Notes: generated from the letters alone by a model not told the origin. A stretch of DNA of 64,000 bases from Bryobacteraceae bacterium (GCA_026129905.1 JAHCHE010000021.1:62001-126000), one strand, 5' to 3'. Positions 1 to 64,000 are shown, counted from the first letter of the stretch. Numbers and translations: made by a program.

Positions 1-2
1 GG

Positions 3-494
3 GCGTACCTGTGGGCGGGTTTTGAGGCCACCGGAGGAGCGACCGGCACGGGAGCGGCGCGCATCGAGATATGGGAGTCGCGACCGTCTCCGGGCGGGTG
101 GACGCGATATTCCAACGGCTGGCGGGGCGGCAGTTGCTGGTCGCTGTCGTTTCAGGGACTGACGGTCCACGCGGGCTCGTTTCAGTCGGGTGCGCTGCGG
201 CTGGACACCGCGGCGAAGGAGCCGGAATGGGAAGCTCCGGACATCAACGTCGGATTGCCGCAGCGCGGGGTGGAGCGGATCTTCCAGTGGGTGAGAACGG
301 TGGCCGCTTCGCCGGCGGGCGTGATTCTGTGCGGCGGGCCGGTGGGCGTGTACCGGAGCGTGGACGGCGGAGCGGGCTACCGGGAGTCGTCCTCGGCGAC
401 CCACCGGGAGAAAGTGACGCTGCCGGAGACGTGGCTGTTTTGTTCGGGCCGGCACGACATCGTCGTGGCGAAGGAAGTTCGTGAAGGAAGCTGA
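3..494 (+). CDS. BNR/sialidase-like repeat protein of a phage-tail-like cluster, C-terminal part
   Basis: The frame is open from the left edge, so this is the C-terminal 163 residues of a longer protein whose start lies outside the window. The segment GGPVGVYRSVDGGAGYRES followed by WLFCSGRHDIVVAKE has the look of BNR/YCF48-type propeller repeats (V-Y-R-S-x-D-G-G). Such proteins are often encoded beside baseplate genes of contractile injection systems. Its last 14 bases overlap the next gene, which is a tail protein, so the two are probably co-translated. Family assignment rests on one visible repeat and on context; a structural baseplate-associated role is inference. Confidence 0.55.
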   Translation, partial: AYLWAGFEATGGATGTGAARIEIWESRPSPGGWTRYSNGWRGGSCWSLSFQGLTVHAGSFQSGALRLDTAAKEPEWEAPDINVGLPQRGVERIFQWVRTVAASPAGVILCGGPVGVYRSVDGGAGYRESSSATHREKVTLPETWLFCSGRHDIVVAKEVREGS

Positions 495-1020
495 GATCGC
501 GCAACTGCTGCCGGAGGTCTTTCAGCGCACGGTGGGGCCGCGAAGCGTCCTGCGTTCGGCGCTGGCGGCGATGGAGCAGTTGCACGGGCCTGCGGAAGAA
601 ATTCTGGCGCAAATCGACTCGATTCCCGATCCGCACCGGACGCCGGACGCGTTCGTAGCGTTCCTGGCGCGCTGGGTGGACCTGGAGCGCATCTTCACCG
701 AGGCGGCGGCGCGCGCGCCGGACGCGATCGAAGTTCCGATCAGCACGGGACTGGGACGATTGCGCCAGTTGATTCAGATGGCCGCAAGGCTGTCGCGCTG
801 GCGGGGTACGGCGTTCGGGCTGCGAAGCTTCCTCGAGACCGCGACCGGCGTAACCGGCTTCGAAATTGAGGAAGAAGTCGTCGAAGAGGGCAAAGTCAAG
901 CCGTTTCATATCCGGGTGCGCGCGCCGAAAACGGTGGAGGAGCACCGGCCGCTGATCGAGAAGATCATCGAGGTGGAGCGGCCGGCGTACGTGACCTGGG
1001 AACTGGTTTTCGACGGGTGA
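481..1020 (+). CDS. Phage tail protein I-like (contractile injection system baseplate component)
   Basis: 179 residues with a GTG start inside the end of the preceding gene. The protein resembles the phage tail protein I family (Tail_P2_I / TIGR02242) found in extracellular contractile injection systems: an N-terminal helical part with PEVFQRTVG, a central FLARWVDLERIF segment, a R-L-I-Q-M-A-A-R-L-S-R-W-R-G-T motif around residues 95-110, and a short C-terminal beta region ending in VTWELVFDG. The W-R-G-T-x-x-G-L element is typical of the family. It would sit at the baseplate, linking the tube to the outer parts. The sheath, tube and ATPase genes would be expected to the left of the window. 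The family call is fairly firm; the exact system type is inferred. Confidence 0.75.
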   Translation: MKEAEIAQLLPEVFQRTVGPRSVLRSALAAMEQLHGPAEEILAQIDSIPDPHRTPDAFVAFLARWVDLERIFTEAAARAPDAIEVPISTGLGRLRQLIQMAARLSRWRGTAFGLRSFLETATGVTGFEIEEEVVEEGKVKPFHIRVRAPKTVEEHRPLIEKIIEVERPAYVTWELVFDG

Positions 1021-1035
1021 TTCGAGGGATGAGGT

Positions 1036-2238
1036 ATGCCGAGACGCCTGGTTTGGGCCTGTTGTATGGCTGCGACGGCGGCAATCCCGCTGTGGGCGCA
1101 GCAGCGCGTCTTTCAGTCGGTTAAGGCGACGCCGGATCGCATCCAGACGGGGGAGGCGACGGTGACGGTGGAGGCGGCGCTTGCGCAGAACGTCGCGGCC
1201 AGTCGAATGACGGTGCGGTTGGAGCGGGTGCAGGCAGACGGCAGCGCGCAGAATCTCGGCGTGTTCCGCAACGAGGGCGGGCGCCTGACGCTGGCAGTGA
1301 CGTTCCGCGAGGCGGCTCCGGGCCGGATCCAACTGCGGGCCGCCGCGGTTCCTGCATCCCCAGCGATGGTGGCGATGCCGCGGCCAGTCTATTCCGAACC
1401 GGTGTTTATCTCCGTGACGCAGGCCGCCCCGGAGCCAGCCCAGCCGGCGCAAGTGTTTCGCTCGCTCCGGGCGGCGCCGGATCGCATCCAGACGGGAGAG
1501 GCGACGGTGACGGTGGAGGCGGCGCTTGTCGCCGGCATCGCGCCGGGGCGGGTGACGGTTCGCCTGGAACGCCTGGTCCCGAACGCCCGGCAGCCGGAGG
1601 CGCTGGGCAATTTTCGCGATGCCGGCGGGGGACGATTCACCATTGCGGTGACATTCCGCGAACCGACGCCGGGGCGGATTCAATTGCGGGCGGCCGCTGT
1701 TCCGAGCGCGCCGGCAGCCGTGGCGGCGCCCCGGCCGAGCTACTCGGATCCGGTCTTCATCACGGTCAGCCAGGCGCCGCCGGCGAGGCCACCGGTTACG
1801 CAACAGGCCCGGGGATTCCGCGCCGCGATACCGGACGGGTTCGTCTGGAACACGAAGGTGGCGGAGGCCGGCGGTCCGTGGTCGGTCAACAACTTCCGGA
1901 GCCAGTATCTGCGCGGGGGCGTCGTGCCCACGGGCGGATGCGAGATCGAAGGCACGTCGGGACCGGCCAGGCTCGGCGCCGCGGAGCAGTTGCGCAAGGA
2001 CATGCCGGGCGTCACCGTGCGCGAGGCAACGGCGAACGGACACCCAGCGCTACGGGTCCAGCAGGACGAAGAAGTGGCGCCGGGGCTGACGTACCGGACG
2101 CTCTCGGCCTACATCAGCGCAGGGCAATCCACGTACAAGCTGTTCGCGACGTTTCGCGCGGGCGATGGCGCCGAGGCGGCGTGCCGGGCGGCGTTTGACC
2201 GGGTGCTCGGGTCCTTTACGCCGACCGGCGGGAGGTGA
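1036..2238 (+). CDS. Secreted protein with two tandem Ig-like repeats and a PsbP-like C-terminal domain
   Basis: 400 residues. The N-terminus MPRRLVWACCMAATAAIPLWA is a Sec signal peptide ending near residue 21. Two repeats of about 95-100 residues follow (roughly 24-118 and 139-236), each opening with a shared A-x-PDRIQTGEATVTVEAAL block and containing a G-R-I-Q-L-R-A-A-A-V-P strand. The C-terminal 140 residues (from GFRAAIPDGFVW) form another domain with the flavour of PsbP/DUF1795 folds and resemble the C-terminus of the next gene. The two repeats are nearly identical in DNA over 52 bases, pointing to a recent internal duplication. It sits between a tail gene and a muramidase-like gene with short gaps, so it may be an accessory of the injection system. 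No enzymatic motif seen. Confidence 0.6.
   Translation: MPRRLVWACCMAATAAIPLWAQQRVFQSVKATPDRIQTGEATVTVEAALAQNVAASRMTVRLERVQADGSAQNLGVFRNEGGRLTLAVTFREAAPGRIQLRAAAVPASPAMVAMPRPVYSEPVFISVTQAAPEPAQPAQVFRSLRAAPDRIQTGEATVTVEAALVAGIAPGRVTVRLERLVPNARQPEALGNFRDAGGGRFTIAVTFREPTPGRIQLRAAAVPSAPAAVAAPRPSYSDPVFITVSQAPPARPPVTQQARGFRAAIPDGFVWNTKVAEAGGPWSVNNFRSQYLRGGVVPTGGCEIEGTSGPARLGAAEQLRKDMPGVTVREATANGHPALRVQQDEEVAPGLTYRTLSAYISAGQSTYKLFATFRAGDGAEAACRAAFDRVLGSFTPTGGR
1131..1182 (+). repeat. Intragenic direct repeat, copy 1
   Basis: A 52-base stretch beginning GCCGGATCGCATCCAGACGG and ending GGAGGCGGCGCTT. It recurs at 1476-1527 in the same frame with a single difference (GGGGGAGG against GGGAGAGG). It encodes the conserved opening of each Ig-like repeat. 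The DNA match far exceeds what protein conservation alone would require, since flanking repeat sequence has drifted; recent duplication or gene conversion is the likely cause. Confidence 0.85.
1476..1527 (+). repeat. Intragenic direct repeat, copy 2
   Basis: Second copy of the 52-base block at 1131-1182, 345 bases downstream (a whole number of codons, 115), in the second Ig-like repeat of the same gene. 51 of 52 positions match by my reading. Confidence 0.85.
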
Positions 2239-2241
2239 TGC

Positions 2242-3684
2242 ATGTTACGCCGAATCGCGTGTGTCGTCATGTTGAGCTGCGCGGGCTTGCGCGCGGAACC
2301 CGTGGTAACGGCCAGCACGCTGGAGGGACGGCTCCGAAACACGCCGCTCGCGGGGCGCGGCGCGGTGTTTGTCGGTCATGGGTCCACGTTCGGCGTCGAT
2401 CCGAGACTGGTGGTGGCAATCGCCGGCGCAGAGAGCACATTCGGCAAGCGCATCTGCGTGGAAAACAACGCGTGGAACTGGTTCTGGGGCGGGACGTGCG
2501 CGAATTCGCCATTCGTTTCCTGGGATCGAGGCATCGAGATCGTATCGAAGTTTCTGAACAAGAGCTACCTTCTCAAGGGGTACGAAACCATCGAGCAGAT
2601 CGGAGGGAAGTACTGCGCGGAGGGGTGTGAGCACTGGGTTCCGAACGTGAAGACGTTCTATACGGCGCTGGGAGGGGAGACGGCGGACCTCACCTACTCG
2701 CATCCTCCCGGGCCGGCGCCGGAACCGCCGAAGCCTAAGCCGGAGCCGGTGAAGCCCAAACCGGAGCCGGTGAAACCAAAACCAGAACCGGTGAAGCCGA
2801 CGCCGCAACCGGAACCGAGAGCGGTGGAGGAGGGCCTGCCGTGGTGGGCTTACGCGCTGATGGGTCTCGGCGGCCTGGCGCTGATCGCGGGGATCGTCGC
2901 CGCGCTTCTGTCCGGAAGGCGCGCCGCGACAGGAGCAAGATCGCCGCGCGCGCTCCTGACGGTGCAGCCCGTATCCGTGGCGGCGGGCGCGCCCGTGAAG
3001 ATAACAGCCGCGCTCGAGGCTGGGAGGGCCGGGAACGTCGAGCGTGCGACGTTGGTGCGGGTGGAGGCGGGCGTTCCCGCGGCGATCCTGGGGCAGATGA
3101 CAGCGCGGTCCGCGGGAGTGTTCGAATTGGAGGCAGTTCTACCCGCCGCGGAACCAGGGATCGTTTACCTGGAAGCGTTGCTGAGCGTGCGGGAGAACGG
3201 CGAAAGCAGGTCCGTCAGCGGCGGCATGGCGAGCGTCGCGGTGCTTCCGGCGGATTTCACGTTCGATTTCCCGCCGGGCTGGTCCGTCGCGCCCGCGGCG
3301 GCAGGGGAACCGAGTGGATCGGTACGGCTTCGAAACACAGCGGCGGGAAGCGGGGATCCTCTGCCCAGAGGCGGAGCGCTGATCGTGGTGGAGCCGAGGC
3401 CCCTGCCCTCCATTCCGCCGATCGAGGCGGCGCGTCAGGAGGTCGGGGCTGGAGAGGGCGCTTCGGTAGTAGAGACATTTGCCGGGATTAAAGCGAATTT
3501 CCAGACACAATCTGGAAATGTGGACTATTCCAACACGGCGCTTTACGTGATTCGCGGCGATAAATTATTCCGTTTTCTGCTCACCCGGCGGGCGGGCGAT
3601 CCGGCGGAAGCGCAGATGCTGGCGCAGTTCCAGGGGCTGCTGGATTCCGTCCGGTTCCCGCAGGCGAAGAGCACAGCTCCTTGA
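2242..3684 (+). CDS. Muramidase-like domain, Pro/Lys linker, membrane segment, Ig-like and PsbP-like domains
   Basis: 480 residues. A signal peptide (MLRRIACVVMLSCAGLRA) is followed by a lysozyme/glucosaminidase-like domain (about 25-150) with an A-G-A-E-S-T-F-G motif, the usual place of the catalytic Glu in glucosaminidase-type peptidoglycan hydrolases, and an N-N-x-W-N-W-F-W-G-G segment. Next comes a K-P-x-P-E-P-V repeat linker (about 155-190), a hydrophobic segment WWAYALMGLGGLALIAGI that looks membrane-spanning (about 200-222), an Ig-like domain, and a C-terminal domain similar to that of the gene before it. GGAGGTGATGC upstream of the ATG is a good ribosome site, 3 bases after the previous stop. 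Inferred role: local peptidoglycan cutting or anchoring for the adjacent tail-like machine. Confidence 0.65.
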   Translation: MLRRIACVVMLSCAGLRAEPVVTASTLEGRLRNTPLAGRGAVFVGHGSTFGVDPRLVVAIAGAESTFGKRICVENNAWNWFWGGTCANSPFVSWDRGIEIVSKFLNKSYLLKGYETIEQIGGKYCAEGCEHWVPNVKTFYTALGGETADLTYSHPPGPAPEPPKPKPEPVKPKPEPVKPKPEPVKPTPQPEPRAVEEGLPWWAYALMGLGGLALIAGIVAALLSGRRAATGARSPRALLTVQPVSVAAGAPVKITAALEAGRAGNVERATLVRVEAGVPAAILGQMTARSAGVFELEAVLPAAEPGIVYLEALLSVRENGESRSVSGGMASVAVLPADFTFDFPPGWSVAPAAAGEPSGSVRLRNTAAGSGDPLPRGGALIVVEPRPLPSIPPIEAARQEVGAGEGASVVETFAGIKANFQTQSGNVDYSNTALYVIRGDKLFRFLLTRRAGDPAEAQMLAQFQGLLDSVRFPQAKSTAP

Positions 3685-3697
3685 ACTGAGGCAACAA

Positions 3698-3737
3698 GAG
3701 TCCACACGAGTGTGGACTCGGCTCGCTGAGAGCGAGC
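3698..3737 (+). repeat. Two-hairpin palindromic element, copy 1
   Basis: Hairpin one spans 3698-3719: arms GAGTCCACAC and GTGTGGACTC around GA. Hairpin two spans 3721-3737: arms GCTCGCT and AGCGAGC around GAG. It begins 14 bases after the stop of the muramidase-like gene, in a convergent gap. A second copy lies at 26440-26474. No run of T follows either hairpin, so a simple rho-independent terminator is not obvious; a dispersed palindromic repeat of REP type or a transcript-end structure is more likely. Confidence 0.8.
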
Positions 3738-3755
3738 GCCACGCCGGTGGAGTGG

Positions 3756-4421
3756 CTACGGATTGCCGGATTCATACGCCCACAGCTCGAAGAGAGTGGA
3801 ATGGTAGATCCAGCCGAAAAATCCGCTGACAACGGATTTCGCCGGGGGCCGGAAGTATGCCGTGTCACGCACCTTGGCCGCCGCCAGAATCCATCCGAGC
3901 GTGATCGTCCAGATCAACTGAATCACGAAGTTAATTACGTAATTGACGGCGTAGATCGGAAGAAACAGCGGCCCGAACACGCGCGCTTGAAGCACGTGGA
4001 GCAGCTCGTGCTGGCCGGCGCCTCCGAGATTCACCGTCCCGTGGGTTTGGAGGACATTATGCCCGAATCCGCTGCTCCCGTACGGCTTAAAGGCGATCCA
4101 GCCGACGCCCTTGCTCAGCGCGCGCGAGGGATAGCCGAAGAACCAGAAAATCAGGTTGCCGATGACAAATCCCCAGACGGTGTTGGGAAAGCTCCAGGTG
4201 AAGTCGACCAGCAACTTGAGCCAGCCGGTCCCGGCGCCCAGGTCGTAGCTCGAGAGGATTCCGGCCTGAAGACCGTACAGCAGGCCGAACGCCAAGCCGA
4301 TCGCGATGGCTCCGCCCGGCTCCAGCGGCTGATCGGCCAATTCGTTTCCGACATACGCCCACGCGATCGACAGACCGATGGCCACGACCACGGTGAGAAA
4401 GCCTTTCAGCGCGTCGTTCAT
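3756..4421 (-). CDS. Polytopic membrane protein with an HEXXH motif
   Basis: 221 residues starting at the ATG that follows AAAGGAGATGCT, a near-perfect ribosome site; a longer open frame upstream lacks one. The chain is hydrophobic with several probable membrane spans (FLTVVVAIGLSIAWAYVG, AIAIGLAFGLLYGLQAG, FVIGNLIFWFFGY, FLPIYAVNYVINFVIQLIW). Near residue 140 is G-Q-H-E-L-L-H-V-L-Q, an HEXXH pattern followed by a G-P-L-F-L-P-I-Y segment. Similar H-E-x-x-H-x-x-Q arrangements occur in uncharacterised bacterial membrane proteins, so a zinc-dependent peptidase role is possible but unproven. Convergent with the muramidase-like gene. Confidence 0.6.
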   Translation of the reverse strand: MNDALKGFLTVVVAIGLSIAWAYVGNELADQPLEPGGAIAIGLAFGLLYGLQAGILSSYDLGAGTGWLKLLVDFTWSFPNTVWGFVIGNLIFWFFGYPSRALSKGVGWIAFKPYGSSGFGHNVLQTHGTVNLGGAGQHELLHVLQARVFGPLFLPIYAVNYVINFVIQLIWTITLGWILAAAKVRDTAYFRPPAKSVVSGFFGWIYHSTLFELWAYESGNP

Positions 4422-4705
4422 AGCATCTCCTTTCCTCGATCGGTTTTGTGACAGCCCGAAAGGGGGCTTACACTTGGCAGAGCCCATCGGCGCCGACGAT
4501 CATGCTCGATAAGCTCCGCACGCCTTTCTCTATAACGCCGCCCTCGTGATGCTGATTGCCGTTTTCGCGGCACTGGGCAATTCGCTGATTCCGGCCAGCT
4601 TCGACGAGCGGATGATCCGTACCCAGACGGATCGCCAGTTGCGGGATTCCGATCTGGACGCTGGCGCCCAGCGGTTCCTACAGAACGAAGGCCTGGTAGC
4701 TGATC

Positions 4706-4870
4706 GTGACGTCGCTGGCGTGCATCGCGTTCCTTCACGCGCTGGTCCCCATCTTCCTGGTCAGCATCACCGACACGATCGGCGGCCTGATCGCGCTCAT
4801 TCTGGCCGCCATCTGGGTCATTCTGATGCTGATCAGCTCGATTATCTCTATAGTGAAGGCGATTGTCTGA
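4706..4870 (+). CDS. Possible small two-span membrane protein or remnant
   Basis: A 54-residue frame from a GTG, rich in Ile, Leu, Ala and Val (IGGLIALILAAIWVILML, IISIVKAIV), consistent with two membrane spans. No clear ribosome site precedes it. An overlapping frame upstream (from 4546, MLIAVFAALGNSLIP...) is also protein-like, so the pair may be one small membrane gene broken by a frameshift near 4700. Function unknown. Confidence 0.3.
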   Translation: MTSLACIAFLHALVPIFLVSITDTIGGLIALILAAIWVILMLISSIISIVKAIV

Positions 4871-4903
4871 TTATTTCGGGGCGGTCAGGGAAATCACGCA
4901 GCC

Positions 4904-5293
4904 GGCTACCGGGTCCAGAGCCTGTCCGCAGGCGAGCGTGAGGTCCGCGCCCTCCTTGAGCGCCTGCAGATTGGGAGTCTGCGGGACCTGAGATCGAAGC
5001 GGAACCCTGATGGGAATGCTGACAACGTCGGGAATGCCATCCGCGAACTCAACACGCTCGCCGAAAAACGATATGTTTCCGCCGTGAACATGGCCACCAT
5101 TTACGCGGGTTTGGGCGACTCCGGCGCGACGTTCCGATGGCTGGAGAAGACCTGTCACGCGCGCGACGGCCGAGTCCAGCAACTGGTCTGGCCCCTGTTC
5201 GACCGTTTCCGCGAAGAGCCGCATCGGCCTACGATGACGGGGGTCGCGCCCGCTGGAGCGCTGACCGCGGCGGGCGGGCCAATCCCGCGGTGA
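4904..5293 (+). pseudogene. C-terminal remnant of a TPR-rich regulatory protein
   Basis: The frame carries L-A-E-K-R-Y-V-S-A-V-N-M-A-T-I-Y-A-G-L-G-D and F-R-W-L-E-K-T-C followed by D-x-F-R-E-E-P. This is the same terminal module as in the TPR gene at 28084-29267 of this window (YVTPFSRGLIYVGLGEIDAAFEWLDRA...). Nothing resembling the upstream TPRs or a sensor or kinase part is present, and no convincing start is seen. It therefore looks like a stranded 3' end. The opposite strand is also open here but shows no recognisable motif. Confidence 0.5.
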
Positions 5294-5305
5294 GCAGAGC
5301 GAGGA

Positions 5306-5947
5306 TCAGCGCCTCAAAATCCTATCGACCGCCCGGGCCAGCTCGCGGAACTCGTCGCGGGCCGGGGAGTTCGGCGCGTACTCGGCCACCGTCAAGCCGC
5401 CGGCGACGGCCTCCGCGACCACCACGCGCTGGCCGATGTGCGGCAGGACTTTTTTTCCCATTGTCTTGAGCGAGGATTCCAGGCTGCGGCCGAGGTTGGT
5501 GGTGAGGAGGACTTTGGAAGGAACAAGCCGGATGCGGGGTTTCTTGGAACGCCGCTCGGCGCGAGCCCGTAGGGAGAGCGCGAGGGCCTCCTTGAGGGCA
5601 AACAAGTCCAAGGGCGACGGCCCGCACGGCAGCAGCATGAGGTCGGCGGCAAGCGCGGCTTGATAGGCCACCTCAGGCATGCCGGGCGGGGTGTCGATGA
5701 GCACTATGTCGGTTTCCTTTTCCGCCTTGCGCGCCTGAGAACGGAGCGTGTCCCGCCCCGAAACCTCCCGGACGCAGCGCGCGAGCAACCCGTCTCCCTG
5801 CCGCGCCCACGCCAGCAGGCTGTGCTGGGGATCGGCGTCGAGCGCCACAACGGTCCGACCCATGGCGTCAAACTCGGCGGCCAGGTTGCCGACGATTGTG
5901 GACTTGCCGATTCCACCTTTGCGTCCCGCGACGGCGACGATGGCCAT
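5306..5947 (-). CDS. ParA/MinD-family ATPase (orphan)
   Basis: 213 residues starting at the ATG directly before IVAVAGRKGGIGKST; the open frame runs 50 codons further upstream but without protein-like sequence. The deviant Walker A motif K-G-G-I-G-K-S-T lies at residues 9-16, with A-L-D-A-D-P-Q in the A' position and V-L-I-D-T-P-P-G as Walker B. The size and the short N-terminus match small VirC1/ParA-like ATPases that position DNA or protein cargo at the cell membrane. No ParB or parS-like partner is seen nearby, so it is not a plasmid partition pair. Cargo unknown. The ribosome site is weak. Confidence 0.85.
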   Translation of the reverse strand: MAIVAVAGRKGGIGKSTIVGNLAAEFDAMGRTVVALDADPQHSLLAWARQGDGLLARCVREVSGRDTLRSQARKAEKETDIVLIDTPPGMPEVAYQAALAADLMLLPCGPSPLDLFALKEALALSLRARAERRSKKPRIRLVPSKVLLTTNLGRSLESSLKTMGKKVLPHIGQRVVVAEAVAGGLTVAEYAPNSPARDEFRELARAVDRILRR

Positions 5948-6236
5948 AGAGAGTACTATAAGCAAGTTCGCGCAAAGCGGGCGACGGCCAGCGATCGCGT
6001 ACGGAAGCTGCTTAACGGCAGGACTTTTTCCTGATCTCGGAGTTCGATTCGCGGCCGTATTCGAAGTCCGCGCCGGGCTCGACAATTCCATCCGCATTTC
6101 GACGATTTGTCCAAGCGTAATTCTCTAAAGATTAACGGTACCCGGCCGATAACAGTTGTGGCCGTCCGAAATTCGATTTCCGCATGTCCGGGCGGAGCGT
6201 CACCGGGCGGATCGACAGTTTGAGATCGAGGTACTG

Positions 6237-6710
6237 ATGAAGAAAACGGTTATGCGCCTGTTGGCCACGATTTGTTTGGCCTCTCCATTGCTGGCGGGCA
6301 TTGGCAGCAAGAACACCATGTATGTTGGCGGAACGCCCGCCATCCCCGAATTCACCGAAGGCCGGTCGTCGACCGCCGATCCGTCGTCGTTCGTATTTGA
6401 ATACAAAGCCGGAAAGCAAATTCAGACGCTTGTGATTCCCTACGAGCGGATCAATGCCCTCGAGTATGGGCAAAAAGCCGGGCGCCGTCTCGGCGTGGCC
6501 ATCGCCGTCAGCCCCATCGCGCTATTCAGCAAGAAGCGGAAGCATTTCCTCACGGTGAACTACACGGACGACGAAGAGAAGCAGCAGGCCGCCGTGTTCG
6601 AGTTGGGCAAAGATATCGTTCGCACCACCCTGGCCAGCCTCGAGGCTCGCAGCGGGCGAAAGATCGAATACCAGGACGAAGAAGCGCGCAAGTCCGGCAA
6701 GGGAAATTAG
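6237..6710 (+). CDS. Secreted hypothetical protein
   Basis: 157 residues from the ATG before KKTVMRLLATICLASPLLAG, a Sec signal peptide. The mature part has a beta-rich N-terminal half with YVGGTPAIPEFTEG, then the segment LEYGQKAGRRLGVAIA and F-S-K-K-R-K-H-F-L-T-V-N-Y, which suggest a small PH-like or SHOCT-like beta domain, and a basic, charged C-terminus (YQDEEARKSGKGN). I do not recognise a named function. It is followed 12 bases later by another small secreted protein, and the two are likely one transcription unit. Confidence 0.6.
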   Translation: MKKTVMRLLATICLASPLLAGIGSKNTMYVGGTPAIPEFTEGRSSTADPSSFVFEYKAGKQIQTLVIPYERINALEYGQKAGRRLGVAIAVSPIALFSKKRKHFLTVNYTDDEEKQQAAVFELGKDIVRTTLASLEARSGRKIEYQDEEARKSGKGN

Positions 6711-6722
6711 CCGTAGGATGAC

Positions 6723-7337
6723 ATGCTAAGCGAGTGTTTCCTCTTGATGGCGCTGGCGTCGCTGCAGGCGCCGGCGGGCGCGTCACCCGCCCCGGTCCCA
6801 CAGCAGGACGATGCCGACGCCGTCGACCGGGAACTTGTTGAAAAGCTGGTGAAGGCCAAACGCGTGTTCGTGGAGAGTTTCGGCGACAGCCAGATCAGCA
6901 AGACGCTTCAGTCGATGGTGGTGGACGCGCTTCGGGCGAGCAAACGCTTCATCGTGACGGAAAACAAGGAGAAGGCCGACCTCATCCTCAAAGGAGACGG
7001 TCTCGAGAAGACCACCCAGGAAGTGCATGCGCTCGGTTCCAGCACCGCCGTCGCAGGCGCGTCTGGTAGCCATAGCGCAAGGGTTTCGGGGCGCCACGGC
7101 TCCAGCGGGGGCGGCTTCATCGCCGGCGCCGCCTCCATCGAAGACTCCCAAGCGTCCACCGAGACCATTGACGACGCCCGGCTGTCTGTCCGCCTGGTTT
7201 CACCCGACGGAGACGTGGTGTGGTCGACCACGCAGGAGAGCAAAGGCGCGAAATACAAGAGCGCGACCGCCGACGTCGCCGACAAGGCGGTCAAGCAGTT
7301 GCTCCGGGACCTGGCGAAGCTCGCCAAATCCAAATAA
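6723..7337 (+). CDS. Secreted hypothetical protein, CsgG/DUF4136-like layout
   Basis: 204 residues with a hydrophobic N-terminus (LLMALASLQAPAGA) read as a signal peptide. The middle has K-R-V-F-V-E-S-F-G-D and V-D-A-L-R-A-S-K-R-F-I-V-T-E-N-K-E-K-A-D, the pattern of envelope proteins that compute a small-molecule or stress-related 'alpha-beta' sandwich (as in CsgG N-terminal or DUF4136 domains), then a Ser/Gly/His-rich loop (about 105-135) and a final V-W-S-T-T-Q-E-S-K-G strand-helix. Function unknown; probably the partner of the preceding gene. Confidence 0.5.
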   Translation: MLSECFLLMALASLQAPAGASPAPVPQQDDADAVDRELVEKLVKAKRVFVESFGDSQISKTLQSMVVDALRASKRFIVTENKEKADLILKGDGLEKTTQEVHALGSSTAVAGASGSHSARVSGRHGSSGGGFIAGAASIEDSQASTETIDDARLSVRLVSPDGDVVWSTTQESKGAKYKSATADVADKAVKQLLRDLAKLAKSK

Positions 7338-7377
7338 CGATCGAAATCTGATCGCGGCGGACGGCAGAGTTTCGCGC

Positions 7378-8331
7378 TCACAAGGCCGCTACCTCCACCT
7401 CGCCCTTGCCCCACACGGTTTGGCGTCCGACGCCGGTCCACTGGGCGGCGCGGAGGAAAGGCGTGAATTCGGCAAGGGGGCCTTCGTATTCGGCTTCGCC
7501 AAGGAAGCCGCCGAGAGGGTGCGTAAGGCCGGTGCGGGAGGAGCGGCGCAGCGCGCGCGACTGGCGGAGGTCGCAGCGGGTCATGCGGACGCCGTCGGCG
7601 CGGGCGCCGATGGAACGGAAGTCGATCGGGAGCGGGCCGGGGCCATAGAGGGCGCGAAGGGTGCTCAGGCGGTCGCGGATTCGGCCAAATAGAATCGGGA
7701 ACTCCGGGCGGGCGGCGAGTTGCCGGCCGCTTTTGAGCTCCGTGGGGGTCACGAAGCGGACCAGGACGCGGGAGACAGGCTCGGGGTCCGGGTCGAGGCC
7801 GAGCGAAATGGGCTCGCGCGGCGGACGCAGTTGATGCGCGGCGCCGTCGAAGAGTTGGATGGACGGGTGGCGGTCGAGGCCGAGTTGATGCGCGGCGAGA
7901 AGATCGGCGCGCCCGCGGCGCGGTCCAATGCCGTCGCGGCCAAGCTGAGCGAAGGCGAGAACGAAGTGCGCCAGCGCCGGCTCGCGGCAATCGAACAGGT
8001 GGACGTCGAAATGAAACGACTCGCCCGGGGAGAACCCGCGGTCATCGAGATGAGAAGCGCGGAAGACGAAGGGACGGGGCCAGTCCGATAAGCCGCTGGG
8101 ACCGGCGCCGGCCGCGGCGGGCTCGAAGATGCGCGCGTAGGGGCACGTCGGCCGACGCTCGCAATCGGCGGGGCCCGGACAGCGCGGATCGCACGCCAGG
8201 CTGCGGAAGCTGGTCCCGAAGGCGCCGCGCACGATGTTGCCGGCCTTGCCCGGCGGGAAGCGAATCGCATCTCGCGCCGCGAATAGAAAGCGGAAGGCGA
8301 ACAGTTCGAAGCGCAGATCCGACGTGGACAC
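7378..8331 (-). CDS. Orphan Cas6-type RAMP protein
   Basis: 317 residues. The C-terminal part (about 272-314) has a Gly-rich Y-E-G-P-L-x-x-F-x-P-F-L-x-x-A-x-W-T-G-V-G-R-Q-T-V-W-G-K-G-E pattern typical of CRISPR Cas6 / RAMP endoribonucleases of the PF10040 group. The N-terminal half carries four cysteines (C47, C51, C57, C63) in a cluster that could bind metal; this is common in stand-alone relatives. No CRISPR array and no other cas gene is visible in 64 kb, so this is an orphan. Possible roles are processing of a distant array or an unrelated RNA-cutting task. Transcribed away from the CotH operon. Confidence 0.7.
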   Translation of the reverse strand: MSTSDLRFELFAFRFLFAARDAIRFPPGKAGNIVRGAFGTSFRSLACDPRCPGPADCERRPTCPYARIFEPAAAGAGPSGLSDWPRPFVFRASHLDDRGFSPGESFHFDVHLFDCREPALAHFVLAFAQLGRDGIGPRRGRADLLAAHQLGLDRHPSIQLFDGAAHQLRPPREPISLGLDPDPEPVSRVLVRFVTPTELKSGRQLAARPEFPILFGRIRDRLSTLRALYGPGPLPIDFRSIGARADGVRMTRCDLRQSRALRRSSRTGLTHPLGGFLGEAEYEGPLAEFTPFLRAAQWTGVGRQTVWGKGEVEVAAL

Positions 8332-8453
8332 GATTCAGCGGAAGAAGCGGAGGCTCGGCCTGTCGCCGTGCGCGCCCGCCTTGTACGAAAGTATATACCG
8401 CCGCGCCGTTGTAAAAAGCCTTTGACACGGCCCCGACAACGAAACGAGCCATC

Positions 8454-10154
8454 GTGCGGGCGAATCCGACATGGGTGATGGACGAATCTGTCGCGAAATT
8501 GTCATCGCCCTGTAACCTGGCCGGTCGGCATTTGCGTTCAACAAAGAAGGAGAAGCTTGTCCTCTTGCTCCCGATTGCCGCGCCGCTGTGTCTCGCGCTG
8601 CTCCCGCGCGCCATGTTCGCCGACCAGGCGGGCGCGTTCTTCGACGACAGCGCGGTCCGGGAGATCCGGCTGACGTTCGCGGACTCCAACTGGTACAATA
8701 CGTTGTACCAGGCCCACTCAGGCAACACGGCCGATCCGTATTTTCCCGCCCGCTTCCAGTACGGAAGCATCGTGATCGACCGTATCGGCGTCCGCTTTAA
8801 GGGCAACTCGGCCTTTCGGCGAAACGGCGTTAAGAAACCGTTCAAATTGGATTTCAACAAGTACGACGATGCGGCGGACTTCTTGGGACTCAAGAAACTG
8901 AACCTTAACAATGGGGACCTCCAGCCGGACTTCCTGCGCGAAAAGCTGCTGCACGATTTCGCCGGGAAGTACGTGGCGGCGCTCCGGTCGGTCCACGCGC
9001 GCGTGTACATCAACGACGCGTACTACGGACTGTATCTCGCGGTGGAGCAGCCCGACAAGACGATGATGCGGAGCCGGTTCGGCAACGAAGAGGACGGCAA
9101 TCTCTACGAGGCGGAGGAGCAACTCGGCGGCGGCGCGACGCCCAACCTGGCCTATCTCGGCGCAAGTCAATCGGCGTATCAAAACGTGTACCTGCTCAAG
9201 ACCAACGAGGCCGCCAACGACTACTCGAGGCTGATCCGATTTCTGGACATCCTGAACAATACGGCGGCGGCGGACCTGCCCGCCCGGCTGGAACCGATCT
9301 GCGACGTCGAGAACTGGCTGACCGGCATGGCGATTAACAGCCTGTTCGTCAACCTGGATTCGTATCTCGGCGCCGGGGCGGAATACTATCTCTACGACCG
9401 ATCGAGCGACGGCCGGTTCATCCACATCCAGTGGGACCATAACGAATCGTTCGGAACCACGGGGGACGGCACGCCGCGCATCGCCGATCCCTTTGCGCTG
9501 GATCCGTTCTACCTGCCGTCAAGCAGCGGCGGCGCGCCTGGCGGAGGCGGCCGTCCGGGCGGGGTCGGAACCGCTGCCACGAGTGCGCGCCCGCTGCTGG
9601 AAAAGCTGTGGGCGGTGGACGCCTACAAGCGGCTCTACCTTCGGCTGCTCGCCCGCTTTCTGCGCGAGGGCTTCGACGCCTCCGGCATGGAGACGCGGAT
9701 TCGCCGCCAGTCGGATCTAATTCGCGCCGACGTTTACGCGGACCCGAACAAGGCCTTCACGAACGAGCAGTTTGAAACGTCGTTGAACAGCCAGGTGAGC
9801 GCCGCGGGACTCTCGATTCACGGGCTGAACCAGTTTGTGCGCGGGCGCTACAACTACCTGCGGCCGGCGCTGAACGCGTACGCGCAGGCCTCCGACGTCC
9901 GGCTGAACGAGCTGGCGACCGTAAACTCCGGAGGGTTCTATTCCCGTCTTCACGTACGACTCGACGCGGCAGCGCGTCGTCGCCGCGCCCCTGTCTCTCG
10001 GCGGCGCAAGCGACCAGGTCTACCTGGTTCTTTACGGTACCGGTATCCGCAACGCGCGGGACCTGGCGAAGGTGAACGTGCAGGTAGGCGACAAGGAGAT
10101 GCCCGTGCAGTACGCGGCGGCGCAGGGCGAGTACGCGGGGCTGGATCAGATTAG
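8454..10154 (+). CDS. CotH-like kinase, frame disrupted near its 3' end
   Basis: The frame encodes a CotH (PF08757) protein kinase-like domain after a hydrophobic leader (LVLLLPIAAPLCLALLPRAMFA). Family signatures seen are R-F-K-G-N-S-A-F-R-R-N-G-V-K-K-P-F-K-L-D-F-N, Y-Y-G-L-Y-L-A-V-E-Q-P-D-K, and I-Q-W-D-H-N-E-S-F-G, which correspond to the ATP-handling and catalytic loops. From about residue 495 the frame turns into Arg-rich noise, while the natural continuation is in the +1 frame to 10257 (next entry). The start is uncertain: GTG at 8454, ATG at 8478, or a TTG after AAGGAG near 8558. First gene of the CotH-VTC-DUF4956-HlyD-TolC block. Confidence 0.75.
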   Translation: MRANPTWVMDESVAKLSSPCNLAGRHLRSTKKEKLVLLLPIAAPLCLALLPRAMFADQAGAFFDDSAVREIRLTFADSNWYNTLYQAHSGNTADPYFPARFQYGSIVIDRIGVRFKGNSAFRRNGVKKPFKLDFNKYDDAADFLGLKKLNLNNGDLQPDFLREKLLHDFAGKYVAALRSVHARVYINDAYYGLYLAVEQPDKTMMRSRFGNEEDGNLYEAEEQLGGGATPNLAYLGASQSAYQNVYLLKTNEAANDYSRLIRFLDILNNTAAADLPARLEPICDVENWLTGMAINSLFVNLDSYLGAGAEYYLYDRSSDGRFIHIQWDHNESFGTTGDGTPRIADPFALDPFYLPSSSGGAPGGGGRPGGVGTAATSARPLLEKLWAVDAYKRLYLRLLARFLREGFDASGMETRIRRQSDLIRADVYADPNKAFTNEQFETSLNSQVSAAGLSIHGLNQFVRGRYNYLRPALNAYAQASDVRLNELATVNSGGFYSRLHVRLDAAARRRRAPVSRRRKRPGLPGSLRYRYPQRAGPGEGERAGRRQGDARAVRGGAGRVRGAGSD

Positions 10155-10257
10155 CGTGGGGCCTTTGCCGAAAGGACTGGCCGGAAAGGGCGAGGTGGAC
10201 GTGGACGTGCGGATCGACGGCCGCAGAGCCAACCGGGTGACGGTGAACATCCAATGA
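9940..10257 (+). pseudogene. Displaced C-terminal segment of the CotH-like gene
   Basis: In the frame one base ahead of the CotH frame the sequence reads IPVFTYDSTRQRV, then D-Q-V-Y-L-V-L-Y-G-T-G-I-R-N, V-Q-V-G-D-K-E-M-P-V-Q-Y and G-L-D-Q-I-S-V-G-P-L-P. This matches the beta-sandwich module (TIGR03437 type) that often ends secreted Solibacter-type proteins. A stop in this frame at 9922-9924 places the shift between about 9925 and 9950; removing one base near 9940 restores one reading frame. The segment ends TGA at 10255-10257, overlapping the next start by ATGA, like other junctions in the operon. Confidence 0.7.
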
Positions 10258-11117
10258 GCGTACTCTCGATGCCGGCGGCCGCGCCGCTCGCGGCCGCATC
10301 GAACGGCGTTGTCGACAGCGTTGTTTTTCAACGCTACGAGTTCAAGTACCTCATTGCGCCGGAGTTCGTCGAGCCGATCCGCAGGTTTATTGCGCCGTAT
10401 TGCGACATGGACCGGTTCGCCGGCCGGGAGCGCGATCGCTTCTACACCATCACCTCTCTCTATCTCGACACCCGCGGGTACAAATCGTATTGGGACAAGG
10501 AACACGACGCGCTGGCCCGGCTGAAGCTGCGCATCCGAACCTACGGCGAGGATTCCGACGGGCCGGTGAAATTCGAGGTCAAACGGCGCTTCAACGAAGT
10601 TCGCCGGAAATCGTCGGTTGAAGTCCCGCGCATCGGCTGGGAGGGGTTGTTGACCTCGCCGGCGAACGGCGATTCCTGGGAGTTCAGCGACGCGGAACGG
10701 CCGGCGTTGGACGACTTCCTTTGCCTGGTCCGGAGCATGGCGGCAAGACCGACGATGTTGGTCCGGTATCAGCGGCAGGCGTTTCGAAGCCGGCTGGACC
10801 GGTACGTGCGGATCTCGTTCGACCGCAAAATCTCGTATCAACCTGCCGCGGGCTACGTTCTGCCGGGGCGCGCGCGAAACTGGCGCGCCAACGACGATGC
10901 CGGGTCGCTGGACGAGAGCGGGCCTCGGATCGTGCTCGAGCTGAAATTCATGACCAAAGCTCCGCTCTGGCTGGTGGATCTGGTGCGCACTTTCGGGCTA
11001 ATGCGCCGCGGTTTTTCCAAGTATTGCACGGCGATGAACCGCGCGATGAACGAGCGGCGAACGGGTTCGGACCTGGCGTTGGCCGCGCCGGCCCGAGGGA
11101 TAATAGTCCGAAGATGA
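10254..11117 (+). CDS. VTC-domain (polyphosphate polymerase-like) protein
   Basis: 287 residues. VTC-domain features are visible in order: F-Q-R-Y-E-F-K-Y-L-I (about 23-32), S-L-Y-L-D-T-R-G-Y, L-K-L-R-I-R-T-Y-G, K-F-E-V-K-R-R-F, R-P-T-M-L-V-R-Y-Q-R-Q-A-F, and I-V-L-E-L-K-F. These basic and acidic residues line the tunnel of the CYTH-like fold that makes polyphosphate from ATP in yeast Vtc4. The start overlaps the stop of the CotH C-terminal segment by 4 bases and its own stop overlaps the next start (ATGA). In many bacteria VTC, CotH and DUF4956 genes travel together. Polyphosphate synthesis is inferred from the family; not shown here. Confidence 0.9.
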   Translation: MSVLSMPAAAPLAAASNGVVDSVVFQRYEFKYLIAPEFVEPIRRFIAPYCDMDRFAGRERDRFYTITSLYLDTRGYKSYWDKEHDALARLKLRIRTYGEDSDGPVKFEVKRRFNEVRRKSSVEVPRIGWEGLLTSPANGDSWEFSDAERPALDDFLCLVRSMAARPTMLVRYQRQAFRSRLDRYVRISFDRKISYQPAAGYVLPGRARNWRANDDAGSLDESGPRIVLELKFMTKAPLWLVDLVRTFGLMRRGFSKYCTAMNRAMNERRTGSDLALAAPARGIIVRR

Positions 11118-11797
11118 CCGAGTTGCTCAACTCGCTGGAAGGAAGCAGCGTCACGGATTTCCGGGTCGCGCTGGCGTCCATCCTGATGGCGTTCGCGCTG
11201 GCGCACCTGGTGGCCGCGGCGTACTCGTGGACGCACCGCGGTCTCTCTTACTCCCGCTCGTTTGTGCACACGCTGGTGATGGGCGGCGTGGTGGCGGCGA
11301 TGCTGATGCTGGCGATCGGAAACAACCTGGTGTGGGGGATCGGCATCGTCGGCACGCTGGCCATCATCCGGTTCCGAACCAATCTGCGCGATCCGCGCGA
11401 CATGGTGTTCATCTTCGCGGCGCTGGCCGCCGGGATCGCGGCGGGCGTGCGGGCATACGCCGTCGGCCTGATCGGGACGGTGATTTTCTGCGGCGTATCG
11501 GTGTACCTGAACAGCGTGCCGTTCGGAGCGCGCAACCAGTTCGACGGCCTGCTGCGGTTCACGCTGCCCGGCGCGAGCGACGCGACCCAGCGCATTCACC
11601 GTATCCTGCAGACGCACTGCTCGGCCTTTGTTCTGGCATCGCTTCAGCAGGTGGCGCTCGGCGACGAGACCGAGCACGCCTACCAGGTGCGATTCCGGCG
11701 CGACGAGTCGCGCCACGAACTGGTGCGCGATCTAGAGGAGGTCCGGGAGTTGACGAACCTATCGTTGCTGATGCAGGAGACGCAGGTGGATGTGTAA
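11114..11797 (+). CDS. DUF4956 membrane protein
   Basis: 227 residues from the ATG overlapping the VTC stop. Several membrane spans in the N-terminal half (FRVALASILMAFALAHLVAAA, FVHTLVMGGVVAAMLMLAI, VWGIGIVGTLAIIRF, FIFAALAAGIAAGVRAYAVGLIG) with the family's conserved R-F-R-T-N-L-R-D-P-R-D loop, then a cytosolic alpha-beta tail of about 85 residues ending in L-M-Q-E-T-Q-V-D-V. DUF4956 members sit beside VTC and CotH genes in many phyla and presumably anchor or channel the VTC product. 21 bases separate it from the HlyD-like gene. Confidence 0.9.
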   Translation: MTELLNSLEGSSVTDFRVALASILMAFALAHLVAAAYSWTHRGLSYSRSFVHTLVMGGVVAAMLMLAIGNNLVWGIGIVGTLAIIRFRTNLRDPRDMVFIFAALAAGIAAGVRAYAVGLIGTVIFCGVSVYLNSVPFGARNQFDGLLRFTLPGASDATQRIHRILQTHCSAFVLASLQQVALGDETEHAYQVRFRRDESRHELVRDLEEVRELTNLSLLMQETQVDV

Positions 11798-11818
11798 GCG
11801 GGCAAGCGGAGAGGGACG

Positions 11819-13885
11819 GTGACCGGATCGCTTGGGCGTTCGACGGCGCTCCGGCGCATGATGCCGGTGGCGGTTTGGCTGGCGGCGGTGGGCGGCGCGT
11901 ACTGGCTGTATCGCGATACGGCGGGCGCCGGGCAGGCAGGCGGCGTCGCGGAACTGAAGGAGTTCACGGTTTCTTCGGTCGAGACCGGCGCGCTGGTATC
12001 GGTGGAAGCGGTCCCTGGACAACTCGTCTCGCGGGGACAGGTGGTTGCGCGGCTGGACCCGCAGATCCTCGAAACCGAGATCGCCGTGGCCGAAGCGGAA
12101 CTCCGGGAGTTGCAGGCGAAGGTGCCGGCGGAATTCAAAACCCTCGAGCTGAGCGGGCTTCAGACGGAGCGGACGTTTCGGGCGGAACTCGAGGCGGTGG
12201 AGGTGGAGCTGCAAGCGGCCCAGTCCGGTTCCGCCAGAGACGGCGCCGAACTGGCGAGCATCGACGAGGAACTGGCGCGCCAGCGGGACCTCGTCGCCCG
12301 CCGCCTGGCGACCGCCGCTCGCATGAAGGAACTCGAGCTGCGGCGGGCGGCGGTGGAAGAATCCGCCAAAGGTTGGCCCGCGAGGCTGGAGGCGCTGGAA
12401 ACCCGGCGGCAGGCAACGCGCGCCCGACTGGCCGAGTGGCGGCGGAGCCTGGCGGGCGCCTCGGCGCGGAGCGCCCGGAGCCAGCAGATTCTGCCGCTGC
12501 AACTTCGCATCGACACGCAGCGCGAGTACCTGACGCTGCTGCGGAAGCGGCTGGAGAACCTGACGCTGCGAGCGCCCGCCGATGCCCGCGTAGTGGCGAT
12601 CCTCGCGCGTCAGGGCTCCGTGTTGATGCCCGGCCATCCCATCATGACGATGGTGGAGGCCGATCCGCGGCAGGTGATCGCGTACCTGGAGGAAGACCGC
12701 GGCCCAAGCGTGTCCGTGGGCGATCGGGCGGTGCTGCGCACGCGCTCGCGGACGGGCGAGCGGGTGGAGGGCACGGTGACGGGCGTGGCCGCGACGGTCA
12801 TCCAACTCCCGCAGCGATTCTGGCCCGCCCCGACGCGGCCGCGATGGGGACGCGAAATCTTCATCCGCATCAGCCCCGATCACAAGCTCGATCCGGGCCA
12901 GGCAGTGGACGTCAGCTTCTACCCGAAGGGCCATAGCATGGGATTCGCCACGGCAGTGGAGGCGGCGCCCGCCGCGGCGAGGATCGACGCGAGTCCGCAG
13001 CCCCTGGCGGTCCCTGGCGGGCTTCTGGACCGGAGCCGGTTTGAGCCCTCCGGGATTATATGGGCAGAGCGGCTCCAGCGCTACATCCTGGTCAGCGACG
13101 ATACAGGCCTCGAATCCGCCAACGACAACGCTCCGTGGGTCTTCACGATGTCCAGGGACGGCGAGGTTGACGCGGAGCCCCTGGTGATCGAGGGGGTCGA
13201 GGCGGTCAACGACCTGGAGGCCCTCGCATCGGCGCCCGACGGAACCATCTATCTCATCGCGTCCCAGTCCGTGAACCGGAAAGGCAAGCGAAGACCCGCC
13301 CGAACGGTCTTCGTCCAGGCGCGGCTGGAGGGCCGATCGCTCAAGGTCGTCCGGCGGGTTTTTCTTCACCAACTGCTGGCCGAGGCCGCGGCGCGAGAGC
13401 CGGCGCTGCTCGGCCGGCTCGGTTTGACCTCCAGGCCGGACACAGGTCCGTGGTTGGAAGCGGAAGGGCTTGCGTGCCGCGGCAACGAAGTTTTTCTGGG
13501 GCTGAAGGACCCGCTGGACGGAAGCGGAAAAGCGCTCATCCTGCGCATTGCCGATCCGGACCGGCTGTTTCGCGAAGGCTCGTTGGCGGGCCTGACGCTC
13601 TGGAGCAAAACGTCGCTGCCGGTGGAAGGCCGCCCGGCGGGCATTTCCGGGCTTCTCTTTCTTGACGACGGAAGCCTGTTGATGGCCGCGACGAACGACC
13701 ACGGCGGCGCCTTGTTCCACGCGCGGAGGCCCGGCGGGCCGGAGCTTGAAGCGGAACAAATCGCCTCGTATCCCGGATTAAAGCCGGAAGGCCTGTGCCT
13801 TTCTCCGGAAGGCGACAAGCTTATCGTCATCTTCGACCGCCAGGACGAAACGCCGCTCTGGGCGCGCCTGGAGATCCCTCGATGA
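11819..13885 (+). CDS. HlyD-type membrane fusion protein fused to a DUF3616/phytase-like propeller
   Basis: 688 residues, GTG start. A single N-terminal membrane span (MMPVAVWLAAVGGAYWL) precedes a lipoyl-like half (V-E-A-V-P-G-Q-L-V-S-R-G-Q-V-V-A-R-L-D), a long coiled-coil hairpin (about 80-250), the second lipoyl half (L-R-A-P-A-D-A-R-V-V-A-I-L-A-R-Q-G) and a beta-barrel to about residue 375: a complete HlyD adaptor. The remaining 300 residues are a second domain with E-P-S-G-I-I-W, N-D-L-E-A-L-A-S-A-P-D-G-T-I-Y-L and E-A-E-G-L-A-C-R-G-N-E-V-F-L-G-L-K-D-P. These resemble DUF3616 / esterase-like phytase-type beta-propellers. This joining is unusual. No ABC or RND pump gene accompanies it. 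Its stop overlaps the TolC-like start (ATGA). Confidence 0.8.
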   Translation: MTGSLGRSTALRRMMPVAVWLAAVGGAYWLYRDTAGAGQAGGVAELKEFTVSSVETGALVSVEAVPGQLVSRGQVVARLDPQILETEIAVAEAELRELQAKVPAEFKTLELSGLQTERTFRAELEAVEVELQAAQSGSARDGAELASIDEELARQRDLVARRLATAARMKELELRRAAVEESAKGWPARLEALETRRQATRARLAEWRRSLAGASARSARSQQILPLQLRIDTQREYLTLLRKRLENLTLRAPADARVVAILARQGSVLMPGHPIMTMVEADPRQVIAYLEEDRGPSVSVGDRAVLRTRSRTGERVEGTVTGVAATVIQLPQRFWPAPTRPRWGREIFIRISPDHKLDPGQAVDVSFYPKGHSMGFATAVEAAPAAARIDASPQPLAVPGGLLDRSRFEPSGIIWAERLQRYILVSDDTGLESANDNAPWVFTMSRDGEVDAEPLVIEGVEAVNDLEALASAPDGTIYLIASQSVNRKGKRRPARTVFVQARLEGRSLKVVRRVFLHQLLAEAAAREPALLGRLGLTSRPDTGPWLEAEGLACRGNEVFLGLKDPLDGSGKALILRIADPDRLFREGSLAGLTLWSKTSLPVEGRPAGISGLLFLDDGSLLMAATNDHGGALFHARRPGGPELEAEQIASYPGLKPEGLCLSPEGDKLIVIFDRQDETPLWARLEIPR

Positions 13886-15195
13886 TGACGGCCGGGCGCT
13901 TGGCCGGCCTTTTGCTCGCGGCGGTTGTGGTGACGGGAGCGCTGTGGGCCGAGAGCGGCGCCGGCGGCGGATTACGGAACGCGACGGCAACCCAGGACGC
14001 CGGCGTGGATCTTTCGCAGGGGTTGACGCCGAGGGAAGCGGTCTCGCTCGCGCTGAAGCGCAACCGGCGCCTGATGGCGCTCCGCAAAGGGCGGCTGGCG
14101 GCCGAGGGCGGCGTTTACGAGGCCACAAGACTCCGGGACCCGGAACTGCGGACGGGCCGGTTCGATTTCTCCGACGATTCGGCCGGCCTCTGGAGCCAGA
14201 ACTACAGCCTGGCGTTGCGCTGGTCTCCGCCCCGGATCGGCGAACGGAGGTTCAAGGGCAACCAGGCGACGGCCAAGGTCGACGAGATGGACGGCGAGAT
14301 CGCCGCCGCCGAGCAGGAGCTTGCCGAAGAGGTCCGGCTTCTCCACGTAACGATTGCGTTGATGGATCAACAGATCCAATTGGCGGATCGATCCGCCCAA
14401 TTGCGGGAACAAATTGTGCAATTTGTCGAAAGCCAGGTGGAAGCGGGAACGAAGAGCCTGCTCGACCAGAGCATAGCGGAATTGGCGCTGGCCGACGCCC
14501 GCGCCGCGCCGGAGGCGTACCGGCTGGACCGCGATCTCTCGATGAGCCGACTGGCGGGCGAGTTGGATCTCCCGCGTTTGGCGCGGTTCCAGATTCGGCC
14601 GGACAGGAATCCGGTGGATTTTCATCCCCAGATCTTCGACGCGCCGAGGCTGGTGGAAACCGCGCTGGCCCGACGGCCGGAACTGGCAATCGCGGCCGCA
14701 CAGTGCTCGCAAGCGGGCGCGACGCTCCATCTGCGCGACGGGGAACGCTACCCGTGGCTGTCGTTCGTGCAACTCAGCCGGGAGTTCGGCGCTTTCCGAT
14801 CCGATACATGGGGTTTTCGGGTCGGCATCGAAGTCCCCGTTTTCAAGTGGAGCCACCGGTTCGTTCAAGGGCCCGCGGCGGAAGTGGACCGGTGCGCGCT
14901 GGAGACGGAGGCGGAGCGGAACCGGATACGGCTGGAAGTGGAGGACCTGGTCGAGCGGCTGCACGCCCGGCAGCGGGAACTCGAGTACCACCTGCACAAG
15001 ATTGCCCCGCTGGCGGACCGCGACGTGGAGATCGCGGAGCGGGCGGTGGCGGCCGGAGAGGCGGACATGCTTCAGCGCCTCACGGCCGAGGCGCGCAACC
15101 TGGCCCGGCGTCAAGCGTACTTGACGAAGCTCGCCGAGTACCGGCGGCTCGAGATCGAACTGGACCGGGCGGTAGGCCAGGCAATTCCGGAATAA
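13882..15195 (+). CDS. TolC-like outer membrane factor
   Basis: 437 residues from the ATG overlapping the preceding stop. Signal peptide (LAGLLLAAVVVTGALWA), then the usual TolC/OEP arrangement: L-T-P-R-E-A-V-S-L-A-L-K-R-N at the start, long helical segments with Ala, Gln and Glu-rich heptads, a central beta segment (LWSQNYSLALRWSPP), and an internal second half starting R-L-V-E-T-A-L-A-R-R-P-E-L-A-I-A-A-A. It would form the periplasm-spanning and outer-membrane duct partner of the HlyD protein. Last gene of the operon; a stem-loop follows at 15200-15231. Confidence 0.85.
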   Translation: MMTAGRLAGLLLAAVVVTGALWAESGAGGGLRNATATQDAGVDLSQGLTPREAVSLALKRNRRLMALRKGRLAAEGGVYEATRLRDPELRTGRFDFSDDSAGLWSQNYSLALRWSPPRIGERRFKGNQATAKVDEMDGEIAAAEQELAEEVRLLHVTIALMDQQIQLADRSAQLREQIVQFVESQVEAGTKSLLDQSIAELALADARAAPEAYRLDRDLSMSRLAGELDLPRLARFQIRPDRNPVDFHPQIFDAPRLVETALARRPELAIAAAQCSQAGATLHLRDGERYPWLSFVQLSREFGAFRSDTWGFRVGIEVPVFKWSHRFVQGPAAEVDRCALETEAERNRIRLEVEDLVERLHARQRELEYHLHKIAPLADRDVEIAERAVAAGEADMLQRLTAEARNLARRQAYLTKLAEYRRLEIELDRAVGQAIPE

Positions 15196-15199
15196 TTCA

Positions 15200-15231
15200 C
15201 GCTTCGCGGGCGAACCGTGCGGAGCGAAGCG
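15200..15231 (+). terminator. Candidate bidirectional stem-loop between convergent genes
   Basis: Arms CGCTTCGC and GCGAAGCG enclose 16 bases. It starts 5 bases after the TolC-like stop and ends 8 bases before the end of the opposing enolase-superfamily gene. There is no T run, so termination by an intrinsic mechanism is only a possibility. Confidence 0.4.
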
Positions 15232-15238
15232 GCTAATG

Positions 15239-16576
15239 CTAATCCTTCACGTTCCTTACGGTTCCGTCTTCGGTGATGTGCGGATAAGGCCCGCGTTCCC
15301 AAATTCGGACGGAAACGAGGGGGAAATCGTACTCCGGGGTGGGCTCGAAGTAGCCCGGATAGCGGAGGTGCTCCTTCACCGCGTCGTCGTTCAGTTCGAC
15401 GCCAAGACCGGGCTTCTCCGGGACTTCGATGAAGCCGTGGTTGACGATCGGTTTGGCAATGCCCGTAACGAGGTCGTCCCACCACGGGATGTCGACGGCG
15501 TGGTTCTCCATGCTGACGAAGTTGCGGACCGTGGCGGCGCAATGGACCGACGCCATGCAGCCCACCGGCGAACCGGCGAAGTGGAAGGCCGTCGCAATGC
15601 CGTAGCGTTCGGCCAAGTCAGCGATGGCTTTGGTCTCACGAATGGCGCCGGAGGTTTCCGGATCCGGATGAATGATGTCGACGGCGCGGTTTTCGATGAG
15701 GTCGCGGAAGCCCTCGACTCCGAAGGTGTTTTCCCCGGTAAGGTTGGGCGTCAGCACGGCATCGGTGATCTCCTTGAATCCGCGCCAGTCGCGCCAGTCG
15801 ATGATGTCTTCCAGCCAGGCGAGTTCGAAGCGGTCAAAGGCCTTGCCCAGCCGGATGGCATCGGGAACGCTGAGCCGGCCATAGTGATCGGTGCCGAGCG
15901 GAACGTCGTAGCCGATCGCGTCGCGGACGGCCTCGATGTACTCGCCCATGTACGCCAGGCCTTTTTCGGTCGGCGATCCGTCGCGCAACGCGCCCGGGCG
16001 GTCCTTCACCAGGCCCACGCCGACGTCCATTTTGAAGAACGTGAATCCCTGCTTTTTCCGGTCGAGCATGCGGCGGGCGTAGACTTTCGCGTCGGTAGAG
16101 GGCGTGGTATCGCAATAGACGCGAATCCGGTCGCGGAGCTTGTCTCCGATGAGCCGGTAGGCCGGCACGCCGTACACCTTGCCGGCAATGTCGTGCAGGG
16201 CCATGTCGATGGCGCTGAAGCCGCCGCCTAACCGGCCGTGTCCGGAATACGGGCGCAGCAATTCGAGGATCGAGTGGATGTGCAGCGGATTGCGCCCCAG
16301 GATGTGGGGCTTGAGGACGAGCGCCTGGCCCCGGACGCCGCCGTCGCGGACCTCGCCGAGGCCGTAGACGCCCTGGTTGGTATCAATGCGGATGATAGGG
16401 TAATCGAAATTCGACGCGACGGTGCAGGCGCGGATGTCGGTGATCTTCAAATCGCTGGGCGCCGAATTCCGGTTGAACGTGGTGGAAGGTTCCGGAGCGG
16501 CCGACGCGGCCAGGCCGGAAAAACCTGCCGCGCCGAGCAGCGACCGGCGCGGAATCCCTGTTTCACGGATTTCCAT
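15239..16576 (-). CDS. Tat-exported mandelate racemase/muconate lactonizing (enolase superfamily) enzyme
   Basis: 445 residues starting at the ATG preceded by CAGGAGATACTCT. The twin-arginine leader is G-I-P-R-R-S-L-L-G-A-A-G-F-S-G-L-A-A-S. The barrel shows the superfamily's acid-base and metal sites: F-F-K-M-D-V (barrel strand 2, K-x-D), G-T-D-H-Y-G, A-W-L-E-D-I, T-G-E-N-T-F-G and a late F-H-F-A-G-S loop. Mg-assisted proton abstraction from a sugar acid or related carboxylate is expected; the substrate cannot be named from sequence. Tat export suggests it folds before leaving the cytoplasm. A second such enzyme lies at 37522-38826. Confidence 0.85.
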   Translation of the reverse strand: MEIRETGIPRRSLLGAAGFSGLAASAAPEPSTTFNRNSAPSDLKITDIRACTVASNFDYPIIRIDTNQGVYGLGEVRDGGVRGQALVLKPHILGRNPLHIHSILELLRPYSGHGRLGGGFSAIDMALHDIAGKVYGVPAYRLIGDKLRDRIRVYCDTTPSTDAKVYARRMLDRKKQGFTFFKMDVGVGLVKDRPGALRDGSPTEKGLAYMGEYIEAVRDAIGYDVPLGTDHYGRLSVPDAIRLGKAFDRFELAWLEDIIDWRDWRGFKEITDAVLTPNLTGENTFGVEGFRDLIENRAVDIIHPDPETSGAIRETKAIADLAERYGIATAFHFAGSPVGCMASVHCAATVRNFVSMENHAVDIPWWDDLVTGIAKPIVNHGFIEVPEKPGLGVELNDDAVKEHLRYPGYFEPTPEYDFPLVSVRIWERGPYPHITEDGTVRNVKD

Positions 16577-16723
16577 AGAGTATCTCCTGGTACTCAATGG
16601 TATCGATTTCGGATGGAAATGTCCGCGAAGATCGAACCCGGCGGCGCGATCGACGAGGCGATCTCGCGGCAAAGGCCGCGCGCGCCGTCAAGGCGAGGGT
16701 GGAGGGTCCGCCCAACGGCGGCG

Positions 16724-17482
16724 TCACTGGCGCCAGGCGACCGGCCGCAGGGACCGGAGCCAATCGCTCGACCGGGAGTACTGGAGCAGGAGCCGGTGGA
16801 TGACGGGATGCTCGCTTTGCTTTCGCTGCAGGCCGGAACGCAGGGCGCTTTCGAGGTCAACGTCATCGTCGTGAGGCTCGGTCACGAAGAGGACCGCCTT
16901 GCGTTGGCCGGATGAATCCAGTTCCGGAGGGCCGACGTACTGTCCGGCGTTAAGGGCATACACCCGGGGACGCGGTTCGTCCCGCAGAGCGGCTGTGACC
17001 CAGCGAGCCAGTCTCAGCGCCCGTTGGGCGGCCCGGGCTTCCTCTTTCGGCGCGGCGCCCTCGAGGGAGGCCGTACCGACGCAGAACACGTCGTGGGCGC
17101 GTCGAATGGCGGCCTCCAGTTCAGGATCGATGAGAGGCTGGTCCTCCTCCAAATCCGTCGCGCTCTCGAACTTCCACGATCGCTCGTGGGACAGGACGTA
17201 GATCGTAAACGGCATGCGCCTCTGCTGTCGGTCAAGGCCCTCCGTTGCGATCCGCATCTCGATGCGGGACGCCGGCGGCGCTTCCGGCCGGGCCCGCGCC
17301 GGCAGACAGGCGACTACGGCGGGCGCCACCGCAGCAAGAAGCCCCAGCAGTTGCAGCGGGAGCAGAGGCGGGATGCCGCTTATCGGAGACATCCTCTGGT
17401 AACGGACCGCGCGGCGTCGCCGCCGGCCGATGGCTGCGGGAACGGTGGCAAACGGCGGCCAGGGTTTGAGGTCGAGGTCCAC
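16724..17482 (-). CDS. Hypothetical protein with one N-terminal membrane span
   Basis: 252 residues if started at a GTG 26 bases after the response-regulator stop; an ATG at 17392 is an alternative with a poor ribosome site. A basic stretch (G-R-R-R-R-R-A-V-R-Y) precedes one hydrophobic segment (LPLQLLGLLAAVAPAVVACL), fitting an inner-membrane anchor with the rest outside the cytoplasm. The soluble part contains R-A-H-D-V-F-C-V-G-T-A-S-L-E-G, A-A-Q-R-A-L-R-L-A-R-W-V and V-Y-A-L-N-A-G-Q-Y, which recall the R-A-x-x-V pattern of OmpA-like periplasmic domains, but the match is weak. Last gene of the signalling unit with the receiver and GGDEF-like proteins. Confidence 0.5.
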   Translation of the reverse strand: MDLDLKPWPPFATVPAAIGRRRRRAVRYQRMSPISGIPPLLPLQLLGLLAAVAPAVVACLPARARPEAPPASRIEMRIATEGLDRQQRRMPFTIYVLSHERSWKFESATDLEEDQPLIDPELEAAIRRAHDVFCVGTASLEGAAPKEEARAAQRALRLARWVTAALRDEPRPRVYALNAGQYVGPPELDSSGQRKAVLFVTEPHDDDVDLESALRSGLQRKQSEHPVIHRLLLQYSRSSDWLRSLRPVAWRQ

Positions 17483-17508
17483 AGCTTGTCCGCGCAACAG
17501 GGCGCGCC

Positions 17509-17925
17509 TCAGGCGCCCGGCGTGAAAGGTTCCTCGACCGGACACAGGCAGTAGACCATGTCCACGAGTTCCGGGCGCCTGACCGGCTTCACCAGGTAGG
17601 CGTCGCAAAGCCCCTGAAACGCCTCGCGGATGGTAGGGAGATCGTCGGAGGCTGTAGCCATGATGACCTTGGCGCCTTGCGAGCGGGTCCGGCCATACTG
17701 TTCCTCCTCGCTTCGGATGCGCCGGAGCGCCTCGAGACCGCCCATCGCCGGCATGACGATGTCGAGGCAGATCAAGTCGAAAGGGAGGCCTTCTTCAAGC
17801 GCCTGGCGGCAGGTTTCGACGGCCTCCATTCCGTCCTTGCAGGTTTGAACGTCGCCGAATGCGGCGAGAATCTCCCGGAGAACGACCCGGGTTGTCCCGT
17901 CGTCATCCACCACGAGCGCTTTCAT
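17509..17925 (-). CDS. Stand-alone CheY-like response regulator
   Basis: 138 residues: a receiver domain and nothing else. D-D-D at residues 7-9 forms the acidic pocket, D55 in L-I-C-L-D-I-V-M-P is the expected phosphorylation site, T91 in M-A-T-A-S the conserved Thr/Ser position, and K113 in Y-L-V-K-P the conserved lysine. Start chosen at the ATG after GAAGGAGCTTTATCC. It follows the degenerate GGDEF gene by 13 bases, so the two are surely co-expressed. No histidine kinase gene is adjacent. Confidence 0.9.
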   Translation of the reverse strand: MKALVVDDDGTTRVVLREILAAFGDVQTCKDGMEAVETCRQALEEGLPFDLICLDIVMPAMGGLEALRRIRSEEEQYGRTRSQGAKVIMATASDDLPTIREAFQGLCDAYLVKPVRRPELVDMVYCLCPVEEPFTPGA

Positions 17926-17938
17926 GGATAAAGCTCCT

Positions 17939-18982
17939 TCATCTCGATTCGTGACTCGCCGCATAGCCGCGGGAACCTTCCGAGGAAAGGAACGCGTTCG
18001 CTTCCGCAAAGACCCTGTCGAGAGGGCATCCCTGCGCGTACGGGAACACGACCCAATCCACGGCGACGGACAGCAAGGCGGTCTTGGAGCCCGCCTCCAC
18101 GTAGTGCTTGCCTGTCGTGGCGACCGCATCGGCAAGCCGAGCGCGTACTTGCGACAGGCCGGCCGTGGAATTGATAAACGCGAGAAAAGAAGCCCCTTTC
18201 CACCGCACGAGCCGGTCATCCGGTCCGAGGACGCTTTTCAGATTCCGCGAGACGAGCGCGAGCATCTCGAGCTTCACGCCCTGTCCGAACCGGGAAGTAA
18301 TATGCTCGGGACGCTGGAGTTTGAAGACCGCCACGTAGGCGGCGGGCACATCGCCGGCCTGAGCGTCCGCAGGTTCGGTCAGGAGGTCGAGCCGCTCCAG
18401 GTCGGGCTCGGGTTCTGAATGGATTTGCGCGGCGCGTTCTTGCGCTACCGTGATCTTCTCGTGCAGGCGCTGCCTGGTGGAGGCGGAACTACGTCGCTGA
18501 TGGGCGACCGCTTCCCGCAGCGACGCCAGACAACTGTCGAGACTGTAACGGAGCGCCCGCATGTCATCGAGGCCCGTCGCCTGTTCGATCTCGTGCTCGA
18601 TAGCCTGCAGGTGGGCGATGGACGCGTCAGCCTGACCGGACACATCCGCCAGGGCATCGGTGAGCATCGCAATCATAGCCTGCATCTGTTCGTTCTGCTT
18701 GTGCAGGTACTCTGCGGTGTCGTGGGCGTAATCGTCAATCGCATCCGTGGCTTCGCCGGCGATTTCCAGCAAGTCGAGGGCGGTCGGATGCCTGTCCATT
18801 CTCGAGGCGAGTTCTTTCAAGGCGCGGCCGATGGCCCTGACCGACGCGTCGCGTCCTCGAAGAGCGTGCTGGGCGGCCGTCTCCAGAATCAGCCGGTTCA
18901 TCTGCAGCGAGGCTTCGAGGATGTCCCGGTCGGGGGGCGGACCATCGCGGTACTTCTCTATCAGGCTTTTGATCGAAATCAT
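17939..18982 (-). CDS. Coiled-coil protein with a degenerate GGDEF domain
   Basis: 347 residues from the ATG after GCGAGGAGTCGGCCGG. The N-terminal two thirds (to about 210) are helical and charged with heptad-like spacing (Q-M-Q-A-M-I-A-M-L-T-D-A-L-A-D). The C-terminal 130 residues follow the GGDEF fold (V-A-V-F-K-L-Q-R..., L-A-L-V-S-R-N-L-K-S-V-L-G, D-R-L-V-R-W-K-G-A-S-F-L-A-F) but the GGDEF signature is replaced by W-K-G-A-S. It should not make cyclic di-GMP and more likely senses or scaffolds. Co-transcribed with the receiver protein. Confidence 0.7.
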   Translation of the reverse strand: MISIKSLIEKYRDGPPPDRDILEASLQMNRLILETAAQHALRGRDASVRAIGRALKELASRMDRHPTALDLLEIAGEATDAIDDYAHDTAEYLHKQNEQMQAMIAMLTDALADVSGQADASIAHLQAIEHEIEQATGLDDMRALRYSLDSCLASLREAVAHQRRSSASTRQRLHEKITVAQERAAQIHSEPEPDLERLDLLTEPADAQAGDVPAAYVAVFKLQRPEHITSRFGQGVKLEMLALVSRNLKSVLGPDDRLVRWKGASFLAFINSTAGLSQVRARLADAVATTGKHYVEAGSKTALLSVAVDWVVFPYAQGCPLDRVFAEANAFLSSEGSRGYAASHESR

Positions 18983-19208
18983 CCGGCCGACTCCTCGCTT
19001 TCCCCGGCAGCCACCCACCCCCGACCCGCCCAGGCAAATGTCGTGACGGCGAGGCGATCGGCGGACCAAGAGAAAGTCCGGCGCTATCCTACATATCGGT
19101 CGGTGCGCGAGATGTTTCGGGGATTCCCCAGTTGGATTCCGCCGGAATAGGCGATCCGGACATCCGCCTTTATTGAGGATGTCGACGACAGATTCCGGGC
19201 GGTTTGCG

Positions 19209-19748
19209 TCATGCTCCGGCCGTGGGCTCGAAGGACCAGGCCGGCGGCGCGATGCCCTTAAGGCGGAGATAGACGATCGTCTGGCCGCGATGGTGGGCGG
19301 TGTGGGTGTAGGCGCGGAGGCAAAGGTCCACGCCACTGTGCGGTTTGAACCGCGGCGCGCCGAGGTCCGCGCGGAGCAGATCCTTTTCGCTCAGCTTCTT
19401 CAACACTTCGATCGTGTAGTCCCAGGATGCGTCGATGTAGCCGCGCACAATCTCCTTACCGGCGCCGGCCGGGGGTTCGGGCGGGGGCGCCAGACCGAAG
19501 GCCGAGAAATATCGGGTGTTCGCTCCGGCCAGGTGAACGAACTGCTCGCCGAACGATCGCTGGACCGGGTGGGGTTTGAACTCGTATTGCTCGGCGGGCA
19601 TGGCGTCGGCCACCGCCAGCGTGTAGCCTCGCTCGACCTGCCAGTGGCGGAGAAAACTGTCGCGAAATTGAAGGACGAACGAACCGGTTTGAGCCACCGC
19701 GGGCATGGCGGCGCCGGCCAAAGCGGGAAGAACGTGACGGCGTCTCAT
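19209..19748 (-). CDS. DinB-family metal-binding protein, exported
   Basis: 179 residues with a leader MRRRHVLPALAGAAMPAVAQ. The remainder is a four-helix DinB/YfiT-like fold: F-L-R-H-W near the start, F-G-E-Q-F-V-H-L-A-G-A in helix two, and a late A-H-H-R-G-Q motif. The histidines of V-H-L and H-H-R-G-Q are the usual metal ligands. DinB-like proteins include thiol-dependent transferases, but most, including secreted ones, are uncharacterised. Divergent from the ADOP permease gene. Confidence 0.8.
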   Translation of the reverse strand: MRRRHVLPALAGAAMPAVAQTGSFVLQFRDSFLRHWQVERGYTLAVADAMPAEQYEFKPHPVQRSFGEQFVHLAGANTRYFSAFGLAPPPEPPAGAGKEIVRGYIDASWDYTIEVLKKLSEKDLLRADLGAPRFKPHSGVDLCLRAYTHTAHHRGQTIVYLRLKGIAPPAWSFEPTAGA

Positions 19749-19926
19749 GGGTTTTCATGCTACCAAGCCTCGCGCTTGGCGCGGCGCGGGCGCGGGTGAA
19801 GCGGGCGCAACGATGTCCGATTCCGACGTGAGGCGTCCCACAACCGAACAGCGGGCGGGCCCGCGGCTTCGGCAGGTGAGGGCGCTTTCTTTGGCGCCGG
19901 GATTGCCGGGCGTACGAGAGGAAGTC

Positions 19927-22332
19927 ATGGCTTCGTTTCTGCGCGATCTGCGACACGGGTTCCGTCTTCTGGTCAAGGCGCCGGCTCTCACGTTTCTCGC
20001 GATTCTGACGATATCGATCGGGATCGGGGCGAACACCGCGATTTTCAGCCTGCTGAACGCCGTCTTACTTCGACCGCTGCCGTTTCCCGAGCCGGACCGG
20101 CTGGCGATGATCTGGGAGGCGACGCCGCTGTTCGGGCTGCGCTACAGCCCGGCGGCGCTGGGCAACTACGTCGACTGGCGTTCGCAGAACCGGGTATTCG
20201 AGGAGATGGGCGCGTTGGAGCGATGGGAGTACCGGCTCTCGGGAGACGGTCCGCCGGAGATGGTGGTGGGCGCGGTGGCGACGGCGAGCCTGTTCCGCGC
20301 GTTGCGCGTTGGGCCGGCGATTGGGCGGCCGTTTGCGGAGGCCGACGATCAGCCGGGCGCGCGGCGGGCGGTCCTGGTCAGTTATGGGCTGTGGCAGCGG
20401 CGATTGGGCGGGAATCCGGATCTGGCGCGGTTGTCATTGCGGGTGGATGGAGAGCCGTACGGCGTGGTGGGCGTGATGCCGAGGGAGTTCCAGTTTCCGG
20501 AGACCGGGACCGAGATCTGGCTGGCGGCGGGGGCTCGATACGACGCGCGGGAGTACGCCAGTCGCGGGCGGCACAACCTGGCGGTCGTGGGACGGTTGAA
20601 GGCCGGGGTCACGCTGGCGCAAGCGAACGAGGAGATCGGCGCGATTGCGAAGCGGCTCGAGGAGAGCTACCCGGCGACGAACCGTGACGTGGGCGCTTTC
20701 GTCACGCCGATGCGGGAGCACATGGTGGGGGACTCGGGAAAATGGCTGGCGATCGTCTTCGCGGCCGTCTGCTTCGTGCTGCTGATCGCCTGCGCGAACG
20801 TCGCGAATCTGTGCCTGACGCGGGCGGTGGCGCGGCGGCGCGAGATCGCGGTGCGCGTTTCGTTGGGCGCCGGGCGGGCCAGGATCGCGCGGCAATTGGC
20901 CGCGGAGAGCCTGTTGCTCGCAGCCGCCGGGGCTTTGGGCGGATTGCTGATCGCGGCCTGGAGTTTCACGCTTCTTGAGCGGCTGATCCCGAGCCAGCTC
21001 GAGCCGGTGACGACGCTTGCGCTCGATTGGCGGGTGCTCGTCTTCACGCTCGCTATCAGCGTCGCGTCGGCGCTGCTGTTCGGGCTGGCGCCGATTTCGC
21101 AGGCGCTGCGGGTAGACCTGAACACGGCGCTGAAAAGCGGCGGCGAGCGGACGGGGGACGCGAGCGACAGCGCCCGGCTGCGAAACGCGCTGGTGGTTGG
21201 GCAGGTGGCGTTGGCGGTGGTGTTGGCGGTGGGCGCGGGCTTGCTCCTCCGCACGCTGGCCGCGTTGCGGGGCGTCGATACGGGACTCCGGCCAGAGCGG
21301 CTGCTGACGATGACCGTGCCGGTATCCGGCGCCCAGTACAACGATCCGGCGACGCGGGAGCGGTTCTACCGCGAAGCGGTGGAGCGCGTGTCTTCGCTGC
21401 CGGGCGTTGTCTCAGCCGGATTCACGACGGGCGTTCCCCTGGTTTTCAAGGGCTGGCACGTGGGGTTCGTGCCGGAAGGGCACGATCCGTCCGACGCCGC
21501 CCGGGACAGCGTGAGATACCGGGTGGTAACGCCCGACTATTTCCGGACCATGGGCATCCCGCTGCGGCGGGGGCGCAACCTGAGCGAAGCGGATGGGCCC
21601 GAGAGCCCGCGCGTGGCGCTGGTGAACGAGGCGCTGGCGCGCAAGTACTGGCCGGGTCAGGATCCGGTGCAACGGAGATTTCAGGTTAGCGGCCGATGGG
21701 GCACGGTAGTAGGTGTAGTGGCGGACGTGAAGCAGGTGGGGCTGGATCAACCGGCGGCGCCGGAAGTCTACCTGCCCTACCGGCAGGAAGCAACGATGCC
21801 GGCGGGCTTCGCCGTACGCGCCTCCGGTGATCCGAAGATGCTGGCGGCGGCCATCCGCGCCGAGGTCGCGGCCATCGATCCCGAGCAGCCGGTGACCAAC
21901 ATCCAGACCATGGAGGAGGCGATCGACCGGGAGCTGTTCAGCCGGCGGACGCAGATGTCGCTGATCGTCTGTTTCGCGGCGCTGGCGTTGGGGCTGGCCG
22001 CGGTGGGCATCTATGGGACGCTGTCGTACTTTGTGACGCAAAGGACGGCGGAGATCGGGATCCGGATGGCGCTCGGGGCGCAAGGGCGGCATATCCGGCG
22101 GGCGGTGCTCGGCCGGGCGCTCGCGCTGGTCGGGTGCGGGATCGCGGCGGGGACGCTGGCGGCATTGTTGTTGACGCGGCTGATGTCGTCCATTCTGTTC
22201 GGGGTGAGCCCGCGCGATCCCGCGGTGTTCCTGGGGATCGCGGGCGTGTTGCTGGTTGCGGGCGCCGCGGCGGCGTATGTCCCGGCGCGGCGAGCAATGC
22301 GGCTGGACCCGGTGCAGGCGCTGCGGCGCTAA
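19927..22332 (+). CDS. ADOP-type ABC transporter permease
   Basis: 801 residues from the ATG after GAGAGGAAGTC; an open frame extends 60 codons upstream without conserved sequence. It has the layout of the acidobacterial duplicated orphan permeases: an N-terminal membrane span (LTFLAILTISIGIGANTAIF), a MacB-like periplasmic core domain, three spans of an FtsX domain (FAAVCFVLLIACANVANL...), a second MacB-like periplasmic domain and a second FtsX domain ending A-R-R-A-M-R-L-D-P-V-Q-A-L-R-R. The cytoplasmic N-terminal domain usual in the family is missing or reduced. No ATPase gene is adjacent, as is normal for this orphan group. Substrate unknown. Confidence 0.9.
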   Translation: MASFLRDLRHGFRLLVKAPALTFLAILTISIGIGANTAIFSLLNAVLLRPLPFPEPDRLAMIWEATPLFGLRYSPAALGNYVDWRSQNRVFEEMGALERWEYRLSGDGPPEMVVGAVATASLFRALRVGPAIGRPFAEADDQPGARRAVLVSYGLWQRRLGGNPDLARLSLRVDGEPYGVVGVMPREFQFPETGTEIWLAAGARYDAREYASRGRHNLAVVGRLKAGVTLAQANEEIGAIAKRLEESYPATNRDVGAFVTPMREHMVGDSGKWLAIVFAAVCFVLLIACANVANLCLTRAVARRREIAVRVSLGAGRARIARQLAAESLLLAAAGALGGLLIAAWSFTLLERLIPSQLEPVTTLALDWRVLVFTLAISVASALLFGLAPISQALRVDLNTALKSGGERTGDASDSARLRNALVVGQVALAVVLAVGAGLLLRTLAALRGVDTGLRPERLLTMTVPVSGAQYNDPATRERFYREAVERVSSLPGVVSAGFTTGVPLVFKGWHVGFVPEGHDPSDAARDSVRYRVVTPDYFRTMGIPLRRGRNLSEADGPESPRVALVNEALARKYWPGQDPVQRRFQVSGRWGTVVGVVADVKQVGLDQPAAPEVYLPYRQEATMPAGFAVRASGDPKMLAAAIRAEVAAIDPEQPVTNIQTMEEAIDRELFSRRTQMSLIVCFAALALGLAAVGIYGTLSYFVTQRTAEIGIRMALGAQGRHIRRAVLGRALALVGCGIAAGTLAALLLTRLMSSILFGVSPRDPAVFLGIAGVLLVAGAAAAYVPARRAMRLDPVQALRR

Positions 22333-22338
22333 CAAGGC

Positions 22339-22371
22339 AAGGGCTTCGCCCTTGATGTCCCTTCGGGACAT
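22339..22371 (+). terminator. Double hairpin after the ADOP permease
   Basis: Two perfect hairpins in tandem: AAGGGC-TTC-GCCCTT (22339-22353) and ATGTCCC-TTC-GGGACAT (22355-22371). They lie 7 bases after the permease stop, in a 179-base gap between convergent genes. Both loops are TTC. The rest of the gap shows nothing recognisable. No T run follows. Confidence 0.5.
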
Positions 22372-22511
22372 GGAAGGCAGAAAACAGAAGCCGGAAGCCA
22401 AGAATGGCCCGAGCGTAGAGGTTCAGCTTCGTCGAGCGTGACCATCAACGACTCGGTTTCGCCGCATGTGATGTTGGCCTAATCGCGCCGCGCGCGGTTC
22501 GCTGGTCTTCG

Positions 22512-23810
22512 TCAGGCGCGCGGAGGGCGCGGGACTACGCGCCACTTCGATTCATCGAAATAGAGCACGCGTCCTTCGCGGTAGGACTGCACCGACATCG
22601 AGATGGCGACCTGCGCCTTGGCCCCGGTTTCCACGTCGAGGTTGGGCTTGCTACGGGAGCGGACGCAGTCGAGGAAATTCCGGATGTGGACGTCGAGCAT
22701 GTCCTCGCGCTTGACCGGGATGCGGATTTCCGCGGTGCCCCACTTGGCCGCGTATTCCTCGCCGACGACGCTGCGGCCTCGCTCGGAGTACTCGGGCCGC
22801 ACGGCAATGTTGGAGGTGGGCGACTCGAACTGGCCGTGCTCGACCATGATCACCGTCCCGAGGTGGCCGCGGATCAGTCCGGGAATGTGCTGCGAGTTGG
22901 CCATCGAGGAGCTGAGCACGAGGGAGTGGCCCTTCTTGTACTCCGCGATAAGGTGGAACGTATCCGGCACTTCGCGGTCGTGAAAGACGTAGATGCCGCC
23001 GCCGGCCATCACTTTGTAGGGGAATTGCGGCTCGCTCCAGCAGATATTGAGCGGCGCGACGACGTGATAGAAAAGGTCCGTCGCGATGCCGCCGGAATAG
23101 TCCCAATACTTGCGGAAGCGGAAGTAGCGGTCGGCGTCATAGGTCCGGTTCTCCGCGGGACCGAGCCACATTTTCCAATCGATATAGTCGTCGCCCTTGC
23201 CGGCGGGGCCGGCGTTGGCATCGATCTCCCAATTCCACTCGCCCTCAACGGAGTTGCGATGATAGGAGCCCTGGCTCATGATCATGTCGCCGATCATGCC
23301 GTCGGCGATGACCTTTTTCGCCTTGTACCACTGGTCGGCGGAAGTGGTTTGCGAGCCCACCTGGAGGACGCGGCCGGTCGCCCTGACGGTGTCCACAAGG
23401 TCCTTGGCCTCCTTGACGGTGTGGCACATTGGTTTTTCGAGATAGACGTCCTTGCCGGATTTCATCGCCTCGATGGCGATGGGGGCGTGCCAGTGGTCGG
23501 GGGTGGCGATGAGGACGGCGTCGATGTCGTTGCGGGCGAGAAGTTCGCGGTAATCGAGATAGCCTTCGCAATTGAATAGCTTCTTGTTCTCGGTGACGCG
23601 GCGCTGCCAGACGTCGCACACGGCGCCGACCTGCACGCCTCCGGCCTGTTCGCCGAGGCGCTGAAAGGCGCGGCTGACGTAACTGCCGCGGCCGCCGACG
23701 CCAATGGCGCCGAGACTGATCCGGTCGTTGGCGCCGAGGACGCGCCGGGGACCGATGCCCAGGGCCGCGCCAACCGCGCCGGCGCCCGCCAGAAATTCTC
23801 TTCGTTTCAT
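22512..23810 (-). CDS. Tat-exported Gfo/Idh/MocA-family oxidoreductase
   Basis: 432 residues. Leader with twin arginines and a hydrophobic stretch ([14 protein letters not shown]). The Rossmann part has G-A-I-G-V-G-G-R-G and the family's E-K-P-M-C-H-T motif, whose lysine is catalytic. A second lobe follows with W-x-M-W-L-G-P-A and [11 protein letters not shown](P)-dependent oxidation or epimerisation of a sugar or polyol is expected. The start may instead be an ATG 7 codons upstream; neither has a strong ribosome site. Confidence 0.85.
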
Positions 23811-23883
23811 GCTATGACTGCCGGTTTCCATAAGATATCCCTATCCGCCAATCATTTTATCAGCGCGGGGACGCGGCTCCGGA

Positions 23884-25674
23884 CTAACGCTGGTTGGCCT
23901 TGAGGACCTTCTTGCGCAGGCGAATGGAGCGGGGAGTCACTTCCACGAACTCGTCGTCGGCGATGAATTCGATGGCCTGCTCGAGATTGAGGATGCGAGG
24001 CGGCACCAGCCGGATCGCATCATCGGCGGTGGAGGCGCGCATGTTGGTGAGTTTCTTTTCCTTGACGATGTTGACGTTGAGGTCGGCCGCGCGCGCGTTC
24101 TCGCCGACGATCATGCCTTCGTACACCTCGGCGCCGGGACTGACGAAGATCACGCCCCGTTCCTGGAGGTTGAAAATGGCGTAGCCGGTGGCCTTGCCGG
24201 GCCGGTCCGCGACCAGCGCTCCGGTGAGCCGCGCGGGAATGTCGCCCTGCCATTCGATGTAGCCGTGGAAAAGCGAGTTCATGATGGCGGTTCCGCGGGT
24301 ATCGGTCAGCAGCTCGCTGCGAAGTCCGATGAGGCCGCGGGAAGGAACGTGAAACTCCATGCGCACGCGCCCGGAGCCGTGGTTCACCATTTTCGTCATC
24401 TTGCCCTTGCGCGAGCCGATCTGCTCCAGGACGACGCCGACAAAGGGTTCCGGGCAGTCCACCACCAGCAGTTCCAGCGGCTCGTGAAGCCGGCCGCCGA
24501 TGTTCCGGGTGAGGATCTCGGGCTTGCCCACCATGAGTTCGAAGCCTTCGCGGCGCATCATCTCGATGAGGATGGCGAGCTGCAATTCGCCGCGCCCCAT
24601 CACGCGAAACGCCTCGGGACCGCCCGCCTCCTCCACCTTGATGGAGACGTTGGTCAGCAGTTCCTTGTCGAGCCTCTCGCGGAGGTTGCGCGAGGTGACG
24701 TACTGCCCCTCGCGGCCGGCGAACGGCGAGGTGTTGACGGTGAAGATCATGACGATCGTCGGCTCGTCGATCTGGATTCTGGGCAGCGGCCGGGGCGTCT
24801 CGGGATGCGTGACGGTTTCGCCGATGGTGATGCCCTCGACGCCGGCGATGGCGAGGATGTCGCCGGGGCGCCCGAGCGTTTCGTCGACGCGATTCAAGCC
24901 CCGGAAGGAATAGAGTTTGGTGATGCGCGTTTTCTGAAGCGTGCCGTCAAGCTTCGCGATGCCCACCTCGTCGCCCAGCCGCAGCGCGCCCTGGAAGACG
25001 CGGCCGATCGCGAGACGACCCAGGTAGTCGCTGTAGTCGAGGTTCGCCACGAGCAGTTGAAGGAAGCCCTCGGGATCGCCCGCCGGAGGCGGGATGTGGT
25101 TGACGATGGTCTCGAACAGAGGACGCAGATCGGTGGAACCGTCGTCGAGTTCGCGCCTGGCGATGCCGAGCCGGGCGTTGGTGTAGAGGATAGGAAAGTC
25201 GAGCTGGTCCTCGGTGGCGTCGAGGTCGATAAAGAGGCTGTACAGCTCGTTGAGGACTTCCTGGATGCGCGCGTCCGGCCGGTCGATCTTGTTAATGACG
25301 GCGATCGGCGGCAGGCGCGCTTCCAGCGCTTTCATCAGCACGTAGCGCGTCTGCGGCAGCGGCCCTTCGCTGGCATCCACCAGCAGCAGAACGCCGTCGA
25401 CGATCTTGAGGGCGCGCTCCACCTCGCCGCCGAAATCGGAGTGTCCCGGCGTGTCCACGATATTGATCTTCGTGTCGCCGTACGCGACGCCGGTGGTCTT
25501 GGCGAGGATCGTGATGCCGCGCTCGCGCTCGAGATCGTTGGAGTCCATGACGCGGTCGATCACGTCCTGGTTGGCGCGGAAAATACCGCTTTGTTTGAGC
25601 ATGGCATCCACCAGCGTGGTCTTGCCATGATCGACATGAGCGATGATGGCGATGTTACGGATAGCTTGAGACAA
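23884..25674 (-). CDS. typA: Translational GTPase TypA/BipA
   Basis: 596 residues, close to the usual 600-615. GTPase motifs: A-H-V-D-H-G-K-T-T (G1), R-G-I-T-I (G2), D-T-P-G-H-S-D-F (G3), N-K-I-D-R-P (G4). The downstream part follows the EF-G-like domains and BipA C-terminal domain ([15 protein letters not shown]). It binds ribosomes and assists assembly under stress. The apparent start is TTG with no Shine-Dalgarno; no other in-frame ATG or GTG fits before the P-loop. The divergent cyclase gene begins only about 40-60 bases away. Confidence 0.95.
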
Positions 25675-25731
25675 GGGAGAATGTTACCGGTAGGTCATCT
25701 CTATTATCTCATGGCGCCGCGCAGGTACCCG

Positions 25732-26400
25732 ATGCCGAGAATCGTCGATCTATCGCACCCGCTCGAGGCGGGACAACTCAGCTTTCCGGGCGATCCGGAG
25801 TTCCGCGTCACGCCTCGCGACGCCGTCGACTCCGTCGGCTACAACATCACCGAACTCGAGTTTGGAACGCACCAGGGTACGCACCTGGATGCGCCTTATC
25901 ACTTCTTCGACGACGGCCGGACGATTGATCAGATCCCGCTCGACCGCTTCTATGGCCCGGCCCGGCTGATCGACTTCGCGCCCGGAGGTTTCGTCCCGGC
26001 GGGGACGCCGCTTACCGCGGCGATGTTCGAGGAGAGCGCCGGAGCGCTGTACGCCGGAGCGAAAGCGATCTACCGCACGGGCTGGGACCGACTGTGGGGC
26101 CGGCCGGAATTTTTCGAGGATCCGCCGTCGCTGACGTTGGAGGCCGCGCGGTACCTCGCCTCGCGCCGCATCGGTCTGCTCGGAATGGACACGCCGACGC
26201 CGAGTGCGGAGTGGCTGGAGTGCCATCGGATCCTGCTGGCCAGAGGCGTCGAGATCGTGATCGTGGAATCGCTGACCAACCTGGATCAACTCCCGCCGCG
26301 ATTCACCTTCGCGGCTTTCCCACTGAACATCCGGGGGCGCGACGGATCGCCTGTGCGCGCCGTCGCCATTGTGGACGATGAGACGGTGGAGTCGGGGTAG
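25732..26400 (+). CDS. Cyclase-family (kynurenine formamidase-like) hydrolase
   Basis: 222 residues starting MPRIVDLSHPL; an ATG 7 codons upstream is possible. The metal-site signature H-Q-G-T-H-L-D-A-P-Y-H-F (H-x-G-T-H-x-D-x-P-x-H) is clear near residue 48. The rest follows the PF04199 cyclase fold with G-M-D-T-P-T-P-S and a C-terminal L-P-P-R-F-T-F-A-A-F-P-L-N-I-R-G. Members hydrolyse N-formylkynurenine, isatin or cyclic amides and imides; the substrate here is not known. Divergent from typA. A palindromic element follows its stop by about 40 bases. Confidence 0.88.
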   Translation: MPRIVDLSHPLEAGQLSFPGDPEFRVTPRDAVDSVGYNITELEFGTHQGTHLDAPYHFFDDGRTIDQIPLDRFYGPARLIDFAPGGFVPAGTPLTAAMFEESAGALYAGAKAIYRTGWDRLWGRPEFFEDPPSLTLEAARYLASRRIGLLGMDTPTPSAEWLECHRILLARGVEIVIVESLTNLDQLPPRFTFAAFPLNIRGRDGSPVRAVAIVDDETVESG

Positions 26401-26439
26401 GGCCTCACCGAGGGAAACGTCAAGGAACGGCCGGCGCAA

Positions 26440-26474
26440 GAGTCCACAAGTGTGGACTCGGCACGGTGAGACCG
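26440..26474 (+). repeat. Two-hairpin palindromic element, copy 2
   Basis: Hairpin one (26440-26459): arms GAGTCCACA and TGTGGACTC around AG. Hairpin two (26464-26474): CGGT-GAG-ACCG. Compared with the copy at 3698-3737 the first hairpin is almost the same sequence, while the second keeps the GAG loop and changes its stem on both sides. It lies 39 bases after a + strand stop codon. Confidence 0.8.
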
Positions 26475-26506
26475 CTCGCAACCTGAGGTTTGCCCCACCG
26501 CTAAGA

Positions 26507-26827
26507 TCACAAAGAGATCACAATCAGAACCCTGACCGCGTCGAAGCCCTCCGCCGCGCCCTCCGTGGCGAGTTCGATCACCTGGTCTGCCCCGATCCTA
26601 CCAACGGGCTTGTCTTTGAGCAGCGAATCTCTCTCGGACGGGTTCCGTGGGAACCAAGGCCACCGAGGCTCAGCAGAAATCTCAATTGGGCGACGGACAA
26701 AATTACACGCTGGCCTACCCGGATTACATGGTGCTCCAGTCGCCGTTTGATCCGGGATTGCAGTTCGGGACGCCAGGCGCGGGCATGGACGGCATTTACA
26801 GCGCGGCGCAGGAAGTTCAGGAAGGCA
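26507..26827 (+). other. Gene debris ahead of the RCC1-like remnant
   Basis: Protein-like stretches switch frame here. One frame reads R-V-E-A-L-R-R-A-L-R-G-E-F-D-H-L-V-C-P-D-P-T-N-G-L-V-F-E-Q-R, another reads L-A-Y-P-D-Y-M-V-L-Q-S-P-F-D-P-G from about 26647. Neither has a recognisable family or a proper start. The simplest reading is one or two decayed genes joined to the RCC1 remnant. Confidence 0.35.
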
Positions 26828-27995
26828 ACGGTCTGGGCGTGGGGAGCCAACCCGGCGGGCCAGTTGGGTGATGGCACTACCACCCCCCGGTCGACGCCGG
26901 TCCCGGTGAACGGGCTCGCCGGAGCGGGTAGCGATTGCGGCCGGGGAGATGCACAGCCTGGCAGTGAAGAACGACGGCTCTGTCTGGGCTTGGGGACACA
27001 ACCTGGTCGGCCAATTGGGCGACGGGACAACCACCGATGCTTCGTCGCCGATCGAGGTCCGCGGGCTGACCGGGGCCGTGGCGGTCGCCGGGGGCTTCCT
27101 GCACAGCCTGGCTCTCGGGAGCGACGGGACCATCTGGGCGTGGGGAAGCAACGGGGGTGGCGAATTGGGCGATGGGTCCATCATCCGTCAGTTAGCCCGC
27201 ATCCAGGCGCCAGGGCTCAACGGGATCGTGGGGGCCGCCGGAGGCGCTTCGCACAGCCTGGCTCTGAAAGACGACGGGACGGTCTGGGCGTGGGGTGACA
27301 ACCAGTCTGGCCAGTTGGGGGATGGGAGCACAACGAATCGGCCGGCGCCGGCCCAGATCCTTGGGCTCGCCGCCATCGTGGCAATCGCCGCGGGCAGCCA
27401 ACACAGCGTGGCGTTGCAGCACGATGGCGCCGTCTGGACGTGGGGAGGTCGCGGCGATGAAACATCGACCAGGCGGCTTGCCCCGGAACAGGTGACCGGC
27501 CTCGGCGGCGTAACGGCGATCACAGCCGGACTCTCCACCAATCTGGCATTGAAGGACGACGGTTCGGTCTGGGAGTGGGGAGCGAACTGGTCCACTCCCG
27601 TTCAGGTGAGCGAACTGACCGGCGTAGCGGCTGTCTCGACGGATGGCGTTCACAGCCTCGCGCTGAAGAGCGACGGGACGGTTTGGATTTGGGGCCGGAA
27701 CGATTCCGGCCAGTTGGGCATCGGAACCACCACGGACCAGTTGACGCCCGTCCGGGTTCCTGGACTCGGCGGCGTCGCGGCTATCGCCGTGGCTGCCGGG
27801 GGAAGCCTGGCTCTGAAGGGAGACGGCACCGTATGGGAATGGGGCGCTCCTGAGTGTGGAGTCCAGCCGGTCCCGACCCAGGTGGGCGGGCTGACGGGGG
27901 TGGTGGCGGTGGCGGGAGGCACGGCTTACTTCGCGGACTTTGGGGGCGTCTGGCCCGACTGTGGCCACCGCCTGGCGCTGACGAACTGGTGGTAG
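26828..27995 (+). pseudogene. RCC1-repeat (regulator of chromosome condensation-like propeller) gene, frameshifted
   Basis: Eight repeats of about 50 residues with the pattern D-G-T-V-W-A-W-G-x-N-x-x-G-Q-L-G-D-G-T-T-T and A-G-x-x-H-S-L-A-L. The first repeat is in a different frame from the rest. A one-base shift near 26930, where GLAGA should continue into VAIAAGEMHSLAV, joins them. The remaining 348-codon frame from 26949 is intact to its stop. No signal peptide is found, so the original 5' end seems lost. RCC1 propellers in such bacteria are usually parts of large secreted repeat proteins. Repeats 4, 5 and 7 are shortened or deviant. Confidence 0.7.
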
Positions 27996-28083
27996 AGCCA
28001 CTACTCCACCGGACTGAAGGACCGGTTGAACCAATCCTTTGGATTACGGAGCGCAAACACGCTCTACTTACAGTGAGCGCACA

Positions 28084-29267
28084 TCACGGTTCCAGGTTTA
28101 TCTTCCGGAGCAGCGCATGGAACCGTGGATCGGCCCGGATCGGGTCATATACCGGCTTGACAGCAAAGTGCAGAATGTTCACGTCGCGTTCGTCAATCGC
28201 CCGATCGAGCCACTCGAAAGCGGCGTCAATCTCGCCCAGGCCGACGTAGATCAAGCCACGGCTGAACGGTGTCACGTAGGACTTCTTTTCGGCGGCATCG
28301 AGTCCGGCGAGGATCGCTCGCGCTTCCGAGTTCCGCCCAAGCCGGCCAAGACCGTAACCGAGCGCGGCGAGCATCGTCGGAGCCCCCGCCATCTTCGATA
28401 CGGCGGACTGCCACAACGCCACGCCCTCCTCAAGGCGTCCTGAGAAGTACAGAACCGATCCGCGGAGCCCGAGCGCAATGGGGTGCTCGGGCCCGAGCGC
28501 CAGCGCAGTTTCGCTTTCCGCCAGAGCGCGGCGGGAGTCGCGTTTGAAACCCAGCAGCCACGCGAACAGACTGTGTAGAAGGGGAGAAAGGGGATCCAGT
28601 TCGATGGCGCGCTCCATTTCCTGGACCGCCTCTTCCATGCGGTTATGTGGAAGCAGGACCAACGTCCGCAGCCAGTGCGTTTCCACTGCGGCAGGGCTCA
28701 ACGCCGCCGCCCGGTTGAAATCGTCCTCGGCGCGGCGCCAGTCGAAATCCAGCCACGCGCGGTAAGCGCCGGACAAGGCGTATGCCTCACCGAGGGAATC
28801 GTCCAGTTCGAATACCTTCCGGATTGCCGCCCTCGCTTTAGCGCCCGCCTTCTTCGCAGGCGTGAAGCCGAGATGCCCCAAGAGACGATTCAAGTCAGCC
28901 AGACCCAGATACGGTTGAGGAAAGACGGATCGAGCGCGATGGCCTGCTGGTAACACGACCGGCACGTCGCCAAGGCCTCCATGTTCGCGAACTGGCTATC
29001 GAACCGCTGGTAGTAACGGCCTTTCAGCCACAAGTGGTAAGCCTCCAGACTAGCGGTGCGCCGCGATGAGGGGGTCGGCGCCAGACGCACCTCGAGCGCC
29101 CTGGCAATCGCCCGGGAAATCTCGTCCTGGATCTCGAATACGTCCGCCAGTTCCCGGTCGAACCGCTCGCTCCAAAGGTGAAAGCCGTTTGTGGCATCCA
29201 CCAACTGGGCGGACACCCGGACCCTTCCGCCGGATCGCTGAACGCTGCCTTCCAGGACTGTGCACAA
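28084..29267 (-). pseudogene. TPR regulator-type gene, truncated and frameshifted
   Basis: The upstream part (29267 to about 28920) reads V-L-E-G-S-V-Q-R-S-G-G-R-V-R-V-S-A-Q-L-V-D-A and F-D-R-E-L-A-D-V-F-E-I-Q-D-E-I, a module that normally lies between a protein kinase or DNA-binding domain and TPRs in acidobacterial regulators. It stops after A-I-A-L-D-P-S-F. The continuation (P-Q-P-Y-L-G-L-A-D-L-N..., then several TPRs to Y-V-T-P-F-S-R-G-L-I-Y-V-G-L-G) is in another frame to 28084. So there is a frameshift near 28920, and everything before the module (the expected sensor, kinase or winged-helix domain) is missing: the homology stops abruptly at about 29267. Confidence 0.75.
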
Positions 29268-29476
29268 TATGTAAGTTCAGAACTCCTGACATGCCCCCCA
29301 GGAAATTGGGGAATCCCGCGTATTTGGGACATGGGTGCAGACCAAAACCTGGCCGGTTTTCGATGAGCCGCCTTCGTCATGATGGCCAGCGATGGTTCCG
29401 CAGCAGGCAGAACTCCTCTCGCTCCCCCCGCTTCCTCACGGCACGGTCTATGTCAATGACAGGGCGGCGGAGGCGT

Positions 29477-29710
29477 ATGCACGGCGCCGGGAACGTATTC
29501 GTCTTCGGGTCTGTCGCCAGAGGAGAGGAGACCGCGGACAGTGACGTCGACTTTCTGATTGACGTCGCCGGACAACCCACTCCGTGGTTCCCAGGGGGTT
29601 TGGTCGCAGACCTGGAGGAACTGCTCGGACGACGGGTCCAGGTCGTAATCCGCCGGTCCTTGAGCCATTTGATTCGGGAGTCGGTGTTGAAGGACGCGCG
29701 TCCCTTGTGA
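29477..29710 (+). pseudogene. MntA-like nucleotidyltransferase antitoxin, N-terminally damaged
   Basis: 77 residues with the nucleotidyltransferase signature F-G-S-V-A-R-G-E-E-T-A-D-S-D-V-D-F-L-I-D and a tail L-L-G-R-R-V-Q-V-V-I-R-R...V-L-K-D-A-R-P-L typical of MntA antitoxins of HEPN-MNT modules. The usual N-terminal helix before G-A-G-N-V is not in frame; a different frame upstream (ATG at 29391, with P-H-G-T-V-Y-V-N-D) may hold it, implying a small deletion or frameshift. No HEPN toxin gene is found on either side, so it is an orphan. Lies at the edge of the decayed TPR gene. Confidence 0.55.
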
Positions 29711-29757
29711 GATCGAAGCGGTTCGCGTACGTCGTATCGAGCCGATTCGGTGAAGCT

Positions 29758-30921
29758 CTATAGAAGCAGGGCTTCCAAGCGATGGGCGTGCACCAGGTTC
29801 TCCGCGTTTGACCAGGCGAAGAGCGTGAACCGGCCATCCTGCGAGGCGACCAGCGCGATCGCGTCGCGCTGATCCTGCACGAACTGGGCGGCCGACAAAT
29901 GCCGGGTTCCGCCGAACTCGGCCAGCGGCACGATCTCCGCCGAGGCGTCTTCGACAGGTTCGGTAACCATCACCTGCTCGACGCGGGGCGCGCCGTCCCG
30001 GCGGCCGATCTTGGCGCCGAAGGCGAGCAGCTCGTAGCGCTCCGTGATAACCGTCGCGCCGTCTACCGCGGTGAGGCCCGCCAGCGCGTCGATGGACCGC
30101 CGGAGCGCGTTGTGCCAGCGGGCTTCGCGGCGGGCATCCGGACCGGCAAGCATGATGTCGGCCAGTTCCGAGGAGAGCGGCGAGACGCGGTAGCGGATGG
30201 GGAGGACCATCGATTCCAGCCAGGCCCGGGACTCCGCCGGCACAACCAGCAGCGAGCCGCCCCGGTGGTGCGCGCGCATGGAAACGGCGATGCGCGCGAG
30301 GATGTTGTCGGGTTCGTGAGGAGAGGCCGGCGCATCGAACGCGAGCAGCGAGGTCAGCAGGGCAGGGGCGTCCGGCAGCGCGGCGTCGTGGTCCAGGACC
30401 TTGATCCGGTCGCCCTCCAGCACCGCGACGTTGACGAACTTCCCCGACTCCTCGCCCCGGCTTTGCTTGACGACGAGCAACCCGGGCGCGACGACCTCCA
30501 GAACGAAGCAGAACGGCGGCAGGGCGCGGGTGGTGCCCCAAACGTACGAAGCGCCGTTTTCGCGCCACACGCCCAGGTGAATTCCGGAGCGTTCCACGGC
30601 CGGCGCCAGGCGGGCCAGCGCGTCGGGCGCCAACGGGATGAGCCGTTCGAACATAACCCGGCGGCCCGCCCGCGACGGCGGGGCGAACGCGAGCGAAATC
30701 GTGGGAGGACGCCCTTCCTCGGGGCGGAGGCTCGCCCAGAACCCCGCGTTGACGATGGTCTCGATGGCGGCCGCGTCGGGCTGCGGCGCAGCCTGGGGAT
30801 GGGGAACGCCCGCGGCTTGGATGTGGCGAGCCAGGTGCGGTTCGATGCGCAGGGCCGCCGCCCGCGCTGTCGGATAGGGCGGCTCCGCCTCGGCCTCCTC
30901 CTTGGAAACCCCGTCGTGCAT
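29758..30921 (-). CDS. DisA_N/DAC-like domain protein, probable non-canonical nucleotide sensor (DACNV type)
   Basis: 387 residues, ATG after AAGGCTT. The C-terminal 110 residues match the diadenylate cyclase (DisA_N) core: V-D-G-A-T-V-I-T with D287-G288-A289 as the DGA motif, L-L-A-F-G-A-K-I, then G-G-T-R-H-L-S-A-A-Q-F-V with R340-H341-L342 where active cyclases have R-H-R, then A-I-A-L-V-A-S-Q-D-G-R-F-T-L-F. The N-terminal 200 residues form another alpha-beta region (G-I-H-L-G-V-W-R-E-N-G-A-S-Y-V-W-G). This layout fits the DACNV sensor group, believed to bind rather than make cyclic dinucleotides; catalytic loss is inferred from the RHR change. Divergent from purE across 66 bases. Confidence 0.75.
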   Translation of the reverse strand: MHDGVSKEEAEAEPPYPTARAAALRIEPHLARHIQAAGVPHPQAAPQPDAAAIETIVNAGFWASLRPEEGRPPTISLAFAPPSRAGRRVMFERLIPLAPDALARLAPAVERSGIHLGVWRENGASYVWGTTRALPPFCFVLEVVAPGLLVVKQSRGEESGKFVNVAVLEGDRIKVLDHDAALPDAPALLTSLLAFDAPASPHEPDNILARIAVSMRAHHRGGSLLVVPAESRAWLESMVLPIRYRVSPLSSELADIMLAGPDARREARWHNALRRSIDALAGLTAVDGATVITERYELLAFGAKIGRRDGAPRVEQVMVTEPVEDASAEIVPLAEFGGTRHLSAAQFVQDQRDAIALVASQDGRFTLFAWSNAENLVHAHRLEALLL

Positions 30922-30987
30922 AAGCCTTCATTCTGGCTCGAAAGCGGCGACGGCGCCACGGTATGCTGGTCTGTTCGGTATATACGT

Positions 30988-31482
30988 ATGACGGAAGATC
31001 GAAAACCGCTGGTTGCCATTCTGCTGGGGAGCAAGTCGGACTGGGAGGTGATGCGGAACGCGTCGGAGACGCTGAACGCCTTCGACGTGCCGCACGAAAG
31101 CCGGGTACTGTCGGCGCACCGGACGCCGAAGGAGACGGCCGAGTACGTCTCGGCGGCCGAGGAGCGCGGCCTCGAGGTGATCATCGCCGCGGCGGGCATG
31201 GCGGCCCACCTGGCGGGCGTGACTGCGGCGCACACTACCCTGCCGGTGCTGGGCGTGCCGATGGAAGGATCCGCGCTGAAGGGATTGGATGCCCTGCTGG
31301 CTACCGTCATGATGCCGGGCGGCATCCCGGTGGGGACGCTGGCGATCGGCAAAGCGGGAGCGACGAACGCCGCCCTGCTGGCCGTGGCCATCCTCGCGAA
31401 CAAGCGCCCGGCGTTGCGGGAAAAGCTCTGGGAGCACCGGCGCAAGCAGGCGGACAAAATTCTGCGCGAAACCCTCGCCTGA
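30988..31482 (+). CDS. purE: N5-carboxyaminoimidazole ribonucleotide mutase (class I PurE)
   Basis: 164 residues, typical size. G-S-K-S-D-W near the start and S-A-H-R-T-P at about 45-50 are the substrate-binding signatures, A-A-G-M-A-A-H-L the active-site loop, G-V-P-M-E-G and P-G-G-I-P-V-G-T the later conserved blocks. It converts N5-CAIR to CAIR in purine synthesis. A purK gene is not adjacent in this window. uvrC follows 48 bases later. Confidence 0.95.
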   Translation: MTEDRKPLVAILLGSKSDWEVMRNASETLNAFDVPHESRVLSAHRTPKETAEYVSAAEERGLEVIIAAAGMAAHLAGVTAAHTTLPVLGVPMEGSALKGLDALLATVMMPGGIPVGTLAIGKAGATNAALLAVAILANKRPALREKLWEHRRKQADKILRETLA

Positions 31483-31530
31483 GCGGAAGGCGGCGGGCGG
31501 CATTTGTCACAATTGAAGTAGACCCGCCCA

Positions 31531-33348
31531 ATGGAGCTTCGCGAAAAAGCCGGCCAACTCCCGCAGGCGCCCGGCGTGTACATATACAAGGACCGCCACG
31601 GGACGGCGCTCTACGTCGGCAAGGCCAAGAACCTGCGGAGCCGGGTGCGAAGCTACTTCCTCGACGACCGGCTGTCGGACACCAAGACGGGCAGCCTGCT
31701 GGCGGAAGCGGGCGACGTCGAGTACATCCTGGTCGACAACGAAAAAGAGGCGCTGGCGCTCGAGAACAACCTGATCAAGCAGTGGAAGCCGCGGTTCAAC
31801 GTTCTGCTGCGCGACGACAAAACCTATCCTTATCTCAAACTCACAAAAGAGCCGTTTCCCCGGGTGTACGTTACGCGGCGGCTCCGCAAGGACGGCGCCA
31901 CGTACCACGGGCCGTATTTTCCGGGGAATCTCGCCCACCGGCTGCGGCATTTCATCAACCGGCAATTCAAAGTGCCGTCGTGCAGCGTCGACTTGACGCG
32001 ACGCCACGCCCAACCGTGCCTGGAGTACCACATCCACCGCTGTCTCGGTCCCTGCGTCGAGGGCTTGACGACCATCGAGCAACACGCGGGAGCGGTGCGC
32101 AACGCGCGGCTGTTTCTCGAGGGAAAGCACCGGGACCTGATCGCCGGGCTGAAGGAGCGGATGGCGGAAGCCTCCGAGCAGATGCGCTTCGAAGAGGCGG
32201 CGGCGCTGCGCGACCTGATCGCCACCGTCGAGGAACTCGAGCAGAAACAGAAGGTGGCCGCCGCCGAGGGCGACAACATCGACATCTTCGGCTACTACGC
32301 CGAGCCGCCATTGGTCGCCGTCAACCTGTTTCACCTGCGCAACGGCCGGATCGTCGACCGGCGGGAGTATTTCTGGGAGGACCTGCTCCAGTTCTCGGCG
32401 GAGGAACTGTTCGCGTCGCTGCTGAAGCAGGTTTATCTCGATCAGCCGTACATCCCCGACCGCATCCACGTTCCGGTGGATTTCGAGGACCGCGCGCTGC
32501 TCGAAGAGACGCTCTCGGAGCGGCGCGGGCGCAAGGTGGAGATCCACACGCCGCAGCGGGGGCAGAAGAAGGCGATGCTCGAGCTGGTGGAAACCAACGC
32601 CCAGCACAGCTTCAACCAACGATTCCGGGTGCTGAAACCGACGTCGAAAGCGATTCAGGATGCGTTGCAGGATGCCCTCGGCCTCGAAACGCCGCCGCGG
32701 CGCATCGAGTGCTTCGACGTCTCCCACATTCAGGGCACGGACAAAGTGGCGAGCATGGTGGTGTGGGAAGACGGGCGGATGAAGAAATCCGATTACCGCA
32801 AGTTCATCATCCGCACCGTGGAGGGCAACGACGATTTCGCATCGATGCGCGAGGTGATCGGACGGCGATATTCGCGCCTGGCGGCCGACGGCAAGCCGAT
32901 GCCGGGACTGGTGCTGGTGGACGGCGGCATCGGACAACTGCACGCGGCGGCCGCGGCGCTGGAAGCCAGCGGCGTGACGAACCAGCCGCTGGCGGCCATC
33001 GCCAAGCGGGAGGAGATCATCTACGTCTACGGCCAGGAGGACGAGCCGATCGCGCTGGACCGCTTCTCGCCCGTACTGCACCTGGTGCAGAGCATCCGCG
33101 ACGAGGCGCACCGGTTCGCGGTGACCTTCCACCGGGCCCGCCGGTCCGCGTCGCGCCTGAGTTCGGAGCTGGAGCAGATCCCCGGCATCGGGCCGAAGAC
33201 CGTCAACCGGCTGCTGCGCCGCTTCGGAAGCGCGAAACGGGTACGGACGGCCTCGGAAGCCGGGCTGACGGCGGCGGTCGGCCCGGCCGCGGCGGGAAAG
33301 ATCCTGGCGTACTACGCCGGTCAGGTTCCGCAAGACCCGGGGCAGTGA
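31531..33348 (+). CDS. uvrC: Excinuclease ABC subunit UvrC
   Basis: 605 residues, full length. N-terminal GIY-YIG nuclease (P-G-V-Y-I-Y-K-D, A-L-Y-V-G-K-A-K-N-L), a Cys-containing segment (C-L-E-Y-H-I-H-R-C-L-G-P-C), a UVR motif (M-R-F-E-E-A-A-A-L-R-D), the C-terminal RNase H-like nuclease (E-C-F-D-V-S-H-I-Q-G and L-V-D-G-G-I-G-Q-L) and a final helix-hairpin-helix (I-P-G-I-G-P-K-T). Makes both incisions in nucleotide excision repair with UvrA and UvrB, which are not in this window. Confidence 0.97.
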   Translation: MELREKAGQLPQAPGVYIYKDRHGTALYVGKAKNLRSRVRSYFLDDRLSDTKTGSLLAEAGDVEYILVDNEKEALALENNLIKQWKPRFNVLLRDDKTYPYLKLTKEPFPRVYVTRRLRKDGATYHGPYFPGNLAHRLRHFINRQFKVPSCSVDLTRRHAQPCLEYHIHRCLGPCVEGLTTIEQHAGAVRNARLFLEGKHRDLIAGLKERMAEASEQMRFEEAAALRDLIATVEELEQKQKVAAAEGDNIDIFGYYAEPPLVAVNLFHLRNGRIVDRREYFWEDLLQFSAEELFASLLKQVYLDQPYIPDRIHVPVDFEDRALLEETLSERRGRKVEIHTPQRGQKKAMLELVETNAQHSFNQRFRVLKPTSKAIQDALQDALGLETPPRRIECFDVSHIQGTDKVASMVVWEDGRMKKSDYRKFIIRTVEGNDDFASMREVIGRRYSRLAADGKPMPGLVLVDGGIGQLHAAAAALEASGVTNQPLAAIAKREEIIYVYGQEDEPIALDRFSPVLHLVQSIRDEAHRFAVTFHRARRSASRLSSELEQIPGIGPKTVNRLLRRFGSAKRVRTASEAGLTAAVGPAAAGKILAYYAGQVPQDPGQ

Positions 33349-33707
33349 GGCCGCGCAGATTCGGCGGGTGCATGCCGCAGGTTGAGTAGCGCCTCCATCG
33401 CATCGCCAGCTTTCGGATGGGCCGTAATCCAGGAGCAACCCAGAAATAGCCGTGAGCATATTCGTAAACGCTAGGCGACCAGGCGTTCTCTATCGGAGGC
33501 CGGTCCTCACCGCAGGCGACTTCTCGCTCATCGTGAATGCCTCCAACAACCCTGATGGACCGGGTTTAACGCTGGTAGGGCTCGGACATGCGTTTCAGCA
33601 CTTCGGAACGCCTGTACCGTGAGGGTGCGACATTAGGTTGCTTCAATATTCACGATGCCAGGTCCGCTCCGCGCGAATCTGTGCCGCCCGTTTCGCCGAA
33701 GATGAGG
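33349..33707. other. Gap of 359 bases with no confident gene
   Basis: The minus strand holds an open stretch (about 33570 down to 33350) that reads like protein (P-I-E-N-A-W-S-P-S-V-Y-E-Y-A-H-G-Y-F-W-V-A-P-G), but it lacks a start and I cannot place it in a family. It could be another gene remnant. No hairpin or repeat was noticed. Confidence 0.4.
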
Positions 33708-36182
33708 TCACGCCTGCCGCAACGCCACTACCGGTTCAATTTTCATTGCGCGTCGCGCGGGGAAGCAGCAGGCCGCGACGGCGACCGCGATCAGCAATGA
33801 CGACACCACAACAAAGGTCAGTGGATCCGTGGGAGTAACACCGAACAGCAGAGTGGAACCCGCCTGACCAAGCCACAGTGCTCCAAGCAGCCCGAGGATC
33901 ACTCCGGTCAGACTGAGTTTCAGTCCCTCACTGAGGATCATGCGGAAAATCTCCCCGGCCTGCGCGCCCACAGCCATGCGGATTCCGATCTCCTGCGTGC
34001 GCGTCGTGACAGAGTACTGGATCAGCCCATAGATCCCGACCGCGGCCATTAGCAGCGCCACGATGGAGAAGCCAGTCAGCAGCGAGGTCTGAAAGCGGCG
34101 CTGCGCGAGGTAGGTTCCGAGCTCCTGTTTCAAAGGCGTCGCTCCATAGACTGGCGCATTCTTCTCCACGCGACGCACGGCCTCCCGAAGCGCCCCGGCC
34201 ATCGCCAGCGGGTCGCCCGACGAGGTTCGTATGAAAAGACTCACGTGCTGAGAGGGTGGATTCTGCACGAGCGACACGAAGATCTGCGGGAGCGCTTCGC
34301 GTTCCAGCCCCTGCCGCCGCATGTCGGCCACGACACCCACGACTGTGTACCACGGGCTGTCGGAATCCCGCGGGCCCAACCTGAACCTTCTCCCCACTGG
34401 GTCCTGCCAAGGCCACGAGCGCCGGGCCATCGCATCGTTGATGATCGCTACCAAGGGAGCTTCGGGCCGATCCGCGATAGAAAAGAGACGGCCGCGGAGC
34501 AGCGGCGTCCCTATGGCTCTGAAGAAATCCGCACTGACCTCGTCCCTCGTCAACCGCAGGCGCTCGGAAACCGTTCCGTTATCGCGTTCGACAGTGAGGA
34601 TGTGTTCCCTGGGGTTCTCGCTGAACAGATCGTCGGCGATGCCGGCGTTCTCCACGCCCGAAACCGCCTGAACCTGTTCGAGAACACGGTTGTACAGATC
34701 CGTCCGTTGCGCGGCGATGTTAAAGGTTGGCGGGCTGGAGAGCTCCATTAGGAGGACACGCTCAGGCCTGAATCCCGGATCGATGCTGGTCACGTTCCAC
34801 CAGCTTCGGACGAGCAAGCCCGCGCCTGCGAGCAGGATGATCGCGAGCGCAAAATCCGCAACTACCAGCGCGCGACGTATTCGACGAGTGGTCGTGCCGC
34901 CCGCCACACTTCTGCCACCCTCCTCGCCCGACGGACGCAGGTCGCGCCGCAGCGTCGCCATCGCCGGCAACAGCCCCACCAGAATGGCGGCGAGCACCGT
35001 GATCGCCAAGGCGCAGCCGAGCACGCGGCGATCGAGGCTGATTTCATTCAGACGCGGCAGGTTGTCAGGGCCAAAGGCGCGGATAAGGTCAATGCCGCCT
35101 GAGGCGAACAGTGTGCCAATCAATCCCGAGAGGGCGGCGAGCAGGGCGCCTTCAGCAAGCAGCTGTCGCACGATCCGGCCGGCACTCGCTCCAAGCGCAG
35201 CGCGAATCGCCATCTCGCGCGTGCGGGCGAGGCTACTCGCCAATGAGAGGCTTGTGACGTTGGCAGCGGCGATGAGGAATACGCAAAACACGGTGCCGCC
35301 GAGCATCCACAATGCCAGGCGCGATTGTGGGCTGACCATATAGAGACTTAAAGGCACGACCGTGATGCCCCGGTTCCTTTCGGCCGCTGGCAATTGATCA
35401 TTGAGACGGCGGGCGACTGCGCTCATCTCCGCCTGGGCCTGGTCAAACGTCGCGTTCGGTCGAAGTCGTCCGACGACAAACCACGTTTCCGGGCCACGCG
35501 CGCTCCGGCGGGGCATGTGCGGCTCCCACACGTCTGCATCGACATTCGCGATCTGGAAATCGACAGGGAGGATGCCGACAATCTGGCAAGGAAAGTTATT
35601 GAGCACAACGGTGGCGCCGACCGCATCGCGCGAGCCTCCGAATCGTGCTTGCCAGAAGCGATGGCTGATCAGGACCAACCGTTGTCCCTGCTCGGCTTCT
35701 TCGGCTGAAAAGCTGCGCCCCAGCATGGGCCGGACACCCAGAAGCGGAAGCAGGTTGGGGGAGATGCTCGCGCCGACGATCTGCTCCACTCCGTCAGCTC
35801 CGCTCAGAATCGTGGACACGGTATCGAAGGTGGCCATATCCGCGAAGCTCCGGCTTTGACTCCGCCATTGTTCGACATCCCAGAGTGCCGATCTTCCCTC
35901 GCGAAGGCTCTGGGTCGGATCCTCGGTCCACAACATCGCCAAGCGTTCCGGCGACTCATAGGGAAGGGGCCGGAGCAGAACGGCGTTTAGGACGCTGAAC
36001 ATGGCAGTATTGGAGCCAATCGCCAGCGCCAGCACGGCTACCGCGGTCATCGTAAATCCAGGACTGTTTCGGAGAGTCCGCGCCGCGTAGCGTAAGTCCT
36101 GCGCCGTCGTCTCGACGAGCGCGAACCTCCTTCGTTCACGGTACGTTTCCATCATAGGGTCCAGGCCTCCGAAGCTGCGCAT
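33708..36182 (-). CDS. ADOP-type ABC transporter permease with damaged N-terminal region
   Basis: 824 residues starting in the M-R-S-F-G-G-L-D-P-M block that in intact relatives is internal. Two MacB-like periplasmic domains and two FtsX domains follow (TMTAVAVLALAIGSNTAMF; FCVFLIAAANVTSLSL; ALAIILLAGAGLLVRSW; GFSIVALLMAAVGIYGLIQY; FVVVSSLLIAVAVAACCF), ending P-A-R-R-A-M-K-I-E-P-V-V-A-L-R. Remains of the missing cytoplasmic N-terminus are readable upstream in shifted frames (separate entry). Whether the permease is still made from the internal ATG is uncertain; the body shows no stop. Lower-GC drift compared with the first ADOP gene in several places. Substrate unknown. Confidence 0.8.
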   Translation of the reverse strand: MRSFGGLDPMMETYRERRRFALVETTAQDLRYAARTLRNSPGFTMTAVAVLALAIGSNTAMFSVLNAVLLRPLPYESPERLAMLWTEDPTQSLREGRSALWDVEQWRSQSRSFADMATFDTVSTILSGADGVEQIVGASISPNLLPLLGVRPMLGRSFSAEEAEQGQRLVLISHRFWQARFGGSRDAVGATVVLNNFPCQIVGILPVDFQIANVDADVWEPHMPRRSARGPETWFVVGRLRPNATFDQAQAEMSAVARRLNDQLPAAERNRGITVVPLSLYMVSPQSRLALWMLGGTVFCVFLIAAANVTSLSLASSLARTREMAIRAALGASAGRIVRQLLAEGALLAALSGLIGTLFASGGIDLIRAFGPDNLPRLNEISLDRRVLGCALAITVLAAILVGLLPAMATLRRDLRPSGEEGGRSVAGGTTTRRIRRALVVADFALAIILLAGAGLLVRSWWNVTSIDPGFRPERVLLMELSSPPTFNIAAQRTDLYNRVLEQVQAVSGVENAGIADDLFSENPREHILTVERDNGTVSERLRLTRDEVSADFFRAIGTPLLRGRLFSIADRPEAPLVAIINDAMARRSWPWQDPVGRRFRLGPRDSDSPWYTVVGVVADMRRQGLEREALPQIFVSLVQNPPSQHVSLFIRTSSGDPLAMAGALREAVRRVEKNAPVYGATPLKQELGTYLAQRRFQTSLLTGFSIVALLMAAVGIYGLIQYSVTTRTQEIGIRMAVGAQAGEIFRMILSEGLKLSLTGVILGLLGALWLGQAGSTLLFGVTPTDPLTFVVVSSLLIAVAVAACCFPARRAMKIEPVVALRQA

Positions 36183-36290
36183 CGCCGCATATCCGTCTCT
36201 GCTGGTTCATGCCAGCTTTGAGGTTATCCTCATTTGCATTTTCACGAGTAATCGTACTTCCTCATCCAGTCGAGGATCAACAGGTCCTTG
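36183..36290 (-). pseudogene. Frameshifted remains of the ADOP N-terminal cytoplasmic domain
   Basis: On the minus strand, R-L-D-E-E-V-R-L-L, then V-K-M-Q, then N-E-D-N-L-K-A-G-M-N-Q-Q, then R-D-G-Y-A-A-M-R-S-F-G-G can be read in three successive frames. Intact relatives carry D-L-D-E-E-L-R-x-H-L-E-M-x-x-E-D-N-x-x-A-G-M-S...A-A-L-R-x-F-G-G here. So at least two small indels separate the original start from the present permease frame. Confidence 0.65.
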
Positions 36291-36299
36291 TTCAGTACG

Positions 36300-36780
36300 C
36301 TATGTGGTGCATCGGGCGGTCCAGAGCCAACCGATAAGAAAACAACGACTCGTGCAACCGCCTGCTGTTCGGAAGCGGTACGGACCGTTCCGATTCCGAA
36401 CGGCCCGCACCCGCGCCTCTAATGGCCAGATCCCTGCTGACGGCGTACTGTTTACGCGTCGTGTCTTGTTGGTCGGCAATCCGGACGCGGTCCCGCGCCC
36501 TCTGCCCTCAGGTTCGATGCCGATCCGGCCGTTGACTGCGAATCGAATGCGCTGTTTGCAGCCGAGATATCGCTCGGTCGTTTGGATGGAGACGTGCCCG
36601 AGGAGGGACTGAATCTTGTTCGAGTTCGCCTGCCGCAAATGACGCAACCGGGCACAGGTCCTTCGGAGATCGTGAGGCGCGAACCTCTCGATCCCCCCTT
36701 TGGCGGCGTACTCGCGGACCCATGCTACACCGCCTTCTCCGTCTTAGGCCTGACGCAGCCCGTCGCAGCGCTCAGCTCGT
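36300..36780 (-). pseudogene. C-terminal remnant of a tyrosine recombinase (site-specific integrase)
   Basis: The frame reads W-V-R-E-Y-A-A-K-G-G-I-E-R-F-A-P-H-D-L-R-R-T-C-A-R-L, then I-Q-S-L-L-G-H-V-S-I-Q-T-T-E-R-Y-L-G. These are the H-x-L-R-R box, the L-L-G-H motif and the catalytic tyrosine (in E-R-Y-L-G) of phage-type integrases. Upstream, R-P-K-T-E-K-A-V is in another frame followed by a stop, and the N-terminal and first catalytic arginine regions are gone. The 3' end runs on into Arg-rich sequence past the usual end. A dead mobile element sits between the damaged permease and a toxin-antitoxin pair. Confidence 0.7.
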
Positions 36781-36812
36781 AATTCCCGTTCACTAAGCGG
36801 TATGATACTGGT

Positions 36813-37049
36813 ATGACCAGGTCGAAGATTGCGATCAGTTTGCCCAAGGATCAACTGGCGAGAGTCCACCGGGAAGTCCGAGCCGGACGAGCCGATTCGG
36901 TTTCGGGGTACATTGCCCGCGTCCTGGCGGAACAGGAGAAGCGCGAGTCTCTTCGGGCGCTGCTGCGGGATCTGATCGAACAATATGGAGAACCGGCCGC
37001 TAAGGACATCAAATGGGCAGAACGCGCACTCGCGCCGCGGCGGGGCTAG
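36813..37049 (+). CDS. Ribbon-helix-helix antitoxin (VapB-like)
   Basis: 78 residues. I-A-I-S-L-P-K-D-Q-L-A-R-V-H-R-E-V-R-A-G and S-V-S-G-Y-I-A-R-V-L-A-E fit a CopG/RHH fold that dimerises and binds DNA, followed by a charged helix that would wrap the toxin. A TATGAT box lies 6 bases before the ATG, with no ribosome site, which would suit a leaderless transcript. It overlaps the PIN toxin gene by 37 bases. Such antitoxins usually repress their own operon. Confidence 0.75.
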   Translation: MTRSKIAISLPKDQLARVHREVRAGRADSVSGYIARVLAEQEKRESLRALLRDLIEQYGEPAAKDIKWAERALAPRRG

Positions 37050-37414
37050 TGCTGGATGCCGGCGCGCTGATCGCCTTGGATCGCGGCGACAAGCGCATGA
37101 TTGCCTTGCTCCATCGGGCGTTAGCTCAAGGCCGGGCTTTTCGAGTGCCGGCGGGCGTCGTGGGGCAAGCCTGGCGCGATGGCCGCGTTCAGGTTACTTT
37201 AGCGCGGTTCTTGCGGAGCGAGGAAGTGGAGATTATTCCTCTTGACGATCAGCTTGCCCGTTCCTGTGGAGAACTCTGCGGCGCCGCCAACTCGCCGGAT
37301 ATTATCGACGCGTCGGTGGTGATCATTGCCAGGGAGCGCCGAGACCCCATAGTTACAAGCGATCCGAACGACCTGCGGCGTTTGGATCCGGGGGCCCCGA
37401 TTATTTCTGTGTGA
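37013..37414 (+). CDS. PIN-domain toxin (VapC-like)
   Basis: 133 residues. PIN acidic residues are visible: L-V-L-D-A-G-A-L-I-A-L-D at the start, then a mid region D-D-Q-L-A-R-S-C-G-E-L, D-I-I-D-A-S-V-V and I-V-T-S-D-P-N-D-L. PIN toxins cut tRNA or other RNA with Mg. Start overlaps the antitoxin gene, so the pair is one transcription unit. Next to a dead integrase and damaged permease, this is a typical accessory locus. Confidence 0.8.
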   Translation: MGRTRTRAAAGLVLDAGALIALDRGDKRMIALLHRALAQGRAFRVPAGVVGQAWRDGRVQVTLARFLRSEEVEIIPLDDQLARSCGELCGAANSPDIIDASVVIIARERRDPIVTSDPNDLRRLDPGAPIISV

Positions 37415-37521
37415 GACTCCCGCGGGCGTGTCTCATTTCCGCTGGTGGGGGATCATTGCTCCAGGATGGTCGGCCATCCGAAAGAGACGCGTCAGTCCGC
37501 GGGAAAGCCCGCGAGGTTCGC

Positions 37522-38826
37522 TCACGCCCCCGGCAGGTTCGGGTTGGGCTTCCAATAGTTGCCGGGCAGATACGGGAACCGCCTGGCGACTCCGGGCGTC
37601 AGTTCCAGCCCCAATCCGGGCTTGTCCGGGAGATCCATGTACCCCTTGCGGACGACGAGCGGATCCTTGAAGATCTCTTCCTTGAAGGGGTTGAAGGTCT
37701 GATTCAGCTCGAGCATCAGACGGTTTGGGATCCCGGCTACCAGAGCGGCGTTCGCCATCGTGGTGAGACCGCCATGCCAGTTGTGCGGGCAGCAGGCCCT
37801 GCCGGTCAGGTTCGCGATCCGTGCGATGTGCCAAGCCTCCGTGATGCCCGTGACGTTGCAGTCCGGCTGCACGATGTCATAGGCGCCGCGGTCGATCCAC
37901 TCCTTGAACTCAAAACGGTTGCCGCGGCTTTCTCCGCCCGAGATCGGCGTCTTGCGCAGAGCCGCCTTGATCTTGAGGTGATCTTCGAGAGCGCCGTCCA
38001 CGTTTGTTCTCACCGGTTCTTCGAGCCACCTGAAGTTGAGTTCATCGAACACCGGGCACAGCTCGAGCGTCTCGGCCAGCGTCAGCCTCATGTTGTTTTC
38101 GTGCATGAGATCCATTCCTGGACCCACCGCTTCGCGGAGCTTGTGAAGGTACGGAATGTACTTCCCCACCGTCATGCCGCAGTTGGCCCATTCGGCGCCG
38201 ATGCGGAATTTGAAGGCGGTATAGCCTTCTTCCTTGTGACGAACGGCTTCATCGATGAGGTCTTCCGGACGTTTGTACCAGGCATACTCGACGCCTCCGG
38301 AGGCATACATCCGGATGTGCGGCTCGGGCGGCGCGTCCGTCGCGAGCAGTTTGTACACCGGCATGTTGACCGCCTTGCCGATGATGTCCCAGCAGGCGGC
38401 GTCGATGCCCGCCCAGGCGGCGAAGCTCGGCCGCGCGCCGGTCCATGCCGTTGCCAGGTGTTCCACGTCAAAGGGGTTCTTGCCGAGGACCACCGGTTTG
38501 AGCGACTGCTCGATGGTCTGTTTCAGCCATTCTGGACCCGCGTATGGACTGGATTCACCGATTCCGACGATGCCCTTGTCGGTGAAGATCTCCACCAGGA
38601 CCGAGTCCGACTTCCAGACGAGCTGCTTGGCGGTAACCCACGCCTTGTCCTTCAGCTCGTAGGACATGAGGGTCACCTTCACGTCGGTGATCTTGAGCTT
38701 CTCCCGCTGCAGCCCCTCCAGCGGGTGGACGCGGGCACGGAACGCTTTCGCTCCGGTTTTACTGCCGGCGGCCGCGGGCGCGGCGGCAACCGCTCCAAGA
38801 AACGATCGGCGAGAAGTGGTCGACAT
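37522..38826 (-). CDS. Tat-exported enolase-superfamily (MR/MLE) enzyme
   Basis: 434 residues. The second of two close ATGs is preferred because GGAGG lies 7 bases before it. Leader S-R-R-S-F-L-G-A-V-A-A-A carries the twin arginines. Barrel motifs: A-F-K-F-R-I-G (K-x-R), L-M-H-E-N-N, R-W-L-E-E-P, S-G-G-E-S-R-G and P-H-N-W-H-G-G. Together these form the Mg site and acid-base pair of sugar-acid dehydratase-like members. It diverges from the TonB-dependent receptor gene and may act on what the receptor imports. Substrate not known. Confidence 0.85.
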   Translation of the reverse strand: MSTTSRRSFLGAVAAAPAAAGSKTGAKAFRARVHPLEGLQREKLKITDVKVTLMSYELKDKAWVTAKQLVWKSDSVLVEIFTDKGIVGIGESSPYAGPEWLKQTIEQSLKPVVLGKNPFDVEHLATAWTGARPSFAAWAGIDAACWDIIGKAVNMPVYKLLATDAPPEPHIRMYASGGVEYAWYKRPEDLIDEAVRHKEEGYTAFKFRIGAEWANCGMTVGKYIPYLHKLREAVGPGMDLMHENNMRLTLAETLELCPVFDELNFRWLEEPVRTNVDGALEDHLKIKAALRKTPISGGESRGNRFEFKEWIDRGAYDIVQPDCNVTGITEAWHIARIANLTGRACCPHNWHGGLTTMANAALVAGIPNRLMLELNQTFNPFKEEIFKDPLVVRKGYMDLPDKPGLGLELTPGVARRFPYLPGNYWKPNPNLPGA

Positions 38827-39193
38827 GGGCATGCCTCCATGCTCTTCGTTCCCTATATAGCACGCTTCGGGATAAAAAGTCGTTCAGGATCTGAATAGCA
38901 GCAGCTCAGACCAGGAGGCGCCGGGCAGTTCCCGCCGCGAGGCCGCTGTCGTTCCCGATATCGGGCGCCATAACCCCGCACGTTGCGCGTTTTCGGGCAG
39001 CCCAAACGCCCGCCTCGTCGCGAAAGCGTCGGAGCATCCGTGCGAATCATGGCCGGCGGAAGTGGTTTCCCGATTGCAATCGGCGAGTCAGCTACTTTTA
39101 TGCCGGAATCCGCGACGCGGGCGGGCGCACAGGTTCTTCATCTGTGCTGAACCCGCAGCGTCCCCGCGCGATTCCACACTTCAGGGGGGTAAC
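38827..39193. promoter_or_regulatory. Divergent upstream region between the MR/MLE gene and the TonB receptor gene
   Basis: 367 bases without a coding frame of its own. It must hold promoters for both genes. A 12-base palindrome CCCGATATCGGG lies at 38954-38965; TTGCAA with TTTTAT 16 bases on, around 39075-39105, is a weak match to a promoter for the receptor. AGGGGGGT before the ATG at 39194 is the ribosome site. None of this is conclusive. Confidence 0.35.
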
Positions 39194-42100
39194 ATGGAGC
39201 AATTCCGCAGAAGACTGGGCATACTGCCCGGCGCCATTGTATGGATGGCGCTGACCGGCGTTACCGGCTATGGGCAGCATCTGGGTTCGATTGTCGGCCT
39301 GGTGACGGATTCCACCGGCGCGGTGGTGCCCGAAGCCACGGTCCGGGTGACGCAGCAGGAGACCGGCGTCGCGCGTACGGTGACCACCGACACCACCGGC
39401 ACCTATCTGGCGCATGGCCTCAACGTCGGAACCTACACTGTGGAAGTCACCGCGTCCGGTTTCAAGACTTACCGGCGAACCGACGTTGTTTTGAATGTCC
39501 GGGACCAGATCCGCGCCGATGTCTCGCTGGAACTGGGCCAGGTGGCCGAAACCATTGAGGTGATTGGCCATGCGGTGAGCCTGCAAACGGAGACCGCCGC
39601 CGTCGAGGAAGTGGTCTCGGCGACGCAGGTGCAGAGTCTCATGATGAACGGCAGGAGCTTTCTGCAACTGCCCGCGCTGATCCCCGGGGCCTCATCGACG
39701 CAGCCCGCCTTCAACACGCCCGTGGGAGTGACCGCGAACGCCAGTATCAGCTTCAACGGTCTCCGGCAGAGCCACAACGTCTGGCGCGTCGATGGCCAGG
39801 AGAACTACGACCGCGGCTGCGGCGGCTGCGTCCAGATCCTGCCTTCGGTGGACGCCATCTCGGAGTTTAAGGTCAGCACCGCAAACACCGACGCCGACAT
39901 GGGCTTTGGCGCCGCCGGCCAGGTCAATCTCTCAATCAAATCCGGAACCAGGGATTTCCACGGCACACTCTACGAATTCGTGCGCAACGACCGGTTCGAC
40001 GCCAATCACTTCTTCCGCAACATCAGCGGCAGCCCGCGCGCGAAGCTGCGCTTCAACAACTTCGGCTATAACGTCGGCGGGCCGGTGGTTCTGGGAGGTT
40101 ATAACAAGGAGCGCAACAAAACCTTCTTCTTCTGGAACCAGGAGTGGCGGAAACTGCGCAGCGAAGCCGTCTACTTCCTGCCCGCAATTTCTTCCGAATT
40201 GCGGCAGGGCGATTTCCGCGGCGTCTCCCAGACCGTCACCGACCCGCTAACCGGGCAGCCCTTCCCCAACAACATCATTCCGGACAGCCGCATCGATCCG
40301 AATGCGAGGATCCTCGCCGACCCAAACCTGGTCTTTCCGCTGCCCAACGCGCCCGGCGACCGCTGGTCCGGCGTCGGCCCGCAGCCGATCAACGTGCGCG
40401 AAGAAATCCTGCGCGTGGATCATAACGTCAACGACCGGAACCAGATCTTCTTCCGCTTTGTCCACGACACCATCGACCAGCAGTTCCCAACCACGCAGTG
40501 GACCGGCTCCAGCTATCCCACCGTCGGGACGCTGTTCACCAACCAGCCGAAGGCCTATCACGGCCAGTGGACCTCTACCTTTACGCCGAATATCGTCAAC
40601 GAGGCGTCGCTGAGCTTCTCGCGGCAACCGCTTCAGTTGAACCCGACGGGGAACTACCAGCGCCCGCCCGGCCTGAACACCCCGGAGCTGTTTCCCGAGA
40701 ACCGGGACAACCGTCTGCCCAACATCAATTTCAGCGGGGCGCTGGGCGTGAACATCAACATCGGATCTTGGCCCTGGACCAACAACCTGGACACGTGGAT
40801 CATCCGGGACAACCTGATTTGGAACCGGGGCAGGCACACCTTGCGGATCGGCGGGCAGTTCATGCCCTACGGCAAGCGCCAGGATCTGTTCGGCCCCACC
40901 AACGGAAACTTCAATTTCAACCCGGACGGCGCCGGCCATGAGTTCGCCAACTTTCTGCTGGGCCATGCCTTCGAGTACACGGAGCTGGAGCGGCAGACTT
41001 CGCCTCTCTACCTCACCCGCAGCGGCAGCCTGCACATCCTCGACACCTGGCGCGTCTCGAATAAGCTGACCCTGAACCTCGGCTTGCGCTACGACATGCT
41101 GCCGCATTCGTTCGAAGCCGACGACCTGGTGGCGGTTTTCTACCCCGGGCTGTATGATCCGACGCGAGCCCCGACGGTCCGAGCCGACGGGCAGCTCGCC
41201 GGGGATTACGACCCGCTCAACGGCATCGCCCAAGCGGGACGCGACGGGATTCCGCGGGGCCTGGTGCGGAACTACTGGAACACCTTCATGCCACGGGTCG
41301 GCTTCGCGTGGCGGCCTTGGGGCGAGGACACGGTAGTCCGCGCCGGCTACGGGCTGTACACGGAACGCATCCAGGGCAATGACATCTACAATGTTGGGCC
41401 GAATCCTCCCAATTCGTTCACGGCCCAGATCTTCAACGCTCCTCTCAGCAACCCCGGCGGCGGCGAGGCGGCGCGCTTCCCGGGCAATCTCCAGACGTAC
41501 GACGGTCCTTACCGGCTGCCGAAAGTCCACCAGTACAACGTCGGCGTCCAGCAGCGGCTGTCGGCGGGCGTGGTGGCGACGGCGGGATACGTCGGCAGTA
41601 CCGCGTCGCACCTGCAAACCACCCGCAACATCAACCAGCCGACTCCGCAAGGCGCCGCCATGGTCCTGGCGGGTCAGGCCACCGTCAACCAGGTCCGACC
41701 CTACCTCGGGTGGGGCAACATTCTCAGCTACGAGAACTCCACCGGCTCCAGCTACAACTCGCTTCAGCTTAGCCTGCGGACGGAGAGCTACCGCGGGCTG
41801 ACGCTGCAAGCTTCCTACACGTGGTCGCACGCGCTGGACTACGTTAGCGGCGACGTTCCCGGCAATTCGCACCAGGATGCGTACAACACGAGCCTGGAGC
41901 GCTCCCACGGCGGCTTCGACCGGCGGCAGATGCTGATTCTCAGCTACATTTACGACTTCCCGACGCTTTCGGGCTGGGGGAGGCCGGCGCGTTACGCGCT
42001 CGGCGGTTGGACCATTTCGGGCATCAGCTCCTTTCAGAGCGGGACGCCGCTGAACATCACCCTGCCGGGAGACAACGCCGGCATCGGCGGCGCCCCATAT

Positions 42101-42445
42101 CGTCCGGACGTCCTCCGCAACCCGAATCTGGCCTCGGATCAGCGCCGGCGCGACCCCTACTTCGACCCCGGCGCCTTCGCGCAGCCGGCGCCCGGCCAGT
42201 TCGGCGACGCCGCCCGCAACATCGTCCGCGGAGCGGGCATTAACAACTGGGACCTGGCGCTGTTCAAGAACTTCCCGCTCGGATGGGAGAGCGGCAGTCT
42301 CCAGTTCCGCGCCGAGACCTTTAACACGTTCAATCACACCCAGTGGAACAGCTTCCGCACCGGCTTCGGGAGCGCCGATTTCGGCTACGCGATCGGCGCC
42401 CGCGACGCGCGCGTGCTCCAGCTTGGGCTGAAGCTGCTCTGGTAA
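39194..42445 (+). CDS. TonB-dependent receptor of the Oar-like, carboxypeptidase-regulatory-domain type
   Basis: 1083 residues from the ATG after AGGGGGGT. Signal peptide, then a carboxypeptidase regulatory-like domain (about 32-115; G-S-I-V-G-L-V-T-D-S-T-G-A-V-V-P-E-A-T-V and G-T-Y-T-V-E-V-T-A-S-G-F), then a plug (V-V-S-A-T-Q-V-Q-S-L-M-M-N-G-R-S-F) and a long outer-membrane barrel ending in aromatic L-G-L-K-L-L-W. Acidobacteria have many of these receptors for large substrates such as oligosaccharides. Neighbouring MR/MLE, Gfo/Idh/MocA, sulfatase and GH42-like genes make a glycan-related substrate plausible. Confidence 0.92.
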   Translation: MEQFRRRLGILPGAIVWMALTGVTGYGQHLGSIVGLVTDSTGAVVPEATVRVTQQETGVARTVTTDTTGTYLAHGLNVGTYTVEVTASGFKTYRRTDVVLNVRDQIRADVSLELGQVAETIEVIGHAVSLQTETAAVEEVVSATQVQSLMMNGRSFLQLPALIPGASSTQPAFNTPVGVTANASISFNGLRQSHNVWRVDGQENYDRGCGGCVQILPSVDAISEFKVSTANTDADMGFGAAGQVNLSIKSGTRDFHGTLYEFVRNDRFDANHFFRNISGSPRAKLRFNNFGYNVGGPVVLGGYNKERNKTFFFWNQEWRKLRSEAVYFLPAISSELRQGDFRGVSQTVTDPLTGQPFPNNIIPDSRIDPNARILADPNLVFPLPNAPGDRWSGVGPQPINVREEILRVDHNVNDRNQIFFRFVHDTIDQQFPTTQWTGSSYPTVGTLFTNQPKAYHGQWTSTFTPNIVNEASLSFSRQPLQLNPTGNYQRPPGLNTPELFPENRDNRLPNINFSGALGVNINIGSWPWTNNLDTWIIRDNLIWNRGRHTLRIGGQFMPYGKRQDLFGPTNGNFNFNPDGAGHEFANFLLGHAFEYTELERQTSPLYLTRSGSLHILDTWRVSNKLTLNLGLRYDMLPHSFEADDLVAVFYPGLYDPTRAPTVRADGQLAGDYDPLNGIAQAGRDGIPRGLVRNYWNTFMPRVGFAWRPWGEDTVVRAGYGLYTERIQGNDIYNVGPNPPNSFTAQIFNAPLSNPGGGEAARFPGNLQTYDGPYRLPKVHQYNVGVQQRLSAGVVATAGYVGSTASHLQTTRNINQPTPQGAAMVLAGQATVNQVRPYLGWGNILSYENSTGSSYNSLQLSLRTESYRGLTLQASYTWSHALDYVSGDVPGNSHQDAYNTSLERSHGGFDRRQMLILSYIYDFPTLSGWGRPARYALGGWTISGISSFQSGTPLNITLPGDNAGIGGAPYRPDVLRNPNLASDQRRRDPYFDPGAFAQPAPGQFGDAARNIVRGAGINNWDLALFKNFPLGWESGSLQFRAETFNTFNHTQWNSFRTGFGSADFGYAIGARDARVLQLGLKLLW

Positions 42446-42451
42446 GGCGGA

Positions 42452-42481
42452 CGCACGGCGGCGCTCGATGGCCGCCGTGCG
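42452..42481 (+). terminator. Stem-loop after the TonB receptor
   Basis: Eleven-base arms CGCACGGCGGC and GCCGCCGTGCG with an 8-base loop, 6 bases after the receptor stop. A stable structure of this kind so near the stop suggests a transcript end; there is no T run after it. Confidence 0.55.
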
Positions 42482-42526
42482 CTTCCCGAATCTCCGGCGG
42501 CCGGGCGGCGACGTTACTCTGAGAGT

Positions 42527-43564
42527 GTGATCCCGAACCTCGGGTCAGGTTGTATTGCGCTCGCGCTGTGCTTCGGCTTGTCGGCGGCGGATCCACAGAC
42601 GGTGGCCGAACACAATCGCCGCGGCTCGGAGTACCTGCAAAAAGGCGACAACGCCGGCGCGCTCGCCGAATTCGAGGCGGCCGCGAAGCTGCTCCCGGAC
42701 GACCCGGCGATCCAGTTCAACGTCGGGCTCGCGATGTTCCGCCTGGGGCGCTATCGGGACGCGCTTGGGCCGCTCGGCCGCTCGCTCGGACACGGCGCTT
42801 CCGCCTCGCAGGCGCGCTATCTTCGGGGCGTCGTGTTCTTCCAGTTCGCGGCGTTCGATTCCTGCGCCCGTGAGATCGAGAGCCTGCGCGGCGACGCCGG
42901 CTACGGCGAGCACGTCCTGTACATGCTGGTCGAGAGTTACCGCAACGCGGGCGACGCCAAACGCTCGCAGGAAGCGTTTGTCGAACTCGGCGCGCGCTAT
43001 CCCGATTCGGCCTACCTTCACAAACTGATGGGCATGGCGCACGAGTGGCAGAACAATGAGTCCAAGGCCATCGAGGAATTCCAGGCGGCGCTGCGGGTCA
43101 ATCCCCGCATGCCGGAAATGGCCTTCGCCGTCGGATACATCTACTTCAAGCAGCAAAACTACGAGCAAGCCGCCGCGTGGTTCGCCAAGGAACTGGCTCT
43201 GGACCCTTGCTACGCCAAGGCGCACCACTACCTCGGAGAGATCGATTTTGCCCATGAGAAGATCGAACAAGCCGCCGAACGTTACCGCAAAGCCATCCAG
43301 TGCGACCCGGAATTGGGCGATCCCTATCTGGGCCTTGGCAGCGTGCACGAGCGCAACGGCGAACTCGAGCCGGCCGTGAAGCTGTTCCGCGAAGCCGCGA
43401 AGCGGAAACCGGACGACATGCAGGCCCATTACAAGCTCGGGCTGGCGCTGCGCCGCCTTGGCCGCCGCCAAGAGAGCGAGGCGGCCTTCGCCGCGGCCAG
43501 GAAGATCCACGAGCGCGAACTCCGCACCAAGAAGATCCCCCCGCCGGCGCCATCGGCCCGATGA
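42527..43564 (+). CDS. Exported tetratricopeptide repeat protein
   Basis: 345 residues starting GTG; N-terminal hydrophobic leader (IPNLGSGCIALALCFGLSAA). Around eight TPRs fill the rest, for example A-E-H-N-R-R-G-S-E-Y-L-Q-K-G-D-N-A-G-A-L, I-Q-F-N-V-G-L-A-M-F-R-L-G-R-Y, and A-H-Y-K-L-G-L-A-L-R-R-L-G-R, ending in a basic, Pro-rich tail. A scaffold for periplasmic protein contacts; partner not known. In Solibacter-type genomes such TPR genes often sit beside exported oxidoreductase genes, as here. Confidence 0.85.
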   Translation: MIPNLGSGCIALALCFGLSAADPQTVAEHNRRGSEYLQKGDNAGALAEFEAAAKLLPDDPAIQFNVGLAMFRLGRYRDALGPLGRSLGHGASASQARYLRGVVFFQFAAFDSCAREIESLRGDAGYGEHVLYMLVESYRNAGDAKRSQEAFVELGARYPDSAYLHKLMGMAHEWQNNESKAIEEFQAALRVNPRMPEMAFAVGYIYFKQQNYEQAAAWFAKELALDPCYAKAHHYLGEIDFAHEKIEQAAERYRKAIQCDPELGDPYLGLGSVHERNGELEPAVKLFREAAKRKPDDMQAHYKLGLALRRLGRRQESEAAFAAARKIHERELRTKKIPPPAPSAR

Positions 43565-43652
43565 GGCTCAAGGGGGAAGCCGGACTTCGGCGCCTCTTTA
43601 TTCCTTCAGAACCGTTCTCCGCGATTGTTACAATCGTCACGAGGTATTTGTC

Positions 43653-44930
43653 ATGAGCACCCGCAGGACTTTCATTATGGGCATGGGCAGCGCCGCCGCG
43701 ACGCACGTGGCGCCCCGCAAAGCCTCGGCCGCCGGCCGGATCCGCCTCGCAGTCCTCGGCGTCAACGGACGCGGCAAGGACCACATCGTCGGTTTCGAAA
43801 ACGTGCCGGACGCCGACGTGGCGATGCTTTGCGATCCCGACGCGAATCTGCTGGCCGAACGGGCCGAGGAGTTCGGCAAGAAGTACAACAAGACCTACAA
43901 GACCGAGCGGGACCTCCGGCGGGTCTTCGACAACAAGGAAATCGACGCCGTCACCGTGGCCACGCCCAACCATTGGCACGCGCTGGCCACAATCTGGGCC
44001 TGCCAGGCCGGCAAGGACGTTTACGTCGAAAAGCCCGGCGCGCACAACGTCTGGGAAGGCCGGAAGATGGTGGAGGCGGCGCACAAGTACAGGCGCATCG
44101 TCCAGCACGGCGTGCAACTCCGCAGCTCGCCCGCGCTGCAGGAAGCGGTGAAGCTGCTGCGAGAAGGCGTCATCGGCAATGTCTACATGGCGCGGGGCCT
44201 GGTGTTCCGCTGGCGTCCGTCGATCGGCAACAAGCCCGAGGAGCCCGTCCCGCCCAACCTCGATTACGACCTCTGGACCGGCCCCGCGGCGATGCGGCCC
44301 TTCTCCCGACGCCTGGTTCATTACAACTGGCACTGGCACTGGGACTACGGCAACGGCGACGTCGGCAACCAGGGCATCCACGAGACCGACATGTGCATGT
44401 GGGGGCTGGGCGTGGAAACGCTTCCCACGAAGATCGCCGCCATGGGGGGCAAGTTCCTTTGGGACGACGACAAGGAAACGCCCGAGGTCCTCACCTCCGT
44501 CTACCACTACCCCGAACAGAAGAAGCTGATCCAGTTCGAGGTGCGTCACTGGTGCACCAACCTGGAGGACGGCGCCGGCGTCGGCAACATCTTCTACGGC
44601 GACAAAGGGTACATGGTGGTCAAGGGCTACGGCGCGTTCGAGGTCTACCTGGGTCAGAACCGCGAGCCCGGTCCCAAGGGCAAGCAGGAGGGCGACCATT
44701 ACAAGAACTTCATCAAGGCGGTGCAAAGCCGTAAGACGTCGGATCAGAACGGCCCCGTCGAGACGGCGCACCGGGCGTCCGCGCTCGCCCACCTCGGCAA
44801 CATCGCCTTCCGGCTCGAACGCCAGCTTGTGTTCGATCCGGTAAAGGAACGCTTCCCGCACGACGAGGAAGCGAACAAGATGCTGACGCGCAAGTACCGC
44901 GCGCCGTACATCGTTCCGGAGAAGGTCTAA
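43653..44930 (+). CDS. Tat-exported Gfo/Idh/MocA-family oxidoreductase
   Basis: 425 residues. Leader M-S-T-R-R-T-F-I-M-G-M-G-S-A-A-A. NAD(P) site L-A-V-L-G-V-N-G-R-G-K-D, then A-T-P-N-H-W-H-A and V-E-K-P-G-A-H-N-V (catalytic lysine), then W-H-W-H-W-D-Y-G-N-G-D-V-G-N-Q in the C-terminal lobe. Members act on sugars or inositols using a tightly bound nucleotide. The sulfatase gene follows 28 bases later, so the two are probably one operon. Confidence 0.88.
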   Translation: MSTRRTFIMGMGSAAATHVAPRKASAAGRIRLAVLGVNGRGKDHIVGFENVPDADVAMLCDPDANLLAERAEEFGKKYNKTYKTERDLRRVFDNKEIDAVTVATPNHWHALATIWACQAGKDVYVEKPGAHNVWEGRKMVEAAHKYRRIVQHGVQLRSSPALQEAVKLLREGVIGNVYMARGLVFRWRPSIGNKPEEPVPPNLDYDLWTGPAAMRPFSRRLVHYNWHWHWDYGNGDVGNQGIHETDMCMWGLGVETLPTKIAAMGGKFLWDDDKETPEVLTSVYHYPEQKKLIQFEVRHWCTNLEDGAGVGNIFYGDKGYMVVKGYGAFEVYLGQNREPGPKGKQEGDHYKNFIKAVQSRKTSDQNGPVETAHRASALAHLGNIAFRLERQLVFDPVKERFPHDEEANKMLTRKYRAPYIVPEKV

Positions 44931-44958
44931 CCGGTTTCGCCGGCCAAGGAGAAAAGCA

Positions 44959-46575
44959 ATGTACTTTAATGCCCCAGGCGCCCCTTTGACGCGGCGCGCC
45001 TTCCTCGGCGCCGCCGCCTCCGCGGCTGCGGCGGGAGTTTCGTGCTCCCGCGCACAAGCCGCTCCGCCGAACGTCCTTTTCATAATCTGCGACGACCTTA
45101 ACGATTCGGTCGAGGGGATGGGCGGCCACCCGCAGGCCCGCACGCCCAATATCCATCGCCTGATGTCCCGCGCCGTGCAGTTCACCAACGGCCATTCCGC
45201 CAATCCGATCTGCGCCCCGGCGCGCGCCGCCCTGTTCAGCGGAATGTATCCGCACCACTCCGGCGTCCTCGATTTCAAGCCATTCGCCTCCAGCGAGCTT
45301 CTGAAGAACTCCGTCTCGCTGTTCGAGCACTTCAAGAACAGCGGCTACGACATTTACGGCGCCGGGAAGTTGTACCACTACGAGAAGGAATTCGAGCACA
45401 TCTGGCAGAATCCGGACGGCAGCTCCAATCTGGGCGTTCGCATCGACTATGGTCCTTTTCCGTTCAACGGCAAGGACGCGAATATGACCGTCGTGCATCC
45501 CTCGCTCAAGTACATCGAAGATCTGATCACCGATCACGAGATCAAGATGTGGACCGCCCGAGGCGAACACAGCTTCGGGCCTCTCGAGGATGTTCCGAGC
45601 GAGCCGAAATACCCCGGCTGGCATGGCTGGCGCGCCTTCGGCAAGGAATTGCGTTACAAGAGCGACGCGGACCGCGACCGGCTGCCGGACGAACTGTCGG
45701 CCGAGTACGCGGCGCAGGTGCTCAGCCGCGAGCACGAGAAACCCTTCATGCTCGGCGTCGGATTCCTCCGGCCCCACACGCCGCTCTATGTTCCGCAGAA
45801 GTATTTCGATATGTTTCCGGTTAATGAGGTCCAATTACCTCCGTATAAGCCGGACGACCTGGACGACTGCCAGGAATTCGTGAAGCTGATCCTCCAGTAC
45901 GGCTTCGAGAGACACGATCTCTACAATAACGCCGGACTCTGGAAGCGTTTCATCCAGGCTTACCTGGCGGCGGTCGCATTCGCCGATGAGCAGGTGGGCC
46001 GAGTGCTCGACGCCCTGGAGAAGAGCCCGTACGCGGACAATACGATCGTCGTTTTCACCAGCGATCACGGGTGGCACATGGGCGAGAAGAACTATAACTT
46101 CAAGTGCACGAATTGGGAAGAGTCGACCCGCGTGCCGCTGGTGATCGCCGCTCCGGGAGTGTCTCGGAAAGGAGCGGCGTGCGACCACCCTGTCTCGCAC
46201 GTCGACATCTATCCCACGCTGGTGGATCTGTGCGGCCTGCCTGTAAATCCCAATATCGGCAAGAGCGGCGTGCCTCTGGATGGGACCAGCATGCGGCCGT
46301 TTCTGAAGGATCCCGCAAACGGCAAGTGGAACGGTCCGGACGCGGCGCTTACCGTCGCATTCGGCGAGCCCAAGTCCGAGGGCGGCATGTACCACAACTA
46401 CACCGTGCGCGGCCGCCGGTGGCGCTACACGCTCTACGAGAACGGCGCGGAGGAACTCTACGATCACGACAACGATCCCAACGAGTGGACCAATCTGGCG
46501 AAGCAGCCCCAGTACGCCACGACCAAACTGGAGTACCGGCAAAAGCTGCTGACAAGAATAGGGCGCGACTCGTAG
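44959..46575 (+). CDS. Exported sulfatase (iduronate-2-sulfatase-like)
   Basis: 538 residues, ATG after AAGGAGAAAAGCA. Twin-arginine leader (T-R-R-A-F-L-G-A-A-A-S-A-A-A-A-G). The active-site cysteine lies in C-A-P-A-R (C-x-P-x-R), which an anaerobic or FGE-type maturase would turn into formylglycine. Metal ligands include F-I-I-C-D-D-L-N and F-T-S-D-H-G-W-H-M-G-E. Later S-H-V-D-I-Y-P-T-L and L-D-G-T-S fit the iduronate-2-sulfatase branch. It would remove sulfate from glycans. Maturase gene not seen here. Confidence 0.92.
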   Translation: MYFNAPGAPLTRRAFLGAAASAAAAGVSCSRAQAAPPNVLFIICDDLNDSVEGMGGHPQARTPNIHRLMSRAVQFTNGHSANPICAPARAALFSGMYPHHSGVLDFKPFASSELLKNSVSLFEHFKNSGYDIYGAGKLYHYEKEFEHIWQNPDGSSNLGVRIDYGPFPFNGKDANMTVVHPSLKYIEDLITDHEIKMWTARGEHSFGPLEDVPSEPKYPGWHGWRAFGKELRYKSDADRDRLPDELSAEYAAQVLSREHEKPFMLGVGFLRPHTPLYVPQKYFDMFPVNEVQLPPYKPDDLDDCQEFVKLILQYGFERHDLYNNAGLWKRFIQAYLAAVAFADEQVGRVLDALEKSPYADNTIVVFTSDHGWHMGEKNYNFKCTNWEESTRVPLVIAAPGVSRKGAACDHPVSHVDIYPTLVDLCGLPVNPNIGKSGVPLDGTSMRPFLKDPANGKWNGPDAALTVAFGEPKSEGGMYHNYTVRGRRWRYTLYENGAEELYDHDNDPNEWTNLAKQPQYATTKLEYRQKLLTRIGRDS

Positions 46576-46590
46576 CGATTGCGCGCGACG

Positions 46591-46878
46591 CTACTGCGGC
46601 GCCAGCGTCAGCTCGTTCACTACCTGGCGCACGCCTTTTACCTTTTTCGCGAGCTTCTCCGCCTTCCTGCGGTTCTTCTCTTTATCCACCTGTCCGCGCA
46701 GCGTGACGACGCCGTCGCTGACGGTCACTTCAATGTGGGTGCCCCTCACGTCGCGGTCGCCGGCCAGCTTCAGGCGAACCTGGTCATAGATATGATCGTC
46801 CGACGCGTTCCCCTGCGGCGCGGCCGCCAGGCACGAGCAGATGAGCAGCAGGATGGAACTCAAGCCGATAAGACGCAT
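46591..46878 (-). CDS. BON-domain exported protein
   Basis: 95 residues. Leader (GLSSILLLICSCLAAA; the Cys could be lipidated) followed by one BON domain: V-R-L-K-L-A-G-D-R-D-V-R-G-T-H-I-E-V-T-V-S-D-G-V-V-T-L-R-G-Q-V and V-K-G-V-R-Q-V-V-N-E-L. BON domains bind lipid or other envelope components and are frequent in osmotic or envelope-stress proteins. Convergent with the sulfatase gene. Confidence 0.85.
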   Translation of the reverse strand: MRLIGLSSILLLICSCLAAAPQGNASDDHIYDQVRLKLAGDRDVRGTHIEVTVSDGVVTLRGQVDKEKNRRKAEKLAKKVKGVRQVVNELTLAPQ

Positions 46879-47156
46879 GCCAACGATGGAGCCTCTCGTT
46901 TCAGGATAAAACGCTCGGGAACCGGCGTCACGTCCGCCAATCGACGACGAAGGCGCGGGCGGACGGCGAATTCGACAGATTCGACACCCTGTAGCGGGGA
47001 ATGACGCATCCGCGGGGTTTTTCGCGAGAAGAACGTGCTGGCGGAAATCCTGTCACACCATGGGGGCAATCCGTCGCCAGCGGGGCGGGCATGCGGTGTG
47101 ACTGGGCGCGACCGCGGCGGTCCAACCGCCGCCAGTCCGATCGCCGATCGAAGTCG

Positions 47157-50100
47157 CTAAGTCTTGCGCGCGGGCGTGACCTTTTGTTCGGCCGTGAGAC
47201 CGCTGATGACGTCCCGCGCGCGAATGCGCCACGCGCCGCGGGCGTCGCTGAGCGCGAACGGGATCGCGACTTTCGCGGCCCCGTCCACGATGTCCACGTT
47301 CGTCGAATACTCGCGAGCCAGGCGGCCCTCGGGATTGAACGCCTCGATGTGAACTACCGACCTGTCCACCGGCGCGCCGGCGGAATCCGTGAGCCGCAGG
47401 TTCAGCGAGGCATCCATCTCCAACCGCGCGATCGCCGTAGGCCGCTGGAGCAACAGTACGGGCGCGCCGGGCGAAGCCTCGATCTTCTTGCCTGCGAGGC
47501 CGCCGCGGAACAGATCGTAAACCACGCCCTCGAGCGGCGGCGGCGTGTAGGTCTTCTTCTCCTCCGGAAGCAGGCCGATCAGCCGCGCGGCCCCGTAGTC
47601 GCGAACCGTCGCCAAGTAGCCGCCGTCGCTCGGAAACCCAAGCTTGACGTCCACCCGTTGCGGACCGCCCCGCACGATGCCTTTGCGTTCGCCCTGCCAC
47701 AGCGGCGTTTCCCGCCAGCGGCAGCGCTCGTCCATCTGGCCCGTGTACTCGTCCGCGTAGACGATGCCGCCCCGCTCGATGAACTGCTCGATCTCGCGCG
47801 CTTCGCGATCCGAGAGCGCGATCGAGTACGGCAGGATCAGCGCGCGGTAGTTCTTCAGCTCGCCCGCCTCGATCTGCGGCGTGGCCAGGAATCGGAACTG
47901 CGCGCCCTGCCGCTCCAGTTGCTTCACCCACGCGTCGCGCAGCTTGCTCAGTACCCCGAACGCCTTCGACGTCCGCCGCTCCATCTCGGCGGAGATTCGC
48001 CCGTCGGTGATCCAGGCGCCGCGAATGCTGGCCATCGAAAAGTGAATCGCGACGCCGTCCTCGCGCACCATCGAGTTCATGAAGACGCGCGCGACGCCCG
48101 ATTGCAGCGTTTGGAAGCTCTCGGCCAGCGCCGCGCCCTGCTCACTGTAGGTGAGGTCGGGATTCATCAGCGTATAGTGCCAGAAGATCGAAGCCCCGGT
48201 ATGGCCGTAGAAGAGCCTCCGCCACTGCTCGGTTTTAGCCGCCTCGCCAACCAGCCCGTACCCGGTGAAGCCGGTGATGGCCAGCTTCGGATTGAACAGG
48301 TAGTGCATCGCGTCCTGGCTCCCGCCCGAGTACGGCTGGATGTATTCCAGTTCCTGGTCGATCTCGTACCAGTTGCAGCCGTTGTGGGCGGTGGGAACCT
48401 GCGTGCCGGAAATGGACGGCCGCCCCTTGGGATCGATTTCCCGCAGCCACTCGCGCGCCTTGGCGAACGCCTGCACGAACTCCTTCTCCATGTACGTCCG
48501 GTGGTCCGCCCAGGGAGCGAAGTTGCCGTGTTGCTGCGCTTCCTCGGTGGTCATCGGAACCACAGCCTGCCAGTTTTCGAACGACGTGTTCCACGCCGCG
48601 TTCAGCTTCTCGAGGCTTCCGTATTCTTTCCGGAGCCACTCGCGGAAGCCCGCGATCGCCTCCGGCGCCCAATCCACGTCGAACGCGTCGGCGTAGCAGG
48701 TGAGCGACGACTCGTCGGCCAGGTAATACGCCCATGGACGCAGCGGCGCCAGCGGCCGCGCCGCTTTCTCGAGCTGCGCCTTCACGCTGCGTTCGAACTC
48801 CGGCGATTGCAGCACGATCTCGCGCGTCAGGTACTTCTTGTCCTTGGTCTCCGCGAACCCCTTCTTGCGCTTGAGGTAGTTATCCCGCCGGTACCAATAA
48901 ATGCCGAACGCCAGCGGGTGAACGCTGACCATGATCTTGAAGTTGCGTTCCGGCCGCGCCAGCGTCGTGATGCCGAGGCGCCGAAACTGCTCGTCCACCG
49001 CCGGCAGCCACGGCTGGTACGAGCGCGGCCCGAACCACGGCAGGATAATCTCGTAGTCCTTCCAGTCGCGCGAGGACGCCGCGAACCGCACCGGCGTCTG
49101 TGCCACGGCGCTCCCGACAGTTGCTCGCACCGTGCCCGAATGCACGAGCGGCAGGCCAGCCGTAAGCTGCGCGCGGCCGTCCCCTTCCGCCCGCGCGATG
49201 ACGCGGCCGAGTCCGTCGATCAGCTCGATCCGCGCCGGACGCGTGGCCTTCCAGGTCACTTCCACCGAATCGCCTTCCGAGATAATGTCCCGCGAGGACT
49301 TCAGCTCCTCGATCGCATCGGGCTGCGGCTCGTCGATCGCCGTCACGCGCCAATCGGCCCTCGCCTGCTGCTCCAGGAAATAGCGGCCCGGTTCCGGCGC
49401 CTTGAACCCTTTGAACGCGCCGCGCCCGGAGGCCCGCACCTGCGAGTAAATGTCGCGAACGCGCCACCGCGCCGACGATGCGCCCCAGTCCGGAACGGCC
49501 GCCGGCTCCCGCTTGGCCGCGTAGATCAGCGCGCGGCACAGCAGCGAGTAGAAGTACTCCCAATAAACGTCGACGAAGCCGTTGCGCGCTTCCATCGGCA
49601 TGTGCCAGCTCACGCCCGAGTTGCGATACGCGAACGCCACCACACGCCCCTTGCCGTGCATCGACGTCGCCGCCACCGGCGAGCCGCTCTCCGACTCCAC
49701 CAGCGCCTCGGCCCCGTTCGCCAGCCGGCAGATGTACTGCTCGATGTACTGGAACGGAAAGCTTTCCACCGGAACAGCGCGGGTGATGTAGTGCTCTCCT
49801 TTCCTGCGCCATGGCGATTTTTCGGTCTTCCCCGGCTCGCGCGGCTCCTCAAGTTCGTCCTCCACGGCGGGCGGGGCCGTCACCGGTTCCAGCGGGCACA
49901 ACTCGCTTGCGAACGGACGGATCAACACCAGGCCGCAGCCCTCTTTCACGCGCCGCGCCAGCGCTTCGCGCGAAGCCGCCGTGAGCGCGCTCCAGCCATG
50001 GTTGAGCGGGAGTAGAATGGCCTCGAACTGCTTCTCGGAAGTAAGTTCCTGCTCCAGGTAGGAGTAGATCAGCTTCAGATCTCCGCGTTCGGCCCGCGCC

Positions 50101-50444
50101 CCGTAGTCCGGACCGAAGCTCATGGTCCACTTATTAACGTCCCACGCCGGATCGATGCTGACGGTCGTTAGATCGAGAGCCAGCCGCTGCGCGAGTTCGA
50201 CGACGGTGCGCCCTTCGTCGACCGACGGGACGGCCAGCAGCCGGATCGGCGGGCCGGCAAGCGGCTTCGCCCACTTCACATGAGGCGTCTCGATCTGGAG
50301 CGTATACGGCGCTTCGAAGCGCTTGCCGCTGCCTTTCCGCACGCCCATGCCCACGTCCTGGGCCGAAGCGGGAACGCCGAGCGCGGACCCCGCCGCCACT
50401 CCCGTGCCGATAAATCTCCTGCGCGACCAATTTCGGATTTTCAT
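47157..50444 (-). CDS. Large Tat-exported GH42-like beta-galactosidase-type glycoside hydrolase
   Basis: 1095 residues. Leader N-W-S-R-R-R-F-I-G-T-G-V-A-A-G-S. The N-terminal 450 residues hold a glutamine amidotransferase-like part (L-N-H-G-W-S-A-L) and a beta domain. From about 500 the TIM-barrel region shows W-A-Y-Y-L-A-D-E-S-S-L, A-W-N-T-S-F-E-N-W, and G-A-S-I-F-W-H-Y-T-L; then a trimerisation-like domain (Y-R-A-L-I-L-P-Y-S-I-A-L-S) and a C-terminal beta sandwich. The A-W-N and trimerisation features suggest GH42; E in A-D-E-S is a candidate acid. Activity against galactosides is a guess. Long open frames on the other strand over this gene are shadows. Confidence 0.75.
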   Translation of the reverse strand: MKIRNWSRRRFIGTGVAAGSALGVPASAQDVGMGVRKGSGKRFEAPYTLQIETPHVKWAKPLAGPPIRLLAVPSVDEGRTVVELAQRLALDLTTVSIDPAWDVNKWTMSFGPDYGARAERGDLKLIYSYLEQELTSEKQFEAILLPLNHGWSALTAASREALARRVKEGCGLVLIRPFASELCPLEPVTAPPAVEDELEEPREPGKTEKSPWRRKGEHYITRAVPVESFPFQYIEQYICRLANGAEALVESESGSPVAATSMHGKGRVVAFAYRNSGVSWHMPMEARNGFVDVYWEYFYSLLCRALIYAAKREPAAVPDWGASSARWRVRDIYSQVRASGRGAFKGFKAPEPGRYFLEQQARADWRVTAIDEPQPDAIEELKSSRDIISEGDSVEVTWKATRPARIELIDGLGRVIARAEGDGRAQLTAGLPLVHSGTVRATVGSAVAQTPVRFAASSRDWKDYEIILPWFGPRSYQPWLPAVDEQFRRLGITTLARPERNFKIMVSVHPLAFGIYWYRRDNYLKRKKGFAETKDKKYLTREIVLQSPEFERSVKAQLEKAARPLAPLRPWAYYLADESSLTCYADAFDVDWAPEAIAGFREWLRKEYGSLEKLNAAWNTSFENWQAVVPMTTEEAQQHGNFAPWADHRTYMEKEFVQAFAKAREWLREIDPKGRPSISGTQVPTAHNGCNWYEIDQELEYIQPYSGGSQDAMHYLFNPKLAITGFTGYGLVGEAAKTEQWRRLFYGHTGASIFWHYTLMNPDLTYSEQGAALAESFQTLQSGVARVFMNSMVREDGVAIHFSMASIRGAWITDGRISAEMERRTSKAFGVLSKLRDAWVKQLERQGAQFRFLATPQIEAGELKNYRALILPYSIALSDREAREIEQFIERGGIVYADEYTGQMDERCRWRETPLWQGERKGIVRGGPQRVDVKLGFPSDGGYLATVRDYGAARLIGLLPEEKKTYTPPPLEGVVYDLFRGGLAGKKIEASPGAPVLLLQRPTAIARLEMDASLNLRLTDSAGAPVDRSVVHIEAFNPEGRLAREYSTNVDIVDGAAKVAIPFALSDARGAWRIRARDVISGLTAEQKVTPARKT

Positions 50445-50470
50445 AGGCGATTACAGCCCCAGCGTAACAC

Positions 50471-50959
50471 GTGAAGGTAGAGCCGACCCGATCCACGGCT
50501 TGGTTCAGATGGCTCGTGATATGCGAACCGTCGAGCACGTGCTATCCATGGCCGGCCTGGGCCGCGATGACTTTGAAGTACGATCGTGTTGATACGCTGA
50601 TCGCGTCGCTGGCGAAGTTGGGCGTGCGACTGGGTGCGTTCAGTAGGTGGTGGTTCGAGATTCGAAACATCCTTGTAGTGAATGAACGGCGGCAACGAAT
50701 CGCGGAATCGGACACTGCCGCATTCCTCCAGAACCTGTCGCGGCTGAGGATCCGTGTGGACCGCGGTCCGGAGGAAAGTGCGATTCTCCGCCTGGCGCGA
50801 TCATACCGCTTGTCGGTGTATGATGCGGCCTACCTGGAATTGGCGCAACGGGAGAGACTTCAACTGGCCACGCTCGACACTGATCTTCAGACCGCGGCGG
50901 CCGCAGAAGGCGTCGATACCCTCTCGCCGGGAGTGGCTCAGACGGGCGCCCCTCGATAG
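50471..50959 (+). pseudogene. PIN-domain toxin (VapC-like) gene, N-terminus degenerate
   Basis: The C-terminal 110 residues are plainly PIN: W-W-F-E-I-R-N-I-L, F-L-Q-N-L-S-R-L-R-I-R-V-D, L-S-V-Y-D-A-A-Y-L-E-L-A and L-A-T-L-D-T-D-L. The first catalytic Asp (normally in V-V-D-A-S) is missing; the N-terminal 50 residues of this frame look like noise and the normal beginning cannot be read in one frame. The toxin would lack part of its active site. No antitoxin gene is found next to it. Confidence 0.6.
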
Positions 50960-51334
50960 GACTTCCAGAATCCGCGGCCAGGACAGACCGCTGCCCGAAC
51001 CGAGAGACAGCCGAGGGGTCGGTCGAGGAATGCCGCTGTTTCCTGATTCTTGCCAAGAACCTCGGCTACGGCGACACCGCAACGCTGCTTACGCCGCTCG
51101 TCACGCCGCCCACACGCCGTGCGGTTCCTCCGCAAAGTCGCCTGGATGGCGCGATCACCGTCGGCGGCGAACGTGCAGGGCCCCTGATTTCCCCAGCATG
51201 TGCCTCAGCGCAGCTCGGCGACGGGTATCGAACAGGACGCTCCTGCTCGGATGCGAGTGCCTTTCCTCTGTTGCGCCGGTCTTGGATCGCCCGTTCTGTT
51301 TTGCGCGGCTGCTCACAAGTTATCCCCGGAGCGC
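50960..51334. other. Gap of 375 bases; possible four-helix-bundle remnant
   Basis: Around 51001-51108 on the + strand one frame reads E-T-A-E-G-S-V-E-E-C-R-C-F-L-I-L-A-K-N-L-G-Y, similar in rhythm to four-helix-bundle (23S rRNA-intervening-type) proteins (S-x-x-E-x-x-x-x-L-x-L-A-x-x-L-G-Y). No start or remaining helices are seen. Nothing else is recognised in the gap. Confidence 0.3.
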
Positions 51335-51673
51335 CTAACGCGTGGAGCGCACGAACTCGTAGCGCTCGAGCGTAACGGCGACCGAGCGCAGGCGCTTGGC
51401 GCTGGATTCGCCGCGGACTTTGTCCAGACGGATGACCTTGCCTACGCAGTGCAGGCGCACTTTTTCCTTTTCACCGGTCTTGGAGGGGAGCGTGATAATG
51501 TACTCGACTGGATCTCCAACCTGAATCTCCTGATCGGAAGTAAACAGGACCCCGCCGGAACTCAGGTTCCGGGTTTCACCGACCTCGTTCACCTGGCGGG
51601 CGCCGGCGCGGAGGAGCTTGAGGGGAAGGTGCAGTTCGAACCGCTTGGATCTTCGCTGGTCCGCCACGTTCAT
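51335..51673 (-). CDS. PilZ-domain protein
   Basis: 112 residues; start taken at the ATG after a CTAGGTG. Nearly all PilZ: R-R-S-K-R-F at residues 8-13 is the R-x-x-x-R motif and N-L-S-S-G-G-V the (D/N)-x-S-x-x-G motif for cyclic di-GMP. A single-domain receiver for the second messenger; effector unknown. Upstream of the divergent psd gene. Confidence 0.88.
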   Translation of the reverse strand: MNVADQRRSKRFELHLPLKLLRAGARQVNEVGETRNLSSGGVLFTSDQEIQVGDPVEYIITLPSKTGEKEKVRLHCVGKVIRLDKVRGESSAKRLRSVAVTLERYEFVRSTR

Positions 51674-51774
51674 CACCTAGAATTTAATGATCCGATTGGG
51701 GAAGGTCAATAGGTCCACCCCTGCCCGCCGGCCATTCCGGTTCTGGTACTCTCACGCTGCCGCGACCGCGTACA

Positions 51775-51796
51775 ACTTGAATGATACACTTCAAGT
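51775..51796 (+). promoter_or_regulatory. Candidate operator: inverted repeat
   Basis: ACTTGAA and TTCAAGT, 8 bases apart, in the gap between the PilZ gene and psd, about 140 bases before psd. The size suits a dimeric regulator, but no regulator gene is adjacent, and a 7-base arm pair of this kind can arise by chance. Confidence 0.3.
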
Positions 51797-51938
51797 AGCG
51801 CGCGATTCTGAAGAAAGTACTGCTCCTTGCGGCCAGCAACTTGCTTATCGCGCAAGGAATCGCCGGCTGCCAGCCTTGAACGGCGATCCGATCTAGTGGG
51901 CGACCGGCGCGTTCTGCGAGAATAGGGTTCGGACCTCC

Positions 51939-52538
51939 ATGGTGATCACCGGGGTATACTACGCTCTGGCGCTGGCGGCCGGCGGGTTGGTGGTTTCTTA
52001 TCTGACGCGGCCGGCATTCGGCCTTCCGCTGTTCGTGCTGGCGGCGTTCTGCCTGTATTTCTTTCGGGATCCGGAGCGGCAGATTCCGGACGGCCCCGTC
52101 GCCGTTTCTCCCGCCGACGGGAAGGTGGTGGCCGTGAAACCCGAAGGAGCGGGCACGCGAATCAGCATTTTCCTCAGCGTCTTCGACGTCCATGTCAATC
52201 GCGCGCCGATCGCCGGCGCCATTACCGATGTTTCCTATCGGCCGGGCAAGTTCGTCGTCGCCAGCAAGGAGGCGGCTTCGTCCCAGAACGAGCAGAACGT
52301 GGTGACCCTGGAGGGCGAGGGCGCGCGCGTCGTTTTCAAGCAGATCGCCGGCATCGTCGCGCGGCGGATCGTGTTCCACAAGAAGCCCGGCGATCGGGTG
52401 GCGAAGGGCGAACGCGTCGGTCACATCCAGTTCGGCTCGCGCCTGGATTTGCTGCTGGGTCCCGAGTGGGACATCATGGTGAGGGAGGGGCAGCATGTTC
52501 GAGGCGGATCGAGCATCGTTGCGCGGCGGAGGACTTGA
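51939..52538 (+). CDS. psd: Phosphatidylserine decarboxylase, short form
   Basis: 199 residues; short PSD of about 200-220 residues. N-terminal membrane segment (LAAGGLVVSYLTRPAFGLPLFVLAAFCLYFF), S-P-A-D-G-K-V (D60), F-D-V-H-V-N-R-A-P (H85), and I-Q-F-G-S-R with S167 as the residue that becomes the pyruvoyl group after self-cleavage at G166-S167. Makes phosphatidylethanolamine from the product of the next gene, pssA. Gene order psd-pssA is common. Confidence 0.93.
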   Translation: MVITGVYYALALAAGGLVVSYLTRPAFGLPLFVLAAFCLYFFRDPERQIPDGPVAVSPADGKVVAVKPEGAGTRISIFLSVFDVHVNRAPIAGAITDVSYRPGKFVVASKEAASSQNEQNVVTLEGEGARVVFKQIAGIVARRIVFHKKPGDRVAKGERVGHIQFGSRLDLLLGPEWDIMVREGQHVRGGSSIVARRRT

Positions 52539-52548
52539 CCGGAAGCGG

Positions 52549-53451
52549 ATGTCCAAACTGAAGCTGTCGAGATGGCCCGCCGGCCCTCGCGTGAAACCCG
52601 CACGGCCCCGCCGCGCGGCATACGCGCTGCCGACCCTGTTCACGGCCGGCAACCTATTCCTGGGGTTCCTGGCGATTCTCCAATCGTTCGAGGCGGTGAT
52701 GCTCGCCAAGGCGGGGCATCTCGGCTTCAACCCGCATTTCCGGTTGGCGGCGATCGCCATCGGCGTGGCCGTGTTTCTGGACGGCCTGGACGGCCGGATC
52801 GCGCGGCTTACGAATACGGTGAGCGAGTTCGGCCGCGAGCTGGACTCGCTGGCGGATGCGATCACATTCGGCGTTGCGCCGGCGGTGCTCGCCTTCACCT
52901 GGGGCATCGCTTTCGTGGACGGCGAACTCGGGCACAGCATGGGCGATCACCTCCGCCGGGCCGGCTATTTCATGGCCTTCCTCTATCTACTGTGCGGCGC
53001 GGCGCGCCTGGCGCGGTTCAACATTCAGGTAGACCCGGTTCCGAAGAACCCCGGCCGGCCGGACCGTAAGTATTTCGTTGGGCTGCCCATACCGGCCGCC
53101 GCCGGACTGGTCGCGTCGGTGACGTACGCAGCGGGTTCCGAACCGCTGGAATGGTGGCCGGCCGCGGTAGGCTGGCTCGGGTTGCTGGCGCTGCTTTCGG
53201 TGCTGATGGTCAGCACCTGGCGTTATCGGAGTTTTAAGGACCTGAACCTGCTGCGGCCTCGGTCGCCCCGCAGCGTGGTGGTGTTGGGCAGCCTCATCTA
53301 CCTGGTCTGGAACTACTCGCGGCCGGTGCTCTTGGCGATGGCGATCACGTACGTGGGCAGCGGGATCGTGATCCGCATCGGTGGAGCGCTGCGGCGCCGG
53401 TTCCGGCCGGGACCTCCGCCGCCGGCAGAGGAAGCCGGCAGTCCCGCCTAG
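52549..53451 (+). CDS. pssA: CDP-diacylglycerol-serine O-phosphatidyltransferase
   Basis: 300 residues starting at the ATG 10 bases after psd; an ATG at 52495 with a strong GGAGGGG site would add 18 residues and overlap psd. The CDP-alcohol phosphotransferase motif is complete: D-G-L-D-G-R-I-A-R followed by G-R-E-L-D-S-L-A-D. About eight membrane spans. Uses CDP-diacylglycerol and serine. Followed 8 bases later by the Asd-like gene. Confidence 0.93.
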   Translation: MSKLKLSRWPAGPRVKPARPRRAAYALPTLFTAGNLFLGFLAILQSFEAVMLAKAGHLGFNPHFRLAAIAIGVAVFLDGLDGRIARLTNTVSEFGRELDSLADAITFGVAPAVLAFTWGIAFVDGELGHSMGDHLRRAGYFMAFLYLLCGAARLARFNIQVDPVPKNPGRPDRKYFVGLPIPAAAGLVASVTYAAGSEPLEWWPAAVGWLGLLALLSVLMVSTWRYRSFKDLNLLRPRSPRSVVVLGSLIYLVWNYSRPVLLAMAITYVGSGIVIRIGGALRRRFRPGPPPPAEEAGSPA

Positions 53452-53459
53452 AGGCGTTC

Positions 53460-54467
53460 ATGCGAACAGCGAAAGTCGTGATCCTTGGCGATTCCCTCCT
53501 GGCGAAGGAAATCGAAGAGGTGTTTTCCGGGCAAGCGCCCGAGATCGAAATCGAGGCGGCCGGCGTTGTGGAAGGCGAAGCCATCCTCACGGAGCGGGGC
53601 GGGGAGCCGGCGCTGATCATGGGCATTACCGAGAAGACGCTCGCTTCGGCCGGCGCGATCGTTCTGGCCGGACCCGCGGCGGCCAGCCGGCGGACGAGGG
53701 AGATGTGGTCGGCGCTGCGCGGTGACCGCCCGGCGGTTATCGACCTCAGCTACGCGCTGGAGGAGCAGCCTGGGGCTCGCCTTCGAGCGCCGCTGGCGGA
53801 AACCGGCCCGGCCGCCGCCGGCGAGATCCAACTGGTGGCGCATCCGGCGGCGATCGTCCTGAGCAGGTTTTTTGGATGCATCTCCCGCCGCTCCGCGGTC
53901 CGCCGCTGGGTGGCGCACATCTTCGAGCCGGCCAGCGAGCGAGGACGGCCGGGCGTGGATGAACTCCAGCAGCAAACGGTGGATCTGCTGTCGTTCCGGA
54001 CGCTGCCCAAGGAAGTGTTCGACGAGCAGCTCACATTCAACCTCCTGGCGCGATACGGCGCGGAGGCGCCCCTCAGCCTGCAGGGGGTGGAGACGCTGAT
54101 CGAACGCCACCTGGCGAGCCTGTTGGCCAAGGGCGGGCTGATGCCGATGGCTTCCCTCCGGCTCATTCAAGCGCCGGTTTTCCACGGCTACAGTTTTTCC
54201 GTTTGGGTGGAATTCGAGTCCAATGCCGCGGCGGCCGAACTCGCGGACGCTCTGGCGGCGGCGGGAATCGACGTGCGCGCCGCCGGCGAGCCGCCGCCCA
54301 CCAACGTGGGCGTGGCGGGCCAAAGCGGAATGACGGTGGGCCTCATCGAGACGGATCGAAACGATCCGCGCTGCGCGTGGTTCTGGATCGTCGCGGACAA
54401 CCACCGGATTTCGGCCGACAACGCATTGGCGCTGACGCGGCAGGTTCTCGCCGCGGAGGAGGCGTGA
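53460..54467 (+). CDS. Aspartate-semialdehyde dehydrogenase-like protein lacking the catalytic cysteine
   Basis: 335 residues with an Asd/ArgC fold: N-terminal Rossmann part (K-V-V-I-L-G-D-S-L-L-A-K-E-I) and C-terminal dimerisation part (V-F-H-G-Y-S-F-S-V-W-V-E-F). The catalytic block, N-P-N-C-S/T in true enzymes, reads L-V-A-H-P-A-A-I-V-L-S-R here, with no cysteine. So dehydrogenase activity is unlikely. Its fixed place between pssA and lptE suggests a role near the envelope or as a structural relic. The stop overlaps lptE by GTGA. Confidence 0.8.
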   Translation: MRTAKVVILGDSLLAKEIEEVFSGQAPEIEIEAAGVVEGEAILTERGGEPALIMGITEKTLASAGAIVLAGPAAASRRTREMWSALRGDRPAVIDLSYALEEQPGARLRAPLAETGPAAAGEIQLVAHPAAIVLSRFFGCISRRSAVRRWVAHIFEPASERGRPGVDELQQQTVDLLSFRTLPKEVFDEQLTFNLLARYGAEAPLSLQGVETLIERHLASLLAKGGLMPMASLRLIQAPVFHGYSFSVWVEFESNAAAAELADALAAAGIDVRAAGEPPPTNVGVAGQSGMTVGLIETDRNDPRCAWFWIVADNHRISADNALALTRQVLAAEEA

Positions 54468-54979
54468 GGCGCGCGGCGCTGGCGCTGGCCGCTTTCCTGT
54501 GCGCGGCCGGGTGTGGCTACCGCGTGGCGGGGCGGGGAGATCTTGTGCCGCGGGAGATCCACGCTATCGCGATTCCGGCGTTCGGCAACGCGACCACCCG
54601 GTACACGCTTACCCAGCGCTTGCCGCAGGCGATCGGGCGTGAGTTCATCAGCCGGACACGGTACGCCATTGTCGCCGACCCGGAGGACGCCGACGCCGTA
54701 CTGGAAGGATCGGTTATCAATTACTTCTCCTATCCCACCGTTTTTGACCCGGCCACGGGCCGCGCGGCGGGCGTACAGCTCATCCTCGTGCTCGACATCC
54801 GGCTGAGGAACCGGCGCAGCGGCGCGCTGGTGTTCGAGCGCGCCGGGATGCAAGTGCAGAACCGGTACGAGATCAGCGCGGACCAGGCGGCGTACTTTGA
54901 AGAGAGCGACGCCGCCCTGGAGCGCGCCAGCCGCGATGCCGCGCGAACCGTCGTCAGCGCGATTCTGGAGAATTTCTAA
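54464..54979 (+). CDS. lptE: LPS-assembly lipoprotein LptE-like
   Basis: 171 residues, GTG start overlapping the preceding stop, with GGAGGAGGC before it. Lipoprotein signal with a C-A-A-G-C box, then G-C-G-Y-R-V-A-G, the usual LptE beginning, and a small alpha-beta domain (I-A-I-P-A-F-G-N-A-T-T-R, A-D-A-V-L-E-G-S-V). LptE plugs the LptD barrel in the outer membrane; this indicates a diderm cell with LPS. holA follows after 3 bases, an arrangement seen in Gram-negatives. Confidence 0.88.
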   Translation: MRRAALALAAFLCAAGCGYRVAGRGDLVPREIHAIAIPAFGNATTRYTLTQRLPQAIGREFISRTRYAIVADPEDADAVLEGSVINYFSYPTVFDPATGRAAGVQLILVLDIRLRNRRSGALVFERAGMQVQNRYEISADQAAYFEESDAALERASRDAARTVVSAILENF

Positions 54980-54982
54980 GCC

Positions 54983-56044
54983 ATGACTCCGGCCCAGTTC
55001 CTGAGCAAACTGTCGCGGCAGGGGCCGGCGCCCGTTTACCTTTTCACGGGCGCCGAACCGTATTTGCGGGAGCGCGCGAGGCAAGCGTTGATCGAGCGGA
55101 CGCTGCCGCCGGACGAGCGCGAGGCCGGCTTTACGCGGCTCGATCTGGGCGAAGCGAAGTTGGAAGACGTTATCGACGACGCGCGGACGCTTTCCTTGTT
55201 TTCGCCGCGCCGGTTGATCTGGGCCTCGGGCGCGGAAGCCGTGTTGCCGAAAACGATCTCGCGCGCGGAGTCCGAGTCCGATGAGGGCGCCGCGGCGGCG
55301 GTGGCCCGGTACGTCCGAAATCCCACGCCGGGCGTCGTCCTGGTCCTCGAGTCCAACCGGTTTGAATACGAGGGCGAAGGCAAGAAAAAACTGGAACGGG
55401 TACAAAAGTTCTACTCGGCGATACCGGACCAAGTGGAGTTCGCCCCCTTCACCGCCGACGAAGCGCGGCGCCTGGCGGCGAACCTGGCGCGCGAGTCCGG
55501 ATTGGCGCTTACGCCGGCGCAGATCGCGCAGGTAGTGGAGGCCTGCGGCGGCGAGGCGGCGCGCATCGCGATAGAGATGGACAAGCTCGCCACGTTCGCC
55601 GCGGGCCGCGGCTCGGTGACGGAAGAAGATATCGCGAAGCTGGTTCCCAACGCGCAGGCGACGACGATCTTCGCGCTGGTGGCCGCGCTTGGCAGGCGCG
55701 ACCGCGCGAAGGCCTTGGAACTGCTGGACGCGCTCGTCCGCGACGGCGAATACCTTCCGCTGGCGCTCAGCTTTCTCGGAACCCAGTTCCGGCACGCGCT
55801 GGCGGCGCGGGAAGCGGGACTGCGCGGCTCACAGCAGGTGCAGGCGTACTTCTCCCGGCGCGGCGTCCCGATGTGGCCCTCGCGCGCCAACGACGTATCG
55901 CAGACGGCGTCGCTGTTTTCCGAAAGCCAGCTTCGGACGGCGCTGGAAACGATCTACCTCGCCGACAAAGCCCTGCGCGACGCCCGCCCCGACGACAAGA
56001 CCGTGATGGAAGCGTTCGTCTTCGCGCTGACGGGCGCGGCGTAG
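54983..56044 (+). CDS. holA: DNA polymerase III subunit delta
   Basis: 353 residues. P-V-Y-L-F-T-G-A-E-P-Y-L-R-E-R at the start, a region D-A-R-T-L-S-L-F-S-P-R-R-L-I-W and C-terminal helical domain (F-A-L-V-A-A-L-G-R-R-D-R-A-K-A-L-E-L) match HolA. The clamp-loader subunit that opens the sliding clamp. Downstream of lptE, as in many bacteria. Confidence 0.93.
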   Translation: MTPAQFLSKLSRQGPAPVYLFTGAEPYLRERARQALIERTLPPDEREAGFTRLDLGEAKLEDVIDDARTLSLFSPRRLIWASGAEAVLPKTISRAESESDEGAAAAVARYVRNPTPGVVLVLESNRFEYEGEGKKKLERVQKFYSAIPDQVEFAPFTADEARRLAANLARESGLALTPAQIAQVVEACGGEAARIAIEMDKLATFAAGRGSVTEEDIAKLVPNAQATTIFALVAALGRRDRAKALELLDALVRDGEYLPLALSFLGTQFRHALAAREAGLRGSQQVQAYFSRRGVPMWPSRANDVSQTASLFSESQLRTALETIYLADKALRDARPDDKTVMEAFVFALTGAA

Positions 56045-56061
56045 CCGCAAGGAGATTGCGA

Positions 56062-58110
56062 ATGTCCACTGGCTACACGCGGCGAGAGTGGTTCAGAACC
56101 CTCGGCTCGGCCGCTTTGATTCCGAGCGCGGCGGGCGCCGGTCAACTCCCGCAACCTTCCCCCGCTCCTCCCGCGGGTGCGCCTCCGCGCGGGCTTGGCG
56201 ACGTGATGTTTGAGAAATACCTCGCGCGCGAAGTTGCCAAACTCGAGGACCGGTTTCTCGGCGGCGCCGCAACGCTTGAGAAGTGGCAGGCCAGCCGCCT
56301 CGCGCTGCGGCGGGAGTTTTTCGACATGATCGGCCTTTGGCCGCTGCCCGAGAAGACGCCCCTCCATGCGAACGTCATCGGCGCCATCGAAGGCGACGGC
56401 TTCGTTGTCGAGAAGCTGCATTTTCAAAGCTGGCCCGGACTGTACGTCACGGCCAACCTCTGGCGGCCTCGCGAGGTGAAGGAGAAGGCGCCGGCCGTGC
56501 TGCTGTTCGTGGGGCACTACAATCGCGGGCGCAACGGGCACAAAGGGTTCATGCAGGACCAGGGGAAGTGGTTCGCGCGCAACGGGTACGTCTGCCTGAT
56601 CATGGACACGCTCACCCGCGGCGAACTCCCGGGCATACATCTTGGGCTCGGCGGCGAGCCGCCGAAGCTCCAGGCCCGCTGGTGGTGGATCGCCCGCGGC
56701 TATCACCCCGCCGGGATCGAGTGCTGGAACGCGATTCGCGGGATCGACTACCTGGTCAGCCGCCCGGAAGTGGACGCCGGCCGCATCGGCGCGACTGGCC
56801 TGTCCGGCGGCGGGGCGGTGACGTTCTGGATCGCGGCCGTGGACGACCGGGTCAAAGCGGCCGCCGCCCATTCGGGAATGGGCGACTGGGAAAACCTCGT
56901 CATGAACTGGAACGCGCGGCTGCACTGCGACTGCATGTTCCCCTACAACGCCTACGGCTGGGAACTCACCACCGTCGGGGCCCTGATTGCTCCCACGCCG
57001 TTCCTGTTCGTGGACTGCCACGACGACATCGGGTTCCCCTTGGCGTCGCACCGGCGCATCGCGGAACGGCTGCGCAGGATCTACCGGATGTACGGCCGCG
57101 AGGACAGCTTCCAGAGTTATGTCACGCAAGGCCCCATCGGCGCGCACAGCTATACGCCCGATTCGCGGACCACCATCTTCCGTTGGATCAACCGGCATCT
57201 CAAGGGCGATGCGGGCGAAGTGGCGGACGTGGACGACGTCCGGATCCCGGAGGAGGACCTGCGGGCCTTTCCTACCGATGACGATATTCCGAAGGGCTTT
57301 CTCAACAATGAGATCGACCGGCGGTTCGTCTCCAAGGCGCAGGTTCCCCTGCCGGCCACCGGCAACTACGACGCGTGGCGGAACAAGCTGCTGAGCGGCC
57401 TGCGGGATTTGTCGTTCCGCACGTTCCCCGAGCGCATACCTCCCGCCGACAAGGCGCCCCGTCTCTACCGGTACACGTTCGTCGAGTGGGAGCGCGAGAC
57501 AGGCGTCCAGGTGCGGACCACCGAGTCGGGACTTCAGGTCTACCTTGCGCTGCACGGCCTGGTGAGCAATGCGCCGCCTCGCGACCGGCTGGTGACGCTG
57601 GTGGTGGTCAACGAAGGGGACCCGCTGGACACGCTTCCTGACTGGGCCGCGCGATCGGTGGAGGCCAACGAACCGTATGCCATCCTCACCCCGCGCGGGG
57701 TCGGGCCGACCGCCTGGACCGAGGAACGTATGAACTTCGTTCCGCGGGCGCACCTGTGCGTCGGGCGAACGGTGGACCAGGGGCGGGTGTGGGACATCGC
57801 CGCCGTGGCGCGGAACCTGAACGGCGACGGTCCCGTCAAGGTGGTCGGCAGAGGCCGGAGCGGAATCCTGGGCGCCTACGCGGCGTTATTCGAGCCGGCG
57901 ATACGGGAAGTTGTGGCGGTGGAGCCGCCGGCGTCGCACGAAGAAGGCCCGATTTTCCTCAACGTCCTCAGGGTGCTGGACATCCCCGACGCGCTCGGCA
58001 TGCTGGCGCCGAAAGCCCTGACGCTGGAAAACGCCGAAGGAGCGGCGTTCGACAAAACGCTCCAGATATACCGGCTGGCCGGGGCAGGAGACAGGCTGCG
58101 CCGGTTGTAA
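56062..58110 (+). CDS. Tat-exported alpha/beta hydrolase, acetyl xylan esterase-like
   Basis: 682 residues, ATG after AAGGAGATTGCGA. Leader T-R-R-E-W-F-R-T-L-G-S-A-A-L-I. An alpha/beta-hydrolase domain covers about 60-410 with the nucleophile elbow G-L-S-G-G-G, a late G-A-H-S-Y and V-D-C-H-D-D. A second region (about 430-682) has its own alpha/beta segment with G-R-G-R-S-G-I-L-G-A-Y and D-I-P-D-A-L-G-M-L, also found in large acidobacterial esterases. Likely removes acetyl or other ester groups from plant polysaccharides. No partner gene follows closely. Confidence 0.82.
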   Translation: MSTGYTRREWFRTLGSAALIPSAAGAGQLPQPSPAPPAGAPPRGLGDVMFEKYLAREVAKLEDRFLGGAATLEKWQASRLALRREFFDMIGLWPLPEKTPLHANVIGAIEGDGFVVEKLHFQSWPGLYVTANLWRPREVKEKAPAVLLFVGHYNRGRNGHKGFMQDQGKWFARNGYVCLIMDTLTRGELPGIHLGLGGEPPKLQARWWWIARGYHPAGIECWNAIRGIDYLVSRPEVDAGRIGATGLSGGGAVTFWIAAVDDRVKAAAAHSGMGDWENLVMNWNARLHCDCMFPYNAYGWELTTVGALIAPTPFLFVDCHDDIGFPLASHRRIAERLRRIYRMYGREDSFQSYVTQGPIGAHSYTPDSRTTIFRWINRHLKGDAGEVADVDDVRIPEEDLRAFPTDDDIPKGFLNNEIDRRFVSKAQVPLPATGNYDAWRNKLLSGLRDLSFRTFPERIPPADKAPRLYRYTFVEWERETGVQVRTTESGLQVYLALHGLVSNAPPRDRLVTLVVVNEGDPLDTLPDWAARSVEANEPYAILTPRGVGPTAWTEERMNFVPRAHLCVGRTVDQGRVWDIAAVARNLNGDGPVKVVGRGRSGILGAYAALFEPAIREVVAVEPPASHEEGPIFLNVLRVLDIPDALGMLAPKALTLENAEGAAFDKTLQIYRLAGAGDRLRRL

Positions 58111-58307
58111 TCGGCCTGGACTTCTCAAGGGAGTGGGGACACCGTTCCGCGAAGACGCTGGGGAAACTGCGTCGTATGGGATGGTCCTTCGTCTTTATGC
58201 CATCCTCGCGCCGCCGCGCCGCCCTGTGTCGGACGGATCACCTGGACCAACCTGCCAGGACTGCCGTCGCGCATTGCCCACCATTGCCCACGGCGCAACG
58301 AGGCTGG

Positions 58308-58532
58308 CTACAGCCGATCGTGCTCCTCGGGTTCCACGTCGGGGATTTCTTTCAATGCCCTCTCGAAGTCCTCCCTGTTGAAAAGCCTCCCTCGCGACTC
58401 GATGTACTCGCGGCTGGCAAGCCGATCCGCCACGGCAGCAGAGACGAACTCCTCGACCGACACTTGATCCTTGGCCGCAACTTTGGCGGCCTTGTTGTAC
58501 AGGTCATCCGGTACAGCGACGATCTTGCTCAT
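58308..58532 (-). CDS. Antitoxin of a PIN toxin pair
   Basis: 74 residues. V-A-V-P-D-D-L-Y-N-K-A-A-K-V-A-A and S-V-E-E-F-V-S-A-A-V-A-D-R-L look like a ribbon-helix-helix or small helical antitoxin, with an acidic C-terminus. It follows the toxin gene with a 4-base overlap, so the toxin is encoded first, the reverse of the usual order. Confidence 0.7.
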   Translation of the reverse strand: MSKIVAVPDDLYNKAAKVAAKDQVSVEEFVSAAVADRLASREYIESRGRLFNREDFERALKEIPDVEPEEHDRL

Positions 58533-58951
58533 GGCCTCTTCTCTTCTATTTTCCGCAAAAACTCGCGGGGCGTCAGTACTCGAACGCCGAACCGATCGAC
58601 GTCCGCGAAGTGCCGGACGTTGTGCGTGACGATGGCATCGGCCGCGCCGGCCACCGCCAGTTCAAGAAGGAACTCGTCGCCCGGATCGGGAAGGAACGGC
58701 CGGACGCGGAAGTGCACATTCGTCTCGCGTCCGTGGAAGCAGAAGGCCCTCACGATCGCATCGACCGTGGACAGAGGAATCCCCAGCCTCTCCGCTTCAC
58801 GCTTTCCGACTGCCTCGTATTCGAGGATGAGCGGCACGGAGATCAAAGGTTCCCAGGCTTCGCCGATCCGCTGGAGTACGGCAAAAGAGGCCCCGCGCCG
58901 GGAACGCAGCGCCGAAACGATCACGTTGGTGTCCGGGACGATCTGGTACAT
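58529..58951 (-). CDS. PIN-domain toxin (COG1569 type)
   Basis: 140 residues. V-P-D-T-N-V-I-V-S-A-L at the start, L-E-Y-E-A-V in the middle, L-P-D-P-G-D-E-F-L-L-E-L-A-V and A-I-V-T-H-N-V-R-H-F fit the PIN RNase fold of the COG1569 toxin group, with Asp at residue 7, Glu near 64 and Asp near 110 as metal ligands. Upstream of and overlapping its antitoxin gene. Confidence 0.82.
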   Translation of the reverse strand: MYQIVPDTNVIVSALRSRRGASFAVLQRIGEAWEPLISVPLILEYEAVGKREAERLGIPLSTVDAIVRAFCFHGRETNVHFRVRPFLPDPGDEFLLELAVAGAADAIVTHNVRHFADVDRFGVRVLTPREFLRKIEEKRP

Positions 58952-59208
58952 TCAGTACGGCTAACCTGTTAGCGCCGTTCCGGTTCCTTCACCCTCGGCG
59001 TCGAATCGCCAACAGATGAAGAGTTTCTGATAGTACTTGTCTCAAAACCGGACTGTTGCCCGAGTCGAAAAGTCGTGGGCACGATAACCAAACCAAGGGA
59101 TGTGGTATTCGTTTCCAGTTTTCACTGCACCGGCGGATCTTTCCCCTGCTCGGACTTGGGCTGGACTATTATTATCGGGACAGGCAAGCCCTTATTTTTC
59201 AAAGGGCG

Positions 59209-59298
59209 TGGCGGTGAGGGTGGGATTCGAACCCACGGAGGAGTCACCCCCTCAACGGTTTTCGAGACCGCCCGATTCAACCACTCTCGCACCTCACC
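59209..59298 (-). tRNA. tRNA-Ser (anticodon CGA)
   Basis: On the minus strand: acceptor stem GGTGAGG pairs with CCTCACC, discriminator G, then encoded CCA. The anticodon stem CGGT/ACCG holds loop CTCGAAA, so the anticodon is CGA, reading UCG. A long variable arm (TTGAGGGGGTGACTCCTC) is typical of tRNA-Ser, and the T arm has GGTTCGAATCC. Length about 90 with CCA. Confidence 0.93.
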
Positions 59299-59420
59299 TC
59301 ACTACCAAACTAGCGGGTCTTGGCCGCTCCGCGCAACAGGAACCTTCGGCGGACCCCTGCGCGCGGCATGTAGACTGGAATCTTCGACAGGCATCGACGA
59401 CCGCCGGCGCCGAGAGAAGA

Positions 59421-60203
59421 ATGTCCATGTTCCAGCCCCTCTCTCTCACCGTCAGCTTGACCCTCGCCGTCACCCTCATGGCCGCTCCCGAACTCCAAAT
59501 CCAGATCGTCTACGACAACACGTCCGCTGACAATTCCCTTCGGGAGGACTGGGGCTTCGCCGCGGTGGTCGAGTTCCGGGAACAGCGGATCCTGTTCGAT
59601 TCCGGAACCGACGCCGAACTCTTCATGACGAACCTCGGCAAGCTTGGCATCGATCCGGCCTCCATCACGCACGCGGTGACCTCGCATAACCATGCGGATC
59701 ACCGCAACGGATTCTTCCGATTGGGCCTCAAGAACCATACCATGCGCGCGTACTTCCTGGACGACTTCCCACCGGACATTTTCGAACTTGCCTTCGCCGT
59801 GGGCATCCGGCCGGTTCGCGTCCGCGAACCGCTGGAACTCTTCCCCGGCGTTTACTCCACCGGGATCGTCGAAGGCAATCCCTCCGAGCAAGCTCTGATC
59901 GTTGAGACGGCCAAGGGGCTGGTCATGGTGACCGGGTGCGCCCATGCGGGCGCGGATCGTTTCGTGGAAACGGCCCAAAAACAACGCGGCAAGGACGAGC
60001 TTCGGCTCCTGGTCGGGGGCTTCCACATGCTGCGCCAGAAAGACGACGGCATCGAAGCGACGATCTCCCGGCTGGAAGCGTTGAAGGTACAGTCCGTCGC
60101 TCCCACGCATTGCACGGGCGAGCGGGCAAAGCAGATCTTCCGGCAAGCTTTCGGCGAGAGATACCTGCCGGCGGGAGCGGGACGGCGCATCATCCTCGAG
60201 TAG
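59421..60203 (+). CDS. Exported metallo-beta-lactamase-fold hydrolase
   Basis: 260 residues from the ATG after GAGAGAAGA. Leader (LTVSLTLAVTLMAAPE). The H-N-H-A-D-H motif (H-x-H-x-D-H) sits near residue 92, with G-C-A-H near 173 and later A-P-T-H-C-T-G as further metal ligands. Y-D-N-T-S and I-L-F-D-S-G-T resemble MBL proteins related to dihydropterin/methanopterin phosphate synthases. Substrate unknown. Confidence 0.85.
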   Translation: MSMFQPLSLTVSLTLAVTLMAAPELQIQIVYDNTSADNSLREDWGFAAVVEFREQRILFDSGTDAELFMTNLGKLGIDPASITHAVTSHNHADHRNGFFRLGLKNHTMRAYFLDDFPPDIFELAFAVGIRPVRVREPLELFPGVYSTGIVEGNPSEQALIVETAKGLVMVTGCAHAGADRFVETAQKQRGKDELRLLVGGFHMLRQKDDGIEATISRLEALKVQSVAPTHCTGERAKQIFRQAFGERYLPAGAGRRIILE

Positions 60204-60288
60204 GCAAGCTACCGGGAAGCGCCGCTGCCGGTTTCCCCGTTTGTCCGCCGCAGCGGCTGTCGGTTATCCTTGCTACAAGTACAAGTAG

Positions 60289-62928
60289 ATGGTTTCCCTT
60301 TACGGGACGCTGGAGGAGCGCGCCCGCAGTCATCCTGAATCGGTCGCACTTCTGGGCCTCGGGAGAGACCCTCTCGATTACCGGTCGCTGGTCCGGTTGA
60401 TCGAGGACGCTGTCCGCCAACTGAACGGCGCCGGGATCGGGCGGAACGACCGGGTTGCGCTGGTTCTGCCGGATGGGCCGGCGACGGCGGCGGCGTTCCT
60501 GGCAGTCGCGTCCGGCGCCACGTGCGCGCCGCTGAATCCGGGATACCGGGCCGAGGAGTTCGACTTCTACCTCTCGGATCTGCGCGCGAAGGCGGTTTTG
60601 CTTCCCGAGGGCGCGGACTCCCCGGTTCGCGGGGTTGCGGCGGCTCGCGGTATCGCGACGATCGAGCTGGCGGAACCGCCCGGCGCGCCCGCCGGCTGGT
60701 TCCATCTGAAGCTGACCTCGACGCCCGCGGAGCGTCCCGCTTTCGGCGCGGCTGAAGACGTTGCGCTGGCGCTGCACACGTCGGGAACCACGTCGCGGCC
60801 CAAAGTGGTCCCGCTCACGCAGGCGAACCTTCTGGCATCGGCGCGTCAGATCGGCGCCACGCTCCGGCTCGGCCCGGACGACCGGTGCCTGAACGTGATG
60901 CCGCTGTTCCACATTCACGGTCTGGCGGGAGCGTTGCTGAGTTCCATCGCCGCTGGGGCGCAGGTGGTTTGCACGCCGGGATTTCACGCTCCGAGCTTCT
61001 TCGACTGGCTCGACGAGTTCCGCCCCACCTGGTACTCGGCGGTGCCCACGATGCACCAGGCGATCCTGAGCCGGGTCGCAAGCAACCGCGAAAAAGCGTC
61101 GCGCTCCTCGCTCCGATTTATCCGGTCGTCCTCGGCGGCGCTGGCGCCGCGCGTGATGTCGGAACTGGAGGGCGCATTCGGCGTCCCGGTTGTCGAGAGC
61201 TACGGCATGACGGAAGCTTCGCACCAGATGGCGAGCAATCCGCTGCCGCCGGGAGTCCGAAAGCCTGGTTCGGTCGGGCTGGCGGCCGGACCGGACGTCG
61301 CCGTCATGGACGACGCCGGGGACCTGCTGCCTGTCGGCGCGCGCGGCGAGATCGTTGTCCGCGGTCCAAGCATCACCGCCGGGTACGAGAACAATCCGGC
61401 GGCGAATCGGAGCGCGTTCACCAACGGCTGGTTCCGGACGGGCGACCAGGGCTTCCTGGACGAAGACGGCTACCTCTTCCTTACCGGCAGGTTGAAGGAG
61501 ATTATCAACCGGGGCGGCGAGAAGATCTCCCCGCGCGAAATCGACGAGGTCCTGCTGGAGCACCCGGCAGTCGCGCAGGCGGTGGCGTTCGCGCTGCCGG
61601 ACGCGCGGCTCGGCGAGGACATCGGCGCCGCCATCGTGCTTCGTCCCGGCGCGGCGGCCACGGAATCCGAGTTGCGCCTGTTCGTCGCGGAGCGGTTGGC
61701 CGACTTCAAGACGCCCCGGCGCATTGTCTTCGTTCCGGAGATTCCAAAAGGTCCGTCCGGCAAGCTCCAGCGGATCGGTTTGGCAGACAAGCTTGGGCTG
61801 AACGAACCGGTGGAGGCGGCCGTTCCGGAGACGTATGCCGCGCCGCGGACGGAAACCGAGCGGCGGCTGTGCGCCATCTGGACGGACCTGCTCCGCGTGG
61901 AGCGCGCGGGCGTTCGAGACAACTTCTTCAACATCGGCGGCGATTCGATATTGGCGGCGCAGCTACTGTCGCGGATTCGAGAGGAATTCGGCGTTCACCT
62001 GCCGATGGTGGCGCTGTTTGAAGCGGCGACGATCGAGGCGCAGGCCGGCATCGTGAGCCGGGACGGCTGGGCGCCTTCGTGGCGGTTCCTGGCGCCTCTC
62101 CGAGCGTCAGGGTCGAGGCCACCCCTCTTCTGCGTGCACGCACAAAAGGGGGATGTCTTTTTCTACCGGGAAATGGTCAAGTCGCTTGGGCCGGAGCAGC
62201 CCGTCTACGGGGTGCGGGCGGCGGAGGCGGACGGCGCCAACGGCCCGCCATCGCTCGAGGAGATGAGCGCCCGCTACGTTGCGGAGTTGCGAACAGTCCA
62301 GCCGCGCGGCCCGTATTACATCGCAGGGTATTGCGTCGGCGCGTACGTCGCGCTGGAGATGGCGCGGCAGATCGAGGAGCAGGGCGAGACGGTAGCGCTT
62401 CTGATCCCGTTCAATACCGACGGGAGTTGGCGTGGGATCGGCGGTTTCCGCGACGGAGTCCGGTTCCACCGCCGCAACCTGGGCGCTCTTCCGCCGCGCC
62501 AGAAATTGCTCTACGTCCTTCGCCGCGCGCAATTTCGATCGCGCCGCATCGGCCGCTCATTGAAGGAAACGGCGTACGAACTCTGCTTGCGGGCGGGCCT
62601 GAGGCCGCCGGAGGCTCTTCGCAAAGTACACGCCTGGGAAGTCAACTACCGGGCCAGCCGCGATTACCGGCCTCGTCCGATCCAGGCCCACGTTGTGTAC
62701 TTCCACGGCGCCGGCGATCCGCACAAGGATCCGCGGCCATTCTGGGGCGATATCGCGCGCGGCGGTCTGGAGATCTGGAACGTGCCCGGCAGCGACATTC
62801 ACATCTTCGACGCCCCGAACGCGGCCATTCTCGGGGAGCGGCTGGAGGAGCGGCTGAAGCGGGCGTACGAAGAATATCAGGCGCGGACGGCGGCCGCCGT
62901 TCTGCAAACCACTTCCTCCATCACCTGA
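60289..62928 (+). CDS. Adenylation-carrier-thioesterase protein (one NRPS-like module without condensation domain)
   Basis: 879 residues. Residues 1-505: AMP-binding enzyme ([42 protein letters not shown]), near to oxalyl-CoA or acyl-CoA ligases. Residues 515-595: carrier with N-I-G-G-D-S, S553 for phosphopantetheine. Residues 605-860: thioesterase, where G-Y-C-V-G has Cys682 at the usual serine. Such A-T-TE proteins load a carboxylic acid and release it as ester, amide or dimer; product unknown. The 3' end overlaps the opposing ltaE by 52 bases. Confidence 0.85.
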
Positions 62929-63941
62929 AGGGCGCGCTCACAGGAAGCGCGGTCCACGTCGAAGTGCGTCACCATCCGCATGTGCGCCGGGTTCACGCCG
63001 TTGGCCAGCACGCCGCGCGATTTCAGCGACCCGCTCAGTTCGTAGGACGTCATGCCCGTGCCGGATACGTTGAAGATGACGATATTGGTCCGCACGCTTT
63101 CCGGACGGATGGCGATGCCGGGGATGCGCGAAAGGCCTTCGGCCAGGAAGCGGGCGTTTTCATGATCGATCGCCAGGCGCTTGGACATCTCCTCGAGCGC
63201 AATCAGGCCGGGCGCCGCCAGCACCCCCGCCTGCCGCATCCCGCCTCCCAGCCGCTTGCGGTAGAGCCTGGCCCGGTCGATCGTTTCGGCGGGACCGGCC
63301 ACCATCGATCCGGCCGGCGCGCCGAGTCCCTTCGAGAGGCAGAACATAACGGTGTCGACCTTATCGCACAGTTCGGCGACCCTTAATCCCAGCGCCGTAG
63401 CGGCATTGAAAACACGCGCGCCATCCAGATGCACAGGCAGCTTGCGCTCGTGCGCCCGGTCGCAAATGTCGTCGATGACCTTTTTCGGAGTGACCGCGCC
63501 GCCTCTCATGTTGTGCGTGTTTTCGAGTGAGATCAAACCCGTCGGCGCCCAGTGCGGGCCAAGCGGCCGGACGAACGGTTCGATTTGCTCCCAGTGCAGG
63601 ATGCCATCCGCGCCTTCCACCGGCCGCGCGACGCAGCCCGAGAACCAGGCGATCATCGCCAGTTCGTAGTTGAACACGTGCGAACGCGCCTCGCAGATCA
63701 CCTCCTGCCCGTGGGTGGTGTGCGCCTTCACCGCGACCGTATTGCCCATCGTGCCGGTGGCGACGAACAGGGCGGCTTCCTTGCCGAAAATCTCGGCGGC
63801 TCGGCGTTCGAGAAGGTTAACGGTAGGGTCTTCGCCATAGACGTCGTCGCCGACGTCGGCCTCCGCCATCGCGCGGCGCATGGCGGGCGTGGGACGCGTA
63901 ACCGTATCGCTTCGCAGGTCGATCATAGAGGGCTCTGTCAT
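62877..63941 (-). CDS. ltaE: Low-specificity L-threonine aldolase
   Basis: 354 residues. [11 protein letters not shown] at the start, [13 protein letters not shown], then [10 protein letters not shown] and [10 protein letters not shown] with the PLP lysine. Cleaves L-threonine to glycine and acetaldehyde. The ATG overlaps the stop of a HemW-like gene (ATGA), so the two are coupled. CAGGAG lies about 10 bases before the start. Confidence 0.93.
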
Positions 63942-64000
63942 TGCGTCAAAAACTCCTGGAACACTTCATTGGAGAGCAACACGCCTCGCGGCGTCAACTT
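63938..64000 (-). CDS. HemW-like (coproporphyrinogen III oxidase-related) protein, last 20 residues
   Basis: Only the C-terminus is inside the window. It reads [17 protein letters not shown], the usual ending of HemW / oxygen-independent coproporphyrinogen oxidase-like radical SAM proteins. It is upstream of ltaE and overlaps its start by 4 bases. Assignment rests on this short tail. Confidence 0.6.

Follow-up and report, generated by a model that had tools for sequence, protein, structure and literature searches.

A conserved VTC-DUF4956-HlyD-OEP operon in Acidobacteriota, a candidate pump-less apparatus for polyphosphate synthesis and export

The yeast VTC complex couples the synthesis of polyphosphate to its passage across a membrane without a separate pump, and Vtc4 is inactivated by the substitutions R264A/R266A/E426N (PMC9911596). 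For the XcsAB-TolC system, pump-less export of cellulose has been proposed, by way of TolC, a synthase and an HlyD-like adaptor; the scheme is unproven by experiment (PMC12430437). One study did not find the gene trio encoding CotH, VTC and DUF4956 anywhere but at Pel loci; Pel level and aggregation are altered there when the genes for DUF4956 and CotH are deleted in Streptococcus intermedius, indicating that the trio can serve a polysaccharide, and MgtC is described not as a channel but as regulating ATP synthase and phosphate uptake (PMC12345266).

We identified the same trio in a soil-type bacterium of the phylum Acidobacteriota, in one operon with a HlyD-type adaptor and an outer membrane duct of the OEP family. 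The trio is already known; the adaptor and the duct are new. No paper joining VTC or DUF4956 with HlyD and TolC was found in the searched literature, which excludes subscription journals and preprints, and within that coverage the gene system is unnamed, as the initial annotation supposed. We consider the gene system to be real and conserved, and infer its cargo and its motor.

The window, that is the whole stretch of DNA that was analysed (64,000 nucleotides; GCA_026129905.1 JAHCHE010000021.1:62001-126000, Bryobacteraceae bacterium), contains CotH, VTC, DUF4956, HlyD and OEP on its plus strand, spanning positions 8454-15195 (Table 1), and all five Pfam matches score above their cut-offs. Read from the DNA, the shifted CotH frame ending at 10257 overlaps the VTC start by ATGA, the VTC TGA (11115-11117) overlaps the DUF4956 ATG (11114) in the same manner, a gap of 21 bases separates the DUF4956 stop (11797) from the HlyD GTG (11819), and the HlyD TGA (13883-13885) again forms an ATGA overlap with the OEP ATG (13882). 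These junctions, together with the Pfam matches, bear out the proposal that the five genes form one tightly packed operon. The families and the packing stand as first described, with two corrections: CotH is frameshifted, and HlyD is a fusion. The genes flanking the operon on either side are encoded on the opposite strand or have no relation to it, the 3' neighbour of OEP being a mandelate-racemase family gene (15239-16672, opposite strand). A gene for a Cas6-family endoribonuclease (7378-8331, minus strand; PF10040, E 1.8e-14) lies directly upstream and divergent from the operon, and we saw no CRISPR array, since the whole window has no 20-mer in three or more copies.

Table 1. Coordinates, strand and supporting matches of the operon features in the window.
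Feature	Position	Strand	Evidence
CotH-family secreted kinase (PF08757), predicted	8454..10257	+	Pfam CotH 4e-51; TIGR03437 1.8e-12 in shifted frame
VTC-domain polyphosphate polymerase, predicted cytosolic	10254..11117	+	Pfam VTC 1.4e-38; 3G3Q profile match
DUF4956 inner-membrane protein, MgtC-like	11114..11797	+	Pfam 1.4e-10; AF2 model
HlyD/EmrA-type periplasmic adaptor	11819..13003	+	HlyD_3 4.5e-14; AF2 model; EmrA match
Phytase-like beta-propeller, C-terminal part of adaptor gene	13004..13885	+	PF13449 E 9.2e-5, below cut-off
TolC/OEP-family outer membrane duct	13882..15195	+	OEP 2.1e-23; private subfamily

The VTC protein, of 287 aa, consists of the VTC domain alone: an SPX domain, a predicted TM segment and a glycosyltransferase domain are all absent from it by Pfam and by its sequence. 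Its profile matches the Vtc4 structure 3G3Q (E 1.5e-11), and nine residues that are invariant in 11 relatives (K31, R93, R95, K110, Y172, R174, R186, E229 and K256) align to Vtc4 K200, R264, R266, K281, Y359, R361, R373, E426 and K458, so that the alignment predicts a VTC/TTM domain with a basic tunnel and the catalytic R264, R266 and E426 (Vtc4 numbering). The bacterium's own genome (G000, 98% complete) has one VTC gene, and PPK1 (PF02503) was not found in it. A role for VTC as a replacement for PPK1 was considered and rejected: PPK1 is patchy in the family, and as it is present in two operon genomes (G285, G293) and missing from many genomes without the operon, we found no link between the operon and PPK1 loss.

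The CotH frame that opens at 8454 stops at 10154 with its kinase domain intact, and the second half of a C-terminal TIGR03437 domain (Solibacter domain) sits in the next frame, ending at 10257; the gene therefore carries a frameshift near 9935-9945, in the stretch 9915-9950 and 3' of the kinase domain, which is either real or an assembly error. The protein aligns to the CotH structure 5JD9 (E 2.2e-7) with the aspartates of its NxD and WD motifs in register, and is a predicted kinase with a hydrophobic, signal-like N-terminus.

For DUF4956, the AF2 model (pLDDT 76) contains TM helices at residues 16-40, 48-68, 72-87, 94-111 and 115-134, followed by a C-terminal alpha-beta domain. A fold search with this model matched residues 145-226 to ACT/ferredoxin-like folds (Z about 10), indicating an ACT-type domain at the C-terminus; the same search had no MgtC structure among the matches listed and no informative match for the TM part, and is therefore silent on the TM fold. 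By profile-profile comparison (hhalign), the TM part resembles MgtC over 113 columns with a probability of 87%, where a reversed control reached 0.9%, the MgtC profile having contained three wrong-frame rows, which dilute rather than favour a match; the Pfam MgtC model itself scores below cut-off (E 0.018). An RFRT...RD..D stretch is mostly invariant across 17 diverse DUF4956 members, and by the positive-inside rule this stretch and the C-terminus are probably cytosolic. A search of plasmids for DUF4956 returned three distant Gram-positive matches.

The gene annotated as HlyD is a fusion, in which residues 1-395 form the adaptor and residues 396-688 a weakly matching Phytase-like beta-propeller. 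The adaptor model (AF2, pLDDT 84.7) comprises a TM anchor (7-34), a lipoyl domain, a hairpin of helices 82-160 and 166-246, and a beta-barrel; the alpha-hairpin is of 80 residues, and the nearest PDB match is EmrA (4tko, E 5.6e-20). EmrA-type adaptors serve pumps without large periplasmic domains. The propeller is missing from the other ten adaptors, and its comparison with PDB sequences gave chance-level matches to unrelated proteins. A free-standing, lipoprotein-like relative of the propeller (370 aa, E 3.5e-11) is encoded at 1231-2343 on the minus strand of locus L099.

We gathered relatives of the operon among 84,980 species genomes with DUF4956 as the sole query, which kept HlyD from influencing which loci were retrieved. 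The DUF4956 subfamily (SH-aLRT 99% for its 12 rows) comprises 12 loci, 11 of which are from Acidobacteriota, and in 10 of these 11 relatives VTC, DUF4956, HlyD and OEP are found in the same order and tightly packed, with the contig of L032 ending inside OEP. HlyD and OEP do recur beside DUF4956, a point that the initial annotation had proposed as a check, within the Acidobacteriota relatives of this subfamily. The exception, L026 (L020; JACPPJ010000082.1), which at 72% identity is nearer to the window gene than any other relative, reads VTC-DUF4956-Porin_O_P-CotH-purple acid phosphatase (with a TIG domain), a phosphate-selective-porin family protein thus taking the place of HlyD-OEP. CotH lies 5' of VTC or 3' of OEP in most loci and is non-adjacent in L029, L030 and L034; we therefore take the core to be the four genes VTC-DUF4956-HlyD-OEP, with CotH as a frequent and the least constant member. 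In L013 (5233-8883) and L035 (5435-9191), a tandem CotH pair precedes VTC, the first copy having, by eye, EF-hand-like repeats.

With profiles of HlyD and OEP built from operon members, we searched 299 genomes of the class, in which many other OEP genes are present. The HlyD profile found five genomes at E<=1e-150, exactly the operon carriers, with the next best at 4e-25, and the OEP profile five copies at E<=2.4e-157, again exactly the operon carriers, with the next best at 1.3e-27; high scores are expected for operon members, as the profiles were made from them, and the information lies in the gap below. HlyD and OEP thus appear, across these 299 genomes, to be subfamilies private to the operon. 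Pairwise distances of VTC, DUF4956, HlyD and OEP are strongly correlated (Mantel r 0.90-0.95, p 1e-4), as expected for co-inherited genes.

DUF4956 is carried by 19 of the 299 genomes of the class and by 57 of 396 in the phylum. The association would have been accidental, according to the initial annotation, if HlyD and TolC genes were missing beside DUF4956 in nearly all relatives; this is true for the phylum as a whole, in which the survey of Acidobacteriota found HlyD after DUF4956 at 16 of 87 loci, and false in the gene's own clade, where 14 of the 16 members (SH-aLRT 92%) have it, the other two HlyD loci falling in a second place. In other classes, VTC-DUF4956-HlyD occurs without an adjoining OEP in L061, L071 and L078, the adaptors of which score 1e-41 to 1e-45 against the subfamily profile, and more distantly in L050 and L056 (about 1e-23), showing that the link of DUF4956 to HlyD is wider than that to OEP. 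A second, different arrangement, of DUF4956 with CotH and with no VTC found nearby by local profiles, is present in many Acidobacteriota among L038-L097 (e.g. L077, L080, L082 and L084).

We additionally scanned the flanks of ten loci (71 proteins) for pumps. Neither these recurrent flanking families nor the operon include an ABC, RND or MFS protein, and of the components of a tripartite efflux pump we thus found the HlyD adaptor and the TolC-family duct, and not the pump, for which a distant gene elsewhere in the genome may exist. The nearest pump-like gene in the window, recognised from its sequence, is an orphan FtsX/MacB-type permease (19747-22332, plus strand) past several minus-strand genes. 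Synteny, private subfamilies and co-divergence rule out a chance adjacency of HlyD-OEP and, with no pump recurring nearby, give good support to the earlier idea of a joint system without a pump.

We propose that the operon encodes a pump-less, envelope-spanning apparatus for the polymerisation-driven synthesis and export of polyphosphate, a reading to which we attach a little less than even confidence. Its fuller form, about which we are more reserved, is a polyphosphate secretion system in which VTC and an MgtC-like DUF4956 channel would feed an EmrA-like adaptor and then a TolC-like duct, with polymerisation as the sole motor, placing polyphosphate on the exterior of a Gram-negative cell. 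Cytosolic VTC would string the gamma-phosphate of ATP into a chain, as its conserved active site supports. DUF4956 may use its ACT-like domain and its conserved RFRTNLRDPRD loop, both on the cytosolic side, to tether VTC to the inner membrane, and may form or gate the passage across it. Polymerisation itself could power translocation, as in the yeast VTC complex, and no ABC, RND or MFS pump would then be needed. The EmrA-like adaptor, judging by its fold and by its being a private, co-diverging and syntenic partner, would dock on DUF4956 and bridge to the OEP duct. Exported CotH could draw on the product at the cell surface or act upon it, for instance as a kinase of a surface protein or of the matrix, which is the weakest step, and the adaptor-fused propeller might conceivably trim or bind phosphate esters. 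A phosphate theme in the variants (Porin_O_P and purple acid phosphatase in L026, the Phytase-like fusion here) counts for polyphosphate, with the reservation that these genomes may commonly encode Porin_O_P and phosphatases. The five HlyD loci of other classes without an adjoining OEP, and the three operons without an adjacent CotH, count against the export model.

The initial annotation's suggestion that DUF4956 stands in the pump's place, with polyphosphate as a possible cargo, depends on a channel role for DUF4956 that is the weakest central step, as MgtC-type relatives are regulators. The strongest rival is that DUF4956 is an MgtC-like regulator of VTC and of phosphate or energy balance, that the polyphosphate remains internal, and that HlyD-OEP exports another product through a partner encoded elsewhere. 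The profile likeness to MgtC and the ACT-like C-terminal domain agree with this, as does the reading of a streptococcal DUF4956 homologue as MgtC-ACT (PMC12345266). We nonetheless regard it as rather unlikely, given that the HlyD and OEP subfamilies occur solely here, right after DUF4956 and co-diverging with it and with VTC, and that no pump recurs beside the operon. TolC ducts are often encoded away from their pumps, which is a further point in favour of a distant partner.

Polyphosphate as the product is also contested by the possibility that the operon serves an exopolysaccharide or a phosphorylated surface polymer, with CotH-VTC-DUF4956 as accessory module and HlyD-OEP as the secretion route. 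Pel operons of streptococci, clostridia and bifidobacteria do have CotH, polyphosphate polymerase and DUF4956 beside them (PMC7112168), but a glycosyltransferase is found neither in the operon nor among its recurrent neighbours, and PelG is absent from the bacterium's own genome, which rules out a Pel link there, and likewise from 10 of the 11 operon genomes, making this explanation unlikely. The presence of the trio in genomes without PelG contradicts its reported absence outside Pel loci (PMC12345266). That the system instead exports a CotH-phosphorylated protein or small molecule, with VTC supplying or buffering phosphate, is very improbable: CotH has an exported N-terminus, aligns with a CotH kinase structure and adjoins the operon in most loci, but it is the least constant gene where VTC is always there, and the flanks of ten loci yielded no substrate gene that recurs.

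Should the preferred reading, polymerisation-driven export of polyphosphate, be true, pump-less export by synthase, adaptor and duct would extend from polysaccharides to an inorganic polymer. The operon also points to a function for DUF4956, a membrane family that is widespread and so far seen just as an accessory gene. To our knowledge, there is no known exporter that explains extracellular bacterial polyphosphate, and the operon provides a small, concrete gene set for probing polyphosphate at the surface.

Among known systems, the MgtC/SapB family resembles DUF4956 in its TM domain, by profile comparison, and shares with it a C-terminal ACT-like domain, but its Pfam score here is below cut-off and it has no tie to HlyD/OEP or VTC. 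The EmrAB-TolC MFS pump has the same long-hairpin adaptor fold (4tko being the best PDB match) and a TolC-family duct, whereas no MFS pump is found in the operon or recurrently nearby. The Gram-positive pel accessory genes, CotH-VTC(PPP)-DUF4956(-DUF4832), cluster the same three families (PMC7112168), with DUF4956 also read as MgtC plus ACT (PMC12345266); the operon differs in having no Pel gene and in the addition of HlyD and OEP. The cyanobacterial XcsAB-TolC likewise combines a polymer synthase, an HlyD-like adaptor and a TolC duct without a pump (PMC12430437), a likeness that here is one of gene content alone. Its cargo is cellulose and its BcsA-like synthase has its own channel, whereas VTC has neither a TM nor a glycosyltransferase domain, and the channel role would fall to DUF4956; its genes are scattered in Thermosynechococcus vulcanus, in contrast to the single operon with VTC and DUF4956 described here. 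The eukaryotic VTC complex (Vtc1/Vtc3/Vtc4) resembles the operon in pairing a VTC domain, which here has all the tested catalytic residues, with a small multi-TM protein, and in synthesis-coupled translocation as the proposed logic (PMC9911596). It differs in that the operon lacks SPX and encodes polymerase and membrane part as separate genes, that DUF4956 is MgtC-like, with five helices and an ACT-like domain as opposed to the three helices of Vtc1, and that the exit would be the cell surface as opposed to the vacuole. The operon would thus join the logics of yeast VTC and of cyanobacterial XcsAB-TolC, bringing known folds and a known export logic into a new combination.
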